Made by a program: the position numbers and the translations under genes. Below are positions 1-30,781 of a stretch of 30,781 bases of DNA, piece after piece; within the stretch, counting starts at the first letter, position 1, and each line of letters begins with the position of its first letter. The DNA comes from a virus: positions 1 through 30,781 of IMG/VR virus record IMGVR_UViG_3300032282_001319; one strand, 5' to 3'. Below the pieces are notes generated by a model. It had not been told where the DNA came from. It did not search any database and saw only the letters and a program-made list of their open reading frames with translations.

Positions 1-116
1 AGAAAGTCTCCCAATTCAAAATACTTGTAACCCGCAAACTTGTTGTGACCTGACTTGGTCAACTCTCGTGACTGCAAGGCAACTCGTGCCTCTGACAGTT
101 TTTTAAACACCTTCAT
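1..116 (-). CDS. ERF-type single-strand annealing protein, N-terminus only
   Basis: Partial gene running off the left edge; only the first 38 codons are present. The peptide begins MKVFKKLSEARVALQS and continues with KFAGYKYFELGDF, which I recognise as the opening of ERF-superfamily phage recombinases (a K-F-A-G-Y-x-Y-F-E-L-x-D-F block). That family anneals complementary single strands during phage recombination. The ATG (bases 116-114) follows AAGGAG with 8 nt spacing and overlaps the 3' end of the upstream exonuclease gene by 14 bp in another frame, so the two are translated as a pair. Annealing protein plus exonuclease is the classic phage recombination module. The family call rests on a short stretch, though that stretch is distinctive. 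Confidence 0.7.
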   Translation of the reverse strand, partial: MKVFKKLSEARVALQSRELTKSGHNKFAGYKYFELGDF

Positions 117-999
117 CTTCTTGCTCCTTTAACGTGGATTGATACTGACTACACCATTGCGATACACCACAGAAATTTCCTGTGCAACGTATCGCCTCAC
201 CTTTGCGGATTTCTATGAATCCTTTTGCGGTTGGTGGCAAGGTTGCCAACAACTCTTTTGCCTCTTCCTCTGTATCGAGTAAACGAATGGCAGTCTTGCG
301 ACCTTCCTTCTTTACTGCATACTTAGTTTCACGAACCCATCGTTCCTCTTCAGAGCACAATGGCAACTCCTCTTCCCAATCGGCTTGCACCTTGGATGCA
401 CGATGCATCTCGACACGCTCTTTGATGAACGCCTCTGTTCTATCGAACGTCCACATAGGAATGTCAATGACTTGAATAGGTGCTTGGGGATAGGACTCTT
501 TGTTCATTGCATCTCTGCGTGACCAATCACGAATGAGTGCACAAATCTTTAAGCCCTTAACTGGTCTGCGCTTGACACGCTCAACCAAATACTTGTAGAT
601 GTTTTGTTGTTGTTCCCACTCAGGCTTGTCGTTCATCAACGCCCATGCTGATGTGAATTTGTAGTCGGTGATGGTGATGCCATCCTCTTCATCTTTTTGC
701 AAATCAATTGCGCCCGACAACATGATGTCATCGATGCTAACTGACAGGCGTTCCTCGTTGGTGTGACCCGCTATCTCAGAACGTTCTGCTACCACATGCA
801 AGGCAGTACCCATGAGCATCCACAACATGTCTGCCACGTCTTGCTCTATCTCTTCATGGTGCTTACGTCTAAGGCGTTGTATTCTTGGTGGTGAAATGAT
901 TTCGGTTACTGAGTAGTCGCTCTTACCCTTGGAATAAAAGTCTCTCGATGCAAGTGCCACAAGTGTCTCAGGCACGTTAAACTTGTTAGTGATTTTCAT
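103..999 (-). CDS. PD-(D/E)XK exonuclease, RecB/Cas4-like
   Basis: A 298-residue protein with a RecB-type nuclease core. An early helix holds the candidate acidic/histidine motif (ALHVVAERSE). Then comes GAIDLQKDEEDGITITDYK, giving the motif II Asp and the D-Y-K of motif III, followed by a QQQNIYKYL helix like the Q-containing motif IV. C-terminal cysteines (CTGNFCGVSQWC) recall the Cys cluster of Cas4/AddB-like nucleases, though I cannot prove a Fe-S cluster. The start has a strong AGGAGG 4 nt upstream of the ATG. It overlaps the ERF-like gene downstream, so a 5'-end resection role in annealing-type recombination is likely. The last codons, GAAGGTGTTTAA, encode EGV-stop, as in two other leftward genes here. 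Confidence 0.8.
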   Translation of the reverse strand: MKITNKFNVPETLVALASRDFYSKGKSDYSVTEIISPPRIQRLRRKHHEEIEQDVADMLWMLMGTALHVVAERSEIAGHTNEERLSVSIDDIMLSGAIDLQKDEEDGITITDYKFTSAWALMNDKPEWEQQQNIYKYLVERVKRRPVKGLKICALIRDWSRRDAMNKESYPQAPIQVIDIPMWTFDRTEAFIKERVEMHRASKVQADWEEELPLCSEEERWVRETKYAVKKEGRKTAIRLLDTEEEAKELLATLPPTAKGFIEIRKGEAIRCTGNFCGVSQWCSQYQSTLKEQEDEGV

Positions 1000-1013
1000 C
1001 TAGCCTCCTGTTA

Positions 1014-1406
1014 ATGAACCTCTATGCTAATACAACTTGGAACACTATGCAAGCACTATCACTAAAAATATTTGGAGAACCTTGTTCCAAGGCAAACAGT
1101 CGGAGGATTGTGAAGTTTGGAAACAAGATTGCATCCATCAAGTCGGACAAAGCGTTGTTGTATGCATCAGCGTTTAAACGTCAATGCAATGTACCTGCTT
1201 CCCAGAAATTTTCATGCGATGTGGTGGTAACGATTCGTATATGGTACGCATCCCGCAGACCTGACCTCGATGAAAGTTTGATACTTGACCTACTACAAGA
1301 CGTGACCTATGAGAACGACAGGCAAGTCAAAGAGAAACATATTTACTGGATGGGGGTTGACAAAGAGAACCCACGTTGCGAGATAGAAGTTACGGAGCGG
1401 AAATAA
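1014..1406 (+). CDS. RusA-family Holliday junction resolvase
   Basis: A 130-residue protein with the RusA signature: a beta-strand IFGEPCSKANSRR near the N-terminus, then RRPDLDES, LDLLQDVTYENDRQV and a closing beta-strand. The Asp residues of PDLD and the D of ENDRQV match the acidic catalytic positions of RusA, which cuts four-way DNA junctions as a dimer. The family is usually about 120 residues, so the length fits. The first ATG has no clear ribosome site on this strand, because the AGGAGG-type sequence just upstream serves the divergent exonuclease. Met12 (ATG at 1047) is an equally plausible start and aligns better with family N-termini. A hairpin follows the stop at once. Only 14 bp separate it from the divergent exonuclease start. 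Confidence 0.85.
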   Translation: MNLYANTTWNTMQALSLKIFGEPCSKANSRRIVKFGNKIASIKSDKALLYASAFKRQCNVPASQKFSCDVVVTIRIWYASRRPDLDESLILDLLQDVTYENDRQVKEKHIYWMGVDKENPRCEIEVTERK

Positions 1407-1408
1407 AA

Positions 1409-1437
1409 AAAGCCACTCGGTTTTAATGAGTGGCTTT
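1409..1437. terminator. Hairpin after the resolvase gene, probable terminator
   Basis: A perfect 10-bp stem, AAAGCCACTC (1409-1418) with GAGTGGCTTT (1428-1437), and a 9-nt loop, 2 bp after the TAA. Rightward, the T tract is only the three stem Ts. Leftward, the stem is followed by seven Ts, so it reads better as a bidirectional or leftward terminator. Confidence 0.55.
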
Positions 1438-1510
1438 CCGACCTACTGGTCTGTTATCAGGAGGCTTAATCTAGATAAGTGCATATATGATACATCAGAG
1501 AACGTTCCCT

Positions 1511-1538
1511 TTGCAAACTTTTTTTGTTGTTGCATAAT
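1511..1538 (+). promoter_or_regulatory. Candidate sigma-70-like promoter
   Basis: TTGCAA (1511-1516), a 16-bp spacer rich in T, then CATAAT (1533-1538). It lies between the resolvase hairpin and the terminator at 1594-1627, with no open reading frame between. Predicted from sequence only. Confidence 0.4.
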
Positions 1539-1544
1539 TTAATT

Positions 1545-1627
1545 TCTGCTCTGTCCTCCGACAAGGCGGTTGCCTCTCCATCACGTGGAGTTCAAAGGGA
1601 GTGTTTAAACGCACTCCCTTTTTTTTA
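1545..1627 (+). ncRNA. Candidate small non-coding RNA
   Basis: The sequence between the promoter-like elements and a strong intrinsic terminator has no credible start codon plus ribosome site, so the unit would give an RNA of about 80 nt. It contains a 5-bp hairpin (CTCCA-TCACG-TGGAG, about 1577-1591) and then the terminator hairpin. I do not recognise a family. The start point is inferred from the -10 position. It could equally be the leader of a longer transcript that ends here. Confidence 0.35.
1594..1627 (+). terminator. Rho-independent terminator with GTTTAAAC loop
   Basis: A perfect 10-bp stem, AAAGGGAGTG (1594-1603) with CACTCCCTTT (1612-1621), has an 8-nt loop TTTAAACG and runs into a tract of eight Ts. 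One GTTTAAAC copy (1603-1610) forms the loop plus its closing base. The terminator at 21762-21790 has the same loop. Confidence 0.85.
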
Positions 1628-1681
1628 AGCCGGTTAAAACTTGCCGCCGGGCGCTTTTTCACAACGTTTAAACATCCTAAG

Positions 1682-1694
1682 TTACGCTGCGTAA
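1682..1694. promoter_or_regulatory. 13-bp perfect palindrome, possible operator
   Basis: TTACGC-T-GCGTAA lies in the non-coding stretch, 9 bp after the GTTTAAAC copy at 1666-1673 and just before an A/T-rich run (AAAAAATATTTATAC) that could hold a -10 box. The symmetry suits a dimeric regulator. No direct evidence of binding. Confidence 0.3.
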
Positions 1695-1810
1695 AAAATA
1701 TTTATACGATTAAGCCAAACCCCTATTGCGCTCATCGCTAAAAAAGAATTAACATGATGACTCGCCTCTTGTTTGTCGATGCAAAACGGCACGGACAAGG
1801 GGCTTAATTG

Positions 1811-1981
1811 TCGGTAGTGTGGTTAGTGCGTTAGATACCGAAAAGGGAAGGCGAAGATAGAGTCCCTCGCACGAAAAGTCTGTCGGGTCGTACCGAAGCC
1901 ATTGGGCGTAAGTGCGTGAAGGCAGACCAGTTTAAGGCTAGGTCTGCCCTCTCCAAAGGGCAGAAGATACGATGAGTATCT
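1811..1981 (+). ncRNA. Structured leader with mutually exclusive hairpins upstream of the HNH gene
   Basis: The 586-bp stretch 1407-1992 has no credible gene. Its right end is dense in self-complementary arms: TCGGTA (1811-1816) with TACCGA (1836-1841); GGCAGACC (1921-1928) with GGTCTGCC (1941-1948); TCTGCCCT (1943-1950) with AGGGCAGA (1957-1964); AGATAC (1965-1970) with GTATCT (1976-1981). The second and third pairings compete for TCTGCC, as in attenuators and riboswitches. No U tract follows, so translation control or a free RNA is more likely than termination. I do not recognise an RNA family. Strand is assumed from the downstream gene. Confidence 0.4.
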
Positions 1982-1998
1982 AAATACTATGAGTGACT

Positions 1999-2235
1999 AT
2001 GGCAACTAAAGACAAAAGAGATTGGAAAAAAGAATATCAAACCCAACTCAAAAGGGGTGACGATAAGGGGCAACTAGAACGTCAGAAAGCAAGACGTTTA
2101 TACGATAAGAAAGGCATAGAAAGAACAGGCAAAAACATAGACCACATTACACCTATAAAAACTGGTGGCAAGACCACTACAGGCAACCTCAGATTGCGCT
2201 CACCAAGAGCCAACAAATCTGACAATAAAAAATAA
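1999..2235 (+). CDS. HNH endonuclease, small phage type
   Basis: A 78-residue basic protein. Residues from about 45 give the HNH core: NIDHITPIKTGGKTTTGNL, then RLRSPRANKSDNKK. The D-H pair, the P-I-x-x-G-G turn, the N-L and the final N-K positions match the metal-binding and catalytic layout of HNH nucleases. The N-terminal part is mostly Lys/Arg helix. Such small HNH proteins nick or cut DNA and in phages act in packaging or as homing enzymes; which applies here is unknown. A GTG at 1993 would add two residues. Neither start has a good ribosome site, which is notable given the structured leader just upstream. It sits 18 bp before the primase-helicase gene. Confidence 0.8.
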   Translation: MATKDKRDWKKEYQTQLKRGDDKGQLERQKARRLYDKKGIERTGKNIDHITPIKTGGKTTTGNLRLRSPRANKSDNKK

Positions 2236-2253
2236 TTTTCGTAGGAGGCTTAA

Positions 2254-3954
2254 TTGAATGCAGTCGCTGAACTGATTGATACGCTATACATTGATGACAC
2301 GCAACGTGTCGTTTGTCCCATGTGTTCGCCCGAACGCAAGAAATTCAAACTCAAAGAACTCAAGATAGACCGCAAGCCCGAAGGCTTGGTGTACCTCTGC
2401 CATCATTGCGGAGTGTCGGGTCTCGTCCCAAACAAAAAAACCCATCAACCGACATACCGCAAGGAGCAGAATGTGATTCCCTTAAAGCAACCCCCCGCCA
2501 TCACCAAACTACAACCACAACACTACAGTTTTCTGAAGACACGTGGTATTTCGGAGAGGGTTGCAGATGAGATGAAATTGTTTCCTGCCCAGAAATACTT
2601 TGCTCGTTTAAACAAGGAGACCGAAGCGATTGGCTTCCCGTATTTTCGAGGTGGAGTCTATGTTTCTGCCAAGTACCGCTCGATTGAATCGAAGGACTTT
2701 ACGCAAGATGCGGGTGGGGCGCATGACTTCTTTGGCATTGACCACATCGACCAAACACTACCAGTAGTGATTGTTGAGGGTGAGATAGATGCCTTGACTT
2801 TGATGGAGTGCGGTTTAAAGAACGTCCTGTCAGTACCAAGTGGTGCTCCCATGAAGGTCACCGATGGCAAGATTGACGCAAGCGAAGACAAGCGATTTAC
2901 TTTTGTTTGGAACGCCTTTGACATGTTGAAGAACGTGCCATACGTGACGATTGCAACCGACACAGATTCAGCGGGACAGGCGTTAGCGGAAGAACTGGCA
3001 AGGCGTATTGGCAAAGACAAATGTCGTATCGCCAAGTTTGATTACAAGGACTTGAACGAAGTTTTCTTGGCTGAAGGTGCAGACTTAGTTAAACAAATTA
3101 TTGACTCAGCCGAGCCGTATCCAGTAGCGGGCTTGTCGTCCGCCAGCAAGTTTGAGGAGCGTTTAAACGACCTATGGGGTAAGGGCACAGGGAAAGGGAC
3201 GAGCACAGGTTACTCGAACGTTGACCAAATTTACACAGTAGCCCAAGGACAACTGACCATCGTCACAGGTTATCCGTCTTGCGGTAAGTCGAACTTTGTA
3301 GACCAACTGATGGTCAACCTTGGCAAAGCCCATGATTGGAAGTTTGCTATCTGTTCATTTGAGAACCAACCTGAGATACACATCTCACGCCTGATGGAGA
3401 TTTACAAAGAGAAAAGATTCTTTGAAGGCAACAACCGCATGACCCAAGACGAAAAGGATGAGGCGTTTAAATGGGTAGAGAACCATTTTCTGTTTCTAGA
3501 TTCCGAAGGCGCAGAACCCTCATCAATTGAATCAATCCTTGAACGTGCAAGAGTAGCAGTAGCAAGAACAGGCATACGTGGTTTAGTCGTTGACCCATAC
3601 AACTACATTGAAAACAAATCGGGCATGGCAGAGCACGAATTCATCTCATCGATGTTGACACGCATGCAAGCGTTTGCAAAGGCGTATGGGGTGCATATAT
3701 GGTTTGTGGCTCACCCAAGCAAAATAACCCGCTCAAACATGGATTTACCACGTCCTGATGGCATGGCTATCTCAGGTTCGATGGCGTGGTGGGCGAAGGC
3801 TGATTGCGGACTGACCATTCACCGAACCAAATCGAATGACGTTGAACTGGCGGTTTGGAAGTGTCGCTATCGTTGGATTGGAACTCAGGGCGAAACAACC
3901 CTTGGGTACAACAAAACAACTGGTACGTACTTTGAAAACACCGATGCGTTTTGA
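2254..3954 (+). CDS. DNA primase-helicase, T7 gp4-like
   Basis: A 566-residue fusion protein. The N-terminal zinc finger uses C21, C24, C49 and C52 (CPMC and CHHC). A TOPRIM domain follows, with VEGEIDA near 174-180 and ATDTDSAG near 234-241 as its acidic residues. The C-terminal DnaB/RecA-type helicase domain has Walker A GYPSCGKS near 339-346, Walker B GLVVDPYNY, and WFVAHPSK as the H4-like strand. It would unwind DNA at the fork and lay primers, as T7 gene 4 protein does, at about the same length. Translation starts at TTG, 8 nt after a clear AGGAGG. It contains GTTTAAAC copies at 2606 and 3161, both read as Leu-Asn. No DNA polymerase is present in this window. Confidence 0.93.
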   Translation: MNAVAELIDTLYIDDTQRVVCPMCSPERKKFKLKELKIDRKPEGLVYLCHHCGVSGLVPNKKTHQPTYRKEQNVIPLKQPPAITKLQPQHYSFLKTRGISERVADEMKLFPAQKYFARLNKETEAIGFPYFRGGVYVSAKYRSIESKDFTQDAGGAHDFFGIDHIDQTLPVVIVEGEIDALTLMECGLKNVLSVPSGAPMKVTDGKIDASEDKRFTFVWNAFDMLKNVPYVTIATDTDSAGQALAEELARRIGKDKCRIAKFDYKDLNEVFLAEGADLVKQIIDSAEPYPVAGLSSASKFEERLNDLWGKGTGKGTSTGYSNVDQIYTVAQGQLTIVTGYPSCGKSNFVDQLMVNLGKAHDWKFAICSFENQPEIHISRLMEIYKEKRFFEGNNRMTQDEKDEAFKWVENHFLFLDSEGAEPSSIESILERARVAVARTGIRGLVVDPYNYIENKSGMAEHEFISSMLTRMQAFAKAYGVHIWFVAHPSKITRSNMDLPRPDGMAISGSMAWWAKADCGLTIHRTKSNDVELAVWKCRYRWIGTQGETTLGYNKTTGTYFENTDAF

Positions 3955-4043
3955 CCAACTGCTGTGTTTTGCTTCTCTGTTGTATCAACCAGTCGGGCGT
4001 TTAAACGCAGAGCCATGACTTCCTGCTTTTAAAAATTTAGGGC

Positions 4044-4080
4044 AAAAAAAATCCCCCCAAGGCGCAAACCAAGGGGGGAG
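4044..4080 (-). terminator. Terminator of the leftward early operon
   Basis: Read leftward: CCCCCC stem, loop with an inner GG/CC pair, GGGGGG stem (stem arms 4052-4058 and 4073-4079), then eight Ts (A tract 4044-4051 on the plus strand). It sits 10 bp beyond the last leftward gene, so it ends the 10216-to-4090 operon. The rightward primase-helicase gene ends at 3954. The 3955-4040 gap holds a 12-bp palindrome, GCGTTTAAACGC (3997-4008). Confidence 0.85.
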
Positions 4081-4089
4081 GAACTAGTG

Positions 4090-4227
4090 TCAATTCTCAT
4101 TTCGTTCTTTAATCTCACGCTCAATAATCTCTTGGAATAACTTCCATCGTGATGACTTGTGTTTGCCTCCATGCTTGGGGGCTTTGTTTAACGCCTTGAC
4201 AACTGGGTTGATAGGTTTAACTTTCAT
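4090..4227 (-). CDS. Small basic protein, unknown
   Basis: A 45-residue protein beginning MKVKPINPVVKALNKAPKHG. The middle (GGKHKSSRWK) is strongly basic, and a charged helix at the C-terminus ends EIKERNEN. The ATG overlaps the upstream stop as ATGA, a translational-coupling junction used repeatedly in this operon, which supports it as a real gene despite its size. It is the last gene before the operon terminator. No family recognised. The net positive charge would allow nucleic-acid binding, but that is only an inference. Confidence 0.6.
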   Translation of the reverse strand: MKVKPINPVVKALNKAPKHGGKHKSSRWKLFQEIIEREIKERNEN

Positions 4228-4418
4228 AATGCATCCTTAGTTTGATGTTTCCATTCGTGCATCGGGATGGTGTGTGCGATGTCAATCGCATCGAGCGGAC
4301 ATCGAGCGTATATCTCAACGCTCAACTTTTTGTCAGCAATGGTTTGCTCAACCACGTGCATGACCCGCTCTTGCATGTCTGACTGTCGAGTGTTCGAGTG
4401 CTTGGTGTAGGCAATCAT
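4224..4418 (-). CDS. Hypothetical protein, early operon
   Basis: A 64-residue soluble protein (MIAYTKHSNTRQSDMQERV at the N-terminus). It predicts as helix-strand-helix with no membrane segment, and I recognise no motif. The start overlaps the upstream stop as ATGA, and its own stop overlaps the next start the same way, so it sits in a coupled run of four small genes (5111 to 4090). Real as a gene by context; function unknown. Confidence 0.6.
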   Translation of the reverse strand: MIAYTKHSNTRQSDMQERVMHVVEQTIADKKLSVEIYARCPLDAIDIAHTIPMHEWKHQTKDAL

Positions 4419-4747
4419 TTGTTAGCCTCGAACTCCCACTCGTCCATACAGAAGTCAAGGTCACGCAAGTCGGGGGTATCGGTGCGCTCTTCAACTGTGC
4501 CATCGCTCCACGTCACCAGTACGCACCAACGCCTGATTGTTTTGCGTGGTGTGTTTATCAACTTGTGGAACAACTCGTTGTCACGTTCAACGTAGCGCAA
4601 CGCACTCTTGTCTTCATCGTCAAGGTCATCAACGCATGCTTGCATGTCAGCGATTGCCTCTGCCCATGTATCGAACCCATTGCCATCTCGATACTCACGA
4701 ATCGTGTCACGTGCTGATTCGTCTGTGTGGTAGTAAAGTGTGCTCAT
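4415..4747 (-). CDS. Hypothetical acidic protein, early operon
   Basis: A 110-residue acidic protein beginning MSTLYYHTDESARDTIREYR. The centre holds a charged helix (ACVDDLDDEDKSALRYVERD). A short beta region near residues 70-85 (RRWCVLVTWSDGTVEERTD) resembles a small domain repeated in phage early proteins, but I cannot name it. GGAGGG lies 11 nt upstream, with a GTTTAAAC copy (4748-4755) filling the space between ribosome site and ATG and supplying the stop codon of the upstream gene. The motif thus sits directly at a translation junction. Confidence 0.65.
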   Translation of the reverse strand: MSTLYYHTDESARDTIREYRDGNGFDTWAEAIADMQACVDDLDDEDKSALRYVERDNELFHKLINTPRKTIRRWCVLVTWSDGTVEERTDTPDLRDLDFCMDEWEFEANK

Positions 4748-4749
4748 GT

Positions 4750-4896
4750 TTAAACGCCCTCCGAATATTTAATGCTGATGTGGTGAAGTAACGCATCGAG
4801 GTCAGTCGAGATTGAACTCTCGATGACCACGCCCGATACGCTATAGACAATGAGCATCCATCCGTTGTCTGCTCTGAGCAATTCAATCTTGTTCAT
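4750..4896 (-). CDS. Small hypothetical protein, early operon
   Basis: A 48-residue protein starting MNKIELLRADNGWMLIVYS and ending KYSEGV. The ATG overlaps the upstream stop as ATGA. The stop TAA lies inside GTTTAAAC (4748-4755), and the preceding GGAGGG codons double as the ribosome site of the next gene. It looks like one compact alpha/beta domain with no cysteines and no membrane segment. Coupling to both neighbours supports it as a gene. Function unknown. Confidence 0.6.
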   Translation of the reverse strand: MNKIELLRADNGWMLIVYSVSGVVIESSISTDLDALLHHISIKYSEGV

Positions 4897-5111
4897 ACTG
4901 TCACCTCCACGTCTATGTCTAGTTCCAAAAAGAAGTCTTCAATCGAAACCCACTCAGTATCAGAACCTCGTGGTATTTGTTTGCTGACCTCACGTTTAAA
5001 CGCCTGTGCCTCATCGTTGTTGGTAAACAATTTAAGGTTGGTCTTGCCGTCATCGCCTGTGTTGTTTTCATTAACAGACTTGACGAGAAAAACTTGGACG
5101 ATGCGTTTCAT
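4893..5111 (-). CDS. Hypothetical protein, early operon
   Basis: A 72-residue protein, MKRIVQVFLVKSVNENNTGD at the start, with alternating strands and one helix (NNDEAQAFKREVSKQIPRG), then an acidic tail ending FFLELDIDVEVTV. The layout suggests a small alpha/beta fold. ATGA overlaps occur at both ends. A GTTTAAAC copy at 4994-5001 is read as Phe-Lys in this frame, whereas most coding copies are read as Leu-Asn. No family recognised. Confidence 0.6.
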   Translation of the reverse strand: MKRIVQVFLVKSVNENNTGDDGKTNLKLFTNNDEAQAFKREVSKQIPRGSDTEWVSIEDFFLELDIDVEVTV

Positions 5112-5293
5112 AAAATCTCCTTGAGTAAGTGTTGAGAAAGAACCACGACTGCTTGAGCGTAGGTGTCGAACGTGTTGTCACCATTAGGCGAGTGCACGTA
5201 CTGGTCATCACCCTCCTCTGTTTGGTACTCAACCATGTAGCCGTTGCTCGTGCTGATGATGGTGAACGATGAGATGATTTCTTCTTTGTACAT
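5108..5293 (-). CDS. Small hypothetical protein, early operon
   Basis: A 61-residue protein, MYKEEIISSFTIISTSNGYM at the start: a beta-rich first half, an acidic turn (YQTEEGDDQYVHS), then a helix (TYAQAVVVLSQHLLKEIL). The start codon follows the upstream stop directly (TAAATG), with GGAGGG 6 nt before it, inside the previous gene's last codons. Its stop overlaps the next start as ATGA. The beta-then-helix layout resembles the neighbour at 4750-4896, so they could be distant relatives; this is only an impression. Confidence 0.6.
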   Translation of the reverse strand: MYKEEIISSFTIISTSNGYMVEYQTEEGDDQYVHSPNGDNTFDTYAQAVVVLSQHLLKEIL

Positions 5294-5644
5294 TTAAACG
5301 CCCTCCTTGAGATTGAACGTACCGCAAACCAAACACGTGCTTTTGTAGTGAGGTGTGTCATCTTCACATGGTGTGCAACGATGCCAACTGTCATGCCACA
5401 ACGTGCCGTCATTGACTGCGTCATAGACACCGCTCTGACCTTGCTCCTCGTATATCTCCAATGCAGTCTGATAGTTAACTTGCTCACCAATTGCCTCAAC
5501 AAACTCGATGGCGTTGTCAAGACAGTCACCAACTGTGAACTCTGAACCATCGTTGTCTTTCGATTGGTTGAGAATCTTTTTTGATAGCACGTTGCGTACA
5601 TCACGCAAATCAAAAAGTGCGTCTGATACTTTTTCTAAATTCAT
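5294..5644 (-). CDS. Hypothetical protein with C-terminal zinc-finger-like cysteines
   Basis: A 116-residue protein. The N-terminal two-thirds is helical and acidic (MNLEKVSDALFDLRDVRNVL, then GDCLDNAIEFVEAIGEQV). The C-terminal part contains CTPCEDD and, 15 residues on, CLVCG, a C-x2-C pair repeat able to bind one zinc ion. The start has GGAGG 7 nt upstream. It ends EGV-stop with the ribosome site of the next gene built into those codons. No named family. A DNA- or protein-binding role is possible from the zinc-ribbon-like end but not shown. Confidence 0.65.
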   Translation of the reverse strand: MNLEKVSDALFDLRDVRNVLSKKILNQSKDNDGSEFTVGDCLDNAIEFVEAIGEQVNYQTALEIYEEQGQSGVYDAVNDGTLWHDSWHRCTPCEDDTPHYKSTCLVCGTFNLKEGV

Positions 5645-5658
5645 AAAGCCTCCAAAAA

Positions 5659-5874
5659 TTAATGAACGATTTCACTTGATGGGTCTGACTCATCGTAGAT
5701 ACGAGAGACAGTCATCACGATGTATGCAAGGAGTGATGCGGGTTCGATACCCCCCATCACCCCCGCCCTTGCAAGCAACATAGTCAATGCGGGAATGACA
5801 ATCTCCATCTCTTTGCCATTCAACGTATCGCCCATGTTGCTCACCAGTTTGTCAAACTCCTCAACAGTCTTCAT
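5659..5874 (-). CDS. Small hypothetical protein downstream of the VWA gene
   Basis: A 71-residue protein, MKTVEEFDKLVSNMGDTLNG at the start, followed by a hydrophobic helix run (MEIVIPALTMLLARAGVMGG, then ASLLAYIVMTVSRIYDES). It could be a helical-bundle protein or weakly membrane-associated; the segments are short and broken by charged residues, so I favour soluble. The start overlaps the VWA gene's stop as ATGA, pointing to coupled production with the AAA+/VWA cassette. Function unknown. Confidence 0.6.
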   Translation of the reverse strand: MKTVEEFDKLVSNMGDTLNGKEMEIVIPALTMLLARAGVMGGIEPASLLAYIVMTVSRIYDESDPSSEIVH

Positions 5875-6674
5875 TGCAACTCCTTGAGGATTTTGTTAAA
5901 CGATGCTGATGCCAAGCCATTGATGTCTGCAACGTTCTCGCTTGAGCGAAAGCATTCCTTAACACTCGTGTGCCCGATACCGATTGCAATAATCTTGACG
6001 TTGAGTCTGTCGGCAAGACTTTGCAGATGAGCCATGTGCTTTTGGTTGTAGCCGTCAGCATCGGTGAGCAAGAACAAAATCTTGCGTTGCTCTTGACGAG
6101 TAGCCAAGTCTTCAATCGTGATACTCAGCGATGAGTAATCAGGCGTTGCAGACCTAGCCCATTGATGAATCGAACCCAACTTAGCAGATGCTTTCTGAAT
6201 CGATTCTTTCCACGTCTTGAACGGCACGAACGTAGGTTGCTCGTACTTGATGTGGATGTTGCCAACTGCACCAGTAGCATCACGATGGACAGTCTCAGCA
6301 CCGCCATAAAACCCTGTGACGTTGAACGATACGTTTGCCTTGTCCAGTATGCGAGACAACTGGATTGCCAACGCCTCCGCAGTACCGATGCGATTGTCAG
6401 AATTCATAGAACCCGAACAGTCGATGAGTATCGATACCGCTGATGCCTCTGCCTCAACGTGAACACGTTTGGCAAACACCGCAGTACTGCCACAGGCAAA
6501 GCGTGTAAACGCCTTGCGGTCTAAACGTCCTGACTCCTCGTGTGTGTTCCAACCGACTAAGTCGAGTGAACGCAAGAGGCGCAAGATGTTGGCACGAGTA
6601 GCACCAAGGTTGCTTGCCTGATGGTTGTACTGGAATGAATAGTTACGCTCTGCGTCTGCTTTGATTACGTACAT
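5871..6674 (-). CDS. CobT-like VWA-domain protein (C-terminal half)
   Basis: A 267-residue protein. Residues 20-75 (LGATRANILRLLRSLDLVGW, then EESGRLDRKAFTRFA) match the segment that precedes the VWA domain in CobT-like proteins. The VWA domain starts at about 79 with ILIDCSGSM, giving the D-x-S-x-S metal site (MIDAS). LFLLTDADGYN near 200 is the usual second acidic strand, and IIAIGIG near 230 closes the fold. Such proteins partner MoxR/CobS-type AAA+ ATPases, and the matching ATPase lies two genes upstream. In the same frame, only TAA-ATC separates its ATG from the previous gene, so the two read as one CobT-like protein split by a single stop. GGGGGT before the ATG may allow re-initiation. 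Confidence 0.8.
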   Translation of the reverse strand: MYVIKADAERNYSFQYNHQASNLGATRANILRLLRSLDLVGWNTHEESGRLDRKAFTRFACGSTAVFAKRVHVEAEASAVSILIDCSGSMNSDNRIGTAEALAIQLSRILDKANVSFNVTGFYGGAETVHRDATGAVGNIHIKYEQPTFVPFKTWKESIQKASAKLGSIHQWARSATPDYSSLSITIEDLATRQEQRKILFLLTDADGYNQKHMAHLQSLADRLNVKIIAIGIGHTSVKECFRSSENVADINGLASASFNKILKELQ

Positions 6675-6677
6675 GAT

Positions 6678-7760
6678 TTACCCCCAATGAAATGTTGCGT
6701 ATACAGGCTTGCCTACCGATGGTCTGCTCTTGCCCTCGTCTGCTTTCGATGAGTGATTGCTCAACTCGTCTTTGATGAAGTCGCTTGGTTCTACCTCACG
6801 CCCTCCATCGAATGAGGTATCGCTCTTGCCCTCACCCTTACCATCACCCTCGCCATCTTGCGGTTGACCATCGCCTTGCTCATCGCTTGGCTGACCATCT
6901 TGGCTATCGCTTGGCTTGTCACCCTTGCCGTTCTCAGAACCCCCCTGAGACTCGTCAGAATCGTCTGTAGAGGGCGATTGACCATCAGCCTCACCCTCAC
7001 CCTCACCCGCATCGTTCGCATCGTCTGAGGGGTTGCCGTCTGACTGCTCACCATCACCGCCTTGAGGCTTGTCAGGTTGACCCTGACCTTTCTCTTTTTC
7101 CTTTTGCTTTTCTTCTTGCTCTTGCTCCTTGATACGAGCGAACAATTCGATGGCAATCTTGGTGATGGTTGCGGTATCACGTGCAGACTGTGCACGTTTC
7201 AATGCCCACTTGATGTGCTTTGCCCAAGGTGACTTGCTGACGATGGATGCAACGCCAATCGAGTAGCCGTTTAAACGTCTTCCCTCAACTGCAAGAACGA
7301 AAGGGATGTTGCGTTTGTCGAGCGGGTCAACGTACCCATCCTTGGCGAGTATCGAATTGATGAGGTTCTCAAACAAGACACGAGCATTGGGTGCACGTTC
7401 TGATTCGATGACCTTACGTTCGATGCGTGGGTCTTCTAATCCATTGATGAGTGAACTCACGAATGAACCATGCTTTGCACGTGCTCTGTCCCAAGGTGCG
7501 TTGTCGGTATACCAAGCATGACCCAACTCGTGCAAGGCGTAGCCGATGAGGTTGTTGAACGTGGCTTGCGGGATGTTTGATTTCTCATCGATAGATGGAA
7601 ACAAAATCTTTGCATTGACACGTCTGTTGGTGCGGTCAAAAATAATTCCCGCAGTCTTGCCTGTCCAAAGAATCTCAAGCGAACCGAACTCGTCACCGCT
7701 TGCATTGAACACACGCTCTGAAGTAGTGGCAACGCCACGCTTAACATCGATGCCTAACAT
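6678..7760 (-). CDS. CobT-like metallopeptidase with acidic tail (N-terminal half)
   Basis: A 360-residue protein. Residues 77-81 are HELGH, a zincin motif. About 30 residues later, NGLEDPRIERK (about 106-116) gives the conserved E-D-x-R block of CobT/MoxR-associated proteins and a candidate third ligand. From about 205 to 340 the chain is low-complexity Gly/Ser/Asp/Glu/Gln, like the acidic linker of CobT. It ends YATFHWG before a TAA, in frame with the VWA gene 3 bp later. The fused length would be about 627 residues, normal for a full CobT-like protein. AGGAGG precedes the ATG by 6 nt. The substrate is unknown; a role in cobalamin synthesis is unlikely in a phage. Confidence 0.8.
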   Translation of the reverse strand: MLGIDVKRGVATTSERVFNASGDEFGSLEILWTGKTAGIIFDRTNRRVNAKILFPSIDEKSNIPQATFNNLIGYALHELGHAWYTDNAPWDRARAKHGSFVSSLINGLEDPRIERKVIESERAPNARVLFENLINSILAKDGYVDPLDKRNIPFVLAVEGRRLNGYSIGVASIVSKSPWAKHIKWALKRAQSARDTATITKIAIELFARIKEQEQEEKQKEKEKGQGQPDKPQGGDGEQSDGNPSDDANDAGEGEGEADGQSPSTDDSDESQGGSENGKGDKPSDSQDGQPSDEQGDGQPQDGEGDGKGEGKSDTSFDGGREVEPSDFIKDELSNHSSKADEGKSRPSVGKPVYATFHWG

Positions 7761-7769
7761 AGCACCTCC

Positions 7770-9248
7770 TTATTGTTTGGTTAAGAAAGATTTCAACGAC
7801 TGAACATCAATCGTTGCAGAGAACACACCACGCAACTCAGCCTCGCAGTCAGCGGGAAACTTGTTGACGATGGCGTTGTCGAAAGCGATTGCAACTGGCA
7901 CACCCTTTTGAATCGCACGTGCCCAAGCGAACAACTGACGCAACGATGGGGGCTGAGTCAAGATACCCGCTCTTGCTTTCTCACGTGCGGTATTGGCGAA
8001 CTTGACAAGCGTCACGCTTGCATCGTGCGACAGACCAGTACGCTTGCAGATGAGCGATACCTCTTCATCGTGTGGCAAGTAGTCGAACCGCAGAGTGAAC
8101 GAGAACCTATCCAAGAACGCAGTATTTTGGTCACGCACACCCGCAAAGTTACCCGATGTATCACCATGACCATTCGAGTTATCAGCACCGAAGAACACGA
8201 CATGCGATGCGACAGGAATGCGAACGCCTGTCTCAGCGATGACGATTGAACGATGAGGCGAACGCTCACACAATGCATGCAGTACTGCGAGGTTCTGTGC
8301 ACGAGCGAAACCAATCTCGTCAAGCAGAATGATTGCGCCTGTGTGTTGGATTGCCTGAGTGATGACACCCTCTTTCCAAACCACGTTGCCGTTCTGAATC
8401 GTGTTGCCCCCGATGAACTCAGCACGTTCGATTGCCTCGTCAAAATTCACACGAAACAATCTGCGTCCAAGGCGTGATGCAACTTGTGCAACGAACTCGC
8501 TCTTGCCTGTACCACGCTCACCCGCAAGCCACACGTTGTCAGGCAGAGGGTCATCGAGTGCGATGAGTGACTGATGCAAGTGTTGAGGGTTGAAGATGTA
8601 GTCATCGACACGAGCGGGTGCGTCAGCATCAGCCCACACCTCAATCTCAAGAGCAGAGAAGTCAACCGCTTGACCATCGTGCTCGTACTTGCACACGTCA
8701 CCGAAGATTTCACGAGCAGTCTTACGTTCGCACTTGGGCAATGCGTTGGCGATGGTGACAACCTCTTCACGAGGCGTGACCTTGCGGAAAGACTCAAACA
8801 AGTCTGAGACCTGAGTGCGAATGACCGACTCGACTTTGCCGTAGTCCACGCCTTGAATCGATGTGACTGCGTTGTTTAAACGAGTCTGCAACTCGTTGAA
8901 CTTCTGCTCGTTCGCAGTCTGTTGCTTGAGGTTCGCATCGAGTAACTCGTTCGCAACTTCACGAACACGAGTCACGCCCTCGACTGCCTTGGCAATGTCG
9001 GTTTGCGTCTGCAAGATTTTTGACCGCACGTCATCGTCCACACGTGCATTGGTTGCGAGTGACGATGCCTGTGATGGCACAGTAGTCTCGACTTCAGACA
9101 GAGTGACAACGCCTGTGTCGATGAGGTCACGAACTGCCCTGAGTGCCTCAACCTTGGTGATGTGAAATTTCTGCCCCCTGTTGGTGAGAACTGTGTTCAG
9201 CACAGGCAGAGAAAGTTTAGACAGGGCGAGAGAGATAGTGTTACTCAT
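7770..9248 (-). CDS. CobS/MoxR-like AAA+ ATPase
   Basis: A 492-residue protein. Residues 1-160 are helical, with a coiled-coil-like stretch near 75-130. The AAA+ core starts at about 235: Walker A GERGTGKS (243-250), Walker B IILLDE (306-311), a sensor-1-like FFGADNSNG, and an arginine-finger-like FLDRFSF. The fold is the AAA_5/MoxR type seen in CobS, which forms rings and acts with a CobT-like VWA partner; the matching CobT-like pair follows directly. GGAGG lies 8 nt before the ATG. The long N-terminal helical extension is not part of CobS and may bind the substrate. I infer a chaperone or remodelling function acting on a host or phage target. Confidence 0.9.
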   Translation of the reverse strand: MSNTISLALSKLSLPVLNTVLTNRGQKFHITKVEALRAVRDLIDTGVVTLSEVETTVPSQASSLATNARVDDDVRSKILQTQTDIAKAVEGVTRVREVANELLDANLKQQTANEQKFNELQTRLNNAVTSIQGVDYGKVESVIRTQVSDLFESFRKVTPREEVVTIANALPKCERKTAREIFGDVCKYEHDGQAVDFSALEIEVWADADAPARVDDYIFNPQHLHQSLIALDDPLPDNVWLAGERGTGKSEFVAQVASRLGRRLFRVNFDEAIERAEFIGGNTIQNGNVVWKEGVITQAIQHTGAIILLDEIGFARAQNLAVLHALCERSPHRSIVIAETGVRIPVASHVVFFGADNSNGHGDTSGNFAGVRDQNTAFLDRFSFTLRFDYLPHDEEVSLICKRTGLSHDASVTLVKFANTAREKARAGILTQPPSLRQLFAWARAIQKGVPVAIAFDNAIVNKFPADCEAELRGVFSATIDVQSLKSFLTKQ

Positions 9249-9269
9249 GGTTAAGCCTCCTTGAGATGA

Positions 9270-9833
9270 TTAAAGAACGAAAGTATTGCCATCACTTGGA
9301 CATGTCGGCAGACCTTGGTCAGCCCACTTGGTTGTCAAGCGAATTGTGTAACCGCACGATGGGCACGTGGCTTTGAGCATGCGGGTTGACTGAACCTTGC
9401 GGTCAGCATGGACGTTTAAACGAGCATGTGGGTACTCGCCCAACGATGACACAAGCGAACTGAACTCAGAGCGAAAGCGGTCACCAATCTTGGTTTGAGA
9501 TGGGATGCCCTCCAATTGCAGTTTGCGAACGAGTCGAGGGAAACGCCCACGATGACCATCGCCATCGGTTGCAGAGTGAGCCAACTCGTGGACGAGGATG
9601 CCGAACACCTCGAAAGGGTCAGCCTCCACAGGCGAGATAAGAATCTCGTCAGTACCATCGGACGATGCTCTCGCTGAGTGGTGCTCACCGATAGCACGAT
9701 TGAGCGAACGAGCATGGCGGGATGGAAACCCACAAGTAACACGAATCTTTGCGGGTAGCGGGTAGCCTAGCGCATCGAATACAGGACGCAATTCGTCTGT
9801 GGCTTGCGTCAGCCATTCTTCACGTGATGTCAT
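9270..9833 (-). CDS. SprT-like zinc metallopeptidase
   Basis: A 187-residue protein with HELAH at 82-86 and a histidine at 94 (GDGHRGRF), the H-E-x-x-H plus downstream His layout of SprT/Spartan-type enzymes. The C-terminus has a zinc-ribbon-like pattern: CPSCGYTIRL, then TCPSDGNTF, where Asp replaces the last Cys. SprT-family enzymes in eukaryotes cut proteins crosslinked to DNA; the phage versions are uncharacterised as far as I know. The start overlaps the upstream stop as ATGA, with AGGAGG 11 nt before it. The gene lies directly upstream of the AAA+ gene, so the cassette encodes two separate HExxH proteins. Confidence 0.82.
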   Translation of the reverse strand: MTSREEWLTQATDELRPVFDALGYPLPAKIRVTCGFPSRHARSLNRAIGEHHSARASSDGTDEILISPVEADPFEVFGILVHELAHSATDGDGHRGRFPRLVRKLQLEGIPSQTKIGDRFRSEFSSLVSSLGEYPHARLNVHADRKVQSTRMLKATCPSCGYTIRLTTKWADQGLPTCPSDGNTFVL

Positions 9834-10021
9834 TTAAAAATGCCTCCTAAGTTTGACAAAATAAATTCACGCCCGACACATTCACCAAGGTGACGTGTGC
9901 CGTCAGCGTAAACATAAGACTCACCGCAACCGCCTGTCCAATCGAGAATGAACACGAACAGAAAGAGAACGAACACGATGAGGGAAAGAACAACAACAAA
10001 AGACTCGAACAGTTTTTTCAA
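9830..10021 (-). CDS. Small single-pass membrane protein
   Basis: A 63-residue protein, MKKLFESFVVVLSLIVFVLF at the start. Residues 8-27 form one strongly hydrophobic helix, followed by a polar part with two cysteines (TGGCGESYVYADGTRHLGEC) that could pair outside the membrane. With the two N-terminal lysines, the likely topology is N-in, C-out. It starts at TTG, 5 nt after AAGGAG, and its stop overlaps the SprT-like gene start as ATGA. A signal-peptide reading is possible too. No family recognised. Confidence 0.65.
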   Translation of the reverse strand: MKKLFESFVVVLSLIVFVLFLFVFILDWTGGCGESYVYADGTRHLGECVGREFILSNLGGIFK

Positions 10022-10030
10022 GATGTCTCC

Positions 10031-10216
10031 TTAATTTGATGATGGGTAGTCGATGAGACCACGCTCGATGAGAGCGGTAGCGGTACGTCCGAACCAACCT
10101 TGCAACTTCCAAGCAAGACCAGTATTGACCAACTCTTGCCACGCTTGGAGGTATTGCTCCTCCGAATCGCACTCGACAAAACCCTCTGCGATACCTACTG
10201 CGTTGAATGAATCCAT
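10031..10216 (-). CDS. First gene of the leftward operon, unknown
   Basis: A 61-residue protein starting MDSFNAVGIAEGFVECDSEE and ending RGLIDYPSSN. It looks like one helical domain with a conserved-looking WQELVNTGLAWKLQGWFGR centre. I have the impression that short proteins of this kind are common in phages, but cannot name the family. I chose the ATG at 10216 because AGGAGG lies 10 nt upstream; an upstream in-frame start at 10294 has no ribosome site. It is the promoter-proximal gene, so the early promoter must lie to its right. Confidence 0.65.
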   Translation of the reverse strand: MDSFNAVGIAEGFVECDSEEQYLQAWQELVNTGLAWKLQGWFGRTATALIERGLIDYPSSN

Positions 10217-10293
10217 AGTGAAAAGCCTCCTAAAAAAATTGATGGTCACCGAATGGTGATTGCATCCTATTGCACACGCTGAAAGCATATGCA

Positions 10294-10331
10294 ACGAGAT
10301 GGAATCTCGTCACCCTTATTCACGAGGGTGA
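10294..10331 (-). promoter_or_regulatory. Tandem hairpins in the leader of the leftward operon
   Basis: Two adjacent hairpins lie 80-115 bp before the first leftward gene: ACGAGAT-GGA-ATCTCGT (10294-10310, 7-bp stem) and TCACCCT with AGGGTGA (10310-10316 and 10325-10331, 8-nt loop). ACGAG at 10322-10326 could instead pair with CTCGT at 10306-10310, so the folds may compete. No T tract follows. Likely a structured 5' leader; function unknown. Confidence 0.4.
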
Positions 10332-10388
10332 TGCATGGAGTCAGAGCCTTGCGCCTACTGCGAAGAGTAGCGGACTGTCTTTGCTTGC

Positions 10389-10498
10389 CCCCTGTGTGTG
10401 TAAGTGGTAGGCGTGAGTGAGACTTGTCTGCGTAGGTGTCTGACGTAGTCAACTGGGCTGATGTCTCTCTGTCTGTCCCCTGTATGTGTAGGTGGGTG
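10389..10498. repeat. Pair of 22-bp imperfect direct repeats
   Basis: CCCCTGTGTGTGTAAGTGGT plus AG (10389-10410) and CCCCTGTATGTGTAGGTGGG plus TG (10477-10498) match at 18 of 22 positions and are 88 bp apart. They sit in the non-coding control region upstream of the leftward operon, so they may be binding sites or origin iterons. Two copies only, so the case is weak. Confidence 0.45.
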
Positions 10499-10619
10499 AC
10501 ACGTTGAGAGCCTGTACCAATCGGGCTTTCTTGCTCGCACTAGAGAGGTTGCGAATCTCTCATCAAAGCGGTCTGCGTTGTTCGATGCAAGCACCGAACG
10601 AGAACCAATAATAGCACGT

Positions 10620-11116
10620 GTTTAAACAGACGTGTAAATTCTTTTGTTGCAATGACCCTACAACTTAGTCGGGATTAAATGCGATGAGTACTTTTATCTA
10701 TGGTGACCGATTTAAAGGGTCTACAAGCGCCTATCGGGGGTGCAAGCACCTACCCCCTTGACGTGCTTGCATTCGTTCGTTATACGAGGTTTGAAGTATT
10801 TTGTTTTCAATAAGTTATCCACAATTTTGTGAACAACTTTGACTTATCCACAGGCATGGGATAACTCGTACTGGATGTTTAAACAGGCAGACTTTGATTT
10901 GCACACCCAAGGGTGAGCAATTCAAACGAGCGAGGTTTAAACGCTGAGACTAGAGGCTCACCGCATGAGCCTGTCGTTTTCAAAAGCGGGTCATCAGCGT
11001 AGCGGAATGGTCAGGCGTTGTAGGGTAGTGATAGAGCGATGAGTGACGTTGACGTGGTGATGTTGCGAACAGTCTACGAACAGAGCACGAACCTTGTTGA
11101 CAGTCTCTGTTTAAAC
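10620..11116. other. Probable replication origin / divergent control region
   Basis: The 969-bp gap 10217-11185 between the leftward and rightward operons has no credible gene. Its centre holds two perfect DnaA boxes TTATCCACA (10815-10823 and 10844-10852, same strand, 29 bp apart) in A/T-rich sequence. Beside them are two competing hairpins: GGGGGT (10736-10741) with ACCCCC (10752-10757), or TGCAAGCAC (10741-10749) with GTGCTTGCA (10763-10771). Four GTTTAAAC copies lie here (10620, 10877, 10935, 11109). To the right, AGGCTCA-CCGCA-TGAGCCT (10954-10972) lies within ACGCTGA (10941-10947) and TCAGCGT (10994-11000). This fits an origin using host DnaA, though no initiator gene is adjacent. Confidence 0.55.
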
Positions 11117-11185
11117 GTCAACCATATGAGGCGAAGTGGTCATGGAGTGACTACAGACATTCAACGCACTAAGGGGATTTAAACC

Positions 11186-11809
11186 ATGCAAAAGAGCAAG
11201 ACACACAACGCAAGCACTCAGAGCGAGAACGATGCAAGCACAGAGCAAGCGGGGGCTTATGTCGAAGACATGCGGTCAGCCGTTGCTCAAGTAGAGATAA
11301 AGACAAAGAAGAATGGACTACCAAGAGGCGTACACAGAGAAGAGACTACAGACAGTCAAGGCAGAGACAAGAGACTGACTGCAAAGATGCAAGCATTCGC
11401 ATCGAATATCGTTCAAGGTCTCTCACCCAACGATGCGTATCGAAGAGCATATGACTGCTCGAATATGGGTGAGGCATCAATCGTCAGCGAGGCGAACCGA
11501 CTTTTGAAAGACCCACGAATCAGTTTATTACTGGAGTCCTTTTGGAAGACCCTCAAAGAAAACGTCATCGCTGACCATCAAGCCACACGCAGACACATCA
11601 TGTCGGAACTGTTCAACCATGCTGAGAGAGCGAACGAACGAACGAGTGACAAACTGAAAGCGCTCGAACTGATGGGCAGAGCGATAGGCATGTTCACCGA
11701 CAAAGTAGAGAGCAAGACAGAAGAGGTCAACGTGGACTCACTCAAGAAAGAACTGGAGTCATCACTTGAACTGCTCAAGTCAAGCAAGAGCAAACCACTA
11801 CTGAATTGA
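11186..11809 (+). CDS. Terminase small subunit
   Basis: A 207-residue protein. The N-terminal 65 residues are polar and probably disordered. Residues 65-115 match the helix-turn-helix region of small terminases: RLTAKMQAFASNIVQGLSPN, then DAYRRAYDCSN, and SEANRLLKDPRIS. The C-terminal half is helical with an acidic, Ser/Lys-rich tail, as expected for oligomer formation. Small terminase binds the packaging site on phage DNA and hands it to the large subunit. AAGGGGA precedes the ATG. Unusually, the large subunit is not adjacent but about 2.2 kb downstream, with small genes and a structured RNA between. Confidence 0.85.
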   Translation: MQKSKTHNASTQSENDASTEQAGAYVEDMRSAVAQVEIKTKKNGLPRGVHREETTDSQGRDKRLTAKMQAFASNIVQGLSPNDAYRRAYDCSNMGEASIVSEANRLLKDPRISLLLESFWKTLKENVIADHQATRRHIMSELFNHAERANERTSDKLKALELMGRAIGMFTDKVESKTEEVNVDSLKKELESSLELLKSSKSKPLLN

Positions 11810-11991
11810 AATCGTGATGCGTATGTGCGAACAGTTTAAACAGGGTACGGCATGTGCGATGCGTGATGTGCGTGACCCACTACCTGCCCACCCGCCATAT
11901 GCGAACGTGCTCACCCGCCCACGTATACGCTCGATTTCCCACATCCCATCAGTATTCCCTATACTAAGCGAACGTTCTGATATACTGAAAC

Positions 11992-12041
11992 ACCCCCCTT
12001 GTGTTTTTAAATCGGTAGGGGTAGGGGGTATATATTTTTTG
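11992..12041 (+). terminator. Possible terminator after the small terminase gene
   Basis: ACCCCC (11992-11997) can pair with GGGGGT (12024-12029) over a long loop and is followed by ATATATTTTTT. The stem is short for its 26-nt loop, so this is tentative. The rest of the 245-bp gap 11810-12054 holds one GTTTAAAC copy (11834) and two TATACT boxes (near 11955 and 11982), possible -10 elements, but no gene. Confidence 0.35.
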
Positions 12042-12054
12042 CAGGAGGTTTCAC

Positions 12055-12216
12055 GTGAAACAACTTAATGGATTTCAGTGGGGTGTTATCAATGGTCTGG
12101 GGTGGATGGCTGTTCTTACTGACGGTTGGATACTCCATGTGCACTGGTTGGCACTCATAGGGTTCGTGGCGTTAATCTATTCTTTATGGAGGATGTATGA
12201 AGACACCAGAGGATGA
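12055..12216 (+). CDS. Small membrane protein
   Basis: A 53-residue protein starting at GTG (MKQLNGFQWGVINGLGWMAV in translation), with GCAGGAGG ending 6 nt before it. Most of the chain from residue 15 to 46 is hydrophobic and Trp-rich (WMAVLTDG, WILHVHWLALIGFVALIYSL), enough for one or two membrane passes, and it ends in charged residues (RMYEDTRG). It overlaps the next start by 20 bp in another frame. It could be a small inner-membrane protein; lysis genes are often of this kind, but there is no holin signature to claim it. Confidence 0.6.
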   Translation: MKQLNGFQWGVINGLGWMAVLTDGWILHVHWLALIGFVALIYSLWRMYEDTRG

Positions 12217-12553
12217 AGAGTTTGAACGGATAGAGCGGGAACAAGCAATGTATGAAGTGCAAAGGCTTGGTCAAGAGATTGAACAAAATCATATAGCGTA
12301 CGTTCCTATGACGGACTACGAACGTCTTGAGAAGAAACTTACAGAGGCGTTATTTGAGGTGGAGAGTATCAAGGGGCGTATAGACTTGGTAGAGAAGGAA
12401 ACGGGAGAAAGAGAACGCATAGCAGTTCTGGAAACAATTGAAGCCTTGTATGACTCTGAAGCACCTAACTACATGTTCCAAGATGGTTATAACCTAGCCC
12501 TTGACCATATAGAAGAATTTGTTAAGGGTAGAAGTAAAAGGAGCCAAACATGA
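12197..12553 (+). CDS. Hypothetical coiled-coil protein
   Basis: A 118-residue acidic protein, MKTPEDEEFERIEREQAMYE at the start. Residues 40-80 (LEKKLTEALFEVESIKGRID) predict as coiled coil, and a C-terminal helix follows (YNLALDHIEEFVKG). No catalytic motif. GGAGG lies close before the ATG, inside the preceding gene, and its stop overlaps the next start as ATGA. It is part of a run of six small overlapping genes between the terminase subunit genes. Function unknown. Confidence 0.65.
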   Translation: MKTPEDEEFERIEREQAMYEVQRLGQEIEQNHIAYVPMTDYERLEKKLTEALFEVESIKGRIDLVEKETGERERIAVLETIEALYDSEAPNYMFQDGYNLALDHIEEFVKGRSKRSQT

Positions 12554-12714
12554 CACCAGAATACACATTTGCCCCATCTCCTAAACCCGTTGGGCGTTGG
12601 GTTCTGTATCCACAGGCAACGCCATACATATCCTTTACGGTGTATCACAAGCCCACCGATGAACAGATAAAAAACACAGAGCAACTACTTGGCTGGAAAT
12701 GGGAGGACGCATGA
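12550..12714 (+). CDS. Small hypothetical protein
   Basis: A 54-residue protein, MTPEYTFAPSPKPVGRWVLY at the start, with aromatic and proline content and a C-terminal helix ending LLGWKWEDA. It starts with ATGA overlapping the previous stop (AAAGGAG 6 nt before) and ends with ATGA overlapping the next start. These overlaps are the main evidence that it is translated. No recognised family. Confidence 0.6.
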   Translation: MTPEYTFAPSPKPVGRWVLYPQATPYISFTVYHKPTDEQIKNTEQLLGWKWEDA

Positions 12715-12821
12715 CACAAGATGAAATCATTGAGATGGCTACAAAAGTTTATGGTGAATGTGATTGGCTTTTTTATATGGGCAATAAACCGATAAGGAGA
12801 AGAACACATGACACAAGATGA
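12711..12821 (+). CDS. Very small hypothetical protein
   Basis: A 36-residue peptide, MTQDEIIEMATKVYGECDWL at the start, ending in a basic stretch (KPIRRRTHDTR). GGGAGG sits 5 nt before the ATG, which overlaps the previous stop. The first 15 bases of the gene (ATGACACAAGATGAA) are repeated exactly at the start of the next gene at 12808, so one may be a truncated relic of a duplication. The N-terminus resembles short phage proteins beginning MTQDEIIxMA. Real translation is likely; function unknown. Confidence 0.5.
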   Translation: MTQDEIIEMATKVYGECDWLFYMGNKPIRRRTHDTR

Positions 12822-13125
12822 AGAAATTAAACGCCAAAACGAAAAGATTGAGTTCCTTGCCCGAACCAATATGCTGTACAGCGATTGGGAGCATCGTGAT
12901 ACGCAAGTCACAAGCCAGTTAATCCGCAAAGGTATTGAGGAGGCTAAGATAAATGCAGAGTTGCGAGCAGAGATTGAACGCCTTAAAGAAGTGAGTTGGG
13001 GTGTTGATTGGGGCAAAGCAGGGGACACACCTTGCGCCACCATTGTCAGACGTTTACTTAATGGTGGGATTGAAGTACTTGCCGTGGAATATGCGCCTTA
13101 CACACTCAAGGAGAAGAACACATGA
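12808..13125 (+). CDS. Hypothetical coiled-coil protein
   Basis: A 105-residue protein, MTQDEEIKRQNEKIEFLART at the start, with a long charged helix and a second heptad-like helix (AKINAELRAEIERLKEVSW), then a beta-type C-terminus (GGIEVLAVEYAPYTLKEK). AAGGAG precedes the ATG by 8 nt. The stop overlaps the next start as ATGA, with an identical 18-bp AAGGAGAAGAACACATGA at both genes' starts. Probably a dimeric small protein. No family recognised. Confidence 0.65.
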   Translation: MTQDEEIKRQNEKIEFLARTNMLYSDWEHRDTQVTSQLIRKGIEEAKINAELRAEIERLKEVSWGVDWGKAGDTPCATIVRRLLNGGIEVLAVEYAPYTLKEKNT

Positions 13126-13334
13126 AAGAAAAGGATTGGATTATTGCCAGACTACTCTACGCCCTGTATGCAGAAGGTAGGAACGCTGACAACACTGATG
13201 CTATGAGAGCCTCCAATTGGTTTATAAATAACCACGGAACATCGCAGTTGCTAGATGCCTACTCCCAGATTTCAAAAGAAGGGCGTAAGATTTACGAGCC
13301 GTATTGGGTAGACAAAGACAAGTGGTCTAAATAG
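13122..13334 (+). CDS. Small hypothetical protein
   Basis: A 70-residue helical protein, MKEKDWIIARLLYALYAEGR at the start, ending WVDKDKWSK. The charged, aromatic helices suggest a small soluble bundle. It has a strong ribosome site (AAGGAG) and an ATGA overlap with the previous gene. It is the last of the tiny-gene run; the structured RNA element begins 16 bp after its stop. Function unknown. Confidence 0.6.
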   Translation: MKEKDWIIARLLYALYAEGRNADNTDAMRASNWFINNHGTSQLLDAYSQISKEGRKIYEPYWVDKDKWSK

Positions 13335-13349
13335 GTTTAAAATCGTTCT

Positions 13350-13486
13350 GCCATTGGGGGTGCACTAGCGAAGCACAGCCCGACAAGGGAAGGTAACTGG
13401 GTGCAAATCCCAGACAATGGCTCCATCACGCATGGGGATTGAGCGTCTTAATGCTGGCTCTTGTCGCCCAGCCTTGCAATCTCCAT
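13350..13486 (+). ncRNA. Structured RNA element with complementary hairpin loops
   Basis: Stem GCCATTG (13350-13356) with CAATGGC (13415-13421) closes a domain of three hairpins: GTGC/GCAC (13360-13363, 13373-13376), CCC/GGG (13379-13381, 13387-13389), and CTGGG/CCCAG (13397-13401, 13409-13413) with a 7-nt loop TGCAAAT. A second domain follows: ATGGGGATTG (13432-13441) with CAATCTCCAT (13477-13486, one G-U pair) enclosing GCTGG/CCAGC (13453-13457, 13468-13472). CGACAAG (13381-13387) in one hairpin is the exact reverse complement of CTTGTCG (13460-13466) in the loop of another, so a kissing interaction is possible. It looks tRNA-like (76 nt ending CCA) but fails tRNA geometry. Class unknown; strand assumed from the flanking genes. 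Confidence 0.55.
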
Positions 13487-13514
13487 TCGTGTTGGTATAC
13501 ATGTTTGCAATGTC

Positions 13515-13543
13515 ATGTATAAAAAACATTAATTTTTATACAT
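13515..13543. promoter_or_regulatory. A/T-rich inverted repeat
   Basis: A perfect 11-bp inverted repeat, ATGTATAAAAA (13515-13525) and TTTTTATACAT (13533-13543), with a 7-nt spacer. It lies between the structured RNA and the regulator gene pair. It could be an operator or a weak bidirectional terminator; the lack of G/C in the stem argues against a terminator. Confidence 0.45.
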
Positions 13544-13584
13544 AACAACTCCTTGAACGTTTAAACAATGTTCGTGTACAATAC

Positions 13585-13596
13585 GGTAACGTTACC
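13585..13596. promoter_or_regulatory. 12-bp perfect palindrome, candidate operator
   Basis: GGTAACGTTACC lies 20 bp before the preferred GTG start at 13616, just upstream of the LexA-like repressor gene pair. Autoregulation by the repressor-like protein is a natural guess. It does not match the LexA box of Escherichia coli (CTGT-N8-ACAG). Confidence 0.4.
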
Positions 13597-13615
13597 TATT
13601 TGTTCGGAGTGGAAA

Positions 13616-13804
13616 GTGAACCTCAAGTTAATTCAAATTGCCCAAGACTGCGAGTCTTTGTCGGTTAATGAAGCCAAGGTTCTTATCCAACATCTCAAGA
13701 CACTCATTGATGCGGAAGAACTTTCTTCCATAACAAACGTGTTTGGGTGGCGTAAACGAGAAATCGCTGAACGCATTGCACGAGAGGAGTATCAGAATGA
13801 CTGA
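13616..13804 (+). CDS. Small hypothetical protein upstream of the repressor-like gene
   Basis: A 62-residue helical protein if started at GTG 13616, chosen because GGAG lies 6 nt upstream. An in-frame ATG at 13568 has no ribosome site and would put a GTTTAAAC copy and the palindrome inside or next to the coding region. The sequence reads VNLKLIQIAQDCESLSVNEA, then FGWRKREIAERIAREEYQND, a basic helix. It overlaps the LexA-like gene by 8 bp, so the two are co-translated. Possibly a partner or small regulator; no family recognised. Confidence 0.55.
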   Translation: MNLKLIQIAQDCESLSVNEAKVLIQHLKTLIDAEELSSITNVFGWRKREIAERIAREEYQND

Positions 13805-14027
13805 GAAACAGAAGTTGGTCTACGACTTTATCCAAGCCTTTATCAAGATGAAGGGCTTCTCCCCTTCCTACTCCGAGATTGCCCAAGGTCTGGGCATGCG
13901 CTCCAAATCAAACATCCACCGACATATCCACTCCCTAAAAGAGCGGGGGCTACTCCAGATTAAGCCCCATATGATTCGCTCCATGAAAGTGGTAGATAAC
14001 TCAGTCAAACACGTAGTCAATCTGTGA
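13797..14027 (+). CDS. LexA-type winged-helix DNA-binding protein without protease domain
   Basis: A 76-residue protein matching the LexA N-terminal domain: MTEKQKLVYDFIQAFIKMKG, then FSPSYSEIAQGLGM as the first helices of the reader motif, RSKSNIHRHIHSLKERGLL as the recognition helix, and a wing. The catalytic Ser/Lys autocleavage domain of LexA is absent, so RecA-triggered self-cleavage is not possible. It probably binds DNA as a small repressor. AGGAG lies 7 nt before the ATG. Its stop overlaps the GTG start of the large terminase gene (GTGA), so expression of regulator and terminase is linked. Nearby palindromes are candidate sites. Confidence 0.8.
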   Translation: MTEKQKLVYDFIQAFIKMKGFSPSYSEIAQGLGMRSKSNIHRHIHSLKERGLLQIKPHMIRSMKVVDNSVKHVVNL

Positions 14028-15529
14028 CCCTTCTGACCCAACAGGAAATCACGCAGTATCGAGAACTGTTGGATGTCCTGCCGCCAGACCACCCGAACGT
14101 TACCAAAATCAAGACACTCTTTAACGAGGACAAGAAGGAACGTTGCCGTAACAATTTCATCCCCTTTGTTAAGGAAATGTGGGCGGCATTCATACCGGGA
14201 AAGCACCACAAGGACATGGCAGAAGCCTTTGAGCGGGTAGCCGAAGGCAGTTTAAAGCGCCTCATCATCAATATGCCGCCTCGACACACCAAGTCTGAGT
14301 TCGCTTCTTACCTTCTTCCCGCTTGGTTTCTAGGTAAATTCCCTGAGAAAAAGATTATTGAGACCGCTCACACCGCAGAACTGGCGGTAGGTTTTGGTCG
14401 TAAGGTCAGGAACTTGGTCAATACGCCACCGTATCAGGCTATTTTCCCCACCAAGTTATCCACAGACTCCAAAGCCGCTGGGCGCTGGAACACCAACAAA
14501 GGCGGTGACTACTTCGCTATTGGTGTTGGGGGCGCTGTAACTGGTAAGGGCGCTGACCTTTTAATCATTGACGACCCACATTCCGAGCAAGAAGCCATGC
14601 AGGGAACTGCGGCAGTCTATGACCGAGTGTTTGAATGGTACAACTCTGGTCCTCGCCAGCGCTTGCAACCGGGAGGGGCAATCATTATCGTTATGACACG
14701 TTGGTCAAAGAAAGACCTGACGGGGCAGATTCTTGCGAACGCTGCCAAGAGGGATGGGGATGATTGGGAAGTGATTGAGTTTCCCGCTCTAATGCCTAGC
14801 GGTAAGCCACTCTGGCCCGAATTCTGGAGCGAAAAGGAACTTCATGCCATCAAAGCAGAACTCCCAGTTGGTAAATGGGAAGCCCAATACCAGCAAAACC
14901 CAACCTCCGAAGAGGGAGCCATCATCAAGCGAGATATGTGGAAAATCTGGGAAGAGGATACCCCGCCTCCTATCGAGTACACCATCCAATCTTGGGATAC
15001 TGCTTTCGAGAAAAACAACCGAGCCGACTACTCAGCCTGTACCACATGGGGAATCTTCTACCTCCCAAATGAGAACGGAGAAAGCCGTGCCAATATTATT
15101 TTGCTCAATGCGGTCAAAGAGCGAATGGAATTCCCAGAACTAAAACGCAGGGCGTTTGACCAGTACAAAGAATGGGAACCAGATACCTGTATTGTGGAAA
15201 AACGAGCAGCGGGAGCGCCTTTGATTTATGAATTAAGGCAGATGGGAATTCCAGTAGAAGAGTACACACCAAGCAAAGGAAGTGATAAGATAGCCCGTGT
15301 AAACGCTGTTTCTGACTTGTTTTCATCAGGAATGGTGTGGTGTCCTGACACTCGCTGGGCTGATGAGGTCATGGAGGAGTGCGCCTCTTTTCCTAATGGC
15401 GACCATGACGACTTAGTAGACTCAACCAGTCAGGCTCTGTTAAGATTTCGCAAAGGTGGCTTTCTTCGTTTAAACAGTGACCGTGAAGACGATATTAAGC
15501 CATTTAAACGCAAAGTGGCGTACTACTAA
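14024..15529 (+). CDS. Terminase large subunit
   Basis: A 501-residue protein. ATPase domain: Walker A-like NMPPRHTKSE (about 83-92) and Walker B LLIIDDP (about 179-185). The C-terminal nuclease domain has QSWDTAFEKN as the first acidic strand, TCIVEKRAAG in the middle and NGDHDDLVDS near the end, the metal-binding aspartates of the RNase H-like fold. It powers DNA translocation into the head and cuts the concatemer. The start is GTG, overlapping the LexA-like stop. The gene contains a third TTATCCACA (near 14456) and a GTTTAAAC copy at 15468. Length and motifs are typical. Confidence 0.95.
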   Translation: MTLLTQQEITQYRELLDVLPPDHPNVTKIKTLFNEDKKERCRNNFIPFVKEMWAAFIPGKHHKDMAEAFERVAEGSLKRLIINMPPRHTKSEFASYLLPAWFLGKFPEKKIIETAHTAELAVGFGRKVRNLVNTPPYQAIFPTKLSTDSKAAGRWNTNKGGDYFAIGVGGAVTGKGADLLIIDDPHSEQEAMQGTAAVYDRVFEWYNSGPRQRLQPGGAIIIVMTRWSKKDLTGQILANAAKRDGDDWEVIEFPALMPSGKPLWPEFWSEKELHAIKAELPVGKWEAQYQQNPTSEEGAIIKRDMWKIWEEDTPPPIEYTIQSWDTAFEKNNRADYSACTTWGIFYLPNENGESRANIILLNAVKERMEFPELKRRAFDQYKEWEPDTCIVEKRAAGAPLIYELRQMGIPVEEYTPSKGSDKIARVNAVSDLFSSGMVWCPDTRWADEVMEECASFPNGDHDDLVDSTSQALLRFRKGGFLRLNSDREDDIKPFKRKVAYY

Positions 15530-15537
15530 GGATTCAT

Positions 15538-17973
15538 ATGTCGATAGAAAAAAGTCTATACCAAGCACCCCAAGGAATCGAAAGCCTTGACGAAGCACCC
15601 GATATTGAAATAGAAATTGAAGACCCAGAGTCAGTTCACATCAATATCGATGGTATGGAAATTGACATTGAAGGCTTGGATGAAGAGGGTTTTGACGACA
15701 ACCTTGCAGAATATTTAAACGATGATGTAATTCAATCTATTGTTGAAGAACTCATTGGCGACTATGACGATGACGTATCGTCCCGCAGAGACTGGATGCA
15801 GACCTATGTTGATGGTCTAGAACTCCTTGGAATGAAGATTGAAGACCGCACCGACCCTTGGGCTGGGGCTTGCGGGGTATATCACCCATTACTATCCGAG
15901 GCGTTAGTTAAATTCCAAGCAGAAACCATTATGGAAATTCTGCCAGCCAGCGGACCAGTTAAGACTGAGATTGTTGGCAAAGAAACGCCAGAGAAAAAAG
16001 ATGCGGCAATGCGTGTCCAAAACGACATGAATTACCAAATTACAGATGTGATGGTTGAGTACAGACCTGAGACTGAGCGCATGCTATGGGGCTTGGGTCT
16101 TGCTGGTAATGCTTTCAAGAAGGTTTATTACGACCCTAACATTGAACGCCCAGCCGCCATATTTTTACCCGCAGAGGACGTGGTTGTGCCTTATGGTGCT
16201 TCCAACCTAGAAAGTGCGGAGCGTGTAACACATGTTATGCGAAAAACAGAAAACGAGATTCGCAGACTCCAAGTTGCTGGCTTTTACCTAGATTGTGATT
16301 TAGGTGAACCTAACAACACAATGGACGAGGTGGAAAAGAAAATTGCTGAAAAGATGGGCTTTAGGGCTACTACCGATGACCGCTATAAGTTATTGGAGAT
16401 GCACGTAAACCTTGATTTGGAAGGCTACGAACACAAGGGGAAAGATGGTGAACCTACTGGCATCGCTTTACCATACGTTGTTACGATTGAAAAAGGTAGC
16501 AGGAAGTGTCTTTCTATTCGCAGGAACTGGAAAGAAGACGACAAAACCTACCAAAAGAGAACTCATTTTGTCCATTATGGATACGTGCCGGGCTTTGGTT
16601 TTTATTGTTTTGGGCTTATCCATCTTGTCGGTGCTTTTGCTAAGTCTGGTACTTCTCTTATCAGGCAACTGGTTGACGCAGGAACTTTGTCAAACCTTCC
16701 CGGTGGCTTCAAAACACGGGGTCTGCGAGTCAAAGGTGACGATACACCAATAGCGCCAGCAGAATTCCGTGACGTGGACGTACCAAGCGGGACAATCAAA
16801 GACAACATAATGACGCTACCGTACAAGGAGCCAAGTCAAGTCTTAATGTCCTTGCTCAACCAAATCGTGGAAGAGGGGCGTAGATTCGCTGGAGCGGCTG
16901 ACATCCAAATATCGGACATGTCTGCCAACTCCCCAGTGGGTACAACTCTGGCAATCCTTGAGCGAACCATGAAAGTAATGAGTGCGGTACAAGCCCGTAT
17001 CCATTATTCGCTTAAACAAGAGTTGCGACTCCTCAAAGAAATCATTCGTGACTACACACCAGAGGAGTATCCATATGAACCTACGCAGGGTGATAGACAG
17101 GCTAAAAAGTCCGATTACGACATGGTGGATGTTATTCCCGTGTCGGACCCGAACGCTGCTACGCTATCGCAAAAAGTTGTTCAATACCAAGCGGTTATCC
17201 AGTTGGCGCAAACAGCGCCACAACTCTATGACCTAGCCTATTTGCACCGTCAAATGTTGGACGTTCTGGGTATTAAGAACGCAGAGAAGTTGGTCAAACT
17301 AGACGATGACGCACAACCGCTAGACCCAATCAGCGAGAACATGAATGCGGTTAACGGCAAACCAATGAAGGCGTTTATCTACCAAGACCACGATGCCCAT
17401 ATTGCAGCGCACCAAGCATTTATGACTGACCCTGTGGTGACTAAGACCATAGGACAAAACCCACAAGCCAATCAAATCATGGCGGCTCTTCAAGCGCACA
17501 TGGCTGAACACTTGGGATTCCAGTACCGTTCGCAAATTGAAAAACAACTGGGCGTTGCTCTGCCAGAGCCAGACAAGCCACTTCCTCCTGTTATCGAGGT
17601 TCAACTTTCTCGCTTGGTTGCCACGGCAAGCCAGCAATTGTTGGAAATCCACAAGGGCGAAGCAGCACAACAGAAGGCTCAAGAGCAACAACAAGACCCG
17701 CTTATCCAGTTGCAACAGGCAGAACTGCAAGTCAAACAGCAAGATGCCCAGCGCAAAGCGCAAAAAGATGCAGCCGATTCCCAAGCGAAGATGGCTCAAA
17801 TCGAGACCGAGCGTATGCGTATCCAGCAACAGGCTCAGTCCGAACAAACCAAGATTCAAGCAGAAGCAGAACGCCATGCCATTGAATCACAAGAAAAAAT
17901 GGCTCTAGAAAAACTGCGCCTTGGCGTAGAGGTAGCCAAAGAAAATGCCAGAATTAATAAAGGCAACAGATGA
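15538..17973 (+). CDS. Portal protein
   Basis: An 811-residue protein directly after the large terminase gene. The N-terminal 60 residues are very acidic (IEIEDPESVHINIDGMEIDI). The core has portal-type features: SRRDWMQTYVDGLELLG, a DPWAGACGVYHPLLSEALVK block, PAEDVVVPYGASN, and a long region ending in AGAADIQISDMSAN. Residues from about 690 on are a Gln/Glu/Lys-rich coiled coil (QQDPLIQLQQAELQVKQQ), like the helical barrel of large P22-type portals. It forms the twelve-fold ring through which DNA enters and on which the neck is built. AAGGA precedes the ATG. Confidence 0.88.
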   Translation: MSIEKSLYQAPQGIESLDEAPDIEIEIEDPESVHINIDGMEIDIEGLDEEGFDDNLAEYLNDDVIQSIVEELIGDYDDDVSSRRDWMQTYVDGLELLGMKIEDRTDPWAGACGVYHPLLSEALVKFQAETIMEILPASGPVKTEIVGKETPEKKDAAMRVQNDMNYQITDVMVEYRPETERMLWGLGLAGNAFKKVYYDPNIERPAAIFLPAEDVVVPYGASNLESAERVTHVMRKTENEIRRLQVAGFYLDCDLGEPNNTMDEVEKKIAEKMGFRATTDDRYKLLEMHVNLDLEGYEHKGKDGEPTGIALPYVVTIEKGSRKCLSIRRNWKEDDKTYQKRTHFVHYGYVPGFGFYCFGLIHLVGAFAKSGTSLIRQLVDAGTLSNLPGGFKTRGLRVKGDDTPIAPAEFRDVDVPSGTIKDNIMTLPYKEPSQVLMSLLNQIVEEGRRFAGAADIQISDMSANSPVGTTLAILERTMKVMSAVQARIHYSLKQELRLLKEIIRDYTPEEYPYEPTQGDRQAKKSDYDMVDVIPVSDPNAATLSQKVVQYQAVIQLAQTAPQLYDLAYLHRQMLDVLGIKNAEKLVKLDDDAQPLDPISENMNAVNGKPMKAFIYQDHDAHIAAHQAFMTDPVVTKTIGQNPQANQIMAALQAHMAEHLGFQYRSQIEKQLGVALPEPDKPLPPVIEVQLSRLVATASQQLLEIHKGEAAQQKAQEQQQDPLIQLQQAELQVKQQDAQRKAQKDAADSQAKMAQIETERMRIQQQAQSEQTKIQAEAERHAIESQEKMALEKLRLGVEVAKENARINKGNR

Positions 17974-18167
17974 ACGACAAAATCCTAAAACTTCTATCTG
18001 AAAAGATAGATGACAAAGTGGCACAACTTCAAGAAGCCTTGGGTAGCGGAAGCGCCAAAGACTACGTGGAGTACAAAGCAATGGTTGGTGAGATAAAAGG
18101 TCTTCTTACTGCCCGTTTAAACATCCAAGACCTACAAAAAAACCTTGAGGAGTCTGATGACGACTGA
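17970..18167 (+). CDS. Small head-region protein, unknown
   Basis: A 65-residue helical protein, MNDKILKLLSEKIDDKVAQL at the start, with an acidic tail (NLEESDDD). It overlaps the portal stop (ATGA) and the co-chaperonin start. A short helical protein in this position recurs in related phages as far as I recall; its role, perhaps in assembly, is not established. A GTTTAAAC copy at 18115-18122 is read as Leu-Asn (ARLNIQ). Confidence 0.6.
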   Translation: MNDKILKLLSEKIDDKVAQLQEALGSGSAKDYVEYKAMVGEIKGLLTARLNIQDLQKNLEESDDD

Positions 18168-18579
18168 AATCCTACTGGCTACCAATCCAGACAACCCCGT
18201 AATTATTGGTTCAATCAACAAAACTGTTGAAGAAAAAGCAAAACAACTTCCTCGCCCAAGCGGATACCACATTCTTTGTGCTATTCCTGAAGTCGATGAA
18301 GAAATGGATGGCAGTGAAGTCGGCATCATCAAAGCCGCTGAAACCATGCGCCATGAAGAAATGCTTACAACTGTCCTATTTGTAGTGGATTTAGGTCCAG
18401 ATTGCTACAAAGACCCCGCCCGTTTCCCCTCTGGAGCGTGGTGTAAAAAGGGCGATTTTGTCCTAGTGCGTCCCAACTCAGGCTCACGTCTTGTCATTCA
18501 TGGCAAAGACTTCCGCATGATTAATGATGACACTGTGGAAGGAACCGTGGACGACCCTAGAGGAATCAAACGCAAATAA
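18157..18579 (+). CDS. GroES-like co-chaperonin
   Basis: A 140-residue protein. After about 30 residues the GroES beta-barrel begins with PRPSGYHILCAIPEVDEE, has the mobile-loop region GSEVGIIKAAETMRHEEM, then VLFVVDLGPDCYKD, CKKGDFVLVRPNSGSRLVIHG and an end strand with FRMINDDTVEGTV. In GroES the mobile loop binds GroEL. Phage versions such as T4 gp31 replace host GroES for capsid folding. The gene sits between portal and scaffold, which supports that role. The start at ATG 18157 has GAGGAG 4 nt upstream; a TTG start at 18145 is less likely. About 40 residues longer than bacterial GroES. Confidence 0.82.
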   Translation: MTTEILLATNPDNPVIIGSINKTVEEKAKQLPRPSGYHILCAIPEVDEEMDGSEVGIIKAAETMRHEEMLTTVLFVVDLGPDCYKDPARFPSGAWCKKGDFVLVRPNSGSRLVIHGKDFRMINDDTVEGTVDDPRGIKRK

Positions 18580-18591
18580 GGAGCGTACAAA

Positions 18592-19533
18592 ATGCCAGAA
18601 TTTGAAAAGCCCGGTTTTAAATTTCCTGACGAGGGGACAGAAATTGTCGCCAGAGAAGGGGAAGAAAAGCCAGAAGTAAATATCGAAATCGAAATCGAGG
18701 ACGATAGACCAGAACAAGACCGAGTAGACCCACTTCCTGAGAGTGTCAAGGAAGAACTCTACGAGGACGAACTAACCGACTATTCGGCAAAAGTTAAAAA
18801 GAAACTTTTGCAGATGAAAAAACTTGCTCACGATGAAAGACGTGATAAAGAACAGGCGTTTAGGGAGCAACAAGAGGCTCTATCGTTGGCTCAACGAGTG
18901 ATGGAAGAGAATAAAAGACTCAAAAATCACCTCAATGAGAACGAAAAGAGTATCTTGCAGACTGTTACCAAGACCGTGCAAATGGAAATGGAACAGGCTA
19001 AACGAGAATATCGTGAAGCCCATGAGTCTGGCGATACGGAAAAAATGCTTGAGGCGCAGCAAAAGTTAACCGAAGTTTCCATGAAACAGGAAAAGGTTAA
19101 AAACTTTAAGCCAGCCCCTTTACAAGTAGAGAATCCTGTAGTACAAACAAGGCAAGAGGTGGTAGCACCACGTTCTGACCCAAGTGCGGTTGCTTGGCAA
19201 CAAGAAAACACATGGTTTGGTCAAGATAAGTTGATGACAGGCATGGCGTTAGCCTTGCACGAACAACTTAAAGAAGAGGGCGTGGTATTATCATCACAAG
19301 AGTATTACAGACGCATTGATAATACAATGCGACAACGGTTCCCAGAGAAATTTGAGACCGACACAGAACCAAACGAGTCACCTCGTACACGCCCAAGCAC
19401 GAACGTTGCACCAGCAACCCGTAGCACATCCCCCAAAAAGATTAGATTGACGCAATCTCAGATGGCGATTTCTAAGAAATTGGGACTTACCCCTGAACAA
19501 TATGCACAAGCCGTGCTAAAAATGGAGTCTTAA
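18592..19533 (+). CDS. Capsid scaffolding protein
   Basis: A 313-residue, highly charged protein. The N-terminus is acidic (PEVNIEIEIEDDRPEQD); residues 60-180 are coiled coil (KVKKKLLQMKKLAHDERRDK, then heptads up to EQAKREYREAHESGD); the middle is proline-rich and disordered. The C-terminal 40 residues are basic and helical (KKIRLTQSQMAISKKLGLTP). This acidic, coiled and basic-tail layout, with the position just upstream of the capsid genes, fits an assembly scaffold that guides shell formation and then leaves. No protease motif seen. Identification is by architecture and position. Confidence 0.75.
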   Translation: MPEFEKPGFKFPDEGTEIVAREGEEKPEVNIEIEIEDDRPEQDRVDPLPESVKEELYEDELTDYSAKVKKKLLQMKKLAHDERRDKEQAFREQQEALSLAQRVMEENKRLKNHLNENEKSILQTVTKTVQMEMEQAKREYREAHESGDTEKMLEAQQKLTEVSMKQEKVKNFKPAPLQVENPVVQTRQEVVAPRSDPSAVAWQQENTWFGQDKLMTGMALALHEQLKEEGVVLSSQEYYRRIDNTMRQRFPEKFETDTEPNESPRTRPSTNVAPATRSTSPKKIRLTQSQMAISKKLGLTPEQYAQAVLKMES

Positions 19534-19534
19534 A

Positions 19535-19984
19535 ATGGCGACCAACAAAACAACCCGTGAACTTGAAACTCGTGCTTTAGTGGAGCGCCCCAAGCAGTGG
19601 ATGCCCCCTGAACTCTTGCCAGAACCTGACAAGGAAGTCGGTTACAAGTACAGATGGATTCGTGTTTCTCTATTGAACAACGCTGACCCACGTAATATTT
19701 CCAAAGCAATGCGGGAAGGTTATGAGCCAGTAAAAGTAGAAGAGCAACCGAAGTTTAAACTGCTAATCGACCCCAATAGCCGCTTTAACGGCAATATTGA
19801 GATTGGTGGGTTATTGCTTTGCAAGACTCCTGAAGAGTTTGTTGAACAACGTGCAAAATACTACGATGACTTGACAAGACAACAGACGGAGGCTGTGGAC
19901 AACAACCTTATGCGCCAAAGCGACCCACGGATGCCGCTCTTTAAAGAGAGCAAATCTTCGGCAAGTTTTGGTAAAGGAACTTAA
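19535..19984 (+). CDS. Conserved head-region protein, unknown
   Basis: A 149-residue protein with WMPPELLPEPDKEVGYKYRW near the start, then YRWIRVSLLNNADPRNISKA, FKLLIDPNSRFNGNIEIGGLL, and a helix (PEEFVEQRAKYYDDLTRQQT). The disordered C-terminus ends SKSSASFGKGT. It starts one base after the scaffold stop. Its position between scaffold and capsid genes suggests a minor head protein or assembly factor. No named family. A GTTTAAAC copy at 19753 is read as Phe-Lys. Confidence 0.65.
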   Translation: MATNKTTRELETRALVERPKQWMPPELLPEPDKEVGYKYRWIRVSLLNNADPRNISKAMREGYEPVKVEEQPKFKLLIDPNSRFNGNIEIGGLLLCKTPEEFVEQRAKYYDDLTRQQTEAVDNNLMRQSDPRMPLFKESKSSASFGKGT

Positions 19985-20001
19985 ATTTAGGAGCATATAA
20001 A

Positions 20002-20832
20002 ATGGCTTATCCTGTCGTTTCAGCCCCCTACGGGCTAAAACCGATTAACCTAATCGGTGGGCAAGTATTTGCGGGTTCTACTCGTGAATATGCAATCCCT
20101 TATGGATATGCGACTAACATTTTCTACGGTGACCTCGTTGGTCTGACCCGTGGTAATGTGCAGCGCTTATCTGTCTCTACTGGTACTCTTGGTACTGTTA
20201 CAGGCGTTTTCTTGGGTTGTTCTTATACAAACCCAATCACCAAGCAAAAAACATTTGCTCAATACTGGCCCGCTTCAACAACGGCTGGTGATGCAGTTGC
20301 TATTGTTTGTGATGACCCTGATTCAGTGTTCAAGGCTGTTGTTTGTTCATCTGGAACTACTGTTGCTTCTGGTGCTCGTGCAATGATTGGTCAAAACTTG
20401 GCTATGATTAACAACACTGGCAACGTAAACACTGGTGATTCTGCTAACGCTTTGTTGGCTCCAAGTGATACACCAGCAACTACTGATGCACTCCCAGTGC
20501 GTGTTTTGGGCTTAGTGCCTGATACCGTTGTCACTTTGGGTACTGCTACCTATACCAGCATTTCTACCGCTACTGTTACCTGCTCTGCATTGCCTTTCGC
20601 ACTGCCTGTTGGTACAGACGTTGGTTCACTTGCTTCTAACGGTCAGTACATTCCTTCGGGTTCGTTTGTTGATACAGCAGCCTCTGCTGGCGCAACATCG
20701 TTTATTTTGAACCAAGCCCCTATTACTGCTTTTGCTTCTAGTTCTACGCTTGTGTTCGCACAATACCCAGAGTTGCTGGTTAAGTTGAACTTCGGTCAAC
20801 ACCAGTATTACGCTGCCACTAGCATTGCTTAA
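20002..20832 (+). CDS. Virion structural protein, probable capsid decoration
   Basis: A 276-residue Gly/Ala/Thr/Ser-rich, beta-type protein. It starts MAYPVVSAPYGLKPINLIGG and continues with GSTREYAIPYGYATNIFYGD and YWPASTTAGDAVAIVCDD, and ends LLVKLNFGQHQYYAATSIA. Proteins with this opening are often found directly upstream of the major capsid gene in environmental phages. The last 60 residues (FVDTAASAGATSFILNQA and following) look like a beta domain. Codons shift to T-ending forms here and in the next gene, unlike the neighbours, as expected for highly expressed genes. GGAG lies 7 nt before the ATG. Confidence 0.7.
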   Translation: MAYPVVSAPYGLKPINLIGGQVFAGSTREYAIPYGYATNIFYGDLVGLTRGNVQRLSVSTGTLGTVTGVFLGCSYTNPITKQKTFAQYWPASTTAGDAVAIVCDDPDSVFKAVVCSSGTTVASGARAMIGQNLAMINNTGNVNTGDSANALLAPSDTPATTDALPVRVLGLVPDTVVTLGTATYTSISTATVTCSALPFALPVGTDVGSLASNGQYIPSGSFVDTAASAGATSFILNQAPITAFASSSTLVFAQYPELLVKLNFGQHQYYAATSIA

Positions 20833-20845
20833 GGAGTAATTTAAA

Positions 20846-21757
20846 ATGGCTATTTCACGTGCACAACTACTAAAAGAACTCCTTCCCGGCTTAAATGCTT
20901 TGTTTGGTTTGGAGTACGCCCGTTATGGTGAGGAACATAAAGAGATTTATGAAACCGAAACCTCTGAGCGTTCTTTTGAAGAAGAAACAAAACTGTCTGG
21001 TTTTTCTGCTGCTCCTGTCAAAAACGAAGGCTCTGCCATCGCTTATGACAATGCACAGGAAGCATGGACTGCTCGCTACAACCACGAAACCATCGCTCTT
21101 GGCTTCTCCTTAACTGAAGAAGCAATTGAAGATAACTTGTATGACTCATTGTCTGCACGTTATACCAAGGGTCTGGCTCGTGCTATGGCTTATACCAAGC
21201 AAGTCAAGGCTGCTGCGGTTCTGAACAACGGCTTCTCTGCCCAGTACACTGGCGGTGATGGTCAATCATTGTTCTCTACTGCTCATCCTTTGGTTTCTGG
21301 CGGTACTAACGCTAACACTCCCACAACTCAGGCAGACTTGAACGAAACTTCGTTGGAAAACGCAGTTATCGCTATTGCTGCTTGGACTGATGAGCGTGGT
21401 TTGCTGATTGCTGCTAAACCTAAGAAGTTGGTTGTTCCTCCTGCTCTTCAGTTCGTGTCAACTCGTTTGCTCGAAACTGAATTGCGTGTTGGTACAAACA
21501 ACAACGACATCAACGCTATCAAGAACAACGGTTCGATTCCAGATGGTTACACAATTAACCACTTCTTGACCGACACCAATGCTTGGTTCTTGACAACTGA
21601 TGTGCCTAACGGCATGAAGCACTTTGTTCGTACCCCATTGTCTAACAGCATGGATGGCGACTTTGATACTGGTAACGTCCGTTACAAGTCTCGTGAGCGT
21701 TATTCATTTGGCTGGTCTGACCCATTGGGTATGTACGGTTCTTCTGGTTCGTACTAA
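20846..21757 (+). CDS. Major capsid protein, Mu gpT-like
   Basis: A 303-residue protein. WTARYNHETIALGFSLTEEA, then IEDNLYDSLSARYTKGLARA and MAYTKQVKAAAVLNNGFSAQ match the Mu gpT-type major head subunit (HK97 fold). The rest follows that family: LFSTAHPLVSGGTNANTP, PKKLVVPPALQF and a C-terminal SRERYSFGWSDPLGMYGS. It forms the capsid shell. AAGGAG lies 9 nt before the ATG, and a strong terminator follows its stop. Codon use favours a small set (GCT, GTT, CGT), consistent with very high expression. Confidence 0.9.
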   Translation: MAISRAQLLKELLPGLNALFGLEYARYGEEHKEIYETETSERSFEEETKLSGFSAAPVKNEGSAIAYDNAQEAWTARYNHETIALGFSLTEEAIEDNLYDSLSARYTKGLARAMAYTKQVKAAAVLNNGFSAQYTGGDGQSLFSTAHPLVSGGTNANTPTTQADLNETSLENAVIAIAAWTDERGLLIAAKPKKLVVPPALQFVSTRLLETELRVGTNNNDINAIKNNGSIPDGYTINHFLTDTNAWFLTTDVPNGMKHFVRTPLSNSMDGDFDTGNVRYKSRERYSFGWSDPLGMYGSSGSY

Positions 21758-21761
21758 AAAT

Positions 21762-21793
21762 AAAGGGGGTTTAAACGCCCCCTTTTTTCTTTT
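21762..21793 (+). terminator. Terminator after the capsid gene, GTTTAAAC loop
   Basis: Stem AAAGGGGG (21762-21769) with CCCCCTTT (21778-21785), loop TTTAAACG, then a T-rich tract (TTTTTTCTTTTTT). The loop contains GTTTAAAC (21769-21776), as in the terminator at 1594-1627. It marks the end of the capsid transcript. Confidence 0.88.
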
Positions 21794-21823
21794 TTGTTGT
21801 ATATTTAAACATCTGGGTGATTG

Positions 21824-21868
21824 ACTCTATCGCACTGCCCCAGCAGACGATGCAACGATTGATAGAGT
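21824..21868 (+). promoter_or_regulatory. Inverted repeat in the leader of the next virion gene
   Basis: ACTCTATC (21824-21831) and GATAGAGT (21861-21868), 29 bp apart, lie between the capsid terminator and the gene at 21893. TTGACT overlaps the left arm and could be a -35 box. The fold would put a structured element 25 nt before the ATG. Function not known. Confidence 0.4.
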
Positions 21869-21892
21869 TACTTTTGCATAAGGACATTTGTC

Positions 21893-22591
21893 ATGGCACG
21901 TTCCACTTTTGAAGGTCCAGTACTTGCTGGCGATAACCGTTTTGGACCCCAACGTAATGTTGGTTACAGCGAGTTAGTTCAAGACGCTTACATTGACCTC
22001 TCTGTTACTACCCCCGGTACGGCTGGTTACTCTGGCACTTCGGGGCAGTATGCTTTTGCTAACGGCATTCCCAACGTACAGGGTCAACTTTTTACCCCAT
22101 CTACCGCATACCCTGCTACCACTACAACTCCTCCAACGGATGTAAGTACACAGGTATATCGTGGCGTTATTATGTATTTGCCAACAGGCTGCTCAATTAC
22201 AGACATCACTATTGACTATTTGAGCGCAATCACTGGAGAAGGTGGCGCTACATTGTCTGATGTAAGTATCTATGTATCCAATGCAACTACCGCTGCCGCT
22301 GGAACTCCTACTTACGCTTCTACGCAATTGGGAACTACCACTGTTGGTACTGCTGGTCGTAAAACAACTTCTTATACCGCAACCAACTTGATTAACATGC
22401 TGTCTACTTCAACAGACATTGTGCTTGGCAATGGTCAACCAAACCTATCTCAAGTAGTGTTTACGTTGTCAATTACTGGCACTACTGTGGCAGCGCCTAC
22501 TGGCGGCAAATTTAACTTTGCTGTGCGCTATACACAGCCCGATAACAACATCGGTAACACAACAACTTACCCATACGGTAACTTCGATTAA
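21893..22591 (+). CDS. Virion structural protein, unknown
   Basis: A 232-residue Thr/Gly/Ala-rich beta protein. It starts MARSTFEGPVLAGDNRFGPQ and has a middle strand region (YRGVIMYLPTGCSITDITID) with many Thr-rich turns. It ends FNFAVRYTQPDNNIGN plus an aromatic tail. Probably a surface or decoration protein. AAGGA lies before the ATG. It starts its own transcription unit after the capsid terminator, and a hairpin terminator follows it, so it may be made independently and in quantity. Confidence 0.65.
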   Translation: MARSTFEGPVLAGDNRFGPQRNVGYSELVQDAYIDLSVTTPGTAGYSGTSGQYAFANGIPNVQGQLFTPSTAYPATTTTPPTDVSTQVYRGVIMYLPTGCSITDITIDYLSAITGEGGATLSDVSIYVSNATTAAAGTPTYASTQLGTTTVGTAGRKTTSYTATNLINMLSTSTDIVLGNGQPNLSQVVFTLSITGTTVAAPTGGKFNFAVRYTQPDNNIGNTTTYPYGNFD

Positions 22592-22596
22592 TTCTT

Positions 22597-22627
22597 AGCG
22601 GGGAGGCAACTCCCTGCTTTAACTTTT
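22597..22627 (+). terminator. Intrinsic terminator or attenuator, GCAA loop
   Basis: Stem AGCGGGGAG (22597-22605) with CTCCCTGCT (22610-22618), one G-U pair and a GCAA tetraloop of the GNRA type, then TTAACTTTTT. It lies 5 bp after the stop of the previous gene and 14 bp before the next ATG, so it may also reduce read-through into the downstream virion genes. Confidence 0.75.
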
Positions 22628-22640
22628 TAGGAGAATTAAT

Positions 22641-22934
22641 ATGATGCAGACTGATGTTTTATCCACCCACCTAAGTGCGGCTGGTTCTTATTACGCAGGA
22701 CGTACAAGGTTGCGGGGAATGGTTGTTTCTCCAAAAGCAAGCACTGCCGCAACTTTTGAAATTAGAAATGGTAGTTCTACTGGCGCTATCTTATACACAA
22801 TGGACATAGCAAGTCTTGGTACTCCAAATACTTTCTACGTTTTAATTCCCGGTGAAGGTATCTTGGCTTCTACGGGGCTATATCTAACGTTAAGTACTGG
22901 TTCTGTAACAGGAATTACGGTGTTTTATGGCTAA
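22641..22934 (+). CDS. Small virion-type protein, unknown
   Basis: A 97-residue beta-rich protein, MMQTDVLSTHLSAAGSYYAG at the start, then RTRLRGMVVSPKASTAATFE and GEGILASTGLYLTLSTGSVT. The alternating strand pattern and Gly/Ser/Thr bias suggest a small surface protein. Its stop overlaps the next gene by 8 bp. TAGGAG precedes the ATG. No named family. Confidence 0.65.
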   Translation: MMQTDVLSTHLSAAGSYYAGRTRLRGMVVSPKASTAATFEIRNGSSTGAILYTMDIASLGTPNTFYVLIPGEGILASTGLYLTLSTGSVTGITVFYG

Positions 22935-23172
22935 GACTCCTGCATGGACTCGCAAAGAAGGAAAAAACCCTAATGGCGGTTTAAACGCCAAGGGTCGAGC
23001 CTCTGCAAAAAAACAAGGGATGAACTTAAAGCCCCCTCAACCAGAGGGTGGCTCAAGGAGAGACTCTTTTTGCGCTCGCATGGAAGGCATGAAAAAGAAA
23101 CTAACTGGCGAGAAGACCAAGAAAGACCCAAATTCTCGTATTAATAAATCCCTAAGAGCGTGGAAATGCTGA
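22927..23172 (+). CDS. Small basic conserved phage protein
   Basis: An 81-residue very basic protein: MAKTPAWTRKEGKNPNGGLN, then AKGRASAKKQGMNLKPPQPE, GGSRRDSFCARMEGMKKKL and RINKSLRAWKC. I recognise this pattern as a conserved phage domain of unknown function. The blocks (WTRKEGKNP, LNAKGR, RRDSFCARM, RINKSLRAW) are strongly patterned. The charge suggests nucleic-acid binding or packing inside the head; this is inference. The LNAK codons coincide with a GTTTAAAC copy (22979-22986). Confidence 0.7.
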   Translation: MAKTPAWTRKEGKNPNGGLNAKGRASAKKQGMNLKPPQPEGGSRRDSFCARMEGMKKKLTGEKTKKDPNSRINKSLRAWKC

Positions 23173-23402
23173 ACATAATGGAACTTTGGACGGGCGGTTT
23201 AACCATATTTATGGCTGTAATCGGCTACATCATGCATGAGAAGTTTGCAGAGTTAGCCCGTATCAGCATCCTTTTAAATAAGACACGAGAGGAGGTAGCA
23301 CGTGATAATGTTACTCAAGCAGAGATTGATAAAGTTATGGAGCACATTGACGCTCGCTTTAACAAACTTGAAAGCAAAATTGACCAACTTATCCAAAGGT
23401 AA
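23166..23402 (+). CDS. Membrane-anchored coiled-coil protein
   Basis: A 78-residue protein, MLNIMELWTGGLTIFMAVIG at the start. Residues 8-24 form one hydrophobic helix, then a charged coiled coil runs to the end (ARFNKLESKIDQLIQR). I prefer the ATG at 23166, which overlaps the previous stop (ATGCTGA); a GTG at 23160 adds two residues. The layout (N-terminal anchor, cytoplasmic or lumenal coil) resembles small spanin- or holin-like helpers in shape only; no such function is shown. Confidence 0.6.
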   Translation: MLNIMELWTGGLTIFMAVIGYIMHEKFAELARISILLNKTREEVARDNVTQAEIDKVMEHIDARFNKLESKIDQLIQR

Positions 23403-23405
23403 GTG

Positions 23406-23987
23406 ATGCCTTCAACTAGCAAAAAGCAGCATAACTTTATGGAAGCGATTGCCCATAACAAGGCTTTTGCTAAAAAGGTTGGCGTACCTCAATCGGTAGG
23501 TCAGGAATTTTCAAAAGCCGATAAAGGCAAAACTTTTAAAAAGGGTGGCGAAATGAAAGACGCAGACTTAGCACAAGACAAAAAAATGATTAAACGGGCG
23601 GTTGCTATGCATGACAAGCAAGCGCACAAAGGTGAGCACACTAATCTTTCCAAATTGAAAAAAGGTGGCAATGTGAAAAAAATGGCAGTAGGTGGTCAAC
23701 CAGACCCAAAAATGGCGGCAATGATGGCTAAAAAACGTCAAGCAATGATGGGTGGTGCACCAGCAGCCCCAACAATGGGTCGTCCTATGGCTCCTGCTGG
23801 CGGTCCTGCTCCTACTATGCCAATGAAAAAAGGCGGCAAAGTTAAGAAGATGGCTGCTGGCGGTATGACTAGCATGGGCAAAGTTAAAACTTCTCATGGC
23901 AACATCAATGGCGTTGCAGAACGTGGCTTGACCAAAGGCAAAGTTATCAAGATGGCTGGCGGTGGTTCTGGTAAAAAATACTGCTAG
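23406..23987 (+). CDS. Lys/Gly-rich repeat protein
   Basis: A 193-residue protein. The N-terminus (MPSTSKKQHNFMEAIAHN, then FAKKVGVPQSVGQEFSKADK) is a conserved phage-type domain seen in small virion proteins. The rest is low-complexity: KKGG occurs at four points (FKKGGE, LKKGGN, MKKGGK and related), with VKKMAxGG repeats and a Met/Ala/Pro-rich stretch. The end has NGVAERGLTKGKVIKMAGGG, a motif shared with the genes at 23997 and 25978. Basic and flexible, so possibly a head-internal or DNA-associated protein. A GTG at 23403 adds one residue. No enzyme motif. Confidence 0.65.
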   Translation: MPSTSKKQHNFMEAIAHNKAFAKKVGVPQSVGQEFSKADKGKTFKKGGEMKDADLAQDKKMIKRAVAMHDKQAHKGEHTNLSKLKKGGNVKKMAVGGQPDPKMAAMMAKKRQAMMGGAPAAPTMGRPMAPAGGPAPTMPMKKGGKVKKMAAGGMTSMGKVKTSHGNINGVAERGLTKGKVIKMAGGGSGKKYC

Positions 23988-23996
23988 GAGATAGAC

Positions 23997-24350
23997 ATGG
24001 CTGGAATCATTGACACACTAAAAGACGCTGGCGCTACGGCTGGCGATGAAATCATGCGTGGCGTTCGTAGGGTTGGTCAAGATTTGGGTATTGCCGAAGA
24101 CCCCAACAAATACAAAAAAACTCCACAAGGCGAAGCAATTGCTAACAGCGATGTTGCTAAAGGCGCTAGAAACTATGTACGCATGTACAAAGAGGGCGTT
24201 GGCATGAAAGGCAAAAATGATGACTACGAGTACAAAAAGGGCGGAAAAGTTAGTTCTGCTTCTAAACGTGCCGATGGTATTGCTCAAAAAGGCAAGACCC
24301 GTGGAACTATTATTGCTTGTGGCGGTGGCTACATAAAGGCTAAAAAGTGA
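23997..24350 (+). CDS. Small basic protein with shared G-K-T module
   Basis: A 117-residue basic protein, MAGIIDTLKDAGATAGDEIM at the start. The N-terminal half looks helical, and the C-terminal half is Lys/Gly-rich: KKGGKVSSASKRADGIAQKG, then KTRGTIIACGGGYIKAKK. The RADGIAQKGKTRG block matches AADGVASRGKTD in the gene at 25978 and, more weakly, NGVAERGLTKG at the end of the previous gene. GGAG lies before the ATG. Its stop overlaps the next GTG start. Confidence 0.6.
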   Translation: MAGIIDTLKDAGATAGDEIMRGVRRVGQDLGIAEDPNKYKKTPQGEAIANSDVAKGARNYVRMYKEGVGMKGKNDDYEYKKGGKVSSASKRADGIAQKGKTRGTIIACGGGYIKAKK

Positions 24351-24601
24351 GAGCATCACGTGGCATGGGGGACATCAACCCTTCCAAAATGCCCAAGGGC
24401 AAGGTTATCCATCGTACGGACAACCCCAATGACGTTGAGTTGTTTAAACGTGGTGGGCAAGTCTGGGATAAAGAACGTCCAGAATCATTAGGTAAACCAA
24501 AGAAAATGTCTCCAGCAAAGAAAGCCAAAGCAAAAGCATCGGCTAAAAAGGCTGGAAGACCCTATCCAAACCTTATTGATAACATGAAAGCAAGTCAGTA
24601 A
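24347..24601 (+). CDS. Small Lys-rich protein
   Basis: An 84-residue basic protein starting at GTG (MRASRGMGDINPSKMPKGKV in translation), overlapping the previous stop; an ATG at 24365 is also possible. It has HRTDNPNDVELFKRGG, then a Lys/Ala-rich helix (KKMSPAKKAKAKASAKKAGR) like histone-type or packing proteins. The GTTTAAAC at 24442 is read as Phe-Lys. Its stop overlaps the adaptor gene's start. No named family. Confidence 0.6.
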   Translation: MRASRGMGDINPSKMPKGKVIHRTDNPNDVELFKRGGQVWDKERPESLGKPKKMSPAKKAKAKASAKKAGRPYPNLIDNMKASQ

Positions 24602-25536
24602 TGGCTAACACTAGCGGAACATCATCTTTCAATCTCGATTTCAATGAAATTGCGGAAGAGGCGTATGAGCGTTGTGGTATTGAGATGCGTACTGGTTACC
24701 AGTTACGCACCGCTAGGCGTAGTCTTAACCTGATTACGATGGATTGGGCTAGTCGAGGCATCAATTTATGGACTGTAGAAGAGGGCGAGATACCGCTTGT
24801 AGTAGGTCAGGTAGCCTATCCCCTTCCCGTGGACACAATTGACCTCCTAGACCACGTTATACGTCAGAATCAGGGCACTACAAACCAGATTGACATCAGT
24901 ATTACCCGTATTTCTGGGTCAACCTACCTCCAAATTCCTAATAAGTTGGCAAATGGTCGTCCAATTCAGTTGTATGTGAACCGTCAGTCTGGAATGACTA
25001 ACCTAACCACCGCAGTTTTGGTGGGAAATGGGACAACAGCAGGTTTAAACGCTACTGATACCAACATTGAGGTGGATTCCACCGTTGATTTAGCGGCTTC
25101 TGGCTATATTCGCATTGGTGCAGAGACCATTTACTACACCAGCATTGCTGATAACCAGTTACAACTGTGTGCCCGTGGTCAAAACAACACTACAGCCACG
25201 ATTCACACCGCTGGTGACGCAATTTATCAACAAAACTTGCCTACTGTGAGCGTTTGGCCCACCCCGAATGATGGTGGAAACTACACATTGGTGTACTGGC
25301 GCATGCGTAGGGTGCAAGATACTGGGTCTGGAACCCAAGTTGAAGATATTCCCTTTAGATTTTTGCCTTGCATGATTGCAGCCTTGGCGTATCAATTGGC
25401 GGTAAAGAACCCAGAGTCGCAAGACAGGGTACAAATGCTTAAACAAATGTATGACGAAGCGTGGTTGACCGCTTCGCAGGAGGATAGAGAGAAAGCCTCG
25501 TTGCGACTTGTTCCTCGTCAAATGTTCTGGAATTAA
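24601..25536 (+). CDS. Neck/adaptor-type virion protein
   Basis: A 311-residue protein. Its N-terminus (FNLDFNEIAEEAYERCGIEM, then RTGYQLRTARRSLNLITMDW and ASRGINLWTVEEGEIPLVVG) is typical of a family encoded between head and tail genes in environmental phages. The middle is a beta insertion (NGTTAGLNATDTNIEVDSTV). The C-terminus returns to helices (PCMIAALAYQLAVKNPESQD) and ends LRLVPRQMFWN. I infer a head-tail joining role comparable to P22 gp4 or T7 gp11 in position, but sequence alone does not decide. GTTTAAAC at 25043 lies in the insertion (AGLNAT). Confidence 0.65.
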   Translation: MANTSGTSSFNLDFNEIAEEAYERCGIEMRTGYQLRTARRSLNLITMDWASRGINLWTVEEGEIPLVVGQVAYPLPVDTIDLLDHVIRQNQGTTNQIDISITRISGSTYLQIPNKLANGRPIQLYVNRQSGMTNLTTAVLVGNGTTAGLNATDTNIEVDSTVDLAASGYIRIGAETIYYTSIADNQLQLCARGQNNTTATIHTAGDAIYQQNLPTVSVWPTPNDGGNYTLVYWRMRRVQDTGSGTQVEDIPFRFLPCMIAALAYQLAVKNPESQDRVQMLKQMYDEAWLTASQEDREKASLRLVPRQMFWN

Positions 25537-25539
25537 AAC

Positions 25540-25968
25540 ATGGCGAATGCTTACGCATCAGGTAAACATTCAATTGCGGAGTGTGATAGGTGCGGTCAGC
25601 GCTACATGCTCAAGGAGTTGAAGAAGGAAATCATCAAGACCCGCCTTTATAACTTAAAGGTGTGTCCTGAGTGTTGGGACCCCGACCAGCCACAGTTATC
25701 TCTGGGTATGTATCCAGTTTTTGACCCACAGGCAGTGTTGGAGCCTAGACCAGATGTGAGTTACCAGATGTCTGGTAATAGTGGATTGCAGGTTTCCACT
25801 AGCAACACAACGGCACAAGATGCCAATGGTTACCCAGAGGGTGGTAGTCGAGTATTTGAGTGGGGATGGAATCCTGTTGGCGGTTCACAAGGTTTTGACG
25901 CTAGTCTAACGCCCAACAGTTTGGTATTATCTTTTCAAATAGGTACTGTAACAATTTCAACCAGTTAG
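25540..25968 (+). CDS. Zinc-ribbon virion-region protein
   Basis: A 142-residue protein. Residues 15-46 contain CDRCGQRYMLKELKKE and CPECWDPD, a four-cysteine zinc ribbon. The C-terminal part is Gly/Ser/Thr-rich and probably beta (FEWGWNPVGGSQGFDASLTP). Four bases after the adaptor gene. Proteins with this ribbon followed by a flexible tail occur in phage neck regions, but I know of no assigned role. Confidence 0.7.
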   Translation: MANAYASGKHSIAECDRCGQRYMLKELKKEIIKTRLYNLKVCPECWDPDQPQLSLGMYPVFDPQAVLEPRPDVSYQMSGNSGLQVSTSNTTAQDANGYPEGGSRVFEWGWNPVGGSQGFDASLTPNSLVLSFQIGTVTISTS

Positions 25969-25977
25969 GAGCGGAAA

Positions 25978-26160
25978 ATGGGATACAAAAAAGCAGCAGA
26001 TGGCGTTGCCAGCAGAGGAAAAACTGATGTACAGATTTTTCCTAGCGATGGCAAAAAAGTCATTGATAACGGACCAAAATCCACCAAGAGCAGTTTAAAC
26101 AAGAACTACAAATCTATGGGTCGTAACATGGCTCGTGCCGCAAATCAAAGGGGTCGATAA
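25978..26160 (+). CDS. Small basic protein with shared G-K-T module
   Basis: A 60-residue basic protein: MGYKKAADGVASRGKTDVQI, then a Lys/Ser/Asn/Arg-rich end (RAANQRGR). AADGVASRGKTD matches RADGIAQKGKTRG of the gene at 23997. Its stop overlaps the next start by one base. GGAG precedes the ATG. A GTTTAAAC copy (26093-26100) is read as Leu-Asn (SSLNKN). Function unknown; the motif family suggests a shared role with the other small basic proteins. Confidence 0.6.
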   Translation: MGYKKAADGVASRGKTDVQIFPSDGKKVIDNGPKSTKSSLNKNYKSMGRNMARAANQRGR

Positions 26161-26414
26161 TGGGATTCTCTAAAAAAGTTATGGGCAAAGAAGTTGGTGA
26201 TGCCAAAGTCTATGCCGAGCCACACACAATGAGTGGCAAATCTATGTCTGCAAAAGTTCCAACTGAAACTGGCGCTGAGTTTATGAACAAAATGAACCCA
26301 TCTGTTGCTGGAATTAGTAAGGGTAACTACCCAGAGACAAAGACATCTGGCATCAAAATGCGTGGTGCTGGTGCTGCAACCAAAGGCACTATGTGCCGTG
26401 GACCGATGGCATAA
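26160..26414 (+). CDS. Small Gly/Lys/Met-rich protein
   Basis: An 84-residue protein, MGFSKKVMGKEVGDAKVYAE at the start, then AKVPTETGAEFMNKMNPSVA and GIKMRGAGAATKGTMCRGPM. The composition matches the neighbouring small basic proteins, with glycine-lysine turns and no long helix. It starts within the previous gene's last base. The final MRGAGAATKGTMCRGPMA has a repeat-like Gly/Ala/Lys pattern. Unknown function. Confidence 0.55.
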   Translation: MGFSKKVMGKEVGDAKVYAEPHTMSGKSMSAKVPTETGAEFMNKMNPSVAGISKGNYPETKTSGIKMRGAGAATKGTMCRGPMA

Positions 26415-26424
26415 GGTTTAAACG

Positions 26425-27087
26425 ATGAATTACGCAGAACTGGTAACGGCAATACAGGATTATTCGGAAAATACTTTTCCAACAACCGATGTTGACCGTT
26501 TTATTGAGCAAGCAGAACAGAAGATTTACAACTCTGTTCAGTTGCCCTCTTTGCGTAGAAATTCCGTGGGAAACTGTACGGTAAATAATCGTTACCTATC
26601 CGCTCCTGATGATTATTTGTCTACTTTTTCCTTGGCTGTTATAGAAAACTATGGCGAAGACAATGAAAACTACACGTATCTTTTAAACAAAGACGTTAAC
26701 TTCATACGCCAAGCCTACCCAAATCCTACGGATACTGGGTTGCCAATGTATTACGCCCTTTTTGGACCCCAATACGGCAATCCTACGGAACTATCTTTCA
26801 TTCTTGGACCCACTCCAGACGTGGCATACAAGGTGGAATTGCATTATTTTTACTATCCAGAGTCAATTGTTACCGCTGGTACAACGTGGCTTGGCGATAA
26901 CTTTGATACCGCTTTGCTCAATATGTGTTTGATGGAAGCCATCACATACATGAAAGGCGAGCAAGACTTGGTTGTTCTCTACAAAAATCGTGCTGATGAG
27001 GCTATGTCTCTTCTTAAACAACTTGGCGATGCCAAGGAGAAGGGCGACTCTTATCGTGACGGCTTACCTAAATATCCTGTCACATGA
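26425..27087 (+). CDS. Phage adaptor-type protein
   Basis: A 220-residue protein, MNYAELVTAIQDYSENTFPT at the start, then VDRFIEQAEQKIYNSVQLPS, LSAPDDYLSTFSLAVIENY and DVAYKVELHYFYYPESIV, with a C-terminal helix (MSLLKQLGDAKEKGDSYRDG). This is the layout of phage adaptor / head-tail connector proteins, which form a ring under the portal. A GTTTAAAC (26416-26423) ends one base before its ATG and occupies the place where a ribosome site would be (ATAAGG lies just before it). Its stop overlaps the next start as ATGA. Confidence 0.7.
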   Translation: MNYAELVTAIQDYSENTFPTTDVDRFIEQAEQKIYNSVQLPSLRRNSVGNCTVNNRYLSAPDDYLSTFSLAVIENYGEDNENYTYLLNKDVNFIRQAYPNPTDTGLPMYYALFGPQYGNPTELSFILGPTPDVAYKVELHYFYYPESIVTAGTTWLGDNFDTALLNMCLMEAITYMKGEQDLVVLYKNRADEAMSLLKQLGDAKEKGDSYRDGLPKYPVT

Positions 27088-27494
27088 TTGTTCAAACCAT
27101 TACCACCTCGTTTTTGGTCGATATGTTTGAGGGCTTACAAAGCCTGACAACAGACACCATAAAAATGGCTCTGTACACAGCGGATGCCAATTTAAACGCC
27201 AATACCACGGCTTATGCGTCTACTAACGAGGTGACCTCTGCAAACTACACCGCTGGTGGTGCTGTTTGTCAAAATGTTACCGTTAACCAAAGCAATGGAA
27301 CGGTGTTTGTCAATTTTAATAATGTTAGTTGGACAAATGTTTCCTTTACTTGTAGGGGTGCTCTTATTTACAATGAGACACAAGGTGGGAAATCTATAGC
27401 AATACTGAATTTTGGTTCAGATAAAATTGCTGGTCCAAACTTTTTAGTTACCATGCCAGAAAACACGGCAACAACTGCGTTGATAAGAGTTTAA
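27084..27494 (+). CDS. Virion protein, paralogue of 27707-28183
   Basis: A 136-residue beta protein. DTIKMALYTADANLNANT, STNEVTSANYTAGG, VSWTNVSFTCRGALIYNETQ and FLVTMPENTATTALIRV align in order with segments of the gene at 27707-28183 (for example STGEVTGTNYVAGG and FALTMPSNTTTTALLRI). The two arose by duplication. Probably a small structural or tail protein. The stop codon TAA lies inside a GTTTAAAC copy (27489-27496). The start overlaps the adaptor stop as ATGA. Confidence 0.7.
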   Translation: MIVQTITTSFLVDMFEGLQSLTTDTIKMALYTADANLNANTTAYASTNEVTSANYTAGGAVCQNVTVNQSNGTVFVNFNNVSWTNVSFTCRGALIYNETQGGKSIAILNFGSDKIAGPNFLVTMPENTATTALIRV

Positions 27495-27505
27495 ACGGGG
27501 GCAAT

Positions 27506-27694
27506 ATGCTAGTTACGACAACAAAAGGCGATATGGATGATTCTCTACTTGAAAAGAGAGAGGGAACATTTGAGGATGAAAACGAGTTAACAACTTGGGT
27601 TGAATACTGGTTAGAAGATGAGATGGTTCATCGCTCTGCCCATGTAACACTAAAACGTTCGCTACCAATTGGTGGTGAAGTAGGCACTTTCTAA
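27506..27694 (+). CDS. Small hypothetical protein between the paralogues
   Basis: A 62-residue protein, MLVTTTKGDMDDSLLEKREG at the start, then ELTTWVEYWLEDEMVHRSAH and VTLKRSLPIGGEVGTF. It looks like a compact beta domain with an acidic middle. I have the impression that similar short proteins occur in related phages in this position, but cannot name the family. GGGG lies about 9 nt before the ATG. It separates the duplicated pair. Confidence 0.6.
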   Translation: MLVTTTKGDMDDSLLEKREGTFEDENELTTWVEYWLEDEMVHRSAHVTLKRSLPIGGEVGTF

Positions 27695-27706
27695 CAAGGA
27701 AACATC

Positions 27707-28183
27707 ATGGCAAATACAGCATCACTCTGCACCTCCTTCTTGGGAGAAGTGCTAACGGCAACTCATAACTTTGGCGTAGCGCCTATTCGTGCGGCAACTA
27801 CAGCAGACACCTTTAAGGCTGCTCTGTATTTAACCAGCGCTACAGTTGACGCTTCTACCACGGTTTATTCGTCTACTGGCGAAGTAACGGGAACTAACTA
27901 TGTTGCTGGTGGCGTAACGGTAACCAACGCTACGGCTCCTTTGTCAACCAACAGTTCTGCTACTGCTGGTACGGCTTATTGGACTCCGTCTGCCACCATT
28001 AGTTATACCAACGTTACATTGACAACCTCTTTTAATGCAATGCTTATGTATAACTCAACTCAGTCTAACAAGGCTGTTGGTGTATATACATTCGGTAACC
28101 AAACAATTACCGCTGGCACTTTTGCGTTGACGATGCCTTCAAACACAACAACTACCGCTTTATTGCGTATTTCTACAACATAA
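27707..28183 (+). CDS. Virion protein, paralogue of 27084-27494
   Basis: A 158-residue Thr/Ala/Ser-rich beta protein: FGVAPIRAATTADTFKAALY, then STGEVTGTNYVAGGVTVTNA, ISYTNVTLTTSFNAMLMYNS, TQSNKAVGVYTFGNQT and a C-terminal TMPSNTTTTALLRIST. It aligns over most of its length with the earlier gene, with an extra 20 or so residues near the N-terminus and in the middle. Probably structural. AAGGA lies 7 nt before the ATG. A small hairpin (CGGCT-AAA-AGCCG, near 28190) and a GTTTAAAC copy separate it from the repeat-protein gene. Confidence 0.7.
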   Translation: MANTASLCTSFLGEVLTATHNFGVAPIRAATTADTFKAALYLTSATVDASTTVYSSTGEVTGTNYVAGGVTVTNATAPLSTNSSATAGTAYWTPSATISYTNVTLTTSFNAMLMYNSTQSNKAVGVYTFGNQTITAGTFALTMPSNTTTTALLRISTT

Positions 28184-28211
28184 GCGGGGGCGGCTAAAAG
28201 CCGTTTAAACC

Positions 28212-29237
28212 ATGTTTGGTATCTCCGCTTTTGCTGAAACGCCATTTGCCTCGCTTTCTGGGGTAACGGTTGCTGTCGCCTTAACGGGTAATGTAGCATC
28301 AGGAGCGGTAGGTACAGTAGGTGTAAGCAGTTCCGTAGCCCTAACGGGTGTAACGGCATCTGGCGCAGTAGGAACAGTAACCCCAAGTAGTACGCAAACT
28401 ACTTCTGGGGATTCGGCATCAGGTTTTGTTGGGTCAGTTACACCGTCTATTTCTGTAGCGCTGACGGGGGTAACAGCCTCTGGAGCGGTTGGTTCAGTAA
28501 CTGCAACTCAGTCTGTTGATTTAACAGGTTTAAACGCATCTGGTTTTGTTGGTGCGGTTACCACTAATATTACGGTTGCTCTAACAGGCAACTTAGCATC
28601 TGGCTTTGTAGGAACGTTAACCCCAACAGCATCTCAGGCGTTAACAGGAAACTTAGCATCTGGTGCGGTAGGAACAGTAACGCCAAGCCTATCACCCGAA
28701 GAAACGGGGGATTCAGCCTTTGGATTTGTTGGCACAGTAGTGCCTACTATGTCGGTGGCGTTGACGGGTGTTGTGGCTTCTGGAGCCGTAGGAACGGTAA
28801 CTCCGTCATTAGCGCCAGATGAAACGGGCGATAGTGCATCAGGATTTGTTGGTACTGTTACTCCTTCTAGTTCGGTAGAAATAACAGGCGTAACGGCTAA
28901 TGGTAGTGTAGGAACAGTAGGACAGACTGTTTCCGTTACGTTGAGTGGTAATAGTGCTTCTGGGTTTGTCGGGACTTTATTGCCCGGCAAGGCAGCGGCT
29001 CTAACTGGTTTAAACGCCACTGGAAACGTTGGTTCTGTTGGATTTAGTATTTCACAGGCTTTAACTGGACGTTCTGCTCAAGGTTATCACGGGCAAGTCG
29101 GTTATTTCTATTGGCAAACTATTGATGACAGTCAGGTCGCAAACTGGCAAAATATAGATGACTCTCAAACTTCGGATTGGGAACAGGTGGATGACAGCCA
29201 AACTGCGGACTGGGAAGTCATTGACACGGTAGTGTAA
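28212..29237 (+). CDS. Tandem-repeat virion protein, probable fibre or appendage
   Basis: A 341-residue protein. After 21 residues come about 14 copies of a 20-residue unit of the form VALTGxxASG[A/F]VGTVTPSxS, in which ASGAVG and ASGFVG forms mix. The last 40 residues are a second repeat: WQTIDDSQVAN, WQNIDDSQTSD, WEQVDDSQTAD, WEVIDTVV. Regular repeats of this size suggest stacked beta turns in an elongated appendage. Its position between structural and fibre-like genes agrees. The unit length would allow gain or loss by recombination. No ribosome site is obvious; GTTTAAAC (28203-28210) ends one base before the ATG. Confidence 0.75.
   Translation: MFGISAFAETPFASLSGVTVAVALTGNVASGAVGTVGVSSSVALTGVTASGAVGTVTPSSTQTTSGDSASGFVGSVTPSISVALTGVTASGAVGSVTATQSVDLTGLNASGFVGAVTTNITVALTGNLASGFVGTLTPTASQALTGNLASGAVGTVTPSLSPEETGDSAFGFVGTVVPTMSVALTGVVASGAVGTVTPSLAPDETGDSASGFVGTVTPSSSVEITGVTANGSVGTVGQTVSVTLSGNSASGFVGTLLPGKAAALTGLNATGNVGSVGFSISQALTGRSAQGYHGQVGYFYWQTIDDSQVANWQNIDDSQTSDWEQVDDSQTADWEVIDTVV
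28275..29111 (+). repeat. About 14 tandem copies of a 60-bp coding repeat
   Basis: DNA encoding the 20-residue repeat above. Units are diverged at the nucleotide level, mostly at third positions, while the ASG-x-VG core is kept, so the protein repeat is under selection. Two units carry GTTTAAAC (28528 and 29008), both at the Leu-Asn of TGLNA. Confidence 0.8.
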
Positions 29238-29246
29238 GGAAAAAAT

Positions 29247-29762
29247 ATGGCGCTTGTAATTGCAGACAGAGTAAAGGAAACCACCACAACGACTGGTACG
29301 GGGACAGTGACTCTGCTTGGTGCTTCTGCTGGCTACCAATCTTTTGCTGCTGTAGGCAACGCAAACACCACCTATTACACAATTGCGGCTCAAACTGGCA
29401 CAGAATGGGAAGTAGGAATAGGAACTTACACCTCATCAGGGACAACCCTAAGTCGTACAACTGTTCTTGCATCTAGCAATTCAGGTTCATTGGTTAACTT
29501 TTCTGCTGGGACAAAAGATGTATTTGTTACCTACCCCGCTGAGAAATCCGTAAATCAAGACGCTAGTGGCAACGTTACCAACGCAGGAAGCATTACTGGC
29601 ACTAACATGATTGCCAGCAATGGTCTGCATGTCAACAGTCAAACAGTAAGTGCAAGTTACACCATAGCCACGGGATACTCAGCCATATCAGCAGGTCCAA
29701 TTACTGTAGCAAGCGGTCAATCCGTTACGCTAGGTTCTGGCGCTCGTTGGGTTGTAGTTTAG
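29247..29762 (+). CDS. Tail-fibre-like protein with shared C-terminal module
   Basis: A 171-residue protein. The N-terminal domain (MALVIADRVKETTTTTGTGT, then YYTIAAQTGTEWEVGIGTYT, TTLSRTTVLASSNSGSLVNF and SAGTKDVFVTYPAEKSV) is a pattern I recognise from many phage tail-fibre or spike N-termini. The last 49 residues (from ASNGLHVNSQTVS to SGARWVVV) closely match the end of the next gene. The shared end implies domain duplication or exchange among fibre genes. AAGGAA precedes the ATG. Confidence 0.7.
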   Translation: MALVIADRVKETTTTTGTGTVTLLGASAGYQSFAAVGNANTTYYTIAAQTGTEWEVGIGTYTSSGTTLSRTTVLASSNSGSLVNFSAGTKDVFVTYPAEKSVNQDASGNVTNAGSITGTNMIASNGLHVNSQTVSASYTIATGYSAISAGPITVASGQSVTLGSGARWVVV

Positions 29763-29801
29763 TAAAAAGGGCTATAAAATGAAAAGATATAGGAGCATAA
29801 C

Positions 29802-30704
29802 GTGACCACAGCATATACCTCATTATTGGGACTTGCACTGCCCGTTACAGGTGAACTGTCGGGTACATGGGGCGATGTTGTCAATACCTCCATCACAAAT
29901 CTTTTAGACTCAGCGATTGCTGGTACTACAACGATTACATCCGATGCAGATGTCACTTTAAGCACCACTAATGGCGTTGCCAATACTTCTAGAGAAGCCA
30001 TTTTGCTATGGACAGCAGGTGGAACGGTAACTAGAACCATTACAGCGCCAGCCCAGTCTAAGGTCTATATTGTCCTTAACAAAACCTCTAGCACCCAATC
30101 TATCAAACTGGTAGGAGTTGGACCAACAACGGGTGTAACCATCCTAGCCAATGAGTTGGCAGTATGCGCTTGGAACGGGTCTGACTTTGTAAAAGTTGCC
30201 AATCAATACGGCATCTCTAACGTCACCACCCTCAACGCTTCGTCAGATTCCACCTTCTCTTCTACTGGTGCTTTGACCATCAGCAAGGGTACAACAGCCC
30301 AACAACCCGGCTCTCCCGTAACGGGCATGTTGCGCTACAACAGCACAAGCAATGAGTTTGAGGGATATAGTGGGTCATCCCCAGCATGGAAGTCAGTGGG
30401 CGGGTCAGCAATCAGCAATGACACCTCAACGTCTTCCAACATCTATCCTTTGCTTGCAGCCGCTACCAGCGGGACAGCACAGAACGTTTACACGAGCAAC
30501 GCTAAACTGCTATACAAGCCAAGCACTGGAGAGTTCAGTTCTACGGTTTTAAATGCAAGTAATGGTATTGTGGTCAACAGCGCAACGATTAGCACAAGTT
30601 ACACAGTAGCATCTGGGTCTAACGCTATGTCTGCTGGACCTGTCACAGTCGCATCTGGTCAATCAGTAACAGTCGCCAGCGGTAGTCGCTGGGTTGTTGT
30701 TTAA
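29802..30704 (+). CDS. Tail-fibre-like protein with shared C-terminal module
   Basis: A 300-residue protein started at GTG with TAGGAG 6 nt upstream (MTTAYTSLLGLALPVTGELS in translation). The N-terminal part (LSGTWGDVVNTSITNLLDSA, then IAGTTTITSDADVTLSTTNG) is a common N-terminal domain of phage tail fibres. The middle has PVTGMLRYNSTSNEFEGYSG, a peptide typical of fibre and structural proteins. The C-terminal 49 residues (ASNGIVVNSATIS to SGSRWVVV) repeat the end of the previous gene. Likely an adsorption-apparatus component. Confidence 0.75.
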   Translation: MTTAYTSLLGLALPVTGELSGTWGDVVNTSITNLLDSAIAGTTTITSDADVTLSTTNGVANTSREAILLWTAGGTVTRTITAPAQSKVYIVLNKTSSTQSIKLVGVGPTTGVTILANELAVCAWNGSDFVKVANQYGISNVTTLNASSDSTFSSTGALTISKGTTAQQPGSPVTGMLRYNSTSNEFEGYSGSSPAWKSVGGSAISNDTSTSSNIYPLLAAATSGTAQNVYTSNAKLLYKPSTGEFSSTVLNASNGIVVNSATISTSYTVASGSNAMSAGPVTVASGQSVTVASGSRWVVV

Positions 30705-30713
30705 GGAAAAATT

Positions 30714-30781
30714 ATGGCAAGCATTGTTGTTAATGGCGATACATCTGGGTCAGTAACCCTATCTGCACCTGCGGTAGCGGG
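30714..30781 (+). CDS. Start of another fibre-like gene, truncated by the window
   Basis: Only the first 22 codons are present: MASIVVNGDTSGSVTLSAPA followed by VA. AAGGA lies 8 nt before the ATG, and the gene starts 9 bp after the previous stop. The Gly/Ser/Thr-rich beginning resembles the openings of the neighbouring fibre-type proteins. Too short for a firm call. Confidence 0.55.
   Translation, partial: MASIVVNGDTSGSVTLSAPAVA

Follow-up and report, generated by a model that had tools for sequence, protein, structure and literature searches.

Positions 13350 to 13549 of the stretch of freshwater phage DNA analysed here, 30,781 nucleotides long and called the window in what follows, are, judged from sequence, a small locus in which two or three structured RNA units follow one another. 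The first unit, domain 1, is predicted to be a tRNA mimic: it keeps the acceptor, D-like and T-like arms of a tRNA, and its anticodon arm is swapped for a short hairpin with a GAYAA pentaloop. The second, domain 2, is by the same kind of comparison an independent hairpin whose handle is constant and whose cargo is interchangeable. We hold this anatomy with high confidence. As to function, our best guess, to which we give somewhat less than an even chance, is a putative trans-acting decoy RNA directed against RNA-targeting defences of the host.

A predicted RNA locus near the terminase genes

The proteins of the window have PHROGs matches that identify the genes TerS, at 11186-11809, and TerL, at 14024-15529. 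The original prediction placed the RNA in a 281-bp gap between these two genes: it does lie inside the TerS-TerL interval, but its direct neighbours are two small hypothetical genes. The features of the locus, as we read them, are the following.

13315..13343, + strand: promoter-like site P1, AAGACA-17-TAAAAT, with the end of its -10 element 6 nt 5' of the RNA
13350..13421, + strand: domain 1, predicted A-type GAYAA tRNA-like RNA with a non-decoding hairpin arm (covariation; covariance model)
13350..13357, + strand: 5' strand of the acceptor, GCCATTG(G), partner of 13414-13421
13360..13376, + strand: D-like arm, GTGC-ACTAGCGAA-GCAC (covariation)
13379..13389, + strand: replacement of the anticodon arm, CCC-GACAA-GGG, then the conserved A13390 (stem covaries, loop constant in relatives)
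13397..13413, + strand: T-like arm, CTGGG-TGCAAAT-CCCAG (covariation)
13414..13425, + strand: 3' strand of the acceptor, (A)CAATGGC, then TCCA (sequence)
13428..13490, + strand: domain 2, predicted modular hairpin with handle ACGCATGGGGATTG ... CAATCTCCATTCGT, of a family of at least 123 loci
13442..13476, + strand: variable cargo of domain 2, including an inner hairpin with loop CTTGTCG; the cargo differs between phages
13491..13549, + strand: third unit, closed by GTTGGTATACATG ... TATACATAACAAC, the GTTGG...CAAC closing pattern of post-module units elsewhere
13553..13582, + strand: promoter-like site P2, TTGAAC-18-TACAAT, 5' of the next gene

The 7-bp closing stem announced by the original prediction (13350-13356 with 13415-13421) and its three enclosed hairpins (13360-13376, 13379-13389 and 13397-13413) are all present. 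What had been missed is that this stem, with the additional pair G13357.A13414 and the TCCA that follows, forms a tRNA-like acceptor arm; among relatives, TCCA is not conserved. The 7-bp (or 8-bp) acceptor, the D arm and the T arm come in cloverleaf order, as in a functional tRNA, but instead of a 5-bp anticodon arm with a 7-nt loop and U33, the window has a 3-bp stem and the 5-nt loop GACAA. Since a closed hairpin replaces the anticodon arm, the mimic should not decode, and since the sequence of the acceptor varies freely, it should have no single tRNA synthetase identity. The D loop and T loop also change together: an A at the usual place of G18 accompanies G55, and sequence L160 has a G with U55, a joint change that matches the prediction for a tRNA elbow.

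Elsewhere in the window, a match to the Betaproteobacteria-1 RNA of Rfam (RF02932, 63.3 bits) at 1765-1888, on the + strand and 5' of an HNH-like ORF, is a second structured RNA in this phage. On the - strand, positions 5871-9248 contain genes for a MoxR-like ATPase and a VWA/CobT-like protein, with PHROGs of the cobaltochelatase/porphyrin type.

Covariation among homologues

As far as comparison of sequences can tell, the RNA is real, and the decisive evidence is covariation among homologues. Folding statistics, with a z-score of -2.06 and 5 of 200 shuffles as good, are modest evidence when taken alone. For the sequence of the window by itself, the cloverleaf has an energy of -26.2 kcal/mol and the lowest-energy alternative is slightly better, at -28.1 kcal/mol; the cloverleaf thus rests on comparative evidence.

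In the alignment of group A1, 96.5% of the cells are paired and 11 of the 20 pairs have changed on both sides (for the acceptor stem, 7 of 8); the covariation score is 0.552, against 0.218 +/- 0.027 in shuffled alignments, none of 500 reaching the observed value. In the joint alignment of types A and B, pairing extends to 96.0% of the cells, both sides have changed in 16 of 20 pairs, and the score is 0.750 against 0.213, again reached by none of 500 shuffles. Members of a type are kin, hence the shuffles overstate independence, and controls in which the pairing partners are slid are the better guide: they score between 0.049 and 0.154, versus 0.552 to 0.750 for the real pairing. Homologues near related terminases, L006 and L020, and others located elsewhere have compensatory changes in the acceptor and T stems. 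The check suggested by the original prediction, a search for covarying pairs in homologues, therefore upholds the cloverleaf: its stems change in compensation.

The covariance model R1 gives 80.4 bits to domain 1 of the window, whose sequence is part of the model; the family scores between 61 and 90 bits, versus at most 33.5 bits for ordinary tRNAs, with one high-scoring copy per genome. The R1 match in L081, at 23.3 bits, falls in the range of ordinary tRNAs and was excluded from the members. ARAGORN calls no tRNA gene in the window, and the Rfam tRNA model RF00005 has no match at the window RNA, even at E<=10; the S-PM2 copy, at 164657-164730, is called tRNA-??? by ARAGORN.

The GAYAA hairpin arm

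Our first motif scan fixed the segment CCGACAAGG, and was uninformative on the conservation of its letters. We used instead scans by D and T arms alone, with the hairpin arm left free, which also serve in place of a control scan with permuted motifs. With the A-type D and T arms, at least 120 stretches were found. Among the matches listed, each arm is a short hairpin, with no ordinary tRNA in the set; its loop is nearly always GACAA and at times GAUAA, apart from a subgroup of the GACAU type and a single AACAA, and its closing stems include CCC/GGG, GCA/UGC, GCG/CGC, GUG/CAC, GUC/GAC, GCC/GGC and CCU/AGG. After the closing stem come a bulged A and an outer pair that covaries: across 33 sequences, each of the three closing pairs, and the outer pair too, has changed on both sides in 6 to 20 sequences.

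Two other tRNA bodies were scanned in the same way. The second yields 115 distinct arms, nearly all of them ordinary anticodon arms; its short arms, in L083, L141, L184 and L394, are all GAYAA, and L417 has another non-standard arm. The third has GACAA in 9 of 15 arms. The pentaloop is present also in the variable arm of ordinary tRNA-Leu, and may be simply a stable cap.

Matches to CCCGACAAGGG plus a T arm in bacterial genomes are variable arms of tRNA-Leu wherever ARAGORN named the tRNA, and those in Christensenellaceae are unrelated repeats; neither were kept as members. Repeated intergenic sequences of the form CCCGACAAGGGTTGAACC...GGTTCAA, which are not tRNA-like, were seen in Christensenellaceae and other Clostridia (L229, L231, L238, L244, L245). 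The scans brought up other unusual bodies: on the - strand of L122, near 3881, a small body of tmRNA-like type, GGGGCTG...CAGCTCC, that bears a GCC-GACAA-GG hairpin; in L165, at 1600-4800, about ten bodies resembling tRNA-Leu, whose large inserts mostly lack an anticodon, lying between small genes like tRNA punctuation; and in Erwinia phage Fifi44 (L253, 865-2032), a 1.1-kb noncoding region that contains a tRNA-Leu-like body whose anticodon arm is replaced by AGC-UGAAAU-GCU, together with a mini tRNA-like body lacking the D arm. In the window itself, a further CCGACAAGG at 1558-1566, on the + strand, lies within an inverted repeat TCCCTTTG...CAAAGGGA; this could be a further structured RNA or chance, with about 0.2 occurrences expected by chance.

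Domain 2, a candidate modular hairpin

The second domain described by the original prediction, a long stem with an inner hairpin, is found at 13428-13490. Its handle, ACGCATGRGGATTG...CAGTCCYCAGYCGTGTTGG, occurs in at least 120 stretches. The domain-2 reads give at least 107 distinct modules and at least 98 distinct cargoes; overall, there are at least 123 loci and about 51 cargo clusters at 85% similarity. These clusters recur with different downstream neighbours, which indicates that the units are shuffled. The inner stem compensates in members outside the scanned class (GGAGA/UCUCC, GAACA/UGUUC, GAGAA/UUCUC). Units with GTTGG...CCAAC as their closing sequences, some of which have a tRNA-like body, alternate with the modules; sixteen phage records have one domain-2 module locus each.

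Two ideas about this module were abandoned. Packaging genes are not its usual neighbours, the contexts being varied, and a resemblance to integron attC sites fails on the R-box consensus, which the units, starting with GTTGGT, do not fit.

Distribution of the two families

Relatives of the tRNA-like domain were found in more than 100 viral contigs, and in the cyanophages S-PM2, S-RIM8, S-SZBM1 and S-EIVl. The original prediction recognised no RNA family, and the Rfam search of the window likewise gives nothing meaningful at 13350-13486, the sub-threshold matches to mir families being due to chance; the families of domains 1 and 2 are both absent from Rfam. Exact patterns detected no domain-2 module in 369 genomes of Gammaproteobacteria, and no B-type tRNA-like RNA in 292 genomes of Cyanobacteria. 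In sampled host genomes and with such patterns, both families thus appear so far to be confined to phages. All counts given here are lower bounds from exact-pattern scans, with families sampled around chosen patterns.

The presence of the tRNA-like RNA is sporadic among close relatives, as is typical of accessory genes, and its surroundings depend on the type. In four A-type lineages (L086, L109, L187, L204), the RNA is followed, after a short leader, by a TerS-like gene and then by large terminase and portal genes; these names reflect resemblance to the window proteins, themselves confirmed by PHROGs. Other types are found in tail, replication or recombination regions, as read from their ORFs, and cyanophage copies lie within tRNA clusters. 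The clue of the neighbourhood was thus reasonable: a promoter-proximal site beside packaging genes is real in several lineages.

Some viral contigs with the tRNA-like RNA also carry a cyanobacterial-type tmRNA (L258, 6326-6591), a glutamine-II riboswitch (L302, 2396-2448) or a wcaG RNA (L300, 2048-2148).

The complementary loops and DNA packaging

In the window, CGACAAG at 13381-13387 is, as had been noticed, the exact reverse complement of CTTGTCG at 13460-13466. A functional pairing of the two loops finds no echo in homologues, which keep CGACAAG without its complement: when 12 further sequences were compared, the longest loop match reached 3-5 nt, which is the level of chance. Sequence L209 retains the complement, its domain 2 being identical to that of the window, and provides no independent test. 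The exact complement is probably a coincidence.

A packaging RNA that uses loop-loop contacts, as in phi29, was the idea suggested by the position of the RNA between the small and large terminase genes, and terminase genes are indeed downstream in several A-type loci. Against it, the loop complement is unconserved, and most relatives of the RNA are located elsewhere in their genomes, in other phages. The tRNA-like RNA is present in 3 of the 81 terminase-matched sequences (the window, L006 and L020), and within 1.2 kb upstream of the terminase in 2 of 68 relatives; phages whose large terminase is 89-96% identical mostly lack it, and no copy was found in the five isolated phages searched whose terminases are closest. 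We consider a packaging role highly improbable.

Possible functions

Assuming that the RNA is a decoy, it would begin at its own transcription start, and the RNA or its processed pieces would accumulate during infection. The mimic would then bind a host factor that targets tRNA or RNA, probably an abortive-infection nuclease or toxin, and act as a decoy or an RNA antitoxin, with the GNRA-like loop as a possible contact point; swapping units would let phages match the changing defences of their hosts. The tRNA body resembles a common target of defence systems; no host relative was found in the sampled genomes.

One hint at such a role comes from the abiF RNA (RF03085), which binds AbiF and neutralises it, whether acting in cis or in trans (PMC12373285). 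Its matches adjoin tRNA-like relatives and do not overlap them: in L348, L085, L084, L128 and L175, 4-6 nt separate the abiF RNA from a B-type tRNA-like RNA; in S-SZBM1, where it occupies 31410-31446, the distance is about 60 nt, and it is larger in L267 and L292. In L508, the abiF RNA is the last unit of a module array. A search of the nine abiF-bearing records, several of them short fragments, detected no Abi_2 gene. There are precedents for phage RNA mimics acting against defence, pseudo-ToxI (PMC3475682) and Racr (PMC10651486). Together, the adjacency of abiF, these precedents, the negative scans of sampled host genomes, the sporadic presence and the shuffling favour an accessory role in counter-defence. 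Since the window has no RF03085 match at the gathering score, and no abiF RNA was found in the four A-type genomes searched, this guilt by association is indirect; unrelated RNAs can gather in any phage tRNA cluster, and the four A-type lineages with a short leader between RNA and TerS gene also fit a role in cis.

The serious rival is indeed a cis-acting 5' element, a possible but doubtful reading in which the RNA forms the 5' end of the packaging-operon transcript, and serves to protect it, as a processing site for RNase P and RNase Z, or for translation control of the first gene. Two promoter-like sites were found where 1.2 are expected, weak support for P1 when taken alone, but 7 of 10 A-type loci have a -10-like hexamer 6-7 nt 5' of the acceptor, and no other distance has more than 2. 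Apart from the four lineages with a short leader, members of other types directly precede a Shine-Dalgarno sequence and ATG (L090, L113, L106, L182). What weakens this reading is that a second promoter-like site separates the RNA from the gene in the window and in L166, that tRNA genes intervene in L203 and L208, and that cyanophage B-type copies, in their tRNA clusters, have no -10-like peak 5' of the acceptor; a processing site, moreover, would not need a constant loop. That loop is the attraction of a less likely proposal, in which an RNA-binding protein of the phage or its host attaches here and acts on transcription, for instance as at N/boxB-like antitermination sites: the GACAA pentaloop of the window hairpin is that of the P22 boxB, which adopts a GNRA-like fold with a looped-out C that contacts a peptide (PMC12550061). 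Several A-type lineages do place the RNA at the start of rightward operons. Antitermination has no need of a tRNA elbow and an acceptor stem, yet both are conserved here, and members are found between ordinary tRNA genes.

It is very improbable that these RNAs are degenerate, functionless tRNA genes, or tRNA remnants used as recombination sites. The resemblance to tRNAs is clear, and some B-type members reach 45.8-46.8 bits with the tRNA model of Rfam, but decay would not retain one loop and paired stems across very different bodies. Finally, CCGACAAGG exactly complements positions 1941-1949 of the E. coli 23S rRNA, a match that we confirmed. An antisense role has practically no chance of being correct: stem letters vary freely while pairing is kept (GCA/UGC, GCG/CGC, GUG/CAC), which abolishes the complementarity, so that stem covariation refutes it.

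Returning to the decoy reading, a broader conjecture can be offered tentatively: freshwater and marine phages may hold a modular arsenal of interchangeable RNAs: decoding-dead GAYAA tRNA mimics, hairpins whose cargo can be swapped, and RNA antitoxins that stand alone. Jointly, these would neutralise RNA- and tRNA-targeting immune effectors. If true, this arsenal would be the RNA counterpart of anti-defence gene islands. Should the RNAs be decoys, phages would carry anti-defence RNAs in shuffled sets, which would point to immune effectors, as yet undiscovered, with the tRNA body as their target of recognition. In either case, two widespread RNA families missing from Rfam are now defined, with the possibility of an earlier description in the literature; one of them is a tRNA-like RNA whose decoding arm appears to be exchanged for a constant hairpin. 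Isolated cyanophages, including S-PM2, carry the mimic, which makes laboratory tests feasible.

Relation to known RNAs

The new RNA shares with the canonical phage tRNA (RF00005) its acceptor, D-like and T-like arms, its elbow contacts and, in cyanophages, its location in tRNA clusters; it differs by the short GAYAA-loop hairpin that stands for the anticodon arm, and the window copy is missed by both ARAGORN and Rfam. The P22 boxB has the same GNRA-like GACAA pentaloop, but is a simple hairpin in the nut site, without a tRNA body. Like the RNA of the window, the phi29 pRNA belongs to a phage, is associated with packaging genes by position and has complementary loops; for the new RNA, the complement is unconserved and the element dispensable in close relatives. 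The mascRNA and menRNA are eukaryotic, of different origin and not known to carry a GAYAA loop. As predicted here for the new RNA, these and other tRNA-like RNAs have the shape of a tRNA and do not decode (PMC11693755). With the abiF RNA, the type III RNA antitoxins, pseudo-ToxI and Racr, the likeness would be that of small structured RNAs at the defence interface; their sequence and fold differ from those of the new RNA.
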